In this document: piece after piece, positions 1 through 64,000 of the stretch | How the letters are laid out: each line of letters opens with the position of its first letter | Position numbering within the stretch: the first letter of the stretch is position 1 | Assembly (NCBI RefSeq): GCF_018777385.1 | Contig: NZ_JAFJYB010000005.1 | Location: 62,001-126,000 of the forward strand | DNA length: 64,000 nt | Origin: Candidatus Symbiopectobacterium endolongispinus | GTDB lineage: Bacteria; Pseudomonadota; Gammaproteobacteria; Enterobacterales; Enterobacteriaceae | Direction of reading: 5' to 3' | The notes under the pieces: generated by a model | What the model was told of the DNA's origin: nothing | Databases searched by the model: none | Seen by the model: only the letters and a program-made list of their open reading frames with translations | Translations under genes and position numbers: made by a program

Positions 1-3000
1 TGGCACACACCCTGAAGCAACTGATTAACAAGGGGGGCGAGCCGGTCATTCGATTGGGGATGGATCGCGTGATGCGCCTGATGGGGGAGCAGTTTGTTAC
101 TGGAGAAACCATCGATGAGGCGCTGTCCAACGCGGAACATCTGGAACAGCAGGGATTTCGCTATTCCTATGACATGCTGGGCGAAGCGGCCCTCACCGAA
201 CAGGATGTGGAGGCTTACCTCAACGCTTATCAGCAGGCGATTCATGCGATTGGCATGGCATCTCAGGGGCGTGGGGTGTATGAAGGGGCCGGGTATCTCC
301 ATCAAGCTGTCGGCGCTGCATCCACGTTATAGTCGTGCGCAGTACGATCGCGTCATGGAGGTGCTATATCCCCGTTTGTTGGCGTTGACGTTGCAGGCGA
401 TGCAGTACGATATCGGCATTAATATTGATGCGGAAGAAGCAGAACGGCTAGAGATCCCCCTCGATCTGTTGGAGCGGTTGTGCCATGAGCCTGCGCTGGA
501 GGGGTGGAAAGGGATCGGTTTTGTGGTGCAGGCCTACCAGAAACGCTGCCCGTTTGTGATTGATTTCCTTATCGATCTGGCACAGCGTACCCAGCGACGC
601 CTGATGGTGCGATTGGTGAAAGGTGCTTACTGGGACAGCGAAATCAAGCGCACGCAAGTAGATGGTCTGGAGGATTACCCCGTCTATACCCTTAAAGTCT
701 ATACTGATGTCGCCTATCTGGCCTGCGCTCGCCAACTGCTGGCGGAACTGGATGCCATTTACCCGCAGTTCGCTACCCACAATGCTCATACCCTGAGCGC
801 GGTGTATACGCTGGCCGGTGACAGTTATTACCCCGGGCAATATGAATTTCAATGCCTGCACGGTATGGGGGAGGCGCTTTATTCGCAGGTCGTCGGTCCC
901 GAAGAACAGGGCAAGCTGGCGCGCCCCTGTCGGCACCCATGAAACCCTGCTGGCCTATTTGGTGCGGCGTCTATTGGAAAATGGTGCCAACACCTCGTTT
1001 GTTAACCGCATTGCGGATGCGGAGGTCTCACTGGAGCAACTGATTGCCAGCCCGATAGCTGAAGTGCAGGCGCTGGCATACAAAGAAGGGGCTCCCGGAT
1101 GCCCGCATACGCGAATTCCTCTACCTGCTCAGATCTACGGTGCAGAGCGTTGCAATGCGCAAGGCGTAGATCTGACCGATGAGCGCCGTCTGGAAATGCT
1201 TGCAGCGGCCTTAAGCGCCGACGCCGCGCAGGTACGGCATGCGGCACCGATTATGGTCGATGCATCATCACCGTTGGCGGCTCGGCCAGTGATCAATCCG
1301 GCCCAACAGCACGATATCGTGGGATACGTGCGTGATGCCAGCGAGGAGGATGTGCGCATTGCGTTAGGCTGTGCGGTGCAGGCAGCAGAGCGGTTCTCGA
1401 CGGTGTCGCTCCCGCAGCGGGTTGCCAGACTGCAACGCGCTGCTAGCTTGCTGGAAGCCGCGTATCCGCAGTTCATCGGGTTATTGGTGCGCGAGGCGGG
1501 GAAAACCGTGCCAAATGCCATTGCTGAAATACGCGAAGCGGTGGACTTCTTGCGCTATTACGCACAGCAGTCTGCTGCGGTGTCATCGGAACAAGTTTGC
1601 TCGCTGGGCGTAGTGGTTTGCATCAGTCCGTGGAACTTCCCGTTGGCCATTTTTACCAGGCAGATTGCTGCTGCACTGGCTGCGGGGAATGCGGTACTGG
1701 CAAAACCGGCGGAGCAAACACCACTGGTTGCCGCGTTGGCGGTGCAGCTGCTGCATCAGGCTGGCATTGCGCCTGATGTGTTGCAACTGCTGCCCGGCGC
1801 TGGGGAACGCGTCGGTGCGGCGCTGGTGCGCGATGCGAGCGTCAATGTGGATCGACCGCGGTTGCCAAGAGCTTGCAGCGCACGTTGGCAGAACGGTTGG
1901 ATGCGCATGGGCAACCTGCGGTGCTGATCGCTGAAACCGGTGGGATGAATGCCATGATTGTCGATTCGTCCGCGCTGACAGAGCAGGTGGTCAGCGATGT
2001 CATGGCCTCAGCCTTTGACAGCGCAGGGCAGCGTTGTTCAGCACTGCGTCTGCTCTGTCTTCAGGAGGACATTGCAGAAGCGACACTGAACATGCTGCGT
2101 GGCGCCATGGCGCAGTTCCGCGTGGGCAATCCCGACAGCCTGGCAACGGACTGCGGCCCGGTGATAGACGATGAAGCCCGCGAACGGATCGAGCAGCATA
2201 TTCACCTGATGCAAGCGGAAGGGCATTCGGTGTTTCAGGCGGCTTTCGGCGCACAGGCGTGCCTGGCCTCATGGCGACATGGCACCTTTGTCTTGCCGAC
2301 GCTGATTGAACTGGACCAGGTAGCCAGCTTGCAACAAGAGATCTTTGGTCCGGTGCTGCACGTGGTGCGCTATGCGCGCGAGGGGCTGGATACGTTGATT
2401 GAGGAGATCAACGCCCTGGGGTATGGGCTCACGTTGGGCGTCCATTCACGGATTGATGAAACCATTTCGCGTATCACGCAGCGGGCGCATGTGGGTAACC
2501 AATACGTCAATCGCAATATGGTGGGGGCTGTGGTCGGCGTTCAGCCATTCGGAGGCGAAGGGTTGTCCGGTACAGGGCCGAAAGCGGGCGGGCCGCTCTA
2601 TTTGCCACGCTTGCAGAGAACACCGCCTGGCCAACCCAGCGCAGCGAGCAACGCATTGGGCGTCAATGCCACATTGGCGACGACGCCGGAACGCGCGGGG
2701 TTTGCGCTACTGGTTGACTGGGCGCAACAACAGGGACGGCTGGCGGTGTTCGAGGCGGCGCAGAGCTACCGTGCCTGGGGCGCTGTCAGCGGTGTGATAC
2801 GCCCGCTGCCGGGGCCCACTGGCGAACGCAATACCTATATGCTGACACCGCGCGATAACGTGTTGTGTCTGGCGCAGGAAAGTGACGATATTCTGCGCCA
2901 GTTGGCGGCGCTGCTGGCCGTGGGAAGTAACGCATTATGGCCTGACAGTGCAGCGTTACGTGAACTTGCCGGCAGCTTGCCGCTGGAAGTGCAGCGCCGC

Positions 3001-3249
3001 ATCCGTTTTACGCCGGAATGGCAACAGGAAAGTGAGCATATTGGCGCGGTTATCTGTCACGGCGAGAGCGACATGTTGCGTGAGGTTAATCAGCGGATTA
3101 CGCAATGGACGGGGGCGATTATTCCTCTGCTCGGCTGTGAACCAGGCAGTGACACGATCCCACTGGAGCGGTTATGGCATGAACGTGTGCTCAGCGTGAA
3201 TACGGCGGCAGCGGGGGGAAATGCCAGCCTGCTGATGATAACGGAGTGA
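1..3249 (+). pseudogene. putA: putA, bifunctional proline dehydrogenase / P5C dehydrogenase, 5'-truncated by the window and frameshifted
   Basis: PutA oxidises proline to glutamate with an FAD-dependent proline dehydrogenase domain followed by an NAD-dependent aldehyde dehydrogenase domain. The window opens inside the first domain (LINKGGEP, GEQFVTGETI). The second domain shows the catalytic cysteine in SAGQRCSALR and the glutamate in AETGGMNAM, and the C terminus ends NTAAAGGNASLL as in enteric PutA. The reading frame is broken three times by comparison with E. coli PutA as I remember it. At 285-288 there is one extra G (YEGPGISIKL is disrupted). At about 924-933 about 17 bp are missing between two copies of CCCTGTCG, removing part of PCRIYAPVG. 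At about 1846-1852 about 13 bp are missing, removing the VMFTG segment of the NAD fold. No functional protein is expected. In E. coli ilvC, not putA, lies beside ppiC, so the junction with the next gene is also a rearrangement relative to that order. Confidence 0.95.
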
Positions 3250-3308
3250 TCACTCCGTACGCGCCGCGCATACTGCGCTGCGCAACAGTACGCCGGTTGC
3301 CAGAACGC

Positions 3309-3590
3309 TTAGTTGCGGTACAGCACCTTGATGATGTGATAGCCGAACTGGGTTTTTACCGGTCCAAAGGGTTTCAGCAACTCGCAGGAAAATACCGCCT
3401 TGTCAAAAGCGGGCACCATATCGCCCTGACGGAACTCACCCAGATTGCCCCCATCCCGTTTGGATGGGCAGGTAGAGTGCTTTTTAGCTAACTGCTGAAA
3501 GTCTGCCCCTTGCGCCAATTGGTCCAGTAGATCATTCGCCTGTTGTTCTGTATCGACCAGAATATGCAGTGCAGATGCCGTTTTCGCCAT
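3309..3590 (-). CDS. ppiC: peptidyl-prolyl cis-trans isomerase C (parvulin)
   Basis: A 93-residue single-domain parvulin that catalyses prolyl cis-trans isomerisation in the cytoplasm. The start chosen is the ATG of [12 protein letters not shown], preceded by AAAGG; an upstream in-frame ATG would add 23 residues that have no counterpart in PpiC. The body reads [20 protein letters not shown] and ends [13 protein letters not shown], the family hallmark, at the normal family length. It is transcribed away from rep, as in E. coli. The frame is intact, in contrast to both neighbours. Confidence 0.95.
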
Positions 3591-3768
3591 GGGAATACCT
3601 TTCATGTTATTAAGAAGCGTGAATTGAACAGGCCTCACGCCGACGCCGATGGCTGGCAATGTAGCACGATGCAGGCCTGATGTAGATCGGTAAAGGCGAA
3701 TCCGGCCATCAAGATCTGTGCGGCTTTCTGCTACAATCGGCTTCCGTTTTTATTACGAGTTGAACGTC

Positions 3769-5793
3769 ATGCGCCTGAATCCCAGTCAACAACATGCTGT
3801 CGAATTTGTCACCGGCCCTTGTCTGGTGCTGGCTGGCGCGGGATCAGGCAAAACGCGCGTTATCACCAACAAGATTGCTCGTCTGATCCGTAAGTGCGGC
3901 TATCAGGCGCGTCATATCGCCGCGGTGACCTTTACCAACAAGGCTGCGCGTGAAATGAAAGCGCGTGTGGCGCAGACCTTAGGGCGCAAGGAGACGCGTT
4001 GGTTGCTGATCGCCACCTTTCACACCCTGGGGTTGGAGGTCATTAAACGGGAATATGCCGCGTTGGGCATGAAGGCGAACTTCTCGCTGTTTGACGATCA
4101 GGATCAGGCCGCACTGCTCAATGAACTGACGGAAACCTGGTTGGAAGGCGATAAAACCCAGCTACAGCAGTTGACCGCCACCATTTCCAACTGGAAAAAC
4201 GATCTGATGGACCCGACGCAGGCGGCGGCATCGGCGCAGTCGGAGCGTGATAAGCTGTTTGCGCACTGTTATGGTCTGTATCACGGCCACTTGCGCGCCT
4301 GTAACGTACTGGATTTTGACGATCTGATCCTGTTGCCAACGCTGCTGTTCAAGCGCAATGAAGAGGTGCGTGAGCGCTGGCAAAACCGCTTGCGCTACCT
4401 GCTGGTGGATGAGTATCAGGACACCAACACCAGCCAGTATGAGCTGATCAAACTGCTGGTTGGTGCACGTGCACGCTTTACCGTGGTCGGCGATGACGAC
4501 CAATCCATCTACTCTTGGCGCGGTGCCCGTCCGCAAAACCTGGTACTGCTTTCACAGGATTTCCCTCAGCTTGAAGTGATCAAGCTGGAGCAAAATTACC
4601 GTTCTTCGGGCCGTATTCTCAAAGCGGCCAATATCATGATCGCCAATAACCCACACGTATTTGAAAAAAACTCTTTTCTGAATTGGGTTACGGCAGTGAA
4701 CTGCAGGTGATCACCGCCAACAACGAAGACCACGAGGCGGAACGGGTGGTGGGCGAACTGATTGCCCATCACTTTATCAACAAGACGCAGTACAGTGACT
4801 ATGCCATCCTCTATCGTGGCAACCATCAGTCGCGACTGTTCGAAAATATGCTGATGCAAAACCGCATTCCCTATCGCATCTCTGGCGGTACCTCCTTCTT
4901 TTCTCGTCCGGAAATCAAAGATCTGTTGGCCTATCTGCGCGTTTTGACCAACGCGGATGACGACAGCGCCTTTCTACGCATCGTCAACACCCCTAAGCGA
5001 GAAATCGGCCCCGCGACGCTACAGAAACTGGGTGAGTGGGCCAATGTGCGCAACAAAAGCCTGTTTACCGCCAGTTTTGATTTAGGGCTGGAAGCACACC
5101 TGTCTGGCCGTGGGTTGTCCTCACTGCAACGTTTTACCCACTGGATGCGGGAAATTGCCCAGCAGGCTGAGCGAGAACCGGTGGCGGCGGTGCGCGACTT
5201 CATTCACGGGCTGGATTATGAAAGCTGGCCGTATGAAACCTCAACCAGCCCGAAAGCGGCGGAAATGCGTATGAAAAACGTCAATCAGCTGTTTAGCTGG
5301 ATGACGGAAATGCTGGCAGGCTCGGAGTTCGATGAACCGATGACGCTGACACAGGTGGTAACGAGGTTCACCCTGCGCGATATGATGGAGCGCGGCGAAA
5401 GCGAAGAAGAGGTGGATCAGGTGCAACTGATGACCATGCACGCCTCAAAAGGGTTGGAGTTTCCCTATGTGTATCTGGTGGGGATGGAGGAGGTACTACT
5501 GCCGCACCAGAGCAGCATTGACGAAGATAATGTCGATGAAGAGCGTCGCCTGGCGTATGTCGGTATCACACGGGCGCAACGTGAGCTGGTTTTTTACCCT
5601 GTGCAAAGAGCGTCGCCAGTATGGCGAACTGGTGCGGCCAGAACCCAGCCGTTTCTTGCTGGAACTGCCGCAGGACGATCTGCAATGGGAAACAGCGCAC
5701 AAAGTGGTCAGCGCGCAAGAGCGGATGCAAAAGGGGCAAAGCCATCTGGCGAATCTGCGCGCGCAGCTGGCGCAGGCGCGCGATAAGGAGTAA
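3769..5793 (+). pseudogene. rep: rep, ATP-dependent DNA helicase Rep, two frameshifts
   Basis: Rep is a 3'-5' superfamily-1A helicase that helps replication forks past protein roadblocks. The start is the ATG of [13 protein letters not shown]. Walker A (AGAGSGKT), the [11 protein letters not shown] motif, the DEYQDTN Walker B and [13 protein letters not shown] are all visible in the first frame. The frame is lost at 4664-4670, where a run of 7 A replaces the 8 needed for [10 protein letters not shown], and again at 5590-5595, where 6 T replace the 5 needed for [15 protein letters not shown]. The last segment is then normal to its stop. Both changes are single bases in homopolymers, so an assembly error must be excluded. 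If real, the product stops after about 310 residues and lacks helicase motifs IV-VI. Confidence 0.9.
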
Positions 5794-5801
5794 TACCGCT
5801 G

Positions 5802-7285
5802 TTACGGCGTGGCTTCCTCAATCACCAATGACCAATGGGCATAGCCCTGCCAACGGCTTTCCTGCTCCAGCGCTTCTGCGCGCAGGGGATGGGCGGCCAG
5901 CCAGCAGGTAGCTGGATGTGCAGGGTATCGCCGTCCGCCCGCAAGATGCTGTCAGGCAAGGTGTCATCACGGCGACGGCTGGCGAAAATAATCGCCAGTC
6001 GCAACAAACGGCATAAGCGCTGCGCAGGCAGTACGGGTACGGCGTTTTGCTGATTTAATGACTGAAGATCGAGCGCACCACTCTGATTTAACACCAGAAT
6101 AGCCAGCAGTTTTTTCTGTGCCGGTGTGAAACTGGGAAGATCGCTGTTGCGTATGAGATAGGCGGCGTGTTGCGGAGCATTGCGAAAATCAATGGCCGGA
6201 CCGATTTCATGCAGAAAACCGGCGCTGTGCAGCAACTCACGACATCGGTGATCCAACGGCCAATCCTGCGCCAGTTGGTGCAGGAAATTGTCGGCTAATG
6301 TGCTGACGCGCTGGCCCTGTTCACCGTCTAACAGGTAGCGGCGTTGCAGATTGAGCAGCGTGCGCTGGCGAATATCCTGCTCTACGGGCAGGTGCAGCAT
6401 CCCGTATACCAAGCCTTCGCGCAGTGCGCCACCGGCCAATGTCATACTCTGAATGCCAAGTTCCTGGAAAATCGCCAACAGAATGGACAATCCGCTGGGG
6501 AACACTAGCGCCAGCTCTAACGTCAGGCCGTCAATTTCCAGTTCTTCCAGCTTATGGCACGCGATGGCATGCTCTTTCAGGGCGCACAGCTTGTCGAGCG
6601 TTAATGTGCTCGTCCATGCCCGAGGCGACCATAATCTCTTGCAACGCTTGTACGGTGCCGGATGCGCCCACGCACACTTGCCACCCCTGTGCACGCAGTT
6701 GGGCGGCCACGGGGCGTATCATGTCACCGGCAGCCTGTTCAGCACGGGCAAAATTTTCCGCTGTCAGGGTGCGATCGCTGAAATAACGCTCCAGCCAGGT
6801 CACGCATCCCATGGGCAAACTGAGTAACTGTGTGGCCTGTGCGGCGGTTCCGGTCGCCAGTTCGGTACTGCCACCGCGATATCCACCACCAGACGTTGTT
6901 CCGGACCGCCGGTGGTGTGGGCCACGCCCTGATAAATCAGGCGCGCTTCCTCTTCACCGCTGATGACTTGAATCGGCAAACCCAGGATCTGCTGCGCCTG
7001 CGCCAGAAATTCATCGGCATTGGTGGCAAGCCGCAGGGTCGCCGTCGCAACAACGCGGGTTTGCGTCTGAGGGATATCCTGCAAGCGTTCGGAAAACAGG
7101 CGCAAGCACTACCAGCCGCGCTGCATGGCTTCCTGTGACAAGCGGTTATCACGATCCAGTCCCGCAGCCAAACGCACTTTACGTTTAATGCGCGCTAGCG
7201 TTTTAATGCTGCCAGCGCTCTCCCGCACCACCAGCATATGGAAGCTGTTCGAGCCCGCCGCATACAGCGAGGAAGCATTTAGCAT
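5802..7285 (-). pseudogene. gppA: gppA, guanosine-pentaphosphate phosphatase / exopolyphosphatase, multiply broken
   Basis: GppA hydrolyses pppGpp to ppGpp and degrades polyphosphate (actin-like ATPase fold). Almost the full E. coli-like protein can be traced from [11 protein letters not shown] to [11 protein letters not shown]. Damage seen: near 7251-7258 the segment AAIDLGSNSF is reduced to AAGSNSF, a 9-bp in-frame loss that removes the acidic phosphate-binding motif of the fold; at 7109-7111 a TAG follows QRGW where a glutamine codon is expected; about 6880 one G is missing in VVDIGGGSTE; about 6605 one extra A lies before TLDKL; about 5890 one base is missing near the C terminus. This is beyond any sequencing-error explanation. 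It sits in the usual place between rep and rhlB and nearly abuts rhlB on the same strand. Confidence 0.95.
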
Positions 7286-7291
7286 GGATGC

Positions 7292-8562
7292 TTAACTCGG
7301 TCTTTTACGGTTGCCGCGCGGTGCGCCGCTACGACGTGGCGGGCCACTGCTGGTGCGCGTGCGGAGCAAGCGCTTCGGCGCGGGCAGATTGGTCATCAGC
7401 GCATCACTATCGTATTTGCTTACCGGGATTGAATGGCCCGTATATTGCTCAATGGCAGGCAGGTTCAGCGCATACTCTTCACAGGCCAGGCTGATGGAGA
7501 AACCGCTGGCACCGGCACGTCCGGTACGGCCGATGCGGTGCACATAGTCTTCGCAATCGTCCGGCAAGTCATAGTTGAATACGTGAGTGACAGACGGAAT
7601 ATGAAGACCGCGCGCCGCAACATCGGTGGCGACCAGAATATCCAGATTGCCCTGCGTGAAGTCATCCAGAATGCGCAGACGTTTTTTCTGCGCTACGTCG
7701 CCAGTCAGCATACCAACGCGATGGCCGTCCGCAGCCAGATGGCCCCAGATGTCTTCGCAGCGGTGCTTAGTGTTAGCGAAGATGATGCAGCGGTCTGGCC
7801 ACTCTTCTTCCAGCAACGTTTGCAGCAGGCGCATCTTCTCTTCGTTTGACGGATAGAACAGCTCTTTCTTGATGCGGTGCCCGGTTTTCTGCTCCGGCTC
7901 TACTTCAACGTACTCGGCGTTGTTCATCTGTTCAAACGCCAACTCACGCACACGGTATGACAGCGTGGCGGAGAACAGCATGTTCAGGCGCTGCGTTACC
8001 GGCGGCATGCGGCGGAACAGCCAGCGAATATCTTTGATAAAGCCCAGATCGTACATTATGTCGGCTTCATCCAGCACCACAACCTGAATGGCACCAAGGT
8101 CAATGTGATTCTGCTTAGCGTAGTCGATCAAGCGGCCTGTGGTACCGAGCAGGATATCAACACCCTGCTCCAGCACTTTAAGCTGCTTATCGTAACCGTC
8201 TCCGCCGTAAGCCAGACCCAGTTTCAAGCCTGTCGATTCTGCTAGCGCCTGTGCATCCGCGTGGATTTGCACGGCCAACTCGCTAGTGGGGGCCATGATC
8301 AGCGCGCGCGGCTGGTTGGTTTGACGCTCTGCCGAAGCAGGATGCGACAAGAGATAGTGGAAAGTAGACGCCAGAAATGCCAGCGTCTTGCCAGTTCCGG
8401 TTTGCGCCTGACCCGCGACGTCTCGGCCATCAAGGGCGAGAGGTAGTGCGAGTGCCTGGATGGGCGTACAGTTATAAAACCCTTTTTTTCAAGGGTTTTG
8501 ATTACCTGCGGGTGCAGCGCGAAGTCGGAAAACTTCTGTTCAGTCAAGTGTATTTTGCTCAT
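7292..8562 (-). pseudogene. rhlB: rhlB, ATP-dependent RNA helicase RhlB, frameshifted with motif substitutions
   Basis: RhlB is the DEAD-box helicase of the RNA degradosome. The start is the ATG of [18 protein letters not shown]. The frame shifts at 8483-8489, where a run of 7 A (coding strand) stands for the 8 expected in [17 protein letters not shown]. Downstream the Q motif, AQTGTGKT Walker [24 protein letters not shown] and the basic tail are readable. Two helicase motifs also carry substitutions at normally invariant arginines: motif Ia reads PTSELA instead of PTRELA, and the DEAD-box segment reads DEADIMYD instead of DEADRMYD. Point changes at such positions support genuine relaxed selection rather than a single base-calling error. 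Confidence 0.92.
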
Positions 8563-8680
8563 AGTGTGGTAGAATATCAGCTAACTATTGTTTTACGAAA
8601 GCGTATACAGTGAAATAAAGTCAAGCTTTGTTGGTTAATGCTACACCAACTCGCTAAAGATAATCCTGCGGAGTAAAAAA

Positions 8681-9007
8681 ATGAGCGATAAAATTATTCA
8701 CCTGACAGACGACAGCTTCGAAACGGACGTGTTGCGGGCCGAAGGGGCAACACTGGTTGATTTTTGGGCCGAATGGTGTGGTCCCTGCAAAATGATCGCT
8801 CCCATTCTCGATGAAATCGCTGATGAATTCGAAGGTCGCATCACCGTTGCTAAACTTAACATTGATGAAAATCCGGCGACTGCGCCGAAATACGGCATCC
8901 GTGGTATTCCGACCCTGCTGCTGTTCAAGAACGGTGAAGTGGCGGCAACGAAAGTAGGTGCGCTGTCCAAAGGCCAGTTGAAAGAGTTTTTGAACACCAA
9001 TCTGTAA
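8681..9007 (+). CDS. trxA: thioredoxin 1
   Basis: A 108-residue cytoplasmic dithiol reductant. The redox site WCGPCK lies at residues 32-37 and the cis-proline segment [11 protein letters not shown] follows at about 71-81; the sequence is nearly identical to E. coli TrxA. A GCGGAG ribosome-binding site precedes the ATG. It is divergent from the decayed rhlB and followed by the rho leader, the standard enteric arrangement. It is intact and probably essential in practice (ribonucleotide reduction, methionine sulfoxide repair). Confidence 0.98.
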
Positions 9008-9444
9008 TACCTGATAGATTTATCAACGCTATTTCATCGCACAAAGCGGTCAGTGTGGATTTCTCGTATTGACCGCTTGCCGCACGTCATGAAGCGTGCT
9101 AGATTCATCAGTACTGCATATCGTACTTGCCTATGTTTAAGTCTGAAAGTTTGAATCTATAGCATTACTCGCTGTCTATACCTTAACGCTGCCCGTAAAC
9201 ACGGCATAAGAATCCGTAGCGTGGTCAGGCAATCTAAAAGTATTACATTAATTGGTTTCAGGTGTCTTCGATCTCTTGCCGTCGTTTTGTATAGGGCTTG
9301 CGTGGTCAACGTGTAACACGTTCACGTATCAAGCCAAACGGAATGGTGTGATTGAGGGCGGTATATGATAGTGGCACGGTGACCCTTGCCATCCCATTCA
9401 CGTTAATTGTTCGAGATTTACCCCGAGTTTAAGAACCCACCACT
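9008..9444 (+). promoter_or_regulatory. rho leader region
   Basis: A 437-bp stretch between trxA and rho with no open frame I can support. In E. coli the long rho leader mediates Rho autoregulation by Rho-dependent attenuation; position and length fit that here. I looked for the small rhoL leader frame and could not identify it convincingly. A hairpin lies at its 5' end. Confidence 0.5.
9044..9078 (+). terminator. hairpin after trxA
   Basis: A perfect 9-bp stem (AAGCGGTCA / TGACCGCTT) with a 17-nt loop, 36 bp after the trxA stop. No T-run follows, so it may be an RNA-stabilising or Rho-assisted structure rather than an intrinsic terminator. Confidence 0.35.
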
Positions 9445-10704
9445 ATGAATCTTACCGAATTAAAGAATACGCCAGTTTCTAAGTTAATTACTCTTGGCGA
9501 AAACATGGGGCTGGAAAACCAGGCTCGTATGCGTAAGCAGGATATTATTTTCGCCATTTTGAAGCAGCACGCAAAAAGTGGCGAAGATATTTTCGGCGAT
9601 GGCGTGCTGGAAATCTTGCAGGATGGTTTCGGTTTCCTCCGCTCCGCAGACAGCTCCTACCTCGCCGGCCCTGATGATATCTACGTTTCTCCCAGCCAAA
9701 TCCGCCGTTTTAATCTTCGTACTGGTGACACCATTTCAGGCAAGATTCGTCCTCCCAAAGAAGGGGAACGCTACTTTGCCTTGTTGAAAGTCAACGAAGT
9801 CAATTACGATAAACCTGAAAACGCCCGCAACAAGATCCTGTTTGAAAACCTCACTCCGCTGCATGCCAACTCACGTTTGCGTATGGAACGCGGTAATGGT
9901 TCAACTGAAGACCTGACAGCACGCGTATTGGATTTGGCGTCTCCGATTGGCCGTGGTCAACGTGGTTTGATCGTGGCACCACCGAAAGCCGGTAAAACCA
10001 TGCTGCTGCAAAATATTGCACAGAGCATCGCGTATAATCACCCTGATTGCGTGCTGATGGTACTGCTTATCGACGAACGTCCGGAAGAAGTGACCGAGAT
10101 GCAACGTCTGGTGAAAGGGGAAGTGGTGGCGTCTACCTTTGACGAGCCTGCCTCTCGCCACGTTCAGGTTGCTGAAATGGTGATTGAAAAGGCCAAGCGC
10201 CTGGTCGAGCACAAAAAAGACGTTATCATCCTGCTGGACTCCATCACCCGTCTGGCGCGTGCCTACAACACCGTGGTACCGGCGTCTGGCAAAGTGCTGA
10301 CCGGTGGTGTGGATGCCAACGCCCTGCACCGTCCGAAACGCTTCTTTGGTGCTGCGCGTAACGTGGAAGAGGGCGGTAGCCTGACCATTATCGCCACCGC
10401 GCTGGTAGATACAGGCTCGAAGATGGACGAAGTGATTTACGAAGAGTTTAAAGGTACAGGTAACATGGAACTGCATCTGGCGCGTAAAATCGCTGAGAAG
10501 CGTGTATTCCCGGCTATCGACTACAACCGTTCCGGTACGCGTAAAGAAGAGCTGCTTACCACCTCCGAAGAGCTGCAAAAAATGTGGATCCTGCGCAAAA
10601 TCATTCACCCGATGGGTGAGATCGATGCAATGGAGTTCCTGATCAACAAGTTGGCGATGACCAAAACCAACGATGAATTCTTCGACATGATGAAGCGTTC
10701 ATAA
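9445..10704 (+). CDS. rho: transcription termination factor Rho
   Basis: A complete 419-residue Rho, the hexameric RNA helicase that terminates transcription. The N-terminal RNA-binding domain contains [17 protein letters not shown]; Walker A is APPKAGKT (about residues 178-185); Walker B is [17 protein letters not shown]; the Q-loop and R-loop follow as in E. coli, and the protein ends [11 protein letters not shown]. Start, length and sequence match the enteric protein closely. Intact, and followed by an intrinsic terminator. Confidence 0.99.
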
Positions 10705-10724
10705 GCAGGCAGTGTTCTCGGGGG

Positions 10725-10755
10725 AAAACGCCACGCGGGTCGTGGCGTTTTTTTT
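10725..10755 (+). terminator. intrinsic terminator of rho
   Basis: Stem AACGCCACG / CGTGGCGTT with a GGGT-type loop, followed by eight T, 20 bp after the rho stop codon. Confidence 0.9.
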
Positions 10756-11012
10756 AGGAACTTACCGACCTTTACACTACAGGGTGTTTTTCCAGAGTAT
10801 TCTAGGATATCCTGGCGTCATGCTTTCCGTTATGGTACGCATTGATTTGATGGCGTCATCATAACCCCGTTGCGAGTGCCTGCCCTGTGCATGCCCGCGC
10901 GATACCGTCGGCCGCATAATGATGTGGTGGTGAACGGCCCTGTTATGGCGAACCATGCTTCGCCGTGCCAGCCTGCGGCGGCTTGTAGCCATAAACGGTA
11001 AACTTACTCGCT
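10756..11012 (+). other. rho-wecA intergenic region
   Basis: The 308-bp gap between rho and wecA holds the rho terminator and should contain the ECA operon promoter. I could not pick out a convincing -35/-10 pair. A reverse-strand frame here has no recognisable homology and is not called. Confidence 0.4.
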
Positions 11013-12095
11013 ATGCGTCTAGAGTTATTATTGATTTTCTTGTTTTCTCTGGCTTTTCTATTCCTGGCCCGTCGCGTGGCGGGGCCGCTTGGTCTTGTCG
11101 ATCGTCCCAATCAGCGTAAACGTCACCAAGGTCTGATCCCGCTGGTGGGGGGCATTTCCGTTTATGCTGGCCTGTGCTTTACCTTCCTGGTTACCGACTA
11201 CTACATTCCCCATTTCCGTTTTTACCTGCTGTGCGCCGGTATTTTGGTGTTTGTCGGGGCATTAGACGATCGCTTTGATATCAGTGTCAAAATCCGTGCG
11301 CTGGTTCAGGCGCTGGTGGCCATCGCCATGATGGTGTTCGCGCATCTCTCATTGCGCAATCTGGGAGAGTTGTTTGGCCCGTGGGATATGGTACTGGGGC
11401 CATTGGGCTATCTGGTGACGCTGTTTGCCGTGTGGGCGGCCATTAACGCGTTTAACATGGTCGACGGCATCGACGGTCTGCTCGGTGGCCTTTCCGTGGT
11501 GTCGTTCGGCGCGATGGGTATCCTGCTCTACGGTTACGGTCACCACAATTTAGCGCTGTGGTGCTTTGCCATGATTGCGGCCACGCTGCCGTACATCTTA
11601 CTAAACCTCGGTTTTTTTGGCCGCCTCTATAAAGTGTTTATGGGCGATGCAGGCAGCACCATGATAGGGTTCACTTCCATCTGGATCCTGATGCAATCCA
11701 CGCAGGGCAAATACCATCCGATTAATCCGGTAACGGCGCTGTGGTTGATCGCCATCCCGCTGATGGATATGGTTGCCATCATGTACCGTCGTTTGCGCCG
11801 AGGGATGAGCCCCTTCGCGCCGGATCGTCGGCATATCCATCACTTATTGATGCGCGCCGGGTTTACACCGCATCAGGCTTTTGTGTTGATCACCGTGGCC
11901 GCGGTACTGTTGGCGGGTATCGGCATGGCCGGAGAGTATTTCTCTTTCATTCCTGAATGGGCCATGTTGGTGCTGTTTTTACTGGCCTTTGGGCTTTATG
12001 ACTATTGCCTGAAACGGGCATGGCGCGTGGCGCGCTTTCTGAAACGCATCAAGCGTCGAGCGCACCGTAACGACAATCATAGACACTCAACTTGA
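11013..12095 (+). CDS. wecA: UDP-GlcNAc:undecaprenyl-phosphate GlcNAc-1-phosphate transferase
   Basis: WecA transfers GlcNAc-1-phosphate from UDP-GlcNAc to undecaprenyl phosphate, the first membrane step of ECA and of many O antigens. At 360 residues it matches the family (367 in E. coli). It is a polytopic inner-membrane protein with the catalytic aspartates in GALDDRFD, the NMVDGIDGL segment, FMGDAGS, and the cytoplasmic histidine motif DRRHIHHLLMRAGF. It starts with MRLELLLIFLFS. It heads the ECA operon and is one of only four open ECA genes here. Retention could reflect another use of the lipid product or simply chance, since a pathway blocked later would accumulate lipid I. Confidence 0.97.
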   Translation: MRLELLLIFLFSLAFLFLARRVAGPLGLVDRPNQRKRHQGLIPLVGGISVYAGLCFTFLVTDYYIPHFRFYLLCAGILVFVGALDDRFDISVKIRALVQALVAIAMMVFAHLSLRNLGELFGPWDMVLGPLGYLVTLFAVWAAINAFNMVDGIDGLLGGLSVVSFGAMGILLYGYGHHNLALWCFAMIAATLPYILLNLGFFGRLYKVFMGDAGSTMIGFTSIWILMQSTQGKYHPINPVTALWLIAIPLMDMVAIMYRRLRRGMSPFAPDRRHIHHLLMRAGFTPHQAFVLITVAAVLLAGIGMAGEYFSFIPEWAMLVLFLLAFGLYDYCLKRAWRVARFLKRIKRRAHRNDNHRHST

Positions 12096-12118
12096 AACCA
12101 CATCACTTTGGGGAAGTA

Positions 12119-13199
12119 ATGAAACACGAAAACCCTGCTAACGGAACCTCTGGCGAAGCACATTACCGCGTGACGACGGGGGGGGGGGCCGGTATTGAGA
12201 ATGAACTGGACATTCGTGGCCTGTGCGGTGCGTTGTGGAGAGGCAAATTCTGGATTGCCGGCGTAGCGCTGGCTTTCGCGCTGGTGGCGTTAGGGTATTC
12301 CTATCTTGCTCGCCAAGAGTTGAGCGCTATGGCAATAACGGACCGGCCTGGCGTTACGCGGCTGGGCGGTTATTATCCGCAACAGCAGTTCTTACGTAAT
12401 CTGGATGCCAAAGCTTTTGCGTCGCTGCCGCCCGAAGCGCTGTCGGTGTCAGCTAAGGTTTACGACGAGTTTGTCATGCAGGTTACCGCGTATGATACCC
12501 GGCGCGATTTCTGGCTACAGAGCGACTACTATAAATCGCATCAGGAAGGTGATGTCAAAGCGGATGCGGCCTTGCTGGACGATCTGATCGCCGACATCCA
12601 GTTTACCGCGCGTGACGACGGTAAGAAGACCTTCGATAGTGTGCGCCTGCCGCCAATCGCCTGTTGCGCGACTATATCGAATTTGCCAGTAAGCGCGCCG
12701 CACTGCACCTTAACGGTGAGCTGAAAGGCGCCTGGGCGGCACGTAAGGTCTTTTACAGTCACAGATTCAGCGTCAGGAAGCGGTCGCGCAGGCGATTTTC
12801 GATCGCGACCTGAATAGCGTGAAGATGGCGCTAAAAATTGCGCAACAGCAGGGGATAAGCCGCAGCCAGACCAATACCCCAGCGGAAGAATTGCCGCCTT
12901 CAGAACTTTTCCTGTTGGGGCGTCCGATGTTACAGGTGCAATTGGAGTCCTTGCAGGCCAGTGGGCCGCGCTTCGACATCGATTATGACCAAAATCGCGC
13001 CATGTTGGCGACGTTAAGCGTTGAGCCAACGCTTGATGCGGCATTGCCGACTTACCGTTATCTGCGCACGCCGGAGGAGCCGGTGAAGCGAGACAGTCCG
13101 CGTCGCCTGTTCTTAATGGTGATGTGGGGCGCTATCGGTGCATTAACCGGGGCGGGCATTGCATTGGTTCGCTGTAAACCTCAGCGGCGGATGGATTGA
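12119..13199 (+). pseudogene. wzzE: wzzE, ECA polysaccharide chain-length modulator, frameshifted
   Basis: WzzE sets the number of ECA trisaccharide repeats. The likely start is MKHENPANGTSG after GGGGAAGTA. The Wzz N-terminal membrane segment (FWIAGVALAFALVALGYSYL) and the C-terminal membrane segment near LFLMVMWGAIGALTGAG are present, with RYLRTPEEPVKRDSPRR just before the latter. The frame is lost near 12645 (VRLP to NRLLRDYIEFASKRA) and changed again near 12750 before LQSQIQRQEAVAQAIFDRD, so at least two indels separate the halves. The N-terminal part contains an 11-G homopolymer that is in frame in this assembly but would be a slippage hotspot. Confidence 0.9.
12178..12188 (+). repeat. 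poly-G tract (11 G) in wzzE
   Basis: Eleven consecutive G residues encode part of TTGGGAG about 20 codons into wzzE. Such a tract is highly slippage-prone. The count given is in frame with the downstream wzzE sequence. Confidence 0.95.
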
Positions 13200-13251
13200 C
13201 CGTTTATGCCGCCTGAAATGGCAGCCCCTAACCTGATGAAAGAGATTCATA

Positions 13252-13956
13252 GTGAAAGTGTTGACTATTTTCGGCACCCGTCCAGAAGCCATCAAAATGG
13301 CCCCTCTGGTTTATGCCCTGGCTCAAGATGAAGCCTTTGAATCGAAAATATGCGTAACAGCCCAGCACCGGGAGATGCTGGATCAGGTGCTGCGTTTATT
13401 TGCTATTACGCCGGATTATGATTTGAACATTATGCAGCCGGGCCAGGGGCTGAGTGAGGTCACTTGCCGCATACTGGAAGGACTGGAACCGGTATTGACG
13501 GCGTTCAAACCCGATCTGGTGCTGGTGCATGGTGATACCACCACACTGGCCGCCAGCCTTGCGGCGCTGTATCAGCGTATTCCCGTCGCTCATGTGGAGG
13601 CCGGGTTGCGCACGGGCAATCTCTATTCTCCGTGGCCTGAAGAGGCCAACCGTAAGCTGACCGGCCATTTGGTGACGTATCACTTTGCGCCAACCAAGCG
13701 GGCGCGTGATAACCTGCTGCGGGAAAACCTCGGCGACCGGCAGATCCTGGTGACGGAAAATACGGTTATCGATGCGCTGTTCTGGGTGCGCGATCGTATT
13801 CTTGGCGATGAAACATTGCTCTACTCCCTGGATACCCACTACGGTTTTCTGGATGCGAATAAAAAACTGATTCTGGTCACCGGGCATCGCCGTGAAAACT
13901 TTGGCGGCTGGTTCGAGCGTATTTGCACGGCGTTGGCGGTCATTGCATCGCGGTAG
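13252..13956 (+). pseudogene. wecB: wecB, UDP-GlcNAc 2-epimerase, 3' part deleted and joined to wecC
   Basis: WecB converts UDP-GlcNAc to UDP-ManNAc. A GTG starts [19 protein letters not shown]. The first about 225 residues are excellent WecB ([50 protein letters not shown]), then the frame ends ten codons later in IASR. The missing 150 or so C-terminal residues hold essential UDP-binding residues. The sequence from 13926 on reads in another frame as WecC, so this is a deletion junction, not a simple frameshift. UDP-ManNAc cannot be made by this gene. Confidence 0.95.
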
Positions 13957-14411
13957 ACCCGTGGTTTATCGTGGCGCAAAATCCGCAGCAGGCGCGTTTG
14001 ATACACACGGCGCGGTTGGTGAACGACGGTAAGCCGTTGTGGGTGGTCGATCGCGTCAAAATGGCGGTAGCGGATTATCTGGTGCAGAGCGGAAAACGCG
14101 CCAGTGACGTGACCATCGCCTGTTTTGGGCTGGCGTTTAAGCCGGATATTGACGATTTGCGCGAAAGCCCGGCGGTCGGGATTACCGAAATGATTGCGCA
14201 GTGGCACAGCGGCACGACACTTGCCGTGGAGCCGAATGTGACTGCGTTGCCGCCACGTTTGACCGGGTTGGTTACGTTGACGGAATTACCGGCGGCGTTG
14301 CGTGAGGCGGATGTGGTGGTGATGCTGGTCGATCACCGTGCATTCCGCGCGATAGAACCTGAAAAGATAAAACAACAGTGGATTGTAGACACGAAAGGAG
14401 TATGGCGTTGA
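13936..14411 (+). pseudogene. wecC: wecC, UDP-ManNAc dehydrogenase, C-terminal fragment
   Basis: WecC oxidises UDP-ManNAc to UDP-ManNAcA in two NAD-dependent steps. Only the C-terminal third remains: [21 protein letters not shown], containing the catalytic cysteine of the family, then FGLAFKPDIDDLRESPAV and [13 protein letters not shown], ending TKGVWR. About 258 N-terminal residues including the whole NAD-binding domain are gone. The fragment is joined out of frame to the wecB 5' part. The 3' end overlaps the start of rffG as in intact operons. Confidence 0.95.
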
Positions 14412-15475
14412 AACGTATTTTGGTGACAGGCGGCGCAGGGTTTATTGGCTCCGCGCTGGTACGCTATCTGGTAACGGAAACGCAAGACAGCGTCGTGGTG
14501 GTCGATAAGCTGACATATGCCGGTAATCTAGCATCATTGGCGCCGGTGGCGACCAGCGATCGTTTTGTGTTCGAGCAGGTTGATATCTGCGATCGTCCCG
14601 CGTTGGATCGGGTATTTGCCACGTATCAGCCGGATTTGGTGATGCATCTGGCGGCGGAAAGTCACGTTGACCGCTCGATCGATGGTCCGGCGGCGTTTAT
14701 TGAAACCAATATCGTCGGTACCTATCAGATGCTGGAAGCGGCGCGCCACTACTGGAACGCGCTGGATGGCAAGAAAAAAGCGGCTTTCCGTTTCCATAAT
14801 ATTTCCACCGATGAGGTGTTTGGCAATCTGCATGGCACGGACGATCTGTTCACCGAAACCACGCCGTATGCGCCCAGCAGCCCTTATTCCGCATCCAAAG
14901 CCTCCAGCGACAATCTGGTGCGTGCCTGGATGCGCACCTATGGGCTGCCGACAATCATCACCAACTGCTCCAATAACTACGGTCCTTACCACTTCCCGGA
15001 AAAATTGATTCCACTGATGATCCTCAACGCAATATCCGGTAAGCCGCTGCCCGTGTATGGCAACGGTGCGCAGATCCGTGACTGGCTGTTTGTTGAAGAT
15101 CATGCGCGTGCGCTTTACCTCGTGGTGACGGCGGGTGAAATCGAGGAAACCTACAATATCGGCGGCCATAACGAGCGTAAAAACCTCGACGTGGTGCATA
15201 CCCTGTGCGATCTGCTGGAAGAACTGGCACCGCAAAAACCAGCGGGTGTAACCCATTATCGCGATTTGATTACTTACGTGACTGATCGACCCGGACATGA
15301 CATGCGTTATGCCATCGATGCCAGCAAAATGGCGCGGAAGCTGGGTTGGAAACCACAGGAAACGTTTGAAACCGGCATGCGTAAAACGGTGTTGTGGTAT
15401 CTGAACAACGAAGCCTGGTGGCGCAGTGTGCAGGATGGCTCCTATACCGGAGAACGGTTGGGGCTGGACGCATAA
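14402..15475 (+). CDS. rffG: dTDP-glucose 4,6-dehydratase
   Basis: RffG makes dTDP-4-keto-6-deoxyglucose, an early step to dTDP-Fuc4NAc for ECA. It is a 357-residue extended short-chain dehydrogenase: Rossmann motif GGAGFIG at the N terminus, [20 protein letters not shown] with the catalytic acidic residues, and YSASKAS with the catalytic tyrosine and lysine. It ends GERLGLDA. The ATG given overlaps the wecC stop. A TTG six bases downstream, in TTGA overlap, is an equally plausible start by analogy with the GTGA overlap I recall in E. coli. The frame is intact although the rest of the sugar pathway around it is broken. Confidence 0.95.
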
Positions 15476-15538
15476 TCGACGCGTTTGTCGTGCCCGTGTG
15501 TCAGTAACAGCAGCGTGCAGGCCATTACAGGAGAGGCG

Positions 15539-16259
15539 ATGAAAGCGACGATCCGTGCGCATCTGATGCCGTTAGCGTGGGAAAGCGATTTTTTTCGCCC
15601 TCCCCAGCGCGCGCCTGTCGTTCAGTGATGATGCGCCAGTGCTAACATCTGAGGCGTTGACCGCGTATGCCGTGGTGCAAGCCAAGGTCGCTGCCAGCGA
15701 TCTGGCGACGATCGATGCGCTCTCTGCCGAAGGTTTCCAACTGGCAGAGAGCGAAGTGGATTTTTGCCTGCCCATCGATTCTGTCGAGGCGGTGCTTCCG
15801 GCCTGGCGCGTGGCGGATAACGCAGATATTGCGCTTCTGCGTGATGCCGCTTCGCGCGTTTTTTCGCAGAGTCGGTTTCGCACACCCTGGTATCACGCTG
15901 CGGACAGCGGGCGTTTTTATGCGCAATGGGTGGAAAACGCGGTACGTGGCACCTTTGACGATGTTTGCCTGATTGCACACGACGCGCAGGGCGAGCCGCT
16001 TGGTTGGGTGACACTGCGCCAAACGCAGACGGACCAGGCGCGCATCGGCCTTCTGGCCGCGTGGCCGGGTACTTCCGGCGGGGTGGGCATGCTGCTTATG
16101 GCACTGGCAAGGCACTGGTGCCAACAGCGGCACGTGGCGCACCTGTGGGTGGCTACGCAGTTGGGTAATACGCGCGCGCTGCGCCTTTATCAACGCTCTG
16201 GCGCGCAGATTCATGACACGGCGCATTGGTTTTACAGGAGACCGCATGATTCCCTTTAA
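15539..16259 (+). pseudogene. rffC: rffC (wecD), dTDP-4-amino-4,6-dideoxygalactose N-acetyltransferase, frameshifted
   Basis: RffC acetylates dTDP-Fuc4N with acetyl-CoA. An ATG with a CAGGAGAGG ribosome-binding site starts MKATIRAHLMPLAWESDFF, matching the enteric N terminus. Then 7 T at 15589-15595 replace the 6 needed and the frame stops shortly after. Removing one T restores ALPSARLSFSDDAPVLT and the whole GNAT domain (SRFRTPWY, FYAQWVENAVRGTFDD, ARIGLLAAWPG, VATQLGNTRALRLYQRSG). The gene is otherwise full length. Its 3' end overlaps the rffA start. A single homopolymer T is the only lesion, so read-level confirmation would decide its status. Confidence 0.88.
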
Positions 16260-17355
16260 CGCTCCCCCGGTTGTGGGTACCGAGCTGGACTATATGCAGG
16301 CCGCCATGAGCAGCGGCAAGCTGTGTGGTGACGGCGGTTTTACTCGCCGCTGCCAGCAATGGCTGGAGCACTATTCTGGCAGCAAGAAGGTGTTATTGAC
16401 CCCCCCTGTACCGCATCGCTGGAAATGGCAGCCATCCTGCTGGATATTCATCCGGGGGATGAAGTGATCATGCCCAGCTACACTTTCGTTTCCACCGCCA
16501 ATGCCTTTGTACTTCGTGGGGCAACCATCGTTTATGTCGATGTACGCCCGGATACGCTGAACATCGATGAAAGCAAAATTGAAGCGGCGATTACCGACAA
16601 AACCCGTGCCATCGTGCCGGTGCACTATGCCGGTGTGGCGTGCGAGATGGACGCCATTATGGCGCTGGCGGAAAAGTACGAGCTATGGGTGGTGGAGGAT
16701 GCCGCGCAAGGGGTGATGGCGCGCTACAAAGGGCGTCCGTTGGGGGCGATTGGTCATATTGGCTGCTTCAGTTTTCACGAAACCAAAAACTACACGTCCG
16801 GCGGAGAAGGCGGTGCCATACTGATCAACGACCACGCGTTGGTTGAGCGGGCGGAAATCATCCGCGAGAAAGGCACCAACCGCAGCCAGTTTTTTCGCGG
16901 TCAGGCCGATAAATATACCTGGCGCGATATTGGTTCCAGCTACCTGATGGCAGATATTCAGGCTGCCTACCTGTGGGGGCAGTTGGAAGCCGCCGGGCGC
17001 ATCAACGAACGACGTTTGCGCCTGTGGCATAACTATTATGATGCCTTCCGCCCGTTGGCGGAGGCTGGGCGCGGCACACTGCCAGCACAATGCGCACCTG
17101 TTTTACCTCAAGCTGCGCGATATTGACGATCGCGCCGCGTTTATTCATGACATGAAGGATGCAGACATCCTGACGGTGTTTCACTATATTCCGCTGCATA
17201 CTTCGCCTGCGGGGCTGCGCTTCGGGCGTTTTTCCGGTGAGGATCGTTACACCACGCGGGAAAGCGAGCGACTCGTCCGGTTGCCGCTGTTTTATAATCT
17301 ATCAGATGTGAATCAGCGTATGGTGATCAACACCATCCTGAGCTTCTTTTCCTGA
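16246..17355 (+). pseudogene. rffA: rffA (wecE), dTDP-4-keto-6-deoxyglucose transaminase, two lesions
   Basis: RffA is a PLP aminotransferase that makes dTDP-Fuc4N. It starts MIPFNAPPVVGTELDYMQ. Lesion one: 7 C at 16400-16406 where 8 are needed for VLLTPPCTASLEMAA. The central part is normal, with the PLP lysine in FSFHETKNYTSGGEGG and TNRSQFFRG. Lesion two near 17085: about 20 bp are missing between two TGCCA copies, corresponding to the SIPDG region before NAHLFYLKLRDIDD. The C terminus is otherwise complete (LPLFYNLSDVNQRM). The second lesion is a multi-base deletion and so supports genuine inactivation. Confidence 0.92.
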
Positions 17356-17356
17356 T

Positions 17357-18608
17357 ATGTCATTGGCAAAATCGTCCTTATGGACGGCGGGTTCGACGCT
17401 GGTCAAAATCGCCATTGGCCTGGTGGTTATCAAATTGCTGGCAGTGGCCTTCGGCTCGAGCGGCGTGGGGCTGGCGGGGAATTACCGCCAACTGATCACG
17501 GTGTTGGGCGTGCTGTCAGCCGCGGGAATATTTAATGGTGTGATCATGCTGGTGGCGCGCCATCAGCGGCAGCCTGAGCCGTTGCAACAGGTTTTGGGGA
17601 CGTCAGCGACGCTTATTGCGCTCTTTTCATCGGCGTTAGCGCTCTCTTTGTGCTGGCAGCAGGGACGATAGCCACGGTGCTGTTTGGCGACGATCGCTAT
17701 CGTGACGTGATCCGTCTGCTGGCGTTGCTGCAAATGGGCATTGCCTGTGCCAACTTCTTTTTGGCTATCCTGAAATGGTATCGGGACGCACAGGGCAATG
17801 CGCTGGCGATTGTCGGGGGGCAGCCTGATTGGGCTGGTGGCGTTTGTTGCCTGCTTTCTGCTGGGGGGGCTACGCTGGTGCGCTGGTAGGGCTGGCGCTG
17901 GTACCGGTGTTGATCGCGCTGCCCGCCGGTGTGTTGCTGTTGCGGCGTACCCCTTTGCGTTGGCAGCATTTGCGTCCGGTATGGGATCGTGCGTTCGCCA
18001 CGCAGTTAGGGAAATTTACCCTGATGGCGGTGATGACGGCGGTAACGGTACCCGTTGCCTATATCATGATGCGTAACGTGCTCGCGGCGCATGCCTGGTG
18101 GGATGCGGTCGGCTTGTGGCAGGGAGTGAGCTCGATATCCGATGCTTACCTGCAATTTATCACCGCCGCGTTTTCGGTCTATTTGCTGCCGACGCTGGCG
18201 CGATTGCAGGAAAAACCGGCGATTGCGCGAGAGATCGGCCGTGCGTTGCGGTTTGTTATCCCTGCGGTGGCTGCTGTCGGTCTCGCTATTTGGTTACTGC
18301 GCGATGTGACTATCTGGCTGCTGTTTTCCCCGCAGTTTGTGCCGATGCGCGATCTCTTCGCCTGGCAACTGGTGGGCGATGTGATGAAAGTGGGGGCCTA
18401 TGTCTTTGGTTATCTGGTGATTGCCAAAGCGGCGCTGCGCTTTTATCTGCTGGCGGAATTGAGCCAGTTTCTGTTGCTAAGTGGTTTCTCCCAGTGGTTG
18501 ATTCCGCGCCACGGCGCATTGGGGGCCACGCAAGCCTATATGTTGACCTATGTGGTTTACTTTTTCCTGTGCTGTTTTGTTTTTCTTATTTACCGTAGGC
18601 GACCATGA
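17357..18608 (+). pseudogene. wzxE: wzxE, ECA lipid III flippase, three frameshifts
   Basis: WzxE flips undecaprenyl-linked ECA trisaccharide across the inner membrane. It starts MSLAKSSLWTAGSTLVKIAIG. Three insertions are visible: an extra CT in CTCTCT at 17642-17647, an extra G at 17815-17820 (6 for 5) and an extra G at 17863-17869 (7 for 6). Correcting them restores ALFVLAAG, IVGGSLIGLVAFVACFLLGGYAGALVGLA and the remaining membrane helices to [10 protein letters not shown]. Its stop overlaps the wecF start. Loss of the flippase is tolerable here because lipid III cannot be made upstream. Confidence 0.92.
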
Positions 18609-19690
18609 CGACACTGATTCACGTGCTGGGATCGGATATCCCACATCATAACCAGACGCTGCTGCGCTTCTTCCATGACGTGCTGGCAACACAACTCCCT
18701 GCGCCCGTGGTCACGCATTTTATGGTGGTATCCGGTGATGAGGGCTTGCCGCAGGCTTTTCCTGGGTTGACGTTAACCTGCTATGCCGATAAACGTGCGC
18801 TGGCGCAGGCGGTGGTGACGCGGGCGCAGGCAGATCGACAGACGCGGTTCTTTTTCCACGGACAGTTTAATCCGTGGATTTGGCTGGCGCTGTTGGGTCG
18901 GCGTATCAAACCGGCACAGGCCTATTGGCATGTGTGGGGCGCGGATCTGTATGAAGAGGCCACGCAGTGGAAGCATCGCCTGTTTTACCTGCTGCGTCGC
19001 ATGGCACAGGGGCGTATCGGTCATGTCTTTGCCACGCGTGGCGATCTGGATTTCTATCGGCAGCGGCATGCGGATGTGCCTGCCTCCTTACTTTATTTCC
19101 CCACCAAAATGAACCCGGCGCTGACGGAAGAGACCGTGACCAAACCGCTGGCTGGACCGATGACGGTGCTGGTGGGTAATTCCGGTGATAAGAGCAATCG
19201 GCATATCGAAGCGCTGCGTGCCATTCATCAGCAACTGGGGCCGCAGGTGCGGGTGATTGTCCCCATGGGATATCCCGCAAACAATGAAGATTACATCAAT
19301 CAGGTGGCGCAGGAAGGTGAAACGCTGTTTGGCACGAAGCAGTTTCAGTTGCTGCGCGAACAGTTGGCGTTCGATGATTACCTGAACCTGTTGCGCAGTT
19401 GCGATCTCGGCGTATTTATCTTCCCGCGTCAGCAAGGCATAGGTATGCTTTGCCTGCTGATTCAGTGCGGGGTGCCCTTTGTCATCAGCCGGAAGAATCC
19501 CTTCTGGCAGGATCTGGCCGAGCAGCATTTACCTGTGCTGTTTTACGGCGATACGTTGACGGAAGCTGTGGTGCGTGAAGCGCAACGTCAGATCGCCAGC
19601 GTGGATCAGCGCCGCATCGCGTTCTTCCAGCCTAACTACCAGCGAGGATGGCTCGATGCCTTGACGTTGGCGGCGGAGACGAAACCATGA
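18605..19690 (+). CDS. wecF: TDP-Fuc4NAc:lipid II Fuc4NAc transferase
   Basis: WecF adds the third sugar, Fuc4NAc, to ECA lipid II to form lipid III. At 361 residues it matches E. coli (359). Recognisable blocks are [65 protein letters not shown] and [21 protein letters not shown]. The ATG overlaps the wzxE stop and the TGA overlaps the wzyE start, preserving translational coupling. It is open although both substrates should be absent, so it is likely on its way to decay. Confidence 0.93.
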
Positions 19691-21057
19691 CACAGGGTGA
19701 GTTCGGCGGCTTGGTCGTGGTGTATCTGTTTGCCGTCAGTTTTATTCTTTTTTTGACCTGGCAGGAGTTTCGTCGAGTACGATTTAACTTTAACGTACTG
19801 TTCTCAATGCTGTTTCTTCTGACATTCTATTTCAGTTTTCCCTTTACCTGCCTGCTGGCGTTCAAATTCAATGTGGCAGTGGTGCCCGCGACCTATTTAC
19901 TTCAGGCGCTGCTGTAGGCAACCGCGTTTTACGCCATCTATTACGTGGCTTATAAAACCCGTCTGCGGGCGCAACGCCGACCGCCCGGCGAACCATGGCT
20001 CATAATGAATCGTGTCGAAACGCACCTGACATGGCTATTGCTGGCGCTGGTGGCCGTGGTGATAGTGGCTATCTTCTTTATAAACAACGGTTTTTTGCTA
20101 TTCAAACTGCGCACCTATAGTCAGATTTTTTCCAGTGAGGTCTCGGGCGTTGCCCTGAAGCGCTTCTTCTATTTTTTTATCCCCGCCATACTGGTGGTCT
20201 ATTTTCTGCACCAAACGCGCCGTGCCTGGCTGCTGTTTCTGGTGGGCACCGTCGGTTCGGAATACTGACCTACCTGATTGTCGGCGGTACGCGGGCGAAT
20301 ATCATTATCGCTTTTGCCCTGTTCTTGTTTATCGGCATCCAGCGCGGTTGGATCACGCTATGGATGCTGGTCGCGGCGGGGGCAGTGGGCGTGACCGCCA
20401 TGTTCTGGCTGGCATTAAAACGCTACAGTCTGGACGTAAGCGGTGCGGAAGCGTTTTACACCTTCCTTTATCTGACACGCGATACCTTCTCGCCGTGGGA
20501 AAATTTGGCGCTGCTGTGGCAACACTATGGTGACATCGAATTTCAGGGGCTAGCTCCCATTGTGCGTGATTTTTATGTCTTTATTCCGTCCTGGCTGTGG
20601 CCCGCTCGTCACAATCTGGTGCTCAATAGCGCTAATTATTTCACTTGGGAAGTGCTCAATAACCATTCCTGGTTGGCGATTTCGCCTACGTTGCTGGGAT
20701 CGCTGGTGGTGATGGGCGGCGTGTTGTTCATTCCGCTCGGTGCCATCGTGGTCGGCCTCATCGTCAAGTGGTTTGATGCCCTGTATGAATCGGGTCGTCT
20801 AAGCAAGAATCGCTACAGCGCAGCGGTGCTGCAAAGTTTCTGCTTTGGTACCATCTTTAACCTGATAGTGTTGGTGCGAGAAGGTGGCGATGCTTTTGTG
20901 TCGCGTGTGGTGTTTTTATCCTGGTGTTTGGGCTGTGCGTGCTGGTGGCGAAGCTGCTGTATTGGCTGTTTGAACGTGCGGGCCTGATTCGTCAGCGTTG
21001 GACGCGTTCGCATACGGCATCGGTGACCTTGCCCCCCACACTCCGGATACGCCATAA
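19687..21057 (+). pseudogene. wzyE: wzyE, ECA polymerase, nonsense and frameshifts
   Basis: WzyE polymerises ECA repeats at the periplasmic face. It starts [19 protein letters not shown] and carries about 11 predicted membrane helices. Lesions: TAG at 19915-19917 after YLLQALL, where E. coli has serine (a single-base change from TCG); one missing base near 20258 before [18 protein letters not shown]; 5 T at 20913-20917 where 6 are needed for VVFFILVFG; and 6 C at 21032-21037, where a seventh would bring in a TAA ten bases before wecG. The middle part ([39 protein letters not shown]) is well conserved. Confidence 0.9.
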
Positions 21058-21066
21058 GGAACCCTC

Positions 21067-21807
21067 ATGGAAAATCCCGCTTCTGTCCCGCTTTATCGCA
21101 TTTGCAATATCCCGCTGCACGGATTTGCGGACCAGGCTGCCCGTCTGGCTTACCTTTTCGCTGAGGGAGAGGTAAAAACCGGCACGTTAGTGGCAATCAA
21201 CGCCGAGAAGGTGTTGGCGGCCGAGCAGGATAAGCCGCTGTGGGATTTGATTGCCGAGGCCGAATACAAGTATGCCGATGGCATCAGTATTGTGCGCGCC
21301 ATCAGGCGTAAATATCCTCAGGCGCAGGTGACGCGTGTCGCCGGTGCTGATTTGTGGGAAGCGCTGATGCAAAAAGCCGGTGCGGAAGGCACCCCGGTTT
21401 TTTTGCTGGGCGGAAAACCGGCGATACTGCGCCAAACGGAAGAGAAACTGCGGACTCAATGGCAGGTGAATATTGTTGGCAGTCAGGATGGTTATTTCCC
21501 ACCGGAACAGCGCGATGAGGTGTTTGAACGGGTGCGCGCCAGCGGGGCGCGCATCGTTACGGTGGCGATGGGTTCCCCTCGCCAGGAGATATTGATGCGT
21601 GATTGCCGCCGTTACCATCCGCAGGCGCTTTATATGGGCGTGGGTGGCACTTATGACGTCTTCACCGGGCACGTGAAACGCGCGCCTCTGGCGTGGCAGC
21701 GTATGGGGTTGGAGTGGCTCTACCGGTTGTTGAGCCAACCCAGCCGCATTACGCGTCAGATTAAACTATTAAAATTCCTCGCTTACTACTTCAGCGGGCG
21801 CCTGTAA
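21067..21807 (+). CDS. wecG: UDP-ManNAcA:lipid I ManNAcA transferase
   Basis: WecG transfers N-acetylmannosaminuronic acid to ECA lipid I, giving lipid II. It is 246 residues, the family length, and belongs to the WecG/TagA/CpsF glycosyltransferases. Family blocks seen are [53 protein letters not shown] and [19 protein letters not shown]. It closes the ECA operon and is intact, though its donor should not be made given the wecB and wecC losses. Confidence 0.95.
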
Positions 21808-22027
21808 CGGCGTGACCATCTGCTGAGCCATCGGTATTGGTTATGACGATTGGCTCTTAAAACAAAATTGTTATTCTTATTTGATTTTAAATGACTATTT
21901 GCTAATCAGGTAAAAATGCAGAAGGATATGCTGCATAAAATGTGCGAACCAGCTCAATAGCGGGATGGGCACGATAAAACCCGGTATGAAACCGGGAGGA
22001 AAACACAACATTTAAGACTGATGATCT

Positions 22028-23421
22028 ATGGCAAACGAGGAAACGCAAGGCAAACTCCACCGTGGGCTTGAGGCGCGACATATTGAGTTGATCGCGCATT
22101 GGTGGAACGATTGGCGTTGGGTTGTTTATTGGCGCGGCGAGCGCATTGAAGTGGGCCGGCCCTTCTGTGCTGCTGGCCTATATCGTCGCCGGGATATTCG
22201 TTTTCTTTATCATGCTCTCAATGGGTGAAATGCTCTATATGGAACCGGTCACCGGCTCCTTTGCCGTGTATGCGCATAAATACATGAGCCCGTTTTTTGG
22301 CTATCTCACCGCGTGGGGTTACTGGTTTATGTGGATGGCGGTCGGGATTTCCGAAATCACCGCCATCGGCGTTTACGTGCAGTACTGGTTCCCGGAACTG
22401 CCGCAGTGGATCCCCGCTATCGTATGCGTGGCGCTGGTGGCGCTAGCCAACCTGGCCGCTGTGCGTTTGTACGGTGAAATCGAGTTCTGGTTTGCCATGA
22501 TTAAAATCACCACCATTATTGTGATGATTGTCGTTAGCGTTGGCATTATCTTTTTTTGGTATTGGCAACCACGGCCAGGCGACCGGCTTTGCCAATCTGA
22601 CCGAGCACGGCGGCTTCCTGGCGGGTGGCTGGAAATGGCTGTTATTTGCACTGTGTCTGGTGGTGGCCTCTTATCAGGGCGTTGAGCTGGTTGGGATCAC
22701 TGCCGGTGAAGCCAAGAACCCTAAAATTACCCTGCGGCGCGCAATTAATAACATCCTGTGGCGTATTCTGATTTTCTATGTTGGTGCCATTTTTATCATC
22801 GTCACCATTTTTCCATGGAATGAAATTGGCACTGCCGGCAGCCCGTTTGTGCTGACCTTTGCCAAAATCGGGATTACCGCTGCGGCAGGTATCATTAACT
22901 TTGTGGTGCTGACCGCTGCGCTTTCAGGCTGTAACAGCGGGATGTACAGTTGCGGTCGTATGCTTTATTCACTGGCAAACAACCGTCAGCTCCCGGCCTG
23001 GATAGGCAAAGTCACAGCCAGCGGCGTGCCTGCGGCAGGTGTTGCTGTCTCGATTTTTTGTCTGCTGTTAGGTTCGGCGTTAAACTACATTATTCACAAC
23101 CTGGAAAAAGTGTTCGTCTATGTCTACAGCGCCAGCGTGCTGCCGGGCATGGTGCCGTGGTTTGTGGTACTGATAAGCCAACTGCGGTTTTGCCAGCAGC
23201 ATCAGGCACAATTAGTAGGGCATCCGTTCAAATCCGTGCTGTTTCCGTGGGTGAACTATCTGACTATGGCCTTCCTGCTGTGCGTATTGGTGGGAATGTA
23301 CATCAATGAAGACACGCGGATGTCCTTATTGGTGGGGATGGCGTTTCTTGCCGTGGTTAGCGTGATTTATGCCATGCTGGAAGGGCGCAAAAAGCAGGCA
23401 TTAACGGCACCAGAAGCCTGA
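22028..23421 (+). pseudogene. yifK: yifK, APC-family amino-acid permease, two frameshifts
   Basis: YifK is an inner-membrane amino-acid permease of the APC family (linked to serine/threonine uptake in enterics). The N terminus [23 protein letters not shown] loses frame near 22095 by one extra base; the next frame resumes [23 protein letters not shown] second shift lies at 22551-22557, where 7 T stand for 6 before [12 protein letters not shown]. From there the protein runs to the end with [21 protein letters not shown] and about 12 membrane helices overall. Its place between wecG and the tRNA operon is conserved. Confidence 0.92.
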
Positions 23422-23509
23422 TTGAGGGGTGGGGATCGTCGCTGACTGTTTGTTTTCGGTACGAAATGCGCAAAGCATAAGCAAACGCATCATTTCGATA
23501 AAAAAGCAC

Positions 23510-23538
23510 TAGACAGGCAGAGATTAAATCCGTACTAT
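23510..23538 (+). promoter_or_regulatory. promoter of the argX-hisR-leuT-proM tRNA operon
   Basis: A -35 TAGACA, a 17-bp spacer and a -10 TACTAT lie 21 bp before the first tRNA. A GC-rich discriminator (CCCCACCCGC) follows, as is typical for stable-RNA promoters under stringent control. Confidence 0.6.
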
Positions 23539-23559
23539 CCCCACCCGCAACGGCGCTAT

Positions 23560-23636
<77 letters not shown>

Positions 23637-23731
23637 ATAACTTTTTTACAAGAATTGTGTGCAAGAGCTGCGGTGGTACAATTCACCGTAAGGGGCGTAC
23701 CGGTTTTATCGTTAGTTGTAAGCAGTACATT

Positions 23732-23808
23732 GGTGGCTATAGCTCAGTTGGTAGAGCCCTGGATTGTGATTCCAGTTGTCGTGGGTTCGAGTCCCATTAG
23801 CCACCCCA
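23732..23808 (+). tRNA. hisR: tRNA-His (GTG)
   Basis: A 77-nt tRNA with the extra 5' G of histidine tRNAs, anticodon loop TTGTGAT (GTG) and encoded CCA. Second in the operon. Confidence 0.98.
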
Positions 23809-23831
23809 GATTCAGATGTTCGTGAATGTAT

Positions 23832-23917
23832 GCGAAGGTGGCGGAATTGGTAGACGCGCTAGCTTCAGGTGTTAGTGTCCTTCAGACGTGAGGGTTCAAG
23901 TCCCTCTCTTCGCACCA
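23832..23917 (+). tRNA. leuT: tRNA-Leu (CAG)
   Basis: An 86-nt class II tRNA with a long variable arm, anticodon loop TTCAGGT (CAG) and encoded CCA. Third in the operon. Confidence 0.98.
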
Positions 23918-23972
23918 ACGAACATTATCAATAGTCAGTGTGATACACTGATGGCGTTGAAAAAAAGCATTT

Positions 23973-24049
23973 CGGCGAGTAGCGCAGCTTGGTAGCGCAA
24001 CTGGTTTGGGACCAGTGGGTCGGAGGTTCGAATCCTCTCTCGCCGACCA
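23973..24049 (+). tRNA. proM: tRNA-Pro (TGG)
   Basis: A 77-nt tRNA with anticodon loop TTTGGGA (TGG), acceptor CGGCGAG / CTCGCCG and encoded CCA. Last in the operon. Confidence 0.98.
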
Positions 24050-24060
24050 CTTTCCGTGAA

Positions 24061-24092
24061 AAGCGGCTATTCCTGAGGAATAGCCGCTTTTT
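24061..24092 (+). terminator. intrinsic terminator of the tRNA operon
   Basis: A 13-bp perfect stem (AAGCGGCTATTCC / GGAATAGCCGCTT) with a TGA loop and a five-T run, 12 bp after tRNA-Pro. Confidence 0.93.
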
Positions 24093-24177
24093 GCTTTCTC
24101 CATCCGTCGCATAGCCTGTTCTGTGGAAAACGCCCCCGCTGTGCGAGGGCGAAAATCGCTTATTCCGCTTTACCGCC

Positions 24178-24972
24178 CTACAGCACTTTATCACTGCCGA
24201 AATACTTCTCTGCCAAGGCTTTTAACTGGCCGTTCTGACGCAGCTGTTGCAGTTTCTGATTGAATGCTGCCAGCAACTTGTCGCCTTCCGCCGTTTTGGC
24301 AAACGGGAGCGTGACTTGTTCATTGGAGATGGGTTCACCCACCAGCTTCAGCGGCAGGTGACGTTTATTAATCTCTGCCAACAGGATAGGGCGGGAATTG
24401 ACATAGCCTTGAACGCGATTGTTGATCACATCATTCATTGCCCCGTCGCGGGTTTCATAGGTGCGGATGGTGACGTCATTGTTGGGAAAGGCGTTGTGCA
24501 GGTTGGTCACGTGTGTCGAGCCTAATACGCCAGATACGGTTTTACCCTTGAGATCGTCCAGAGACTGAATGTCTTTGTTCTCAACGCTGGTGACGATTTG
24601 CGTTGCGTAAGTGAGGTAAGTGTCGGTGAAGTTATATTTTTTCTGACGTTCGGTGGTTTTCACGAAATTATTGGCCACGGTATCCAGCTTTCCAGCCTCC
24701 AACTGGCCCATCAGTCCGCTGAAATCAGCGGTGGTCCAGGTGACCTGATAACCCAATTCGCGAGCGATGGTTTCCACAACCTCGACATCTTAGCCGACCA
24801 GCGTGCCGTTCTCTTTATAAGAACCCGGGAAGCTTTGGCCCGTCGTGCCTACGCGCAGCACCTTACTCTGCGTTCCCACGCTCTTGTTATTATCGCAACC
24901 AGCCAGTGTCATGGCGGCAAGTAGGGTCAGCAGCGCGGCACTGACGTGGCGGGTCAATTGGATTTTCATCAT
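24178..24972 (-). pseudogene. amino-acid ABC transporter substrate-binding lipoprotein, internal stop
   Basis: A periplasmic binding protein of the polar amino-acid family (SBP family 3). The N terminus MMKIQLTRHVSAALL with lipobox LAGC indicates a lipoprotein. The body has VLRVGTTGQSFPGSYKE, DTVANNFVKTTERQKKYNFT, DDLKGKTVSGVLG and GYVNSRPILLAEINKRHL. A TAA at 24790-24792 interrupts LVG-DVEVVETIARE, where the close paralogue at 28.4 kb has phenylalanine. The rest of the frame is open. The two binding proteins are clearly related and flank the same cluster, so this was probably a second receptor for the same transporter. It is divergent from the dehydrogenase gene. Confidence 0.88.
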
Positions 24973-25267
24973 GAGGTTCCTGTTTCAACATTCCTGGTTT
25001 AGAACGAAATCGGGTTAACCATTTGCAACGCGTTCATTAGTTCTGAGGGTAATGGTAGGCTAACAACAGTGGGGTGCACATTGAGGGGACGTGAAGGAGC
25101 GCTGTTTGTTTGAAAACTATATTATTCAAAATAAACAGGATTTTATACCTTCACGTTATATCTTATGACCATTTTATCGGTTACAACCTGCTGACAGGCT
25201 TTTACTATTGCACTTTAATAGCCTGTGCGTATGCTTTGGCACAGTGTAGAAAAATCAAGGAATTACT

Positions 25268-26341
25268 GTGTTTGCTATCAAATCTCCCGGTGTCTATCAC
25301 CACCAGTCTGGCCTGCTTTCACGTGTGGGTGAACTGGTTGCGCCATTTTCTCGTCACATTGCCGTGTTGACCAGTCCACGCGCCTGGACAGCGGTAGAAC
25401 GTGCACTCTCTACCAGTTTGATGCAGTCCGACGTGCAGTTTGATGTATACCTGTTGGAAGGGGAATGTACGCGCGAGGCGATTGCACACCATCAGCATGA
25501 AATTGCTCAACGTGGCGTGCAGGTTGTCCTCGGTGTTGGCGGTGGACGCGTGATGGACTGTGCCAAAGCGGTCGCTGATGGGCTGGAGAACGGTCAGGCG
25601 ATCACTTTGCCGACTATCGCTGCCACCTGCGCGGCCTGGTCACCGATCAGTATTCTGTATGATGAGCAGGGTGGGCATCAGGGAACGCAGGTATTGCAAC
25701 ACATGCCGGTGATGGTGCTGGTCGACAGTGACGTGATTGCCCGCAGCGATGTGCGCTATCTGAAAGCCGGAATCGTCGATGCGCTGGCTAAATGGTATGA
25801 ATTTCAGCCCTATCTGGCGAAAAACGGAGATAATCTGGCGCTGAACCTTAAGGTTCAGGTGGCAACGCTCGCCCGCGATACCTTTGTACAGTGGGGCGAA
25901 CAGGCACTGAGAGATAATGCCGAACAGCAAGTGACCGTGGCGCTGCAAAAGGTGAACGATGCCAATATCGCGCTGGCCGGATTGGCAAACAGCATGCGTG
26001 ATGACTCCCCTTCACCCGGCGTAGCCCATGCGATTCATAATCGAATGACGCACGTTCCTGAACTGCATGACTGGTTGCATGGAGAGAAAGTCGGCTATGG
26101 CTTGCGGGTGCAGTCGTTAGTGGCGCGCGGCGACGGTTCGGTCGATCCCGATTTGCTGGCACAGTTGCAGCGCTATGATGCCACCGCGTGCTTGCCAGTG
26201 GCGGAAGCGCGCTATGCCGAACTGGCCGATACGCTGTCTCAAACCTTTAAATTCCCAGCTGCTAGCGCCGCACTGCTGCCATTTTCGCTGGCACCCGAGG
26301 CGATTCAACGGGCTGTATTAACAACGCAATACAGCAAGTGA
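25268..26341 (+). CDS. iron-containing alcohol dehydrogenase-family oxidoreductase (HcxA/YbdH-like)
   Basis: A 357-residue protein of the glycerol dehydrogenase branch of Fe-dependent alcohol dehydrogenases. A GTG start is preceded by AAGGA. The NAD(P)-binding segment is GVGGGRVMDCAKAVAD, followed by TIAATCAAWSPISILYDEQG, strongly reminiscent of E. coli YbdH (HcxA, a 2-hydroxycarboxylate dehydrogenase). Metal ligands are supplied by the Asp of AGIVDALAKWYE and the histidines of GVAHAIHNRMTHV and DWLHGEKVGYG. It sits just upstream of the lyase operon on the same strand, 170 bp away with an apparent promoter between, so co-function is possible but not shown. Substrate unknown. Confidence 0.85.
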   Translation: MFAIKSPGVYHHQSGLLSRVGELVAPFSRHIAVLTSPRAWTAVERALSTSLMQSDVQFDVYLLEGECTREAIAHHQHEIAQRGVQVVLGVGGGRVMDCAKAVADGLENGQAITLPTIAATCAAWSPISILYDEQGGHQGTQVLQHMPVMVLVDSDVIARSDVRYLKAGIVDALAKWYEFQPYLAKNGDNLALNLKVQVATLARDTFVQWGEQALRDNAEQQVTVALQKVNDANIALAGLANSMRDDSPSPGVAHAIHNRMTHVPELHDWLHGEKVGYGLRVQSLVARGDGSVDPDLLAQLQRYDATACLPVAEARYAELADTLSQTFKFPAASAALLPFSLAPEAIQRAVLTTQYSK

Positions 26342-26384
26342 TGCGGTTTTACGGGATGTGATGGATATCAATATAGCGTTACGT

Positions 26385-26423
26385 CTGGATTATCTTCTGA
26401 ATATAATATAGATCCAGAAGATA
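26385..26423 (+). promoter_or_regulatory. putative promoter with overlapping operator of the lyase operon
   Basis: Two interlocked inverted repeats surround a -10-like TATAAT (26402-26407): CTGGAT (26385-26390) with ATCCAG (26412-26417), and the 9-bp TATCTTCTG (26391-26399) with CAGAAGATA (26415-26423). A weak -35 (TTACGT) lies 17 bp upstream of TATAAT. An operator over a -10 suggests repression by a dimeric regulator that is not encoded in this window. The first gene starts about 90 bp downstream. Confidence 0.5.
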
Positions 26424-26511
26424 TATGGGGGCCGATTTGTCGCATGCTATATTTCCAAGATTAGAACGACGACAAAAATCCCGCCTGACACATCCAACGA
26501 ACGAGTAAGCT

Positions 26512-27867
26512 ATGGCATCACATCTCATTGATTTTCTCCTCATCGGGAACAACTTTGGCACGCCCGAAATGCGTGCTGTCTGGTCAGAACATAACCGCCT
26601 GACGAAGCAGGTTGACGTTGAAGTTGCGCAGGCGCTGGCCGAAGGTGAACTGGGCGTTATCCCGGCCGACGCCGCACAAACCATTGCCGCGAAAGCGGAT
26701 GCAAGCGCACTGAATGTGGAGGAGATCGCGCAGGACGCGGTCCGTATGAAGCACTCCCTGATGCCCACCATCACCGCGATTCAAAAGCAATGTGGCGACG
26801 CGGGCGAATACATTCACTATGGTGTGACCACGCAAGATATCGTGGATACCGCCACGGTACTGCAATTACAGCAGGCTTTTGCCATTGTCGAACGCGACAC
26901 GCGATTGATGGCGGTTGAGTTGAAACGGCTGGCGAAAAAGTATCAGCATACGCCGATGACGGGGCGTACTCACGGCATGCGGGCGCTACCGACCACGTTT
27001 GGCTTTAAACTGGCGGTATGGCTGGATGAGTTTGTTCGCCATCTGGAGTGTCTGAAAGAAATCAAAGCCCGCGTACTGGTGGGTAACGTGAATGGTGCAA
27101 TTGGTACCTATGCATCGTTCGGCGAATTGGGGCCGCAGATTGAGCGCCTGACGTTGGATAAATTGGGGCTGGGTACGCCGAACATCGGCTGGCAGTCCGC
27201 GCGCGATCGTTTCTCCGAATATGCTTCCGTAGTGGTTCTGATCAGCGGCACGCTCGGCAGCGAGCTGTATAACCTGATGCGCACGGAAATCAACGAAGTT
27301 GAAGAGCCGTTCTCAGCAGGCAAAATTGGCTCCACCACCATGCCGCACAAGCGTAACCCGGCGGCATTGGAAGGGCTGGCTAGCTTAACCGCACCCATTT
27401 TTAAAAGCGCATCGCTGATTCATGAGTCCATGAAGGTGGAACATGGGCGTGACGCTATGAGCTGGCGCGCTGAGTGGATCTCTCTGCCGGAAGTGAACGT
27501 TTACCTCTCTGCGCAGTTGCAGAATGCGCTGGGTATCCTGCGCGGTATGTCGGTGAATGAAAAGCAGATGCTGGCGAACCTGGAGCTGCAAAACGGCCTG
27601 TTGCTCTCTGAGAAAGTGATGTTTGAAATTGGCAAACGTATGGGTAAACAAACCGCGCACCATTTGGTGTACGAGTGCTCCATGAAGGCGTTTGAACAGA
27701 ACCGTCACTTCAAAGAGGTGCTGCTGGAAGACCAGGTGCTGTCGGCACAGGTTACCGCGCAGGAACTTGACGCATGGCTGAACCCGGTCAACTATTTGGG
27801 CTGTGCACCGCAGAAGGTGGATGAAGTGATTCGTTATGCCGACAACTCTGGTCTGCTGCCAGCGTAA
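26512..27867 (+). CDS. aspartase/fumarase-superfamily lyase, candidate S-(2-succino)cysteine lyase
   Basis: A 451-residue lyase resembling adenylosuccinate lyase. Superfamily signatures are all present: HYGVTTQDIVDTA, TGRTHGMRALPTTFG (catalytic histidine) and GSTTMPHKRNPAALE, with the presumed catalytic serine at residue 274 in the flexible loop. These enzymes eliminate fumarate from a succinyl adduct. Purine synthesis is unlikely to be its role, because it heads an operon for uptake and N-acyl processing of an amino-acid-like compound: GNAT, binding protein, permease, ATPase and M20 deacylase follow in the yxeLMNOP order. I therefore infer a lyase for S-(2-succino)cysteine or a similar adduct. 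I recall a 2-succino-lyase pathway of this kind reported for Dickeya and Enterococcus. The fold is certain, the substrate is inference. Confidence 0.82.
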   Translation: MASHLIDFLLIGNNFGTPEMRAVWSEHNRLTKQVDVEVAQALAEGELGVIPADAAQTIAAKADASALNVEEIAQDAVRMKHSLMPTITAIQKQCGDAGEYIHYGVTTQDIVDTATVLQLQQAFAIVERDTRLMAVELKRLAKKYQHTPMTGRTHGMRALPTTFGFKLAVWLDEFVRHLECLKEIKARVLVGNVNGAIGTYASFGELGPQIERLTLDKLGLGTPNIGWQSARDRFSEYASVVVLISGTLGSELYNLMRTEINEVEEPFSAGKIGSTTMPHKRNPAALEGLASLTAPIFKSASLIHESMKVEHGRDAMSWRAEWISLPEVNVYLSAQLQNALGILRGMSVNEKQMLANLELQNGLLLSEKVMFEIGKRMGKQTAHHLVYECSMKAFEQNRHFKEVLLEDQVLSAQVTAQELDAWLNPVNYLGCAPQKVDEVIRYADNSGLLPA

Positions 27868-27880
27868 GTGAGCGTTAAAC

Positions 27881-28402
27881 ATGAGCACGGTTTTTCGCCA
27901 GCTCACGCTGGAAGACGACGAAGCCTTTCTGGCGTTGGCGGCCTATGAACCAATTCGCCAACTGGGCATTCACTTTGCCGCGGCTGAGGCAGATATTGAT
28001 ATGGTGCGTCGCCATATTACGTGCCACGGTGTTTATGCGCTGGAAAAAGACTGCGTGATGGTGTCGTCTTTTAGCATCCATTACCCTTGGGGACCGGAAC
28101 CTGGCCCGTATGGTTTGCCGCATTTGGGGTGGTTCGCCATCCACCCGGACTACAAAGGGCAGGGGTTTGGCCGCCAGATGATGCAGTGGATGGAAGAAAC
28201 GGTGCTGATATGGCAACTCAAGGCACCCGCGGTTTCTTTGGGCACGACACAGAGCCACCCTTGGCTGATCGACATGTATAAGCATTACGGTTTTAACGAA
28301 GTCGGGCAGGCGAATCTGGGTAAAGGCCACCTGACGATTTATATGGAAAAAGTGTTAGACCAGGATGGTTATCACCAGTGGAAGAAGAAAAATTCCCAAT
28401 GA
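27881..28402 (+). CDS. GNAT-family N-acetyltransferase (YxeL-like by context)
   Basis: A 173-residue acetyl-CoA-dependent acetyltransferase. Motif A is visible as WFAIHPDYKGQGFGRQMMQWME, followed by VSLGTTQSHPWLIDMYKHYGF, the usual GNAT C-terminal half. It starts 13 bp after the lyase stop and ends 11 bp before the binding protein start, so it is co-transcribed. In B. subtilis the gene at this position relative to the transporter, yxeL, N-acetylates S-(2-succino)cysteine. The same substrate class is inferred here, with an M20 deacetylase at the other end of the operon. Confidence 0.8.
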   Translation: MSTVFRQLTLEDDEAFLALAAYEPIRQLGIHFAAAEADIDMVRRHITCHGVYALEKDCVMVSSFSIHYPWGPEPGPYGLPHLGWFAIHPDYKGQGFGRQMMQWMEETVLIWQLKAPAVSLGTTQSHPWLIDMYKHYGFNEVGQANLGKGHLTIYMEKVLDQDGYHQWKKKNSQ

Positions 28403-28413
28403 GAGGCATGAAC

Positions 28414-29228
28414 ATGATAATGAAAAAACTGACTTTGTCTGCGTTAGCGCTTACCACTGCCTTTCTAATGGCGGGCTGTGACTCTCAGGACAAAAAAGCG
28501 GCGGCGGGCGGAGAGGCCAGCACGGTGCTGCGCGTAGGTTCTACCGGACAAAGCTACCCGAGCGGCTTTAAGCAAGATAACGAGCTGGTGGGTTTTGACG
28601 TTGAAGTCACGGAAACCATCGCGAAAGATCTGAATTACAAAATCGAGTGGGTTACCACTGATCTCAGCGGCCTGATGGGGCAGTTGGAAGCGAACAAACT
28701 CGATACCGTAGCTAACGTCGTGGCGATCACGCCAGCGCGCAAAGAAAAGTATAACTTTGCCGATGTGTATAGTATAGCTACTACGGCAGCCAGATAGTTA
28801 CGCACAAAGATAACGCCAATATCAACACGCTGGATGACCTGAAAGGCAAAACAGTGGCGGGCGTATTTGGCTATAACTACTTAAATAACCTGAAGAAAGC
28901 CTTTGCTGACGGCAGCGTGACCATCCGCACCTATGAAACCAGCGATGGCGCAATGAATGATGCGTTGTCCAAGCGCGTGGAAGGCTATGTAAACTCCCGC
29001 CCGATCCTGTTGGCTGAAATCAACAAGCGCAACCTGCCGTTCAAACTGGTTGGCGATCCGCTGGTGATCGAGGAAGTCAGCTTCCCGTTCCACAAAGATG
29101 AAAAAGGCGACAAACTGCGTGAGCAGTTCAATGCCGAGCTGGCGAAAATGCGTGCTGATGGCCGTCTGAAAGAGATTTCCGTGAAATATTTCGGTGAGGA
29201 CATTACTACCGCACCGCAAGCACACTAA
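28414..29228 (+). pseudogene. amino-acid ABC transporter substrate-binding lipoprotein, 5-bp duplication frameshift
   Basis: SBP family 3 receptor of the operon. The chosen ATG (MIMKKLTLSALALTTAFLMAGC) has GAGAGG at the right distance; the lipobox is LMAGC. It continues VLRVGSTGQSYPSGFKQ and DTVANVVAITPARKEKYNFADVY. A perfect tandem duplication TATAG-TATAG at 28768-28777 then shifts the frame and a stop follows. Removing one copy restores DVYSYYGSQIV and the rest (DDLKGKTVAGVFGYN, GYVNSRPILLAEINKRNL, ending DITTAPQAH). A 5-bp duplication is not a typical sequencing error. If real, the transporter has no receptor, because the paralogue at 24.2 kb is also interrupted. Confidence 0.88.
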
Positions 29229-29284
29229 CCGCCGCGCTTTTTGTCATCTCTTTTCCACCGGTGCTTGCGCCGGTGGAAGCATTA

Positions 29285-29968
29285 ATGGTACTGCTCATGA
29301 ATATCGATTTTGCATACCTGCTGAAGGTGTTTCCTCAGGTTTTGCTCTATTTACCGACCACGCTACTATTAGCCGTGGTATCCATGATTTTCGCCATGAT
29401 ACTGGGTCTGGTGCTAGCGCTTCTGCGGGAAAGCAAGATCACGGTATTGGTGAAGGTGATTGAGTTTTATATCTCGCTGTTTCGCGGCATTCCGTCGCTG
29501 GTTCAGTTGCTTATCATCTACTTCGGTTTGCCGCAGCTGTTCCCGGCGCTGAGCGATCTGACCGCTATGTCGGCGGCGATTATCGGTTTTAGCCTAAAAA
29601 CCTCGGCGTACATGGCGGAGATTTTCCGCGCTGCGCTGGCCTCGGTCGATTGGGGACAAACGGAAGCCGGGCTGTCGATCGGCATGAATCGTTCGCAGAT
29701 TTACCGCCGTATCGCACTGCCGCAGGCGATGCTCAATGCGCTGCCTGCCACAGGTAACACCTTTATCTTGCTGATCAAAGACACCTCGGTAGCCTTTGCA
29801 CTTGGCGTATCTGAACTGTTTGCTGAAGGTAAAATGATCGCCGCTGAATCGCTGCGTTTCTTTGAAACCTTCCTGGTGGTAGGGCTGATTTATTGGCTGG
29901 CCATCATCGTTTATTCCAGACTGCAAAACTGGCTGGAAAAGAAACTGAACCACTCATTACAGCGCTAA
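29285..29968 (+). CDS. amino-acid ABC transporter permease (YxeN-like)
   Basis: A 227-residue inner-membrane permease of the His/Glu/Gln/Arg family. Helices include VFPQVLLYLPTTLLLAVVSM and MIFAMILGLVLALL. The cytoplasmic EAA-type loop reads EAGLSIGMNRSQIYRRIALPQA and couples to the ATPase. GGAAG lies five bases before the chosen ATG; an ATG 12 bases downstream (MNIDFAYLL) is an alternative. It lies between the binding protein and, 12 bp on, the ATPase gene. The frame is intact. Confidence 0.88.
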   Translation: MVLLMNIDFAYLLKVFPQVLLYLPTTLLLAVVSMIFAMILGLVLALLRESKITVLVKVIEFYISLFRGIPSLVQLLIIYFGLPQLFPALSDLTAMSAAIIGFSLKTSAYMAEIFRAALASVDWGQTEAGLSIGMNRSQIYRRIALPQAMLNALPATGNTFILLIKDTSVAFALGVSELFAEGKMIAAESLRFFETFLVVGLIYWLAIIVYSRLQNWLEKKLNHSLQR

Positions 29969-29980
29969 GGAGACGCCGCC

Positions 29981-30742
29981 ATGATCAGTGTAAAAAACCT
30001 CTCAAAAAGCTTTGGCGACAAAGTGGTGCTGGACAATATCAGTCTGGATATCGCACAGGGCGAAGTGGTGGCGATTATCGGCCCTTCAGGGTCGGGTAAA
30101 TCCACCCTGCTGCGTTGCCTCAACCTGTTGGAAAAACCGGAGTCCGGCACGATTGAAATTGGCGATCGCGTACTGGATACACGCCGTTATAGTACCAAGG
30201 AAGCCTACGCACTGCGTCAGCAGACCGCGATGGTGTTCCAGAACTACAACCTGTTCAAGAATAAAACCGCGCTGGAAAACATCACGGAAGCGTTGATCGT
30301 GGTGAAAAAAATGCCGAAGAAGCAGGCGCAAGAGATTGGACTTCGGCTTATCGAGCAGGTTGGCCTGTTGCCGGAAGCCCATCAGTATCCGGTGACCTTG
30401 TCCGGCGGGCAGCAGCAGCGCGTGGGTATCGCGCGCGCACTGGCCGTGGACCCGAAAGCCATTCTGTTTTATGAACCAACCTCGGCGCTGGATCCAGAAC
30501 GCGTGCACGAAGTGCTGCAAGTGATTCAAAATCTCGCGAAAAACAGCACCGCCATGGTTATCGTGACCCATGAGATGCGGTTTGCCAAAGAAGTTGCTGA
30601 TCGGGTTATTTTCATGGCCGACGGGCATATCGTCGAGCATGGGCCGGCCGAGCAGGTGATCAGTTTCTCTGACAACCCGCAGACGCAGCGTTTCTTGCGC
30701 CAGATGACCAAGATGCCAGAACATACGGAATACGACATCTAA
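29981..30742 (+). CDS. amino-acid ABC transporter ATP-binding protein (YxeO-like) with altered Walker B
   Basis: A 253-residue polar amino-acid ABC ATPase. Walker A is GPSGSGKST (about residues 32-40), the Q-loop lies in AMVFQNYNLFKN, the signature is LSGGQQQRVGIARAL and the H-loop is in VIVTHEMRFAKEV. Walker B reads ILFYEPTSALDPE: tyrosine 164 (TAT at 30470-30472) stands where essentially all relatives have the magnesium-coordinating aspartate (LFDEP). One G-to-T change explains it. The protein is full length with an AGGAG-type ribosome-binding site, but is predicted to be ATPase-defective. Another reading is that translation is intact while selection is already lost, in line with the broken receptor. 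Confidence 0.9.
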   Translation: MISVKNLSKSFGDKVVLDNISLDIAQGEVVAIIGPSGSGKSTLLRCLNLLEKPESGTIEIGDRVLDTRRYSTKEAYALRQQTAMVFQNYNLFKNKTALENITEALIVVKKMPKKQAQEIGLRLIEQVGLLPEAHQYPVTLSGGQQQRVGIARALAVDPKAILFYEPTSALDPERVHEVLQVIQNLAKNSTAMVIVTHEMRFAKEVADRVIFMADGHIVEHGPAEQVISFSDNPQTQRFLRQMTKMPEHTEYDI

Positions 30743-30835
30743 CGATGCGGTGATAACAAGCTATTTAGATAAAATACCCTGCGCGCTGCGGGCTTATCCT
30801 GCGGCGTTAAGCACGGACAGTGTGGAGAAAACATC

Positions 30836-31993
30836 GTGAAAACGGCACCTCAGCATGCGCCGTTAGCGCAATTTATTCAGGCGTTCCGGCACGATCTGCA
30901 CCAGAACCCTGAATTATCCAACCAGGAATTTGAAACCACCAAGAAAATCCGCGCCGCGCTGGAGAAGGAAGGCATACGCATTCTGGATCTGCCGTTGAAA
31001 ACCGGCCTGGTCGCAGAAGTCGGCGGCGTGCAGGATGGCCCATTGGTTATCGTGCGTTCAGATATCGATGCACTGCCGATTGAAGAAGAGTCCGGCGTGG
31101 AATTCACCTCTCAGCGTCAGGGCGTGATGCACGCTTGCGGGCACGACTTTCACTCATCTGCCGCGCTGGGTGCCGCCATTTTGCTTAAAGGTATTGAGTC
31201 CGAGCTAAAGGGCACCGTGCGCATTCTGTTCCAGGCGGCGGAAGAAACGGGGCTGGGCGCGCCAGAAGTGATCGCGACCGGTGCGCTGGATAATGCGGCA
31301 GCCATCTTTGGCATTCACAACGACCCAACGCTGCCAGTTGGCGTGGTCGGTGGTAAAGATGGCGCACTGACGGCAGGCGTGGATCGTTTTGAAATCAAGA
31401 TCGCTGCTAAAGGCTGCCATGCGGCCAAACCTCATGAAGGTAACGACCCCATTATCATTCTCAGCCAGTTGATTAGTGCGGTGCAGACCATTATCAGCCG
31501 TACGGTGCCTGCGGATGATACCGCCGTGGTGTCAATCACTCAGGTACACAGTGGCAGTACCTGGAACGTGATCCCAGATACCGCCTACGTGGAAGGCACG
31601 GTACGCACCTTTAGCCAGGCAGCGCGCGATCTGATTGAACAGCGCTTTCGCCAGATTGTGGCAGGTATTGCCAGCACCTTTGGCGCTGAGCTCGAGTTTA
31701 TCTGGCACGCCGGGCCGCCGTCCGTGGTCAATACGCCGGAATGGGTGGATTTTGCCCTGCGTGTTGCCGATGAAGAAGGTTTTGAAGCGCGCCGCGTAGA
31801 TGCCAGCCCGATTGGCGAGGATTTTTCCTTCTATCAGCAAAAACTGCCGGGTACATTCATGATGTTCGGTTCGGGCGGGCCTTATGCACTGCATCATCCG
31901 AAATTCCGGGTTGATGACAGCGCACTGTTCCCTACCGCGCACTACCGCCATCAGTTGGCGAAACAGAGCCTGGAACAACTGTCTTCTCGCTGA
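30836..31993 (+). CDS. M20-family N-acyl amino-acid deacylase / amidohydrolase (YxeP-like)
   Basis: A 385-residue metal-dependent amidohydrolase of peptidase family M20 (IAA-amidohydrolase/YxeP group). Metal and catalytic residues are in RSDIDALPI, HACGHDFHSSAAL, QAAEETGLGA (adjacent glutamates), FGIHNDP and the C-terminal ALHHPKF histidine. A lid domain starts near residue 180. The start is a GTG (MKTAPQHAPLAQFIQAF). It is last in the operon, 93 bp after the ATPase gene, and a 12-bp-stem hairpin follows. In the yxe model it removes the acetyl group from N-acetylcysteine after cleavage of the succinated adduct. Activity on that substrate is inference. Confidence 0.87.
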   Translation: MKTAPQHAPLAQFIQAFRHDLHQNPELSNQEFETTKKIRAALEKEGIRILDLPLKTGLVAEVGGVQDGPLVIVRSDIDALPIEEESGVEFTSQRQGVMHACGHDFHSSAALGAAILLKGIESELKGTVRILFQAAEETGLGAPEVIATGALDNAAAIFGIHNDPTLPVGVVGGKDGALTAGVDRFEIKIAAKGCHAAKPHEGNDPIIILSQLISAVQTIISRTVPADDTAVVSITQVHSGSTWNVIPDTAYVEGTVRTFSQAARDLIEQRFRQIVAGIASTFGAELEFIWHAGPPSVVNTPEWVDFALRVADEEGFEARRVDASPIGEDFSFYQQKLPGTFMMFGSGGPYALHHPKFRVDDSALFPTAHYRHQLAKQSLEQLSSR

Positions 31994-32000
31994 TGTTTCC

Positions 32001-32026
32001 ATCCGCGCCGTGTTCACGGCGCGGAT
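32001..32026 (+). terminator. hairpin closing the lyase-transporter operon
   Basis: A perfect 12-bp stem (ATCCGCGCCGTG / CACGGCGCGGAT) with a TT loop, 8 bp after the amidohydrolase stop. There is no long T-run. The following 270 bp to the next gene are AT-rich and hold nothing else I can identify. Confidence 0.6.
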
Positions 32027-32296
32027 AATCTATTGATATATCCTTCATCTTTCACGTTGCGTTCGCTGGTGCCGTTCAATGCGTTAACGTGTTGTCTTGT
32101 ACTGTAAATTATTAAGGCTATATCCCTGTTTTTATTTAGACAAAACAGACAAATACTTTTCATTTCTTGTTCGATATTTCTTTTTAATACTAAACGCAAG
32201 TTAAACGATATGTCATTGATCGTATAAATTGCTATGCAAGAAATGAACCAATAATACAATTTTATGCTGAGGGTAAGTGTATTAAAAGGAATCGAA

Positions 32297-32627
32297 ATGA
32301 ATATTAAGTTTACATTATTGTTTGCCACACTTCTGCTTTCTGGTTGTACGACGCAATGGGTGAAAAGCAGCGCAAACGCTGAGCGAAGAAAAATTCCCTG
32401 TGAAAAATAAAGTGGCGCAGCGAACGCAATATACGTCCTACTATTTGCCGTGTGGGAAAAAGGACGACTGTAAAAATGAAAAATATATCAGCGGGCAACA
32501 ACCAGAAACACAAAGTTATGTGATGGATGTTAATAGTGGTAGCCGCCAGGCCCTTTTCAATCATTGCATGAAATTGAGGGGGATGGACATCGGAAACGAA
32601 ATGGTTCCCATAAGGATGGTAATGTAA
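32297..32627 (+). pseudogene. small lipoprotein, frameshifted
   Basis: An unrecognised small lipoprotein. MNIKFTLLFATLLLSGCTTQ is a clear lipoprotein signal with lipobox LSGC. The first frame stops at codon 37. One base shift near 32380 leads to SEEKFPVKNKVAQRTQYTSY, then YYLPCGKKDDCKNEKYISG, ending about 110 residues from the start. The downstream frame has four cysteines. The stretch is AT-rich compared with its neighbours, which suggests lateral origin. GGAATCG precedes the ATG. No function is assigned. Confidence 0.6.
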
Positions 32628-32637
32628 AAGGAATACC

Positions 32638-33860
32638 ATGAATAACTTGCGACATTTTGTTTTTATAATTATGTCTTTATGCTTAAGCTCCGCGTTTGCC
32701 ATGGCATCACCGCCGCCAGTACCGGAACAGGCTCCGGCACTGAGTGATGTTGTGATGAGTGAAGGGCAAGTGAAACTTAACAGGGTCGCCTTAATTATCG
32801 TGCCGCAGCGGGCGCATTAGCACTGAATACGGACGATCCCGATGAACCGATCGCGACCTTGTCCTACGTGGCCTACTTTAAGTCGGTGGAGAAGACGGCG
32901 AAGCCGGAGAATCGGCCGATCACGTTTATCTATAACGGCGGACCGGGTTCTTCTTCCGTGTGACTGCATATGGGAGGTTTAGGGCCAAAGCGGGTGGTCA
33001 CCAGCACGCCGGATAAACCCGTATTGCCGCCTTATCCGGTTATCGATAATGCCTATTCTCTGCTTGATGTCAGCGATCTGGTCTTTATCGATGCGCCGGG
33101 CACCTGGTTTGGTCAGTTTATCAGCAATGCGGCCAATGTTCAGGAGCGGCAGGCGCAGAAGCGTCAAAAGGAGACTGACACCTACAGCATTAATGGAGAC
33201 GCACACGCGTTTGCGCAATTTATCACGCAGTTTCTGAGCCGTTATCAGCGCTGGAATGCACCGCGTTACCTGCTTGGTGAGAGCTACGGCACGACGCGTA
33301 CGGTGGCGCTGGCAAACCGGCTGAAGGTGCAGCACAACGTCGATGTTAACGGTATTATTTTGCTGTCGCAGTATTTGAGCCAGGATATTGATATCGATCG
33401 TCCTGAATCCAACCTTGGCATCGATCAGCCCTATTACCTGGCGTTGCCAACCTATGCGGCAATCGCCCATTACTATCAGCATCCGGCAAACGTCGCAGAA
33501 AATCTGGATCATTTGCTGACTGAGGTTGAACAGTTTTCCCTTGGTCCTTATGCACAGGCGTTGGCTCAGGGCAATCTCTTGCCAGAATCGCAGAAAGCAG
33601 AGCTTGCTGAGCAACTTGCCCGTTACACCGGTATACCCGCGCGGGAATGGGTTAAGGCCGATTTGCGCGTTTCAGGCCCGCTGTTTGTTAAAAAACTGCT
33701 GACAGAGCAGGGCGATACGGTCAGCCGTGCTGACGGCCGTTATCGAGGAGCCTCGCTGGATAAAATGGCTGCGCGGAGCGATTACGATCCGGTTATGACT
33801 ATCGGCTCCGAGTTTATTTCCGCGTACCACGACAATCTGGCACGGTTCATGCTAACATAA
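32638..33860 (+). pseudogene. S10-family serine carboxypeptidase-like secreted protein, broken and truncated
   Basis: A signal peptide (FIIMSLCLSSAFAMA) begins the frame. The frame shifts near 32785, then continues NYRAAAGALALNTDDPDEPI. The oxyanion-hole motif FIYNGGPGSSSV is followed by TGA at 32961-32963, where tryptophan is expected before LHMGGLGP. The nucleophile elbow GESYGTTR is present later. The protein ends at FISAYHDNLARFMLT, where S10 enzymes continue with the segments carrying the catalytic Asp and His, so the 3' end is also lost. Between its end and the terminator at 34071 I see about 200 bp of unidentifiable, probably decayed, sequence. Confidence 0.82.
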
Positions 33861-34070
33861 CCCCGTAGATGCTCATTCCGCCTTCTATGTTTGCTTCGGC
33901 TTCATAATCCTGGGAATGACGCAGAGCCGTTTACCGGTGCCTATCGTCCACCTCCAGATGACGTTGTGATTAGCCGTTTTCACTGCATTTCACGACACCA
34001 TCGGACTTTTTTTCGGACATTACGTTGAGTGAGGCACTCTACTGTAGTCTTTTATGACCTGATCTTATTC

Positions 34071-34102
34071 AACGCTTGCCGTTTATTTGCAAGCGTTTTT
34101 TT
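34071..34102 (+). terminator. intrinsic terminator
   Basis: Stem AACGCTTGC / GCAAGCGTT with an 8-nt loop, followed by eight T. It is oriented to close rightward transcription from the S10-peptidase relic. The convergent bgl gene ends about 10 bp beyond it. Confidence 0.85.
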
Positions 34103-34113
34103 TGCACCATTTT

Positions 34114-35565
<1,452 letters not shown>

Positions 35566-35591
35566 TTATCCAAAATGAAACCGGCTTCATT

Positions 35592-35828
<237 letters not shown>

Positions 35829-35871
35829 TGCGTAACGGTATAAAAGAGAGTCTCTTTAGCTGATGGGATAG

Positions 35872-35896
35872 CGCTGCCCCAGAATGTGGGGCAGCG
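35872..35896 (-). terminator. hairpin downstream of hemY
   Basis: A perfect 10-bp stem (CGCTGCCCCA / TGGGGCAGCG) with a 5-nt loop, 10 bp beyond the hemY stop. There is no T-run on the hem strand, so it may be a processing or 3'-protecting structure. Confidence 0.55.
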
Positions 35897-35906
35897 TGGA
35901 GCGCGA

Positions 35907-37097
35907 TTAAGACGGGGTTTGTAGTGTGAGTAACAGCCCTTCGCGACGCATCTGTGCCGCTTCTTCCGGTTGGCGCAGATGATCAAAGGCATCGGCGCGC
36001 CAGGCGTAATCAAAGGCATCCGGGCGCAGCGCCAACGCCGCAGCAAACGCATCGCTGGCCTGCTGCCACTCCCCCTGTTTCAGCATTAACTGTCCCAGGG
36101 TACTGTGCAGTAACGCACTGTTATCGTGCTGTTTTAGCAACTGGCGCAGGAGTTTTTCCAACGAGGCCGGTTCGCCTGCGGCCAGATGTGGCATCAGCAG
36201 TACCAGACGTTCATCGTAGTGACGTTTCAATCCGTCGATCACAATCTGCTGGGCGGTATGGTGATCGTCGCAGGCAATAAGGTGTTCCGCCATCGCCACT
36301 TGCAATGGCAAATCTTGCCGCACCTTACGGCTTTGTTCCTTCCACCACTGCTTCAGGCCTTCGCTGCCGCCTTCCACCATCGCTTGTTACATCAGACCGA
36401 GCAGGGCGGATTGGCGCAATGCCTCCAACTCCTCCTCAGTACGAATCTGGGTTTTGCGCATGGCAGGCAGAATATCTAACAGCGCACCGTAAGCGTTGGT
36501 GCGTTGGGACGCCAGTTCCGCTAACCGTAATACTTCAGGATGGCGCGGTGCGTATGCCAGCAAACGATCGACGCCATGGCGTGCGGCGTGATCCTCATTA
36601 CGAGCCAGTTGGATGCGTACGCGGGTGATGTCTACCGGCAACTGATCGGTGTCGGCCATTTCAGCCACTCGCTCCAGATACTGTCGGGTGCGAAATTCAT
36701 CACCGCGCTGCTGCGCGGCTTCGGCGACCAGCAGATAGTTCACCACCGGTTGCTCTGCGTGATCCGCGTTACGCGTCAGCAGTTTTTCAACCTGGAGATA
36801 ATCGCCCTCAGCCAGTTTAAGCAGGGCTGCTTTGGTCTGTTTTCTGGCGCGTGTGCGTTTACGGCCCAGGAACCAGCCGCGGGTGCGCGCGCCGGTGCGA
36901 AATACGCGGCGCAACAGCCACTCCAGCGCAAACAGGACGACCAACAGCAGCACCAGCATGATAACCAATCCGGTAACGCTGGTTTCGATGTTGTAGGTGT
37001 CGGTTTGCACCAGTACATAGCCCTGACGTCCTGCGAGCATCGGGCCAAGCACTACGCCAGCAATAAGGATCAGGAACAAGAACAGCACTTCCAGCAT
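35907..37097 (-). pseudogene. hemY: hemY, protoheme-biosynthesis-associated TPR membrane protein, nonsense
   Basis: HemY is an inner-membrane TPR protein of the hem operon with an indirect role in heme synthesis. MLEVLFLFLILIAGVVLGPMLAGRQG gives the first membrane helix and LVIMLVLLLVVLFALEWLLRR the second. A TAA at 36387-36389 interrupts ALLGLM-QAMVEGGSEG after 236 residues. The rest of the frame (LQVAMAEHLIACDDH, TLGQLMLKQGEWQQASDAF) stays open to the normal stop, about 396 codons in all, the family length. One substitution therefore accounts for the damage and the C-terminal TPR half would be lost. Confidence 0.92.
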
Positions 37098-37099
37098 GA

Positions 37100-38244
37100 T
37101 CAGCCCTCCTGTTGCTGCGCAGGCGATTGCGCCAGCAGATTACGCACTCGCGTTTGCATCAGTTTTTCCAGCAGCGGCTGGCTTTGCAGCGTAGTAGGAA
37201 CATACAGAGAGACGGGCTGCTGGCTTAAGCTGTCAACCTGTTCCAGAAAGGCTTTGGTGCCGGGATCGCTGGTATCAAAATAGGCCCGCAATCAGGTGGA
37301 TACCGCTTCCAGCGACTGTTTGAAGGTCTCGTTCTGATGACGCGGCACGGCCTGTGCGGCGGTCAGCAGGCGCGCTCGGATATTTTCACGCAGGTAGAAA
37401 TCCTGATTCGGAGCCAGCGGGGGTTCGGCATTGCTGCCACGCCGGCGAATGGTAATAAAATCGGACATGAAGTTGTGCCAGCTTTTGCTCAGGTTCTGCC
37501 GCCATTCGCTGAGTGTGGCTGAAAGCTCGCCGTCGGTTTCATCCATTGGCGCATCATCGTCCTGGGTGTTATCGGCCAGACGCAGATTGTCGACCCGATC
37601 GGTTAACTGATTCACCCGCAAAATAATGCCGTCGAAATCCACCTGACCGACTGACGCCAGCGCGCTAATATCATTGGCAATGGCGCGGCGCAGTTCAAGC
37701 AGGCTAGGATCGTTCATGTCAGCCAGACTGCCATCGGCGCTTTTCAGCAGTGCGCCCGCGGTCAGTACATCCTTATCACTCTACAGCTTGCGCCCGGCCA
37801 GTTTGACCAGAAAATCCGCCTGTGCCAGCAGCCAGGTGCTGGTGTCGTGGTTGAAAAGGGCGGCCAGTTTCTGGCTAAGTTCGCTGGATTCCCTCGTGAC
37901 CCCGTTCAACTGGTTCGTGGTGCTTCCTGCCACTGTTTTTGTTGTGCCAGCGCGGCCTGCCACGCCGTTTTATCCTGCTGATACTGTTGCTGTAGCGCTT
38001 CCAACTCGCCCTTCATTTGTGCCATGGACGCGGCGTTTTGTTTCTCCTGCTGCTGTCCGAGATAGTACACGCCTCCGCTTAACAGCAGGGCGATAGCAAT
38101 GGCAATGCCACCCAGCACGCGGCCATGTCCCGCACGGTCCCGGCACGGTTCATCCGCTGACGCGGCGTCGGAGGACGAAAACGTGGCATCAGGGCGTTCT
38201 GTCACCGTTTCCGATGGGGTTGAAGGGGCATAGTGTTCTGTCAT
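37100..38244 (-). pseudogene. hemX: hemX, uroporphyrinogen-III C-methyltransferase-like membrane protein, two nonsense codons plus frameshift
   Basis: HemX is an inner-membrane protein of the hemCDXY operon of uncertain enzymatic role. The start is MTEHYAPSTPSET; a membrane helix (GIAIAIALLLSGGVYYL) and a coiled-coil-like region rich in Gln follow. The frame shifts near 37930. Then a TAG (37782 region) replaces the tryptophan of [20 protein letters not shown], and a TGA near 37292 replaces the tryptophan of LEAVST-LRAYFDT. Two independent tryptophan-to-stop changes plus an indel mark genuine decay. The conserved [18 protein letters not shown] and ITIRRRG blocks identify it. Confidence 0.93.
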
Positions 38245-38290
38245 AATGGGCCATCCCATGGTCTGGTTTGTTGTACGGTTGGCCGTGCAG

Positions 38291-39031
38291 TCACGATAGC
38301 AGACGCACAAGCGCGTCGTTATCGGCATTGTCCGCGATAAGCACATCACGCCAGCCAAGCTGGCGTGCCTCTAGCGCCAACCGTTCGCTAACAACGATAA
38401 CCTGGCAGTGGAGCAGCCAGGATTCGCGATAATAATGTGGCATCAGCGCATACAGCTGATGCAGCATATCGCCGCTGGTGATCACCAGACGATCGATACC
38501 GAGTTGCTGCCAATGTCGGCTCTGTTCCGGCCCATCATAATAGACCGGACTGCGCTGATAACATTCACAATAACTGACCTGTGCGCCGCGTTCAGCGAGC
38601 GTTGTTGCCAGCAGCTCTCTGCCGCCATTCCCTCGTAATAATAGCGCGTTTTTGCCACTAATATTTTGTAATTCTGGCAGTTGCAGCAGCATTTCGCTGG
38701 TTTCCCGCTCGGGCGGATAGGCAACGGCGCGAGAAGTGGCCTGATGCAGCGCCAGTGCGGTGGTACGTCCGATGGCGTAATAAACCGGGATGGCGGGCCA
38801 GGATAAACCCACTTGCGTGAGTGCGGCGGCGGCGTAACGCACGGCGTGCTGCGATAGCGCGAACAGCATATCGCCCTCGCGTAGCGCCGCCAGCCGTGCT
38901 GACAGGGAAGGCAATTCACTGCCGGGGGAAAAATCGATAAGTGGGCTATGACAAGCCGCGTGGCCGAGCTTGCGCAGTCGTTCCACCAGTGCCTCCCCCG
39001 CTGGCGACGGGCGGGTCACCAGAATGGTCAT
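38291..39031 (-). CDS. hemD: uroporphyrinogen-III synthase
   Basis: HemD cyclises hydroxymethylbilane with inversion of ring D to uroporphyrinogen III, the branch point to heme, siroheme and cobalamin. It is 246 residues, exactly the enteric length, from [19 protein letters not shown] to [12 protein letters not shown]. Typical blocks are [37 protein letters not shown] and [11 protein letters not shown]. Its start overlaps the hemC stop. Intact, as expected for a step with no bypass. Confidence 0.96.
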
Positions 39032-39969
39032 GATGAGCCTGCGCCCTGATAAACGGCGTGCATAATAGCGTCTGCGCCGTTGGCTAACAGCTCTTCAGCC
39101 AGATCGATGCCCATGCGTTCCGCTTCGCTGGCTGGGCCGATGCGCTCACCGCAAATCATCTTGCTGCCATCCGGTGCGCCAACCAAGACTCTTAGCCAGA
39201 GTTGCCCCGCATTGAGTTCAGCATAGCTGCCGATCGGGACTTGGCAGCCACCGTCGAGGCGAAGATTCATGGCGCGTTCAGCAAGAACGCGGCAGGCGGT
39301 ATGTTCATGGTTGAGCGGTGCCAGCAGTTCGCGCACGCGGGCGTCATTTTCCCGGCATTCGATACCAATCGCACCCTGACCGACGGCGGGCAGCGACTCT
39401 TCCGGGGTGAGTGGCGTGCGGATGCGTTCTGACAGATTCAGACGCGACAGCCCGGAAACGGCCAAAATAATGGCGTCATAGTCGCCGTTATCCAGCTTGC
39501 TCAGGCGAGTTCCAACGTTCCCGCGCAAATCGCGGATGATCAGATCGGGTCGGCGAGCGCGCAACTGGCACTGGCGGCGCAGGCTGGAGGTGCCGACACA
39601 GCTTTCGAGCGGGAGATCGGCCACGCTGGCATACTGATTCGAAACAAAGGCATCGCGCGGATCGTCACGCTCACAAATGGTATACAGGCCAAGCCCATCG
39701 GGGAATGATACCGGCACATCCTTCATCGAGTGCACGGCGATATCCGCGCGGCCTTCCAGCAAGGCGCGCTCCAGCTCTTTAACAAACAGACCCTTGCCGC
39801 CCACTTTTGCCAGCGGCGTGTCCATGATAATGTCGCCGCGCGTCACCATGGGAACCAGTTCAACCTGCAACGTGGGGTAGTATTGCTGCAACTGTTGTTG
39901 CACATAATGAGCTTGCCACAGTGCAAGTGGGCTTTGTCTGGTGGCAATTCTAAGGGTGTTGTCTACCAT
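39028..39969 (-). CDS. hemC: hydroxymethylbilane synthase (porphobilinogen deaminase)
   Basis: HemC polymerises four porphobilinogens to hydroxymethylbilane in the cytoplasm. It is 313 residues from [22 protein letters not shown]; an ATG seven codons upstream was not chosen because E. coli HemC aligns from this one. The cofactor-binding cysteine is in [14 protein letters not shown], the substrate arginines in [11 protein letters not shown] and [14 protein letters not shown], and the catalytic aspartate region in HSMKDVPV. It heads the hemCDXY operon and diverges from cyaA. Confidence 0.97.
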
Positions 39970-40186
39970 GCTTAATACCGTTTTTATCATTTAGCGCCAT
40001 CGTATCACTGAGACGCTCAGGTGTCAGCGTTCCGGCGCTGAAGGTGCTGGATAGCGACGGTAAGGTGCGTGTTTTCACCATGAGGTGGTGGGATCGCGGC
40101 GTAATCATGCCAGAAAGCGAGGGGCAATAAGAGAAAGTAAGCTAATCGTGGCTAACTTTCTTTAGTTTCTTTACGCTCAATGAGCA

Positions 40187-40208
40187 AGGTGTTAAATTGA
40201 TCACGTTT
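40187..40208 (+). promoter_or_regulatory. CRP-binding site in the cyaA promoter
   Basis: The core TGTTAAATTGATCACG matches the CRP consensus (TGTGA-N6-TCACA) and is essentially the site known in E. coli cyaA, where cAMP-CRP represses the main promoter. It is the only element I can name in the 335-bp hemC-cyaA intergenic region. Confidence 0.75.
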
Positions 40209-40304
40209 CCAGCACTATCTTATCAGTCACTCCTCTAATTCTATTTCTGATGAGTTTGGAACACGGGGTTTTTTCTAGGCACTGGGATAATCAGGCGGAC
40301 CGTC

Positions 40305-42878
40305 TTGTACTTGTACTTCTACTACTTCTACATCGAGACTTTGAAGCAGAGACTGGACGCGATCAACCAACTGCGAGTTGACCGCGCTCTGGAAGCAATG
40401 AAACCCGCTTTTCAGCAGGTTTATCGCCTTCTGCCCGTATTATTGCATCACCATCATCCGCTCATGCCGGGCTACCTTGAAGGTAAGGTTCCGCACGGTG
40501 TGTGCACCTTCACGCCTGATGAAAACCAACAGCGCTACATCGACAGCATTGAACTGCGCTGGGGAGAGATCCCTGCCATCAATTCCCAAGGCGAATTGCC
40601 GATTACCGGCGTTTACTCCATGGGCAGCACTTCGTCCATCGGCCAGAGTTGCTCTTCCGATCTGGATATCTGGGTGTGCCACCAATCCTGGCTAGACCAC
40701 GAGGAGCACCAGCGCTTACAGCAGAAATGTACCCTGTTGGAGCAATGGGCTGCGGAGCAAGGGGTGGACGTCAGCTTCTTCCTGATTGACGAGAACCGTT
40801 TTCGCCACAATGAAAGTGGCAGCCTGGGCGGAGAAGATTGCGGCTCGACGCAGCATATCCTGTTGCTGGACGAATTTTATCGCACCGCCGTGCGCATGGC
40901 CGGTAAACGCCTGCTGTGGCATATGGTGCCGGTTGAAGAAGAAGAGCATTACGACGAATACGTCCTGTCGCTTTACGCGCAGGGTGCGCTTGCACCCAAC
41001 GAGTGGCTGGACCTGGGCGGATTGAGTTCGCTCTCGGCGGAAGAGTATTTCGGCGCCAGTCTGTGGCAACTGTATAAAAGTATCGATTCCCCGTACAAAG
41101 CGGTACTGAAGACCCTACTGCTTGAGGCCTATTCCTGGCAATACCCTGACACGCGCTTGCTGTCGATGGATATCAAAGCCAGGCTGCACAAAGGGGAGAT
41201 CGTGGCGTTTGGACTCGATCCTTATTGTATGATGCTGGATCGGGTAACCGAATACCTCACGCAAATTGAAGATCCCACGCGCCTCGATCTGGCGCGGCGT
41301 TGTTTTTATCTCAAAGTCTGCGAAAAACTGTCGCGCGAAAAAGCCTGCGTCGGCTGGCGGCGGCAGATCCTAAGCCGACTGGTGCAAGAGTGGGGCTGGA
41401 GCAGCGAACACCTTGCCATGCTGGATAATCGCGCCAACTGGAAAATTGAGCGCGTGCGTGAAGCGCACAATGAATTGCTCGATGCGATGATGCAAACCTA
41501 TCGCAACCTGATCCGCTTTGCGCGGCGCAACAACCTGAGCGTGAGTGCCAGCCCGCAGGATACCGGTGTACTGACGCGTAAATTGTATGCCGCCTTTGAA
41601 GCGCTGCCGGGTAAAGTGACGCTGCTTAATCCACAAATTTCGCCTGACTTGTCCGAAGCGGATCTGACCTTTATCTACGTTCCGGCGGGTCGCGCCAACC
41701 GCTCTGGCTGGTATCTGTACAATCAGGCACCGTCTATGGATGCCATCATCAGCCATCAGCCGCTGGAATATAACCGCTATCTGAACAAACTGGTGGCGTG
41801 GGCCTATTTTAACGGGCTGCTGACGCCGAACACGCGCTTGCACATCAAGGGCAGTGAACAGATCGATATTGCCCGCCTGCGCGAGTTGGTGGATGACGTC
41901 TCCTGCCACTTCCCACTGCGTTTACCGGCACCTACGTCCAAGGTGCTGTACAGCCCGTGCGAAATTCGGCATCTGGCGATTATCGTCAATCTGGGGCACG
42001 ATCCAACGGCGGCATTCCGCAATAATTAGGTGGTGCACTTTGATTTCCGCCATCTGGACGTGTTCAGTTTCGGCGAGCAGCAGCAGTGCCTGGTGGGCAG
42101 CATTGACCTGCTGTACCGCAATTCGTGGAATGAAGTGCTAACCCTGCATTTCAATGGCGAACAGTCAGTGCTTGAAGCGCTGAAAACCATTTTGGGTAAA
42201 ATGCATCAGGATGCGGCGCTGCCGGAATCGCTGGAAGTGTTCTGCTACAGCCAACACCTGCGCGGTTTGATTCGCACGCGCGTGCAGCAGTTGGTGTCTG
42301 AGTGCATTGAACTACGCCTGTCCAGCACCCGACAAGAGCCGGGCCGTTTCAAAGCGGTAAAAGTGGCAGGGCAGACTTGGGGTATGTTCTTCGAACGCCT
42401 GAGCGTATCGGTGCAGAAGCTGGAAAATGCGGTGGAGTTCTACGGCGCGATGTCCAACAACAAACTGCAAGGGTTGCCCATGCAGGTGGAGACCAACCAT
42501 ATCCATCTGCCAGCGGTCATCGACGGCGTGGCGAGCGAAGGGATCATCCAGTTCTTCTTTGAAGATCTGCCGGAAGAGCAATGATTTAATATCTTTATTC
42601 TGGATGAGTCGAACCGCGTTGAGGTTTATCACCACTGTGAAGGCAGCAAGGAAGAGCTGGTACGTGACGTTAGCCGTTTTTACTCCTCGTCACATGACCG
42701 CTTTACCTATGGCTCCAGCTTTATCAATTTCAACCTGCCGCAGTTCTACCAGATTGTGCAGTTGGATGGACGGGCACAGGTGATTCCTTTTCGCAGTACG
42801 ACGCTATCTCATTTGAACATATCGCCGGGCAAAGAAAGCGCGTCGCCCGCGATCAAACAGCGGCTGCACATGCTGTAA
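40305..42878 (+). pseudogene. cyaA: cyaA, class I adenylate cyclase, two internal stop codons
   Basis: CyaA makes cAMP from ATP. A TTG start, as in E. coli, is followed by [19 protein letters not shown], about five residues longer than the usual MYLYIETLKQ. The catalytic domain is complete: [47 protein letters not shown]. At 42027-42029 the codon after AFRNN is TAG, with an extra AAT beside it where E. coli reads FRNQVVHFDF. At 42582-42584 TGA replaces the glycine of a GFNI-type motif. Otherwise the frame is open to TAA for 858 codons (E. coli 848 residues). The N-terminal product would have 574 residues, cover the catalytic half and lack the regulatory half. Confidence 0.93.
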
Positions 42879-42919
42879 CGCTCTGGTTGCCCTTGGTGGC
42901 AACAGGGCGTTTTCCCGCG

Positions 42920-43255
42920 TTAATCGAAAGAGACCTCCTCACCGGCCTGCGCACTGCATGCCTGCGCCAGCAGCGCAAAAAAGGATTCGCCGCTGCGATC
43001 GCAGATCCACTGTTCCTTCTGACCCTTGTCTGGCTGATACGTAAAGTGGTAGCCACCGGCTTTGGTCGCCAACCATACTTGATGCAGTTGCTCCTGGCGG
43101 TTGATGACAATCTTGCTGCCGTTTTCGAAACTCAGTGTCATCACGCCGCCGTTGGTTTCGTAATCGATATCGGCATCACCGTCGAAGTCGTCCAACGCTT
43201 CTTCGATCGTCAACATTAACGCATCCGCTAATTGATGAAACTCACTGTCGTTCAT
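42920..43255 (-). CDS. cyaY: frataxin-like iron-binding protein CyaY
   Basis: CyaY binds iron and modulates Fe-S cluster assembly on IscS/IscU. It is 111 residues, beginning [13 protein letters not shown] with the acidic helix ([16 protein letters not shown]), then [19 protein letters not shown] and [14 protein letters not shown]. The insert [19 protein letters not shown] is slightly longer than E. coli. It converges on cyaA and is divergent from lptM, the conserved enteric order. Intact. Confidence 0.95.
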
Positions 43256-43332
43256 TTTCGATTCCTATTGCTTTTCATGATCCACCTGCGATTATAGAGA
43301 GCATGCATAGATGATTGACAGGTCTTAATGAC

Positions 43333-43488
43333 ATGAAGCAGGTATTTCGTTCATTTCCTCTGGCGCTGATGCTGCTGGGATTGGTGGGTTGCGGGTTGAA
43401 AGGGCCGCTTTATATGCCGAACGGTGAGCCGACCAACATCCCAGACTCACAGAAGAATACGCATCAAAAGCCGTCGATGCGTCCGTAA
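43333..43488 (+). CDS. lptM: small lipoprotein LptM (YifL)
   Basis: A 51-residue outer-membrane lipoprotein: MKQVFRSFPLALMLLGLVGC with the lipobox LVGC, then GLKGPLYMPNG, the signature shared with E. coli YifL/LptM, which helps LptD oxidative maturation in the LPS translocon. The tail is Asn/Lys-rich and ends PSMRP. It lies immediately upstream of dapF in the conserved operon and is too short for a simple length filter. Confidence 0.88.
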   Translation: MKQVFRSFPLALMLLGLVGCGLKGPLYMPNGEPTNIPDSQKNTHQKPSMRP

Positions 43489-43569
43489 CCGGCACGGTTG
43501 CATTTTAATCACGGATAACAGGTCACGATAGCAATTACCGCGCCCGGTTACATGAGCGGAGTCAGTATA

Positions 43570-44400
43570 ATGCAGTTCGCTAAAATGCACGGTTTGGGCA
43601 ATGATTTTATGGTTGTCGACGCCGTTACACAAAATGTCTATTTTTCGCCGGAGCTGATTCGCCGTTTGTCGGATCGCCAACGCGGGGTAGGGTTTGATCA
43701 ATTGCTGGTGGTCGAGCCGCCTTACGATCCTGAGCTGGATTTTCACTACCGTATTTTCAATGCGGACGGCAGTGAAGTGGCCCAGTGCGGTAACGGCGCG
43801 CGCTGTTTCGCCCGTTTCGTGCGTATCAAAGGGCTGACCAACAAACGCGATATTGCGGTGAGTACTCATACCGGGCGCATGGTGCTCAGCGTCACAGATG
43901 ATGAACTGGTGCGGGTGAACATGGGCGAGCCGGATTTTGAACCGCAGCGCGTGCCGTTTCGGGCCGCCAAGGCGGAAAAGACCTATATCCTGCGCGCCAG
44001 CTATAATACGGTGTTGTGCGGTGTGGTTTCAATGGGTAACCCTCACTGTGTGATTCAGGTTGACGATGTTGATACGGCCAATGTGGAAACCCTTGGCCCG
44101 GTGCTGGAAAGCCACGAGCGTTTTCCTGAGCGCGTCAACGTCGGGTTTATGCAGATTGTTGACAGTAGCCACATACGCCTGCGGGTCTACGAGCGTGGCG
44201 CGGGCGAAGGCGAAACGCAGGCTTGTGGCAGCGGTGCCTGTGCCGCCGTGGCGGTGGGCATTCAGCAAGGACTATTGGCGGATGAAGTTCGCGTCTCGTT
44301 ACCGGGGGGCGATCTTGATATCCATTGGAAAGGGGTCTGGCATCCGCTTTATATGACCGGTCCTGCCACCCATGTCTATGATGGATTTATTCATTTATGA
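43570..44400 (+). CDS. dapF: diaminopimelate epimerase
   Basis: DapF converts LL- to meso-diaminopimelate for lysine and peptidoglycan synthesis, using two active-site cysteines. The start is the ATG of [19 protein letters not shown]; an ATG six codons upstream lacks support. The cysteines are in [13 protein letters not shown] and [11 protein letters not shown]. Length is 276, two more than E. coli: a perfect tandem GGCGAA duplication at 44203-44214 turns [12 protein letters not shown] into [14 protein letters not shown], just before the second catalytic cysteine. The reading frame is kept. Because the enzyme is essential for cell-wall synthesis, activity is probably retained, but the insertion touches the substrate-binding loop. 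Confidence 0.95.
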
Positions 44401-45101
44401 AGCAGGTCGAGGAACAGGCAGAACGCCAGAGCGCACTGAGTGACGAACTGATTTTGCAGTTCCTGCAACAGAACCCTGATTTCTTTATTCGCAATGCGCG
44501 GCAGGTCGAGCAGATGCACATTCCGCACCCGGTGCGGGGGACGGTCTCGCTGGTTGAATGGCAGTTAGCGCGCCAGCGGCACCACATTGCGCAGTTGGAA
44601 GAAGAGATCACCTTGCTGATGGAGCAGGCGCGCGGCAACGAAGTGTTGTTCCGTCGTCTGCTGGCGTTACAGACTGATTTGTCAGCGGCTACCGGGCTGC
44701 ATGACTTGCTTGAACGCCTACAGCGCTGGGCACGCCAACAAGGGTTGGTTGGCGCGGATATTCGCCTGTTCAGTGATAAATGGCGTATCAGCGCGCCTTC
44801 GCGCTTTACCCATTTGGCGCTGTCGCGTTCGTTGTTTGAACCGCTGCGCATACAGCGTTTGCGTGACAGTAACCACTATCTTGGCAGCCTTAACGGGCCG
44901 GAACTGCTATTACTGCTACCGCAGGCGCGGCAGGTGGGCTCCGTAGCGCTGTCGCTGTTGGGAAAAAACGACTCGCTGGGCCTGGTGATTTTCAGTAGCC
45001 GTGACAGTCATCACTATCAAGACGGCATGGGTACCGTGCTGTTGCAACACCTGGCCAACCTGCTGCCGGATATGCTGGCGCGTTGGGTTGAACGGGCATG
45101 A
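44397..45101 (+). CDS. yigA: DUF484 family protein YigA
   Basis: A 234-residue conserved enteric protein of unknown function (DUF484, GAF-like C-terminal region). [22 protein letters not shown] is followed by [12 protein letters not shown] and a coiled-coil stretch ([24 protein letters not shown]). It overlaps dapF by an ATGA and overlaps the next gene xerC, as in E. coli, so it is translated within the dapF-yigA-xerC-yigB-uvrD unit. Intact. Confidence 0.93.
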
Positions 45102-46013
45102 GCGACGCCGCGCTGCCTTCACCATTGTTGACCTCGGTCGCAGCGTTTTTACGTTATTTGAAAGCGGAACGCCAACTCAGCCCGCTGACGCAGGAAAATT
45201 ACTGCCGTCAACTAGGTGCCATTGCCGCCATGCTGGATGAAATGGGCATCACCGACTGGCACACGTTGGATGCGGCGGGGGTGAGATCAGTGGCTGCGCG
45301 CAGCAAACGCGGTGGGTTGCAAGCGGCAAGTCTGGCGCTGCGCCTTTCGGCACTGCACAGTTTTCTTGATTGGCAGGTGGCGCAAGGGGTGTTAACCGCC
45401 AACCCGGCGCGCGGTATTTCTGCGCCCAAAGCGGGCCGACATCTGCCGAAAAACATGGATGTGGATGAAATAAATCGCCTGCTGGAGATCGATCTCAACG
45501 ATCCGCTTGCGGTACGTGATCGCGCCATGCTGGAAGTGATGTACGGCGCTGGCTTACGTTTGGCGGAAATGGTCAGTATGGAGTGCCGTCATGTCGATTT
45601 GGACGGCGGCGAAGTGTGGGTCGTGGGAAAGGGTAGCAAAGAGCGCAAGCTGCCGCTGGGGCGCACCGCCGTGCACTGGCTGCGTGAGTGGCTGGAACGC
45701 CGTGAGCTGTTTGGCCCGGAGGATGATGCCATCTTCATTACCCGACAGGGCAAGCGCATTTCGATGCGCAACGTGCAAAAGCGCTTTACCGAGTGGGGGA
45801 TCAAGCAGGGGCTGAACAGCCACGTCCATCCGCATAAACTACGCCACTCTTTTGCCACCCATATGTTGGAATCAAGCGGTGACCTGCGCGGTGCAGGAAC
45901 TGCTGGGGCATGCCAATCTTTCTACCACGCAAATTTATACCCATTTGGATTTTCAGCATTTGGCGACGGTGTACGATGCCGCACATCCGCGTGCCAAACG
46001 AGGGAAGACATGA
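45098..46013 (+). pseudogene. xerC: xerC, tyrosine recombinase XerC, frameshifted before the catalytic tyrosine
   Basis: XerC with XerD resolves chromosome dimers at dif. It starts [21 protein letters not shown]. The core-binding domain, the first catalytic arginine ([10 protein letters not shown]), the lysine ([10 protein letters not shown]) and [19 protein letters not shown] are in the first frame. At 45887-45890 the run CGCG replaces the longer CGCGCG expected, a loss of two bases, so [21 protein letters not shown], with the last catalytic histidine and the nucleophilic tyrosine, is read only in another frame. The shifted frame runs on without a stop into yigB. A recombinase without its tyrosine is inactive; XerC loss would leave dimers unresolved. 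Confidence 0.9.
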
Positions 46014-46729
46014 TGCATTTTTACCGTCCACTGGCACCGATAGCCGCCATGACGTTTGATTTAGACGATACGCTGTACGATAACCGTGAAGTAATTCAGC
46101 GCACCCAACTGGAATCGGTGCGCTTTCTGCAAGCCTTTCACCCTGCTCTGAGCGCGGTGCAGTCCAGCGATTTACAGCGTATTCGCGAAGCGCTGCGTGA
46201 ACAGGAGCCGGAGATATACCATGATGTCACCGAGTGGCGTCGGCGGGCAGTCGCGCAATTGTTGTTGGAGGCGGGGCTGGATGCGGTGACGGCGAGCCAA
46301 GGTGCAGCGCAGGCGATGGCGCACTTTGCTCACTGGCGCAGCCAGATTACCCCGACGCAAGAAACCCATGATACGTTGCACGCCTTGTCCCAGCGTTGGC
46401 CGCTGGTGGCTATCACCAATGGCAATGCCGATCCCAGCCGCTTCGGGCTGGATCGCTACTTTCGGTTTATCTTGCGCGCGGGGCCGGACGGTAGCGCCAA
46501 ACCCTTTGGTGATATGTACCATCGGGCAGCGCAGGCGCTGGGCGTGGCTCCGGGGCAGATTCTGCACGTGGGTGACGACTTGACCACCGACGTGGCCGGT
46601 GCGGTGCGTAATGGCTTGCAAGCGTGCTGGATTAACCTGCATGAAGGCAACCTGATGAAGATTGACGATGCGCGGCTATTGCCGCATGTGGAAATTTCAC
46701 GGTTGGCATTGCTCACAACGCTGCTATAA
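46010..46729 (+). CDS. yigB: HAD-superfamily phosphatase YigB (FMN / pyrimidine phosphatase type)
   Basis: A 239-residue HAD hydrolase; the E. coli orthologue dephosphorylates 5-amino-6-ribitylaminouracil phosphate and FMN. Motif I is [10 protein letters not shown], motif II AITNGNA, motif III around KPFGDMYH, and motif [14 protein letters not shown]. The start is the ATG overlapping the true XerC stop ([16 protein letters not shown]). In this sequence the frameshifted xerC frame also reads through into it, which would fuse the two proteins. The gene itself is intact. Confidence 0.92.
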
Positions 46730-46743
46730 TTCTGCTAATTTAG

Positions 46744-46759
46744 CTGTATAAATCACCAG
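46744..46759 (+). promoter_or_regulatory. LexA (SOS) box upstream of uvrD
   Basis: CTGTATAAATCACCAG fits CTG-N10-CAG and lies 54 bp before the uvrD start, where E. coli has its known SOS box. It overlaps the region just after the yigB stop. Confidence 0.8.
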
Positions 46760-46812
46760 TGAAGTAAGTGCCACTGGGGTTACTGCTTGTCTGTTAACGG
46801 ATAACTGTACCG

Positions 46813-48975
46813 ATGGACGTTTCTAAACTTCTTGATGGCCTGAACAATAAACAGCGCGATGTGGTTGCCGCGCCGCGTGGAAATCTTCTTGTACTGGCGG
46901 GCGCCGGAAGCGGCAAAACGCGGGTGCTGGTGCATCGTATCGCCTGGTTGACGTCCGTTGAGCAGTGCTCACCCTATTCCATCATGGCGGTGACGTTTAC
47001 CAACAAGGCGGCGGCGGAGATGCGCCACCGTATCGAGCATTTGATCGGCACCAGTCAGGGCGGCATGTGGATCGGCACTTTCCACGGTCTGGCGCACCGC
47101 CTGATGCGCGCTCACCATCTTGATGCCGGTTTGCCGCAGGATTTTCAGATTCTGGACAGTGAAGATCAACTGCGTCTGCTCAAGCGCCTGATTCGGGCGC
47201 TGAATCTGGATGACAAACAGTGGCCGGCGCGCCAGGCGATGTGGTACATCAATGGCAAGAAAGACGAAGGTCTGCGCCCACAGCATATCGAAAGCTATGG
47301 CAATCCCGTTGAGCAAACATGGCTCAAGGTATATCAGGCCTATCAGGAAGCGTGCGATCGCGCCGGACTGGTCGATTTTGCCGAACTCCTGCTGCGCGCT
47401 CACGAACTGTGGCTGAATAAACCCCATATTCTCAGTCACTACCGCGAGCGCTTCACCAATATTCTGGTGGACGAATTTCAGGATACAAACCGTATTCAGT
47501 ACGCCTGGATCCGCATGCTGGCGGGAGACACCGCCAGCGTGATGATCGTCGGTGATGACGATCAGTCAATTTATGGCTGGCGCGGGGCGCAGGTGGAAAA
47601 CATCCAGCTGTTTTTAAATGACTTCCCCAAAGCCGAAACCATTCGTCTGGAGCAGAACTATCGCTCCACCGGCAATATTCTTACTGCGGCTAATGCGCTG
47701 ATTGCACACAACGGCGGGCGGTTGGGTAAAAACCTGTGGACGGAAGATGCGCAGGGGGACCCGATCTCCTTGTACTGCGCGTTTAACGAGCTGGATGAAG
47801 CCCGTTTTGTGGTTAATCGCATCAAGGTGTGGCAGGAAAATGGTGGTGCACTCAAGGAAAACGCCATCCTGTATCGCAGCAACGCCCAATCACGCGTGCT
47901 GGAAGAGGCCTTGCTACAACAGAACATGCCGTACCGGATTTATGGAGGCATGCGCTTCTTCGAACGTCAGGAAATTAAAGATGCGCTCGCCTATTTGCGC
48001 CTGATTGCCAACCGCAATGATGATGCTGCCTTTGAGCGCGTGGTGAATACCCCAACGCGCGGTATTGGCGATCGCACCTTGGATGTGGTGCGTCAAACCG
48101 CGCGCGATCGACAGGTGACGCTGTGGCAATCCAGCCGCGTGCTGTTGCAGGAAAAAGCGCTGGCAGGGCGAGCTGCTTCGGCGTTGCAGCGCTTCCTCGA
48201 GTTGGTGGAAGCACTGGCCTATGAAACCGCCGATTTGCCGCTGCACGTGCAAACCGACCGCGCTATCAAAGATTCCGGCCTGTGGCAGATGTATGAGCAG
48301 GAAAACAGCGAGAAAGGGCAAGCACGGGTAGAAAACCTGGAAGAACTGGTGACGGCAACGCGCCAGTTCAGCTATCAGGAAGAAGACATGGACCTGATGC
48401 CGTTGCAGGCGTTTCTCTCTCACGCGGCATTGGAAGCGGGGGAAGGGCAGACCGATGCTTATCAGGATGCGGTGCAACTGATGACGCTGCACTCCGCTAA
48501 AGGGCTGGAGTTTCCTCAGGTGTTTATCGTTGGCATGGAAGAGGGCATGTTCCCGAGCCAGATGTCGCTGGATGAGGGCGGGCGTCTCGAAGAAGAGCGC
48601 CGTCTGGCCTATGTCGGCGTGACGCGCGCCATGCAGAAGCTCACCCTGACCTATGCCGAAAGCCGGCGGTTGTACGGCAAGGAAACCTATCATCGCCCAT
48701 CGCGTTTTGTTGGTGAACTGCCTGTCGAGTGCGTGGAGGAAGTGCGCCTGCGTGCCAGCGTGTCTCGTCCAGTCAATCACCAGCGCTTGGGTACGCCAGT
48801 GAGCCAAAGTGACAGCGGCTATGCCTTGGGCCAGCGGGTGCGCCATGACAAATTTGGCGAAGGGACCATCATCAATCTGGAAGGCAGCGGTGAGCATTGC
48901 CGTTTACAGGTTGCTTTCCAGGGACAAGGTATCAAGTGGCTGGTCGCCGCCTATGCGCGGTTGGAGACGGTATAG
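46813..48975 (+). CDS. uvrD: DNA helicase II (UvrD)
   Basis: UvrD is the 3'-5' superfamily-1 helicase of nucleotide excision and mismatch repair. It is 720 residues as in E. coli. Walker A is [14 protein letters not shown], motif Ia [14 protein letters not shown], Walker B LVDEFQDTN, motif [17 protein letters not shown], motif IV LEQNYRST, motif V TLHSAKGLEFPQVF and motif VI LAYVGVTRAMQKL. The C-terminal RHDKFGEGTI Tudor-like domain is complete. An SOS box precedes it. The frame is entirely intact over 2.1 kb, in contrast with the homologous rep. Confidence 0.98.
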   Translation: MDVSKLLDGLNNKQRDVVAAPRGNLLVLAGAGSGKTRVLVHRIAWLTSVEQCSPYSIMAVTFTNKAAAEMRHRIEHLIGTSQGGMWIGTFHGLAHRLMRAHHLDAGLPQDFQILDSEDQLRLLKRLIRALNLDDKQWPARQAMWYINGKKDEGLRPQHIESYGNPVEQTWLKVYQAYQEACDRAGLVDFAELLLRAHELWLNKPHILSHYRERFTNILVDEFQDTNRIQYAWIRMLAGDTASVMIVGDDDQSIYGWRGAQVENIQLFLNDFPKAETIRLEQNYRSTGNILTAANALIAHNGGRLGKNLWTEDAQGDPISLYCAFNELDEARFVVNRIKVWQENGGALKENAILYRSNAQSRVLEEALLQQNMPYRIYGGMRFFERQEIKDALAYLRLIANRNDDAAFERVVNTPTRGIGDRTLDVVRQTARDRQVTLWQSSRVLLQEKALAGRAASALQRFLELVEALAYETADLPLHVQTDRAIKDSGLWQMYEQENSEKGQARVENLEELVTATRQFSYQEEDMDLMPLQAFLSHAALEAGEGQTDAYQDAVQLMTLHSAKGLEFPQVFIVGMEEGMFPSQMSLDEGGRLEEERRLAYVGVTRAMQKLTLTYAESRRLYGKETYHRPSRFVGELPVECVEEVRLRASVSRPVNHQRLGTPVSQSDSGYALGQRVRHDKFGEGTIINLEGSGEHCRLQVAFQGQGIKWLVAAYARLETV

Positions 48976-49023
48976 CGCAGGCATCAACACTGTCGCGTTT
49001 GACAGAAAAGGAGAGCAACCGGG

Positions 49024-49764
49024 ATGACGTTAGACGAGATAATCACTGCCCTGCGTGGCAAGAAATGGGTAGACCTGACGCACAGCGTAACAGAATCAAT
49101 CCCGATCTTTAGCGCGTTTCCCGGCGTGCAGCGTAACACGCTGTATACGGTTGAGCAGGACGGCTTTTTTGCCCAACAGCTCACCTTTGTAACCCAGACG
49201 GGTACGCACATTGATGCCCCTGCGCATTTTTCTCTGGGCAAACGCTGTCTGGATGGTCTTGCCAACAAGGCATTGTTGCTGCCGTTGCGCGTGATCCACA
49301 AGCAGGAGGCGGTGGCACAGGATGCCGACTATCGTCTCGGCGTGCAGGACATTGTGGATTTCGAGCAACAATACGGTCAGATCCCATCTGGTTGCTTTGT
49401 GGCGTTCGCCAGCGGTTGGAGCAAGCGCTGGCCGGATGCGCAGGCCTTTGCCAACAACGATGCCGAAGGCAATAGCCATACGCCGGGTTTGTCCATAGAG
49501 GCATTGCGCTTTTTGTTTGAACAGCGCCAGATTGCTGCCGTCGGCCATGAAACACTGGACACTGATGCCGCCGTGGATTTTCGTCGCAACAATGGGCTGA
49601 TTGGCGAATTCTATGTGCTCGATCGCGATGCCTGGCAGGTCGAGGTGATGAACAACCTGGATCAGGTGCCTGCTGTCGGGGCGTATCTTCAGGTCAGCTT
49701 TCCCAATTTTGCCGGTGTGCCGGGCTTTCCGGTTCGGGCGATTGCCTATCTGCCTGACGATTAG
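49024..49764 (+). CDS. cyclase-family metal-dependent hydrolase (kynurenine formamidase-like)
   Basis: A 246-residue protein of the cyclase family (PF04199). The diagnostic metal motif TGTHIDAPAHF lies near residues 60-70, preceded by WVDLTHSVTESIP. HTPGLSIEALRFL and the distal GHETLDTDAA and AYLQVSFPNFAGVPGFPVRAIA complete the fold. Family members hydrolyse N-formylkynurenine or isatin-like cyclic amides; the true substrate here cannot be told. It starts with AGGAG-like AAAAGGAG upstream and follows uvrD by 48 bp. Intact; not part of the E. coli arrangement, where corA follows uvrD more closely. Confidence 0.85.
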   Translation: MTLDEIITALRGKKWVDLTHSVTESIPIFSAFPGVQRNTLYTVEQDGFFAQQLTFVTQTGTHIDAPAHFSLGKRCLDGLANKALLLPLRVIHKQEAVAQDADYRLGVQDIVDFEQQYGQIPSGCFVAFASGWSKRWPDAQAFANNDAEGNSHTPGLSIEALRFLFEQRQIAAVGHETLDTDAAVDFRRNNGLIGEFYVLDRDAWQVEVMNNLDQVPAVGAYLQVSFPNFAGVPGFPVRAIAYLPDD

Positions 49765-49873
49765 TACTAAACGGCATGGAGGCGGCGTGGGAAAGTCACC
49801 TTCGCCGAATGTGCTTATCGTTCGAGGCAGAATTGAACAATTCGGGCATCTTTTAACTGTCACAGTTTAAAAG

Positions 49874-50163
49874 TTGACGGGCTTTTTCATCTCGGCGTAA
49901 CATGCGCCCATCATTATTCCCGGAGGGCCCCGCCTTGGACACACCTAGTCGATACTGGCTCATTAATCAATTGATTACTAACCATTTCTAAGGCTTCCCG
50001 CTGTTATATCGGTAGCCCTGGTGGTTATCGGTGATGTTGTATCCCTCCGTCATCAAATTGAGTCAGCACCGTCGGTTCGAAACCTGTTGGTGCCCTGTCA
50101 TCACCGTTTCTGTGCTTCAACGCGTCCGTCTTTCTCTGTTATCGCACTAGGAGCACATGGCCT
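49874..50163 (+). promoter_or_regulatory. corA promoter and leader
   Basis: TTGACG (49874-49879) and TAACAT (49898-49903) with an 18-bp spacer form a promoter candidate. About 250 nt of leader follow before the corA start. In Salmonella the corA leader carries a short ORF and Rho-dependent control; I could not identify such an ORF here. The whole 399-bp gap before corA has no other gene. Confidence 0.4.
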
Positions 50164-51112
50164 ATGCTGAGCGCATTTAAACTGGATAACTGCCGTTTAT
50201 CCCGTCTGGAACTGGACGACACCGATGATATTGCCGCCTCCGTGTGGGTGGATTTGGCCGAGCCTGAAGATGAAGAGCGTGAGCTGGTGCAAAACCGGTT
50301 GGGGCAGAGCCTGGCAACGCGCCCTGAACTGGAAGATATCGAAGCATCGGCTCGTTTCTTCGAAGACGAAGACGGCCTGCATATCCACTCCTTTTTCTTC
50401 TTCGAAGACGCGGACGATCACGCTGGAAACTCCACCGTGGCATTCACTATTCGCGACGGGCGTTTGTACACGCTGTGTGAGCGCGAGTTACCGGCCTTTC
50501 GTCTGTACCGGATGCGCGCGCAACCAGACGCTGGTAGACGGTAACGCCTACGAACTGTTGCTCGATCTGTTTGAACCCAAGATTGAACAGCTGGCCGATG
50601 AAATCGAAAACATCTATAGTGATCTGGAATCGCTCAGTCGCGTGATCATGGAAGGGCGTCAGGGCGAAGAGTACGACGAAGCGCTCTCGACGCTGGCGGA
50701 ATTGGAAGACGTGGGTTGGAAGGTACGCCTGTGTTTGATGGATACCCAACGTGCGTTGAATTTTCTGGTACGTCGCGCGCGCCTGCCGAGCGGGCAACTG
50801 GAACAGGCGCGCGAGATCCTGCGCGATATCGAATCCCTGTTGCCGCACAATGAATCTCTGTTTCAGAAGGTTAACTTCCTGATGCAGGCGGCGATGGGCT
50901 TTATCAATATCGAGCAGAGCCGCATTATCAAGATCTTCTCGGTGGTTTCCGTGGTGTTTCTGCCGCCGACGCTGGTGGCGTCCAGCTATGGGATGAACTT
51001 TGAGTTTATGCCGGAACTGCACTGGTCGTTTGGTTACCCGGTGGCTATCGTGCTGATGATCCTGGCAGGATTGGCTCCGTATCTCTACTTCAAGCGCAAA
51101 AACTGGCTGTAA
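50164..51112 (+). pseudogene. corA: corA, magnesium/cobalt channel, two-base deletion
   Basis: CorA is the pentameric Mg2+ channel of the inner membrane. It starts [19 protein letters not shown]. The frame is lost at 50514-50520, where a GC run is two bases shorter than needed for [15 protein letters not shown]. Beyond it the long stalk helix ([21 protein letters not shown]) and the membrane end with the pore motif [11 protein letters not shown] and YFKRKNWL are normal. The only visible lesion is this dinucleotide slippage, the same type as in xerC. If real, the truncated 126-residue product has no pore. Confidence 0.88.
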
Positions 51113-51126
51113 CCATAGTGCTATGC

Positions 51127-51146
51127 TTCCCGGCGTAAGCCGGGAA
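51127..51146 (+). terminator. hairpin after corA
   Basis: A perfect 8-bp stem (TTCCCGGC / GCCGGGAA) with a GTAA tetraloop, followed within 8 bp by five T (CTCATTTTT). Confidence 0.7.
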
Positions 51147-51207
51147 CGCGCTCATTTTTGGCTTCTACGATCATTTCCATATTCATTAGCCCTCCCTTCT
51201 GTTTAGA

Positions 51208-52164
51208 ATGAAACCTCTACAGGTATTGTCATATCAGGTTGTCGCTATGGGAAGGGTTTCGCCCTTGGCGCAGTGGGGAGTGCTGTTGGTTGCTTCTCTG
51301 CTGCTGGGGTTGGTATTGCAGTGGTTACATGTTCCGGCCGCGTTTCTGTTAGGGCCGATGATGGTCGGCGTCGCCGTGGGGTTGAAAGGGGCGACGATCC
51401 GTATGCCTCCTGCGTATTTTTGGGCCGCTAATGCCATCCTTGGCTGTCTGGTGGCGCAGAGCCTTTCCCTCTCTATCTTGAGCCCGCTGTTGCAAGAATG
51501 GCCGTTAGTGTTGGGCATTTTGGTGGCAACCCTTGCCGCCAGCGGCTTTTCTGGCTGGTTACTGGTCAAGTTCAGCGCCTTGCCCGGCACCACTGGGGCC
51601 TGGGGCGCATCACCCGGCGGTGCCTCGGCCATGGTTGCTATGTCGAGCGAATTTGGTGCCGACGTGCGTCTGGTGGCGTTTATGCAATACCTGCGCGTGC
51701 TGTTGGGGCGCTGGCTGCGCCTGCCGTCCGGCGCACTGCTGGGGCCGATGATCCTCGGTGCCGCGCTACACTCGACGGGTACGCTGACGCTGCAAACGCC
51801 GGAGTGGATACTGTCATTGGCCTATGCATTTATCGGTTGGAGTGTGGGCTTAAGCTTTACTCGCCCGATTTTTCTGCTGGCCATCCGCACCTTGCCACAG
51901 ATGATGGCCTCTATCGTCGGCCTGATGGTACTGTGTGGATGGATGGCTTACGAGGTAACGCTGTTGCTGTCGGTGGATATTCTTACCGCCTATCTGGCGA
52001 CCAGCCTTGGTGGGCTGGACTCCATTGCGGTCATTGCAGCGGGCAGTAACGTTGACATGGCTTTTGTGATTGCAATGCAAACCCTGAGGCTGTTTTCGAC
52101 GCTGCTGTTTAGCCCGGTGTTGTCACGCCACATCTCACGCCACACGGCGCTGAACGCGACGTAA
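51208..52164 (+). CDS. AbrB-family membrane protein with a probable in-frame deletion
   Basis: A 318-residue polytopic protein of the AbrB family (PF05145), whose members are about 350 residues. Two internally repeated halves are expected: the first holds LHVPAAFLLGPMMVGVAVG and PGTTGAWGASPGGASAMVAM, the second LPSGALLGPMILGAAL and SLGGLDSIAVIAAGSNVDMAFV. Compared with E. coli AbrB as I remember it, about 45 residues are missing between MQYLRVLL and WLRLPSG (junction about 51700-51715), including roughly two membrane helices. The frame is kept. The topology would be disturbed, so this is likely a non-functional allele. The 3' end overlaps convergent rarD by 30 bp. Confidence 0.8.
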   Translation: MKPLQVLSYQVVAMGRVSPLAQWGVLLVASLLLGLVLQWLHVPAAFLLGPMMVGVAVGLKGATIRMPPAYFWAANAILGCLVAQSLSLSILSPLLQEWPLVLGILVATLAASGFSGWLLVKFSALPGTTGAWGASPGGASAMVAMSSEFGADVRLVAFMQYLRVLLGRWLRLPSGALLGPMILGAALHSTGTLTLQTPEWILSLAYAFIGWSVGLSFTRPIFLLAIRTLPQMMASIVGLMVLCGWMAYEVTLLLSVDILTAYLATSLGGLDSIAVIAAGSNVDMAFVIAMQTLRLFSTLLFSPVLSRHISRHTALNAT

Positions 52165-52968
52165 TTTCCGCTGGGCGATGAGGGCATCGATGATAAACAG
52201 CGCCAGCGCCGCCCAGATAAAGCCAAATGCCACCATTTTGTCGCTGCCGAGCGGTTCGCCATAGAGCGTGACAGCGATGATAAACATCAGCGGCACGGTG
52301 GTCACGATGCCTGCGCTGACCAACAGCAGATTGAGCGTCGCACTGTTATTGCCAAGGTGGCTGCTCGGTGTATCGGCGATAAAAAACAAATAGATAATTG
52401 CCGCAGGCAGCAACCACAGGGTTTCAATCAGCATGCCGGTCTGGTCGTCTACGCCGAGTTTCTTACGCAACAGGCCATAGATCGCAAAACTAAAGGCCAG
52501 CGCCAGAGCAATCACCGGCACGGAGCCAAACTGCCATAGCTGAATCAACACGCCGCTGAACGCCAACAGTACCGCGCACCATTGCAGGCGGCGGAAGCGC
52601 TCACCGAGAAAAATCATTCCCAGCATCACGTTAACCAGTGGATTGATAAAATAGCCCAGGCTGGCTTCCAGAATGTGATTATGGTTTACAGCCCAAATGT
52701 AGAGCAGCCAGTTGCCGCCCACCAGCACGGCGGTCAGTGCCAGCATCAGCAGCGTTTTGGGTGATCCCATGACGTGTTGTACCTGACGCCATTTGCGGCT
52801 GATGCTCACCAAAACTAGCATGAAGAGAAACGACCAGATAATCCGGTGCGTAAGAATTTTTGTGGCAGGCACTGCGCTAATCAGCTTGAAGTAGACGGGT
52901 GCGATGCCCCAAATGAAATAGGCACCAAGAGCGAATAACACACCCTGGCGTGATTGCTGTTCATTCAT
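52135..52968 (-). CDS. rarD: EamA-family permease RarD with a probable in-frame deletion
   Basis: RarD is a ten-helix DMT-superfamily exporter; the ligand is unknown, and it was first linked to chloramphenicol sensitivity. MNEQQSRQGVLFALGAYFIWGIAPVYF begins it and blocks such as LEASLGYFINPLVNVMLGMIFLGERFRRLQW identify it. Length is 277, against 296 in E. coli. The segment VTTVPL is joined directly to MFIIAVTLYGE, leaving out about 23 residues of a membrane helix and the TRLRLSTLGFFQYIGP motif of the second EamA repeat (junction about 52275-52295). The in-frame loss probably inactivates it. Confidence 0.85.
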   Translation of the reverse strand: MNEQQSRQGVLFALGAYFIWGIAPVYFKLISAVPATKILTHRIIWSFLFMLVLVSISRKWRQVQHVMGSPKTLLMLALTAVLVGGNWLLYIWAVNHNHILEASLGYFINPLVNVMLGMIFLGERFRRLQWCAVLLAFSGVLIQLWQFGSVPVIALALAFSFAIYGLLRKKLGVDDQTGMLIETLWLLPAAIIYLFFIADTPSSHLGNNSATLNLLLVSAGIVTTVPLMFIIAVTLYGEPLGSDKMVAFGFIWAALALFIIDALIAQRKLRRVQRRVA

Positions 52969-53114
52969 GTGGAAGGCTTACTCAACGGACTGAAGAGGGA
53001 GTACTGTACGCGAAACCGCAGTGACTTTCATCTTTCCTTCCCGTTTTGGTGCTTCGTTTTTGTAAAATAGGATTATTCAGCCTTTTATATCGTTACTGTG
53101 CGAATAATTCGGCG

Positions 53115-53603
53115 TTATCCGACGATATAGGTGGCCGTGGCGGTGGCTATATGCACCTGTGCCTCGTTGTGCAAATAGGCGCGCGCCACGGCGATTTTAT
53201 TGCCGCCACGCAGCAGCGTGCTGGTCAGGGTAAAGTGCTCGCCGCGGCCCGGGCGCAGATAGTCCACGCGCAGATCAATGGTGCCCATGCGTGCCAGTCG
53301 CTGGTGAAATTCCTGAACGCTGATACTGTGGTGCCGTAACAGCGCGCTGCCAACCCAGGCCAGCCCGGCGGCGATCACACCGCCGTGGAGAATTTTTTGC
53401 AACGCATTGCCGACCAATCGCTCCTGACGATCAAACACCAAAATGGCATGGTCGGCTTCAAACTCACGCAGTTCAAGCCCCAGTTCCCGGTTGAAGGGCA
53501 TCTGATAAATAAATATGTCGCTGACGCGTTGGCGAACGCTCTCCTGAGGCAGCATGGCATCAGGGGGAAGCGAGTCATCCTGCTGGACAAGCGGTAATGA
53601 CAT
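53115..53603 (-). CDS. yigI: hotdog-fold thioesterase YigI, catalytic loop shortened
   Basis: YigI is a PaaI-type hotdog protein with acyl-CoA thioesterase activity in E. coli. The 162-residue frame starts [18 protein letters not shown] and contains [19 protein letters not shown] and [20 protein letters not shown]. The active-site segment, [20 protein letters not shown] in E. coli, is [14 protein letters not shown] here. About six residues including the aspartate are missing with the frame kept (junction about 53362-53372). Without the acidic residue on the central helix, thioesterase activity is unlikely. An AC-rich 206-bp gap to pldA holds nothing obvious. Confidence 0.85.
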
Positions 53604-53809
53604 AGCGGGCGGCCCCCAGTAACGATCGGAACAGAGAATAAGAATAGTTTAACGTTAAATTTTTGTTTGTTTTATGAGGCGTTTCTGTTTCTTTTGAGAA
53701 AAACATGAATAACTAGGAAGTGGATGATTCAAGTACAGATTATGAAGCTAGAATAATAACGAGCGTGTCTATCATTTTTCCTTACTTTCATGTTGGTCGG
53801 AGATACCGT

Positions 53810-54683
53810 ATGCGCAAAATTGCGGGTGTAGTGGCGCTCTTGTTGGCGGCACAAGTTCAGGCAGAAGAAGCAAAAGTTCAAGTTGTACACGACAGGCCCG
53901 CAGTGCGTGGCAGCATTATTGCCAATTTGCTGCAAGACCATGATAACCCTTTTATCCTTTATCCTTTATCCTTACGAAAGCAAATATCTGCTTTATACCT
54001 ACACCACCAACATCAATAAACAAGCGATCAGCAGTTACGACTGGGCCAAAGAAGCGCGTAAAGATGAAGTGAATTTCCAGTTGAGTCTGGCCTTCCCCAT
54101 CTGGCGCGGCATCATGGGCGACAATTCGCTGTTGGGAGTCTCTTATACCCAGCAATCCTGGTGGCAGATGTCGAATGCCGATGAATCCTCACCGTTTCGT
54201 GAAACTAACTATGAACCACAGATATTTCTTGGCTGGGCGACCGATTACAGTTTGGGCGGATGGACATTGCGCGATGTGGAAGTGGGGCTGAATCATCAAT
54301 CTAACGGCAAGGCAGATCCAACTTCGCGCAGTTGGGATCGCGTCTATATGCGCCTGATGGCGCAAAACGGCAACTGGAAGGTGGATCTTAAACCCTGGTT
54401 CCTGATCCCCGACCGCAAGGATGACAACCCGGATATCACCAAGTATCTGGGGTATTATCGAGTTCGTGTTGGCTACGTCTGGGGCGACAGTATTTTCAGC
54501 GTCGCAGGGCATTACAACTGGAACAGCGGTTACGGCAACGCAGAGTTGGGGTGGAGCTATCCGATAACCAGGCATGTACGCTTCTATACCAAGGTGTTTA
54601 GCGGCTACGGCGAATCGATGATCGACTACAACCATCGGCAGACGCGTTACGGTGTCGGTGTGATGTTGAACGATATCTTTTGA
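53810..54683 (+). pseudogene. pldA: pldA, outer membrane phospholipase A, 7-bp repeat expansion frameshift
   Basis: PldA (OMPLA) is a calcium-dependent outer-membrane phospholipase with a 12-strand beta-barrel. A signal peptide (MRKIAGVVALLLAAQVQA) is followed by an N-terminal segment up to DHDNPFILYP. There a (TTTATCC)3 tandem repeat at 53951-53971 shifts the frame; two copies would restore NPFILYPYESKYLLYTYTT. The remaining barrel is complete to GVGVMLNDIF. The active-site histidine and serine are in GLNHQSNGKADPTSRSW. The next residue, catalytic Asn156 in E. coli, is aspartate here. The 7-bp unit could change copy number by slippage and switch the gene on and off. Confidence 0.9.
53951..53971 (+). 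repeat. heptanucleotide tandem repeat (TTTATCC)x3 in pldA
   Basis: Three perfect copies of TTTATCC. Two copies give an open pldA frame, three give the frameshift seen here. Confidence 0.95.
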
Positions 54684-54811
54684 GGCGCGTTTTCAGAAAA
54701 AATAATTCTCGTGGTCAAAAGATTGCAGTTTTTATCACAGGCGCTGAAAATAGCGCCTGTTTGATTTTATCGGCCACGGGCTGATGTGATGCAAAGAGGA
54801 TCGGGGAACGC

Positions 54812-56635
54812 GTGTCTACGGCGGAAGTGTTAAATAAGGAAGCGTTAGCGGCTCAGGTTCTACGCGATACGTTCGGTTATCAGCAATTCCGTCCCGGTCA
54901 GGATGCGGTCATTCGGGCTGCGGTCAACGGTCAGGATTGTCTGGTGATCATGCCGACCGGGGGCGGGAAATCGCTGTGCTACCAGATCCCCGCATTGGTG
55001 CTGGATGGCCTGACGTTGGTGGTGTCTCCGCTGATCTCTTTGATGAAAGACCAGGTGGATCAGCTTCTTGCCTACGGCGTGACTGCCGCCTGCCTGAACT
55101 CGACCCAGACTCGTGAGCAGCAGTGGGACGTGATGACCCGCTGTCGCAGCGGTGAAATCAAGCTGCTGTATATCGCGCCGGAGCGTTTAACCACGGACAG
55201 CTTCTTTGACCAGCTTGCTCGGTGGAATCCGGCACTGATTGCCATCGACGAAGCGCACTGTATCTCCCAGTGGGGGCATGATTTCCGCCCGGAATACCGC
55301 GCCCTTGGGCAAATCAAGCAGCGTTTCCCCACGCTGCCAGTGGTTGCCTTGACGGCCACCGCCGACGACGCTACGCGCAGTGATATTGTGCGCCTGCTCG
55401 ATCTGCACGAACCGCATATTCACCTGAGCAGCTTCGACAGGCCCAATATCCGCTATACGCTGGTGGAGAAATTTAAACCGCTCGATCAACTGTGGATGTT
55501 TGTGCAGGGTCAGCGCGGTAAAAGCGGCATCATTTATTGCAACAGCCGGGCGAAGGTAGAGGATATCAGTGCGCGTCTGCAAAATCGTGGCCTCAGCGTG
55601 GCGGCCTATCATGCTGGCTTGGACAACGAACGGCGTGCGCAGGTACAGGAAGCGTTTCTACGTGACGATTTGCAAGTGGTGGTAGCCACCGTCGCCTTTG
55701 GCATGGGTATTAACAAACCCAACGTGCGCTTTGTGGTGCACTTTGATATCCCACGCACGATCGAATCCTACTATCAGGAGACCGGGCGTGCCGGGCGAGA
55801 TGGCCTGCCTGCGGAAGCCGCGCTCTTTTACGATCCGGCTGACATGGCGTGGTTGCGCCGCTGCCTTGAGGAAAAAACGCCGGGCCAGCAGCAAGAAATT
55901 GAACGACACAAGTTGAACGCGATGGGGGCGTTCGCGGAGGCGCAAACCTGCCGCCGTCTGGTGTTGCTTAACTATTTTGGTGAAGGGCGGCATGCCCCTT
56001 GCGGTAACTGTGATATCTGCCTCGATCCACCTAAGCGCTATGATGGCCTGGTGGATGCGCAAAAGGCGCTCTCCTGCGTATATCGGGTGGGGCAGCGCTT
56101 TGGCCTGGGCTATGTGGTGGAAGTGCTGCGCGGGGCTAATAACCAGCGTATTCGCGAATGGGGACACAACAAGCTGCCTGTGTACGGCATTGGCCGTGAG
56201 CAATCGCATGAGCATTGGGTCAGCGTGCTGCGCCAACTGATTAACCTGGGGTTCCTCACGCAAAATATTGCATTGCACTCAGCGGTACAACTGATCGAAT
56301 CGGCCCGTCCGGTGCTGCGCGGTGAGATACCTTTGCAGTTGGCGGTACCTCGCGTGGTTAACCTGAAGCCGAAAGCGAACCAAAAATCGTACACCGGGCT
56401 TTACGATCGCAAGCTGTTTGCCAAACTACGCAAAGTCATTGCTGATGAGGGCGATATCCCGCCTTATGTGGTGTTCAGTGATGCCACGCTGCTGGAAATG
56501 GCCGATCGCTTGCCGTCACCGGCAAGCGAATTGCTGACGATTAACGGCGTCGGGCAGCGTAAACTGGAGCGATTCGGTACGCAATTTATGTCGCTGATCC
56601 GTGAACATCTGGACGATGGTGACGATGTGCTCTGA
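54812..56635 (+). CDS. recQ: ATP-dependent DNA helicase RecQ
   Basis: RecQ is the 3'-5' superfamily-2 helicase of the RecF pathway. It is 607 residues (609 in E. coli) with a GTG start ([17 protein letters not shown]). Motifs: [34 protein letters not shown] with the aromatic-rich loop, [24 protein letters not shown]. Zinc cysteines are in [12 protein letters not shown] and [13 protein letters not shown], followed by winged-helix and HRDC domains ending [14 protein letters not shown]. Intact over 1.8 kb. Confidence 0.97.
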
Positions 56636-56679
56636 TCGGACTTGAATTTCTAGACTCTGTGGTAAAAAAGGAAAATATC

Positions 56680-57295
56680 ATGATGTTGTTTTTGACCGTG
56701 GCGATGGTGCACTTCGTGGCATTGATGAGCCCGGGACCGGATTTCTTTTTTTGTTTCCCAGACGGCGGCGGGTCGCTCGCGCAAAGAAGCCATGATGGGC
56801 GTTCTGGGGATTTCTCTGGGGGTAATGGTGTGGGAGGCCATTGCGTTGATGGGGTTGCACCTGTTACTGCAAAAAATGGCGTGGTTGCACGATGCTATTA
56901 CCATCGGCGGTGGATTGTATCTGTGCTGGATGGGATGGCAGATGTTGCGCGCAGCGCGTCGCAAAGGGGAGCTGCAAACGGTTGAAACGGTAGAGCTGCC
57001 TTCGAAAGGGAAAACCTTTATGCGCGGTTTGCTGACCAACCTCGCCAACCCGAAAGCGCTTATCTATTTCGGCAGCGTATTCTCTCTGTTTGTGGGCGAC
57101 AGCGTTGGCACCAGTGCGCGCTGGGGGCTGTTTGCATTAATCTCTCTGGAAACGCTGCTGTGGTTTAGCCTGGTGGCAATGGTGTTTGCCTTGCCTGCAA
57201 TGCGCCGCGGCTATCAGCGTTTGGCTAAATGGATTGATGGTCTGGCGGGGGTGCTGTTTACCGGCTTTGGGCTGCATCTGATTATTTCGCGCTAA
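56680..57295 (+). pseudogene. rhtC: rhtC, threonine exporter (LysE family), homopolymer frameshift
   Basis: RhtC exports threonine across the inner membrane. It starts MMLFLTVAMVHFVALMSPGPDFFF, the LysE/RhtB N-terminal signature. A run of 7 T at 56746-56752 replaces the 6 needed for DFFFVSQTAAGRSRKEAMMG, and the frame is lost after about 25 codons. The corrected frame continues GVLGISLGVMVWEAIALMGL to FTGFGLHLIISR with all helices. A single homopolymer base is the only visible lesion, so it could be an assembly error. It follows recQ as in E. coli. Confidence 0.85.
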
Positions 57296-57328
57296 GCGAG
57301 CATGGCGTAGCACTCCCGCTGTTTTGTC

Positions 57329-57350
57329 CTCGCCGCCGGTTGGCGGCGAG
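57329..57350. terminator. hairpin between convergent rhtC and rhtB
   Basis: A perfect 9-bp stem (CTCGCCGCC / GGCGGCGAG) with a GGTT loop in the 62-bp gap between converging genes. No T-run of note on either side. Confidence 0.45.
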
Positions 57351-57357
57351 TGACGGA

Positions 57358-57978
57358 TTACACCTTACGCGCCGTTGCCAGTAGCGCGCCGACCAGCATA
57401 AACAACGAGCCAAACAGCCGGTTGAGCAGGCGGATTTGGCGCGGCCCTTTCAGCCATACAGCAATGCGAGTGGCGAGCTTGGCGTAACCGACCATCACCA
57501 CAATATCGACCGCCACAGTGGTCACCCCCAAAATCAGATACTGAGCAACCTGCGGCTGATGCGGCACGATAAACTGTGGGAACAGCGCCACCAGAAAAAC
57601 GATGCTTTTCGGGTTGGTAAGGTTGACCAGAACGGCACGACGAAACAGCTGGCGGCGGGGCAGGGTGCCCGCCAGCGCATGCAGATCGAGTGAACCAGCC
57701 GCGCGCCACTGCTGGATACCGAGCCAGATCAGATAAGCGGCACCGAGCCATTTCAGAATGTCAAAAGCCAGCAGCGATTGCGATAGCAGCGCGCCAAGAC
57801 CGATACCTACCAATACGATATGGATAGCCGGCCCGACTTGCAGACCGGCGATGGATGCCGCCGCACCGCGATAGTCGTGACTGATGGCAGTGCTCATGGT
57901 ATTGGTAGCACCGGACCCCGGAGAAAGGCTGAGAATAAGCGTTGTGAGAAGATAGGTTAACCACCAGTCGAGGGTCAT
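57358..57978 (-). CDS. rhtB: homoserine/homoserine lactone exporter RhtB
   Basis: RhtB exports homoserine and its lactone (LysE superfamily, six predicted helices). It is 206 residues, the E. coli length, starting [32 protein letters not shown]. Blocks seen: [63 protein letters not shown] and [20 protein letters not shown]. Intact, unlike its convergent partner rhtC. Confidence 0.95.
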
Positions 57979-58192
57979 AGCTGCTTCCTGATTGCATGTT
58001 GTTGCATTGGCATTGTTTGCGATCGCCGCAACGGAGACTGAAGGGTTTACCGATGCGTTACGTGGTTAAACATTGCGACCGAATGTGCCACAATACGCCA
58101 TTGCTGATTGTTGTGCCAGCGATCACAAAACTCTCTGGTAGTCCCCGCGTGGCAGGGGGCTAGCGCGGTGCCGTGCAGCAAGGAGAAACGTG

Positions 58193-58510
58193 ATGTCACC
58201 CGAAATTTCCGGCCTATTATTAAGAGAAAAACAGTTTTCTGCCTTTTTCACCGGGACGCTGTTGGATTTCTGGCGTCAGCGTGAAGAGGGGGAATTTCCC
58301 GGCGTTGATGATGTGCCGATCCGCTTTGTACGCTTTACCGCTCCAGAGCACACGCGTTTGGTGGTGGTGTTTTCCGGCCGCATCGAAAGCTATGTAAAGT
58401 ATGGTGAAGTCGCCTACGATTTGTTCCAGGCGGGTTATGATGTGCTGATCATGGATCATCGCGGCCAAGGGTGCTCCGGGCGTCCGTTCGCTGGTGGCAA
58501 GCGACTATGA
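58193..58510 (+). pseudogene. pldB: pldB, lysophospholipase L2, 5' fragment joined to glpA
   Basis: PldB is an inner-membrane-associated alpha/beta-hydrolase lysophospholipase. An AAGGAG site precedes MSPEISGLLLREKQFSAFF. The N-terminal about 95 residues are clear (FWRQREEGEFPGVDDVPIRF, RIESYVKYGEVAYDLFQAG, VLIMDHRGQGCSGR). At the glycine-rich turn the sequence switches to GlpA in another frame (junction about 58472-58490) and the nominal frame ends a few codons later. The GHSMGG-type nucleophile elbow and everything after are absent. Confidence 0.93.
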
Positions 58511-59196
58511 TCCGAGCTGGCGCAGCGTAAGTCGCGGCATCGTGTTGCTTGACCATGCCAGTCGCGACGGGTTGGAAGGGTTTGTCACCATTACCGGCGG
58601 CAAATTAATGACGTACCGCCTGATGGCGGAGAGGGTCACCGACAAGGTGTGTGAAAAGCTGGGGCACAGTGCGCGCTGCACCACAGCGGAACGACCACTG
58701 CCGGGCTCCTCCAGCGCGTCTACGCAACAACCTGCTGCCGCAACGTCTGGCACGCGCGCATTTTCTGCACCGCTGCGCGGGTCCGCGATTTACCGCCACG
58801 GCGATCGCGCCGCGCGCGTGTTGTCTGGCGAGTATGCCGACAGCAGTCTGGTGTGCGAATGCGAAGCGGGGACGGCGGGGGAAGTTCGCTATGCCGTGTA
58901 AGCACTAAAGGTTAACAACCTGATTGATCTGCGGCGGCGTACCCGTGTCGGGATGGGAACCTGCCAAGGCGAGCTTTGTGCGTGCCGTGCCGCCGGATTA
59001 CTGTGCAAGCTGGGGCAATCGACACCGCCGCAAGCGTTGGCGCAGTTAAGTCAGTTTTTAAATGAGCGCTGGAAAGGCAGTTCGCCCCATCGCATGGGGT
59101 AACGCGTTGCGTGAAAGCGAATTCACCAGTTGGGTGTATCAGGGCTTGTGTGGGCTGAGTATTGAGGATCAGCAGGAGGAACAACATGCGGTATGA
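58478..59196 (+). pseudogene. glpA: glpA, anaerobic glycerol-3-phosphate dehydrogenase large subunit, 3' fragment with further lesions
   Basis: GlpA is the FAD subunit of the GlpABC enzyme that oxidises glycerol-3-phosphate under anaerobic conditions. Only the C-terminal about 45 percent remains: GVRSLVASDYDP, RGIVLLDHASRDGLEGF, TITGGKLMTYRLMAE and the BFD-like Fe-S segment SSLVCECEAGTAGEV. A TAA at 58899-58901 replaces a glutamate before ALKVNNLIDLRRRTRVGMGT. One extra base near 59078 disrupts RPIAWGNALRESEF before the natural TGA, which overlaps the glpB start. The FAD-binding N terminus is missing through the deletion that brings in pldB. Confidence 0.93.
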
Positions 59197-60448
59197 CGTC
59201 GTCATTATCGGTGGCGGGTTAGCCGGGCTCACCTGCGGTATTCGTTTGGCGGAGCAAGGAAAACACTGCGCCATTGTCAGCTCATGACAAAGCGCTTTGC
59301 ATTTCTCTTCGGGATCGCTGGATCTGCTGTCCTTTCTGCCCGATGGTGAGCCGGTTCACCATCCCCTTGAGGCGCTGTCAGCGCTGGCAAGTCAGGCTCC
59401 CGAGCATCCCTATTCGCTGATGGGTGAGGCCGCTGTACGCCGTTGGGTGCCAGAAGCCGAAGCCTTATTGGCGCGCTGTGGCGCGACCATGACGGGCAGC
59501 CATCAACAAAACCACCTGCGTTTGACGCCGCTCGGAAAATATCGCCCGTGCTGGCTGAGTCCACCGGAAATTGTCACGCGGGAACAGGGCAAACCGCTGG
59601 CATGGCGTGCTCCGCTGATTGTGGGCATTGAAGGCTTTCTGGATTTCCAGGCCTCTATCGTGGCTGATGCGCTGCAAACGCAGGGCATTGCGGCAAAGAG
59701 TGCCGATTTACGTCTACCCGCGTTGGATCGTCTGCGCGGTAACCCCAGCGAGTTCCGTGCGGTAAATATTGCTCGCGTGCTGGATCTGCCGGAAAACGCC
59801 AGCGCATTGCTGGCGGAATTGACGCGGTTGAGCGCTCATCACGATGCCGTCATTTTACCGGCTTGCCTGGGACTGGATACGCCGGATGCCGTGGCTATGC
59901 TGCAAAGTGCCTTGGGCAAACCTGTCAGTCTATTGCCGACACTTCCTCCGTCGTTACCAGGGGTTCGCTTGCATCAGGCGATAGTGCGCCGTTTCCGCCA
60001 ATTGGGCGGCATGGTGATGCCGGGCGATAAAGTCGAGCGTGCCGTCCTGGGGGCAACAGAAAAGGCGCTTTATACCCGTAATCATGTCGAGATCCCGTTG
60101 CGGGCTCAGCAGGTGGTGCTTGCCAGCGGTAGCTTCTTTAACAACGTGCTGGTGGCAGAGTGTGATCGCGTTGTGGAGCCGGTGTTTGGTTTTGATGTGC
60201 ACTATGCCGCACTGCGTAGCGACTGGAGCCGGAAACAGGTACTGGCACCTCAGCCGTATCGCCTGTTCGGTGTGAAAACCGACGAGAAGCTGCGCCCGCG
60301 TATCAAGGGCATCACGGTGCCCGGCGTCTATGCGATTGGCGCAGTATTGGCAGGGTTTGATCCTCTGGCGCAGGGCTGTGGCGCGGGGGTATCTTTATTG
60401 AGCGCGTTGTCGGTTGCCGATACGTTGCTGCAAGGGGAGGTTGCATGA
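59186..60448 (+). pseudogene. glpB: glpB, anaerobic glycerol-3-phosphate dehydrogenase subunit B, nonsense
   Basis: GlpB is the FMN-containing subunit that links GlpA to the membrane subunit GlpC. It starts [25 protein letters not shown], a dinucleotide-binding motif. At codon 34 (59285-59287) TGA stands where E. coli has the glycine of RGQSALHFSSGSLDLL, one base change from GGA. The rest of the frame is open to the natural stop, about 420 codons as in E. coli, with PTLPPSLPGVRLHQA and IGAVLAGFDPLAQGCGAGV. It overlaps glpA and glpC as in the intact operon. Confidence 0.93.
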
Positions 60449-61552
60449 GCCTGCTCAATGACACCAGTTTTGATGGACGGTGAACGCCTGCGTCTGAAAG
60501 ATCCGGCGCTGTATGACGAGGCGCTGAAATATTGCACCAACTGCAAACGCTGCGAAGTGGCCTGCCCGTCGGATGTCAAAATTGGTGATATCATTCAGAG
60601 CGCCAAAGCACGCTATAACCCGCATCGTCCTTCACTGCGTGACACCATCCTCAGTCATACCGACCTGATGGGAACGGTATCCACGCCGTTTGCGCCATTA
60701 GTGAACGCGGCGACCGGGCAGAAACCGGTGCGCCAGTTGCTGGATAAAGCACTGAAAATTGACCATCGACGTCAGTTGCCTAAATACTCATTCGGCACTT
60801 TCCGCCGCTGGTATCGTCAACAAGCCGAAGCGCAAAAACAGTTTAGCGAGCAAATCGTATACTTCCACGGCTGCTACGTTAATTACAGCCATCCGCAGTT
60901 GGGCAAAGACCTGATCCGCATCTTCAATGCGATGGGGATTGGTGTGCAACTGCTGGAAAAAGAGAAGTGCTGCGGTGTACCGCTGATTGCTAACGGTTTT
61001 CATACCAAGGCCAGAAAGCAGGCGCAACAAAACGTGGGCTATCTGGAAGGCGCGGTTCAGGGTAAAAATCTTACCGTGGTAGCGACGTCATCAAGCTGTA
61101 CGGCAACGCTGCGTGACGAATACCCGCATTTGCTGGGGGTCGATAACCATGCGGTACGCGATAGCATCACGCTGGTGACACGTGAGCTGTATCGCCTGTT
61201 AGAGCAAGGCAAAACGCTGCCGCTACGCGTGGCTTATCACACGCCGTGCCATATGGAGAAAATGGGGTGGACGTCCTACACACTGGATTTATTGCGCCGT
61301 ATTTCCGGGCTGGAACTGGTAGTGCTGGAATCCCAGTGCTGCGGTATCGCCGGAACTTACGGTTTTAAAAAGGAAAATTACACTACCTCGCAGGGCATTG
61401 GCGCGCCGCTGTTCCGCCAAATAGAGGAGAGTGGAGTGGATATGGTGATCACGGACTGTGAAACCTGCAAATGGCAGGTAGAGATGTCGACCAGTAAACC
61501 TTGTGAGCACCCGATCACGTTATTAGCACGCGCACTGGCGACGGAAAAATAA
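60445..61552 (+). pseudogene. glpC: glpC, anaerobic glycerol-3-phosphate dehydrogenase Fe-S subunit, first cluster deleted
   Basis: GlpC is the membrane-anchored iron-sulfur subunit passing electrons to menaquinone. MSLLNDTSFDG is followed at about 60470-60480 directly by the GERLRLKDPALYDEALKY segment in another frame. About 28 residues are missing, including the first 4Fe-4S motif (CIKCTVCTTACP in E. coli). The second motif YCTNCKRCEVACPSD remains, as do the two CCG domains (EKCCGVPLIANGF, SQCCGIAGTYGF). The long downstream frame is open to ITLLARALATEK. Loss of a cluster plus frameshift means no electron transfer. Confidence 0.92.
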
Positions 61553-61570
61553 TCCTTTACAGACGCGAAT

Positions 61571-61589
61571 GATAATGATTATTATTGTT
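61571..61589 (+). promoter_or_regulatory. Fur-box-like iron-responsive operator
   Basis: GATAATGATTATTATTGTT matches the 19-bp Fur consensus at 15 positions. No iron gene follows; the region up to the terminator at 61684 holds no convincing frame, so the regulated gene may have been deleted. Confidence 0.6.
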
Positions 61590-61683
61590 ATGCATTCCAG
61601 AGAGACGCACGCATGTCTTTTCATGCGTTGACGACCCCGCTGTGAAGGCACGACATTGCTCACATTGCTTCCAGTGTTTATTT

Positions 61684-61709
61684 AGCCAGCTCGGGTGCTG
61701 GCTTTTTTT
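61684..61709 (+). terminator. intrinsic terminator
   Basis: Stem GCCAGC / GCTGGC with a 6-nt loop, then seven T. It closes whatever the Fur-box region transcribes, or glpABC. Confidence 0.8.
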
Positions 61710-61823
61710 GCCTATCCTCCCCGCCTCTTTTAAATTTTTTGAATTGAGCGATGAGTTTTTTACACTTTCTTATTCGCCACCTCCCGGTAGACTTAACATA
61801 ACGACAACATTTGTGGGGGCGAT

Positions 61824-62518
61824 ATGATTTATTTATGACAGGCTTAGGAGCGTGGTCATGCGAACCACGGTTGGCTGGATAGCTGGCACAGTTGCTCCTT
61901 TGCAGACTACTACGATCCCAATATGGGGTTCTCTGCGTTACGTGTGATCAACGAGGACCGCATTGAAAGTGGGCAAGGGTTTGGCACCCACCCGCACAAA
62001 GACATGGAAATCCTGACTTATGTGCTGTCCGGCACGGTGGAACATCAGGACATTATGGGGAAACAAGGAGCAGATTCCGGCGGGTGAATTTCAGATCATG
62101 AGTGCAGGCACCGGGATTCGCCATTCGGAATACAATGCCAGTCAGGATGAGCTGTTGCATTTGTATCAGATTTGGATCATTCCGGAAAAAGCTGGTATCA
62201 CTCCGCGTTATGAACAACGACGCTTTGACACACCGCAGGGCCGTCAAAGCGTCGTTGTCACCGGATGCACGTGAAGGTTCGCTGAAGGTGTATCAGGACA
62301 TGACGCTGTCGCGTTGGGCGCTGAAAGCCCAAGAGCAGTCGGTATATCAGGTGCCGGCAGGCCGTCGCGTGTGGATTCAGGTGGTACGGGGAGAGGTGGA
62401 AATCAATGGTCAGGCAGCAGGCGAAAGCGATGCGCTGGCGATATGGGATGAAGAAACCCTCTCAATTCATGCCACGCAACAGAGTGAAATCTTGTTGTTT
62501 GATCTGCCGCCGGTGTAA
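61824..62518 (+). pseudogene. pirin-family protein (YhhW-like), two stops and two frameshifts
   Basis: Pirins are cupin-fold metalloproteins; E. coli YhhW is a quercetinase. MIYL is followed by TGA (61836-61838) and TAG (61845-61847), where E. coli has [31 protein letters not shown] then runs in frame. Metal ligands are in [16 protein letters not shown]. One extra A at about 62061 breaks [19 protein letters not shown], and another shift near 62250 precedes SPDAREGSLKVYQDM. The C-terminal cupin is readable to LLFDLPPV. Four independent lesions make this an old pseudogene. Confidence 0.9.
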
Positions 62519-62523
62519 CCAAG

Positions 62524-62554
62524 AACGGTGCGTACCTGTGACGCACCGTTTTTT
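62524..62554 (+). terminator. intrinsic terminator
   Basis: A 10-bp perfect stem (AACGGTGCGT / ACGCACCGTT), a 7-nt loop and six T, immediately after the pirin stop. On the other strand it lies just past the lipoprotein gene stop, so it may serve both. Confidence 0.88.
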
Positions 62555-62561
62555 GCTTTTC

Positions 62562-63176
62562 TCAGGGAACCTCTGCGGGAAGCAGCGTGCAAAGTGCTGC
62601 ACTGTCGGTCAACACCGCATCGACATCTTCATAGGATTGCGTGGTGATGACACTTTTCTCTTCATGCCAGGTATAGAGTGGCACGCCGGGATCGTCGTGG
62701 CTTTCCTGCAGCACGTAACGTTGCAGTTTAACCGGTTGCGCATCAGTTAAATCCTCTCCCACCTTCTCTGCGGTGATTAAACGCACCCCTTGCGTATAGC
62801 GCACCAGTTGAACATCGAAAATCTTCTGCCGCGATGCGGCAATACGATAATCAAACCAGATAAACGCATCGCTGTTGGGGATGGGGACGAGTGAATAACC
62901 ATCCGGGGTTTTGATGTAAAAGCTCAAGCCTCGGTGAGGGTGTGAGGTGTTGTTTTCGAAGGTGGCAAGCACCGCGAAATCCTCTGAGGTCGAGTGTGCC
63001 AGCGCCAGATTATTCACACCCGGTTGCAGCTGTACCAGACTCAAACCCGTGGGGCTCGAAACCGCCGCACTCTGGCAGGCGGCTATCGTCGTACCGCTGT
63101 AAAACAGCAGGGCGGCGATGATGCGCCGAGCGTTGGTAAGCAAAAACATAGCGGTGATTATCCCTTTCATGCCCAC
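62562..63176 (-). CDS. putative lipoprotein of unknown function
   Basis: A 204-residue frame; an internal ATG (MFLLTNARRIIAALLFY) gives 195 residues and a better signal peptide, with a lipobox-like IAAC near residue 26 of that form. The mature part reads SLVQLQPGVNNLALAHSTSED, FAVLATFENNTSHPHRGLSFY and SLVPIPNSD. The layout (LxPGVN, long beta segments, Trp/Tyr-rich) recalls the CarG family of periplasmic beta-lactam-response proteins of Pectobacterium and Serratia, but I would not assign it. Intact; it lies upstream of yhgN on the same strand in reverse order, 28 bp from the yhgN stop. Confidence 0.65.
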   Translation of the reverse strand: MGMKGIITAMFLLTNARRIIAALLFYSGTTIAACQSAAVSSPTGLSLVQLQPGVNNLALAHSTSEDFAVLATFENNTSHPHRGLSFYIKTPDGYSLVPIPNSDAFIWFDYRIAASRQKIFDVQLVRYTQGVRLITAEKVGEDLTDAQPVKLQRYVLQESHDDPGVPLYTWHEEKSVITTQSYEDVDAVLTDSAALCTLLPAEVP

Positions 63177-63204
63177 GCTGGGCGAAAACCGGTCAGTAAC
63201 CGTC

Positions 63205-63798
63205 TCATTTCATCAAGTAAGTACGGATGCCATCGAGGAACATCTGGGTCGAAAGCATGACCAGAATCAGCCCCATCAGTCGCTCCAGCGCGGCAACGCC
63301 TTTCTCACCCAGTAAGCGCAAAAAGAGATCGGACATCAACAGGATGATAAATGAAATCTCCCAGGCGATGCAGAGTGCGAGCGTTAAATGCGGCAACTGA
63401 TCCGGATATTGATGCGATAACAGCATCAGCGCGGCCAGAATAGACGGTCCGGCGACCAGCGTGATTGCCATCGGTACCAGAAATGGTTCTTCCCCAGCTG
63501 GCAACCCGCTGCTGTTGCTTTACTGCGATGGGAATATCATGCGGATAGCGATTAAAAACAGCACAATGCCGCTCGAAATCGACACGGTTTCGGTACGCAG
63601 ATTTAGAAACGCCAGAATACGTTCGCCCGCAAACAGAAAAATCAGCATCAGCCCAAGGGCGATCACCATCTCACGAATCAGCACCACCCGTCGGCGTTTC
63701 GGGTCCAGATGTTTTAGTACCGACATAAAAATGGGCAAATTGCCCAACGGATCCATAATTAACAGCAACAGAATGGTTGCTGAGATCATTTCGCTCAT
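63205..63798 (-). pseudogene. yhgN: yhgN, MarC-family membrane protein, nonsense
   Basis: A six-helix MarC-family inner-membrane protein of unknown transport role. It starts MSEMISATILLLLIMDPLGNLPIFMSVLK. TAA at 63520-63522 follows MIFPSQ after 92 residues. The frame continues SNSSGLPAGEEPFLVPMAI to TQMFLDGIRTYLMK, giving 197 codons, the exact E. coli YhgN length. A single substitution accounts for it. The last 200 bp of the window beyond its start hold nothing identifiable. Confidence 0.9.
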
Positions 63799-64000
63799 GA
63801 TGGTGGTGGACTCCTGTTATCCCTTTAATGATGGCACCGCATTAGCCACATTGCTGAAAAAGCCGGTGTCATCGAATAAATTCACTTGCGACTTCTGATA
63901 CATTTTGTAAGATTGATAGTCATCACTTTATGTAATATTTGCTGAGTTTGGTGATAAACCGATTTTTATTACCCCTCGCTCTGCCGTCATGATAGTCCTG

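Follow-up and report, generated by a model that had tools for sequence, protein, structure and literature searches.

A 2SL-type yxe (scm) locus, probably in decay, in Candidatus Symbiopectobacterium endolongispinus

Layout of the locus and its published relatives

Does a set of genes that reads as a pathway for splitting a fumarate-thiol adduct still work as one in the genome of a symbiont? The question is raised by a six-gene cluster in a stretch of 64,000 nucleotides (the window; positions 62,001 to 126,000 of contig NZ_JAFJYB010000005.1) from Candidatus Symbiopectobacterium endolongispinus, an endosymbiont of the mealybug Pseudococcus longispinus. Its genome, 4,492,448 bases long in the assembly used here, has been described as 4.492 Mb with 2,559 intact genes and 2,679 pseudogenes, in a paper whose main text does not contain the string 'succino' (PMC13345370). 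It is likely that the cluster is a 2SL-type yxe (scm) locus of the kind common to Pectobacterium, Brenneria and Dickeya, that it would once have served the salvage of S-(2-succino)cysteine (2SC), and that it is decaying here. The features considered are as follows.

24163..24972, - strand: another family-3 binding-protein gene, the nearest paralogue of the one in the operon, with 2 stops; a neighbour of uncertain membership
25268..26341, + strand: iron-containing alcohol dehydrogenase-like gene, upstream neighbour (ORF list, Pfam, locus comparison)
26392..26422, no strand: imperfect palindrome, candidate operator, about 100 bp before the lyase start
26512..27867, + strand: 2SL-type lyase of the aspartase/fumarase superfamily, 451 aa, open frame, Pfam Lyase_1 and ADSL_C, in the 2SL clade (96/96), probably impaired
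27881..28402, + strand: GNAT acetyltransferase in the YxeL/ScmL position, open frame, Pfam GNAT
28378..28797, + strand: N-terminal piece of a broken solute-binding protein (SBP) in the YxeM position, Pfam SBP_bac_3 (also ORF list and alignment to relatives)
28854..29228, + strand: C-terminal piece of the same protein in another frame, with similarity starting near 28773 (ORF list, Pfam)
29261..29968, + strand: ABC permease in the YxeN position, open frame, Pfam BPD_transp_1; relatives align from near 29297
29981..30742, + strand: ABC ATPase in the YxeO position, open frame, Pfam ABC_tran, Tyr at residue 164
30836..31993, + strand: M20 amidohydrolase in the YxeP/ScmP position, open frame, Pfam Peptidase_M20

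The initial annotation had described lyase, GNAT, binding protein, permease, ATPase and M20 deacylase as six genes on one strand. Their order, coordinates, strand and short gaps stand as described, but the binding protein is two ORFs in different frames. The yxe (scm) operon of Bacillus subtilis has GNAT, SBP, permease, ATPase and M20 genes in the same order as the window. No YxeK-like gene lies within the operon, in agreement with the initial annotation, and the only PF00296 (luciferase-type monooxygenase) match in the whole genome is elsewhere and has an internal stop. The GNAT, the ABC transporter genes (with the SBP broken) and the M20 gene adjoin the lyase, in keeping with the definition of a yxe locus as at least three clustered yxe components (PMC9706529), and the combination of a lyase class I gene with the absence of yxeK is that of a 2SL-type yxe/scm locus.

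The work of Hillmann et al. (2022; PMC9706529) gives this gene set a biochemical meaning. There, 2SL is the lyase class I gene found in 27 of 102 yxe loci, and it occurs alongside yxeK only rarely (three times among the loci surveyed). The 2SL genes of D. dadantii and E. italicus allow a B. subtilis yxeK mutant to grow on 2SC again. The purified enzymes cleave N-acetyl-2SC reversibly, yielding fumarate and N-acetylcysteine, whereas 2SC itself is a far poorer substrate. Other small thiols are also accepted, N-acetylcysteine being the best substrate tested, and the authors did not decide between internal breakdown and the salvage of external 2SC as the role of the locus (PMC9706529). The N-acetylcysteine deacetylases of B. 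subtilis were characterised in a later paper, which cites the 2SL variant (PMC12757645). The window locus shares with B. subtilis yxe the plan of acetylation, breakdown and deacetylation (PMC9706529); there, however, N-acetyl-2SC is broken by the FMN monooxygenase YxeK, in whose place the window has a lyase. With the D. dadantii locus (2SL UniProt E0SKP1; PMC9706529) it shares the lyase in place of YxeK, the GNAT, the ABC transporter and the M20 gene. The gene order is also alike when Dickeya is compared through the orthologues of D. oryzae (86% identity) and D. undicola (85%), whereas the window differs in its split SBP and in an ATPase and a lyase that are changed at invariant positions.

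By analogy with the Dickeya and Enterococcus enzymes, we infer that the lyase of the ancestor of the window lineage had the same activity. In that ancestor, the amino-acid ABC transporter would import 2SC, the GNAT enzyme would N-acetylate it, 2SL would beta-eliminate fumarate from N-acetyl-2SC to leave N-acetylcysteine, with no need for oxygen, and the M20 enzyme would deacetylate this to cysteine. The initial annotation had pointed to a related 2-succino lyase route in Dickeya and Enterococcus. That route is real and is the same pathway (PMC9706529), so the idea is not a new one: the pathway is already published and the window locus adds one member to a known kind of operon.

The spread of the gene set among relatives bears this out. 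The window's order of lyase, GNAT, SBP, permease and ATPase recurs in 51 of the 61 related loci, and in 30 of those an M20 match follows downstream; the gene order is not due to chance. Among the ten loci that deviate, five have lyase, GNAT and M20 genes with no adjacent transporter genes (two in Rahnella and one each in Klebsiella, Rouxiella and Serratia), that of Erwinia oleae consists of lyase and GNAT, two are cut short within the cluster by an end or a break, and in the last two a distant lyase stands by itself. At L047, L048, L049, L057 and L067, which have lyase, GNAT and M20 genes without same-strand transporter genes, amino-acid ABC genes lie nearby on the opposite strand. Lyase matches at E <= 1e-150 were found in 15 of 246 genomes of the window's family, its own genome counted, and the locus is present in four of five genomes of the genus. 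Taken together with the tree described below and the published 2SL work (PMC9706529), the synteny supports the original reading of a yxe locus with a lyase exchanged for the monooxygenase.

State of the genes in the symbiont genome

The transporter genes are not whole, as they would be in an intact 2SL-type locus. The binding protein is split between ORFs 28378-28797 and 28854-29228, with alignments to intact relatives switching frame near 28773, and the ATPase has Tyr at residue 164, where the Asp of the FDEP motif (which we take to be Walker B) is found in 47 of 47 references. We regard this as the decay of a 2SL-type member and not as a different system. The ATPase is probably dead, to judge from its sequence. 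The closest paralogue of the operon SBP, at 24163-24972, is 59% identical to it and likewise broken; the match that ranks next by score has 30% identity.

The lyase keeps its frame, but departs from 52 reference lyases at 7 of 187 near-invariant columns (five substitutions and two deleted columns). Seven near-invariant columns are also altered in the congener G003 (Symbiopectobacterium 'North America'), and none in the congeners G002 and G004. A 3-residue deletion follows residue 247 of the window lyase, within helix 230-260 of the AlphaFold model (mean pLDDT 78.1, pTM 0.80), and the G003 lyase (L008 9001-10359) is also without a 3-residue stretch beside the same place. The frame of the latter is open as well; nevertheless, its RTHG motif has another residue in place of the His that all 52 references carry. 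The window lyase is therefore probably impaired or inactive despite its open frame, although its substitutions show no significant preference for invariant columns (binomial p = 0.11), which speaks against decay. Fewer changes were seen elsewhere in the window operon, at 2 of 44 near-invariant columns in the GNAT and 2 of 77 in the permease (none in either gene in G002 or G004), and at 5 of 197 in the M20 enzyme, of which three are common to G004; G004 itself has four such differences in M20 and one in the ATPase, and G002 two in the ATPase and three in M20. Single changes in any gene of the operon, the lyase and ATPase included, may be errors of draft assembly.

Frame breaks are spread unevenly through the genus. 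All genes are whole in G004, the M20 gene is split in G002, and in G003 the permease is split, the ATPase lies across three frames and the M20 gene has a stop. Over 9445-46540, 16 of the 33 ORFs of G004 are broken in the window, a tally to which the lyase contributes two partial ORFs and M20 a single one. Breakage of this extent in the neighbourhood is in line with a recent symbiont genome. Set against decay is the fact that five of the six operon genes keep an open frame while about half of the ORFs compared are broken.

Replacement and silent changes were counted by parsimony over four genomes on the terminal branches, leaving out four neighbour ORFs with fewer than 200 common codons. For the operon, the ratios of replacement to silent changes were 22:48 in the window, 4:86 in G002, 22:36 in G003 and 10:127 in G004. 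The window thus differs clearly from G002 and G004 combined (14:213, p = 2.4e-7), and the same holds for the lyase by itself (7:14 against 3:55, p = 0.003). The operon's ratio on the window branch cannot be told apart from that of twelve broken neighbours (101:184, p = 0.58). Its excess over ten intact neighbours (30:105) is not significant (p = 0.18), which counts against decay and implies that part of the excess reflects genome-wide relaxation. Intact and broken neighbours nevertheless differ from each other on this branch (p = 0.007), and ORF 9445-10701, presumably Rho, has a ratio of 0:11.

These data need to be weighed against the possibility that only the import half of the operon has been lost, and that the enzymes still act as an internal repair route on succinocysteine formed within the cell. 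Such a route would account for the open lyase and GNAT frames in all four genus genomes that carry the locus (the window, G002, G003 and G004), where SBP, permease, ATPase or M20 is broken in three of the four, and it would find a parallel in L047-L049, L057 and L067, where the lyase, GNAT and M20 genes lack neighbouring transporter genes. However, seven near-invariant columns are altered in the window lyase, the lyase of the sister genome G003 has lost its RTHG His, and the enzyme genes alone (14:29) resemble the broken neighbours on the window branch (101:184, p = 0.86). We therefore consider an internal repair route unlikely. Retained internal use of acetylation and the lyase is possible, but less likely than decay. 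Selective keeping of lyase and GNAT across the genus, suggested by the frames, is likewise rejected on the replacement counts and the loss of the His in G003. In its most specific form, in which import is gone and the symbiont retains acetylation together with an altered, still-active lyase to clear internally made succinocysteine, the proposal seems to us quite improbable; if true, it would bear on the choice between internal breakdown and outside salvage posed for the 2SL locus in PMC9706529.

The operon in this genome is thus probably a relic of a known kind. The oxygen-free splitting of a fumarate-thiol adduct put forward in the initial annotation is right for the family, for which it is in print (PMC9706529), but the data do not support a functional operon in this genome, given the broken SBP and the signs of decay in the ATPase and lyase. 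A caution follows for similar loci, in that a gene set which reads well by eye proved to be a probable relic after column-by-column comparison with its relatives.

Family assignment of the lyase

By lyase identity, the closest loci are those of Candidatus Symbiopectobacterium (96% and 94%), followed by Brenneria, Pectobacterium and Samsonia (86-87%) and Dickeya (85-86%). In a tree of 43 rows, the window lyase and 22 lyases drawn from the 61 related loci, each with an adjacent GNAT match, form one side of a branch with support of 96/96, recovered in 98% of 200 bootstrap trees. The Dickeya rows lie inside this 23-row 2SL clade, and enterobacterial PurB, Bacillus-type PurB, PcaB-like and other lyases lie outside it; the assayed 2SL enzymes of D. 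dadantii and E. italicus are absent from the tree. In a first version with 45 rows, which included two very long ones (L124 and L127), the putative 2SL rows failed to group together; the tree was rebuilt after the two long rows were dropped. Of the 54 loci requested for the tree, L001 gave no match and L002, L004 and L128 were left out as distant or partial; L079 and L118-L122 were omitted from both trees as duplicates, and ArgH-like rows were also dropped. A tree against PurB and 2-succino lyases had been proposed as a check on the initial annotation, and the tree built here places the window lyase outside the PurB and PcaB rows.

The protein family models agree with this for most of the candidates. 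PcaB is rejected by two models that score below their cut-offs (NF006554, 372.5 against 595; TIGR02426, 250 against 355.75). ArgH, the other assignment that would have told against the initial annotation, is rejected by model score alone (TIGR00838, 41.5 bits against 279.5).

A role like that of XcbD in coenzyme M synthesis, with some other small thiol in succinated or sulfonated form as the substrate, is very unlikely for the lyase. XcbD (3-sulfopropionylcysteine synthase) belongs to the same superfamily, its name implies C-S chemistry on cysteine, and its model NF052536 ranks second among the NCBIfam matches of the window lyase; 2SL enzymes also accept other small thiols (PMC9706529). Against this, the score of 417.6 bits is far under the cut-off of 600, on which we reject the identity with XcbD, and the best substrate tested in print is N-acetylcysteine (PMC9706529).

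That the lyase is an adenylosuccinate lyase (PurB) within an operon that has some other job is scarcely credible: the purB model TIGR00928 passes (357.7 against 326.2 bits) and four Pantoea plasmid orthologues of the window lyase carry a purB annotation, but the protein falls outside both PurB groups of the 43-row tree, despite belonging to the same superfamily, and the genome has a separate PurB of its own (L003, 774.2 bits to PRK09285). The model itself does not discriminate PurB, as it is also passed by six scanned members of the 2SL clade and by L161 and L162, which lie outside the PurB groups (L163 and L072 were left out of the NCBIfam scans). We therefore reject PurB on the tree and the separate gene, notwithstanding the model score. 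Since 2SL lyases pass this NCBI equivalog model (seven of the seven clade lyases scanned), it is a likely source of wrong purB labels.

Features flanking the operon

The palindrome at 26392-26422 spans 31 bp, with arms of 14 bases of which 12 match by eye. A search of six genomes for its core, GATCTANNNTAGATC, gave a single site in each of Brenneria izbisi, Pectobacterium aroidearum and Samsonia erythrinae, always some 100 bases ahead of the 2SL start, and no exact copy in G000, G004 or Dickeya oryzae. The chance expectation of the palindrome pattern is zero, but the pattern was drawn from the same site and so provides no independent test. None of the four ORFs that follow M20 in Brenneria izbisi (DJ-1/PfpI, HemY, HemX and HemD) is a candidate regulator. 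That such a palindrome precedes 2SL by a constant interval in several genera nonetheless points to a putative regulator.

An Rfam scan of 22000-36000 returned only GlmZ and four tRNAs, the GlmZ small RNA gene lying at 33865-34102 of the window with a score of 144.7 bits.
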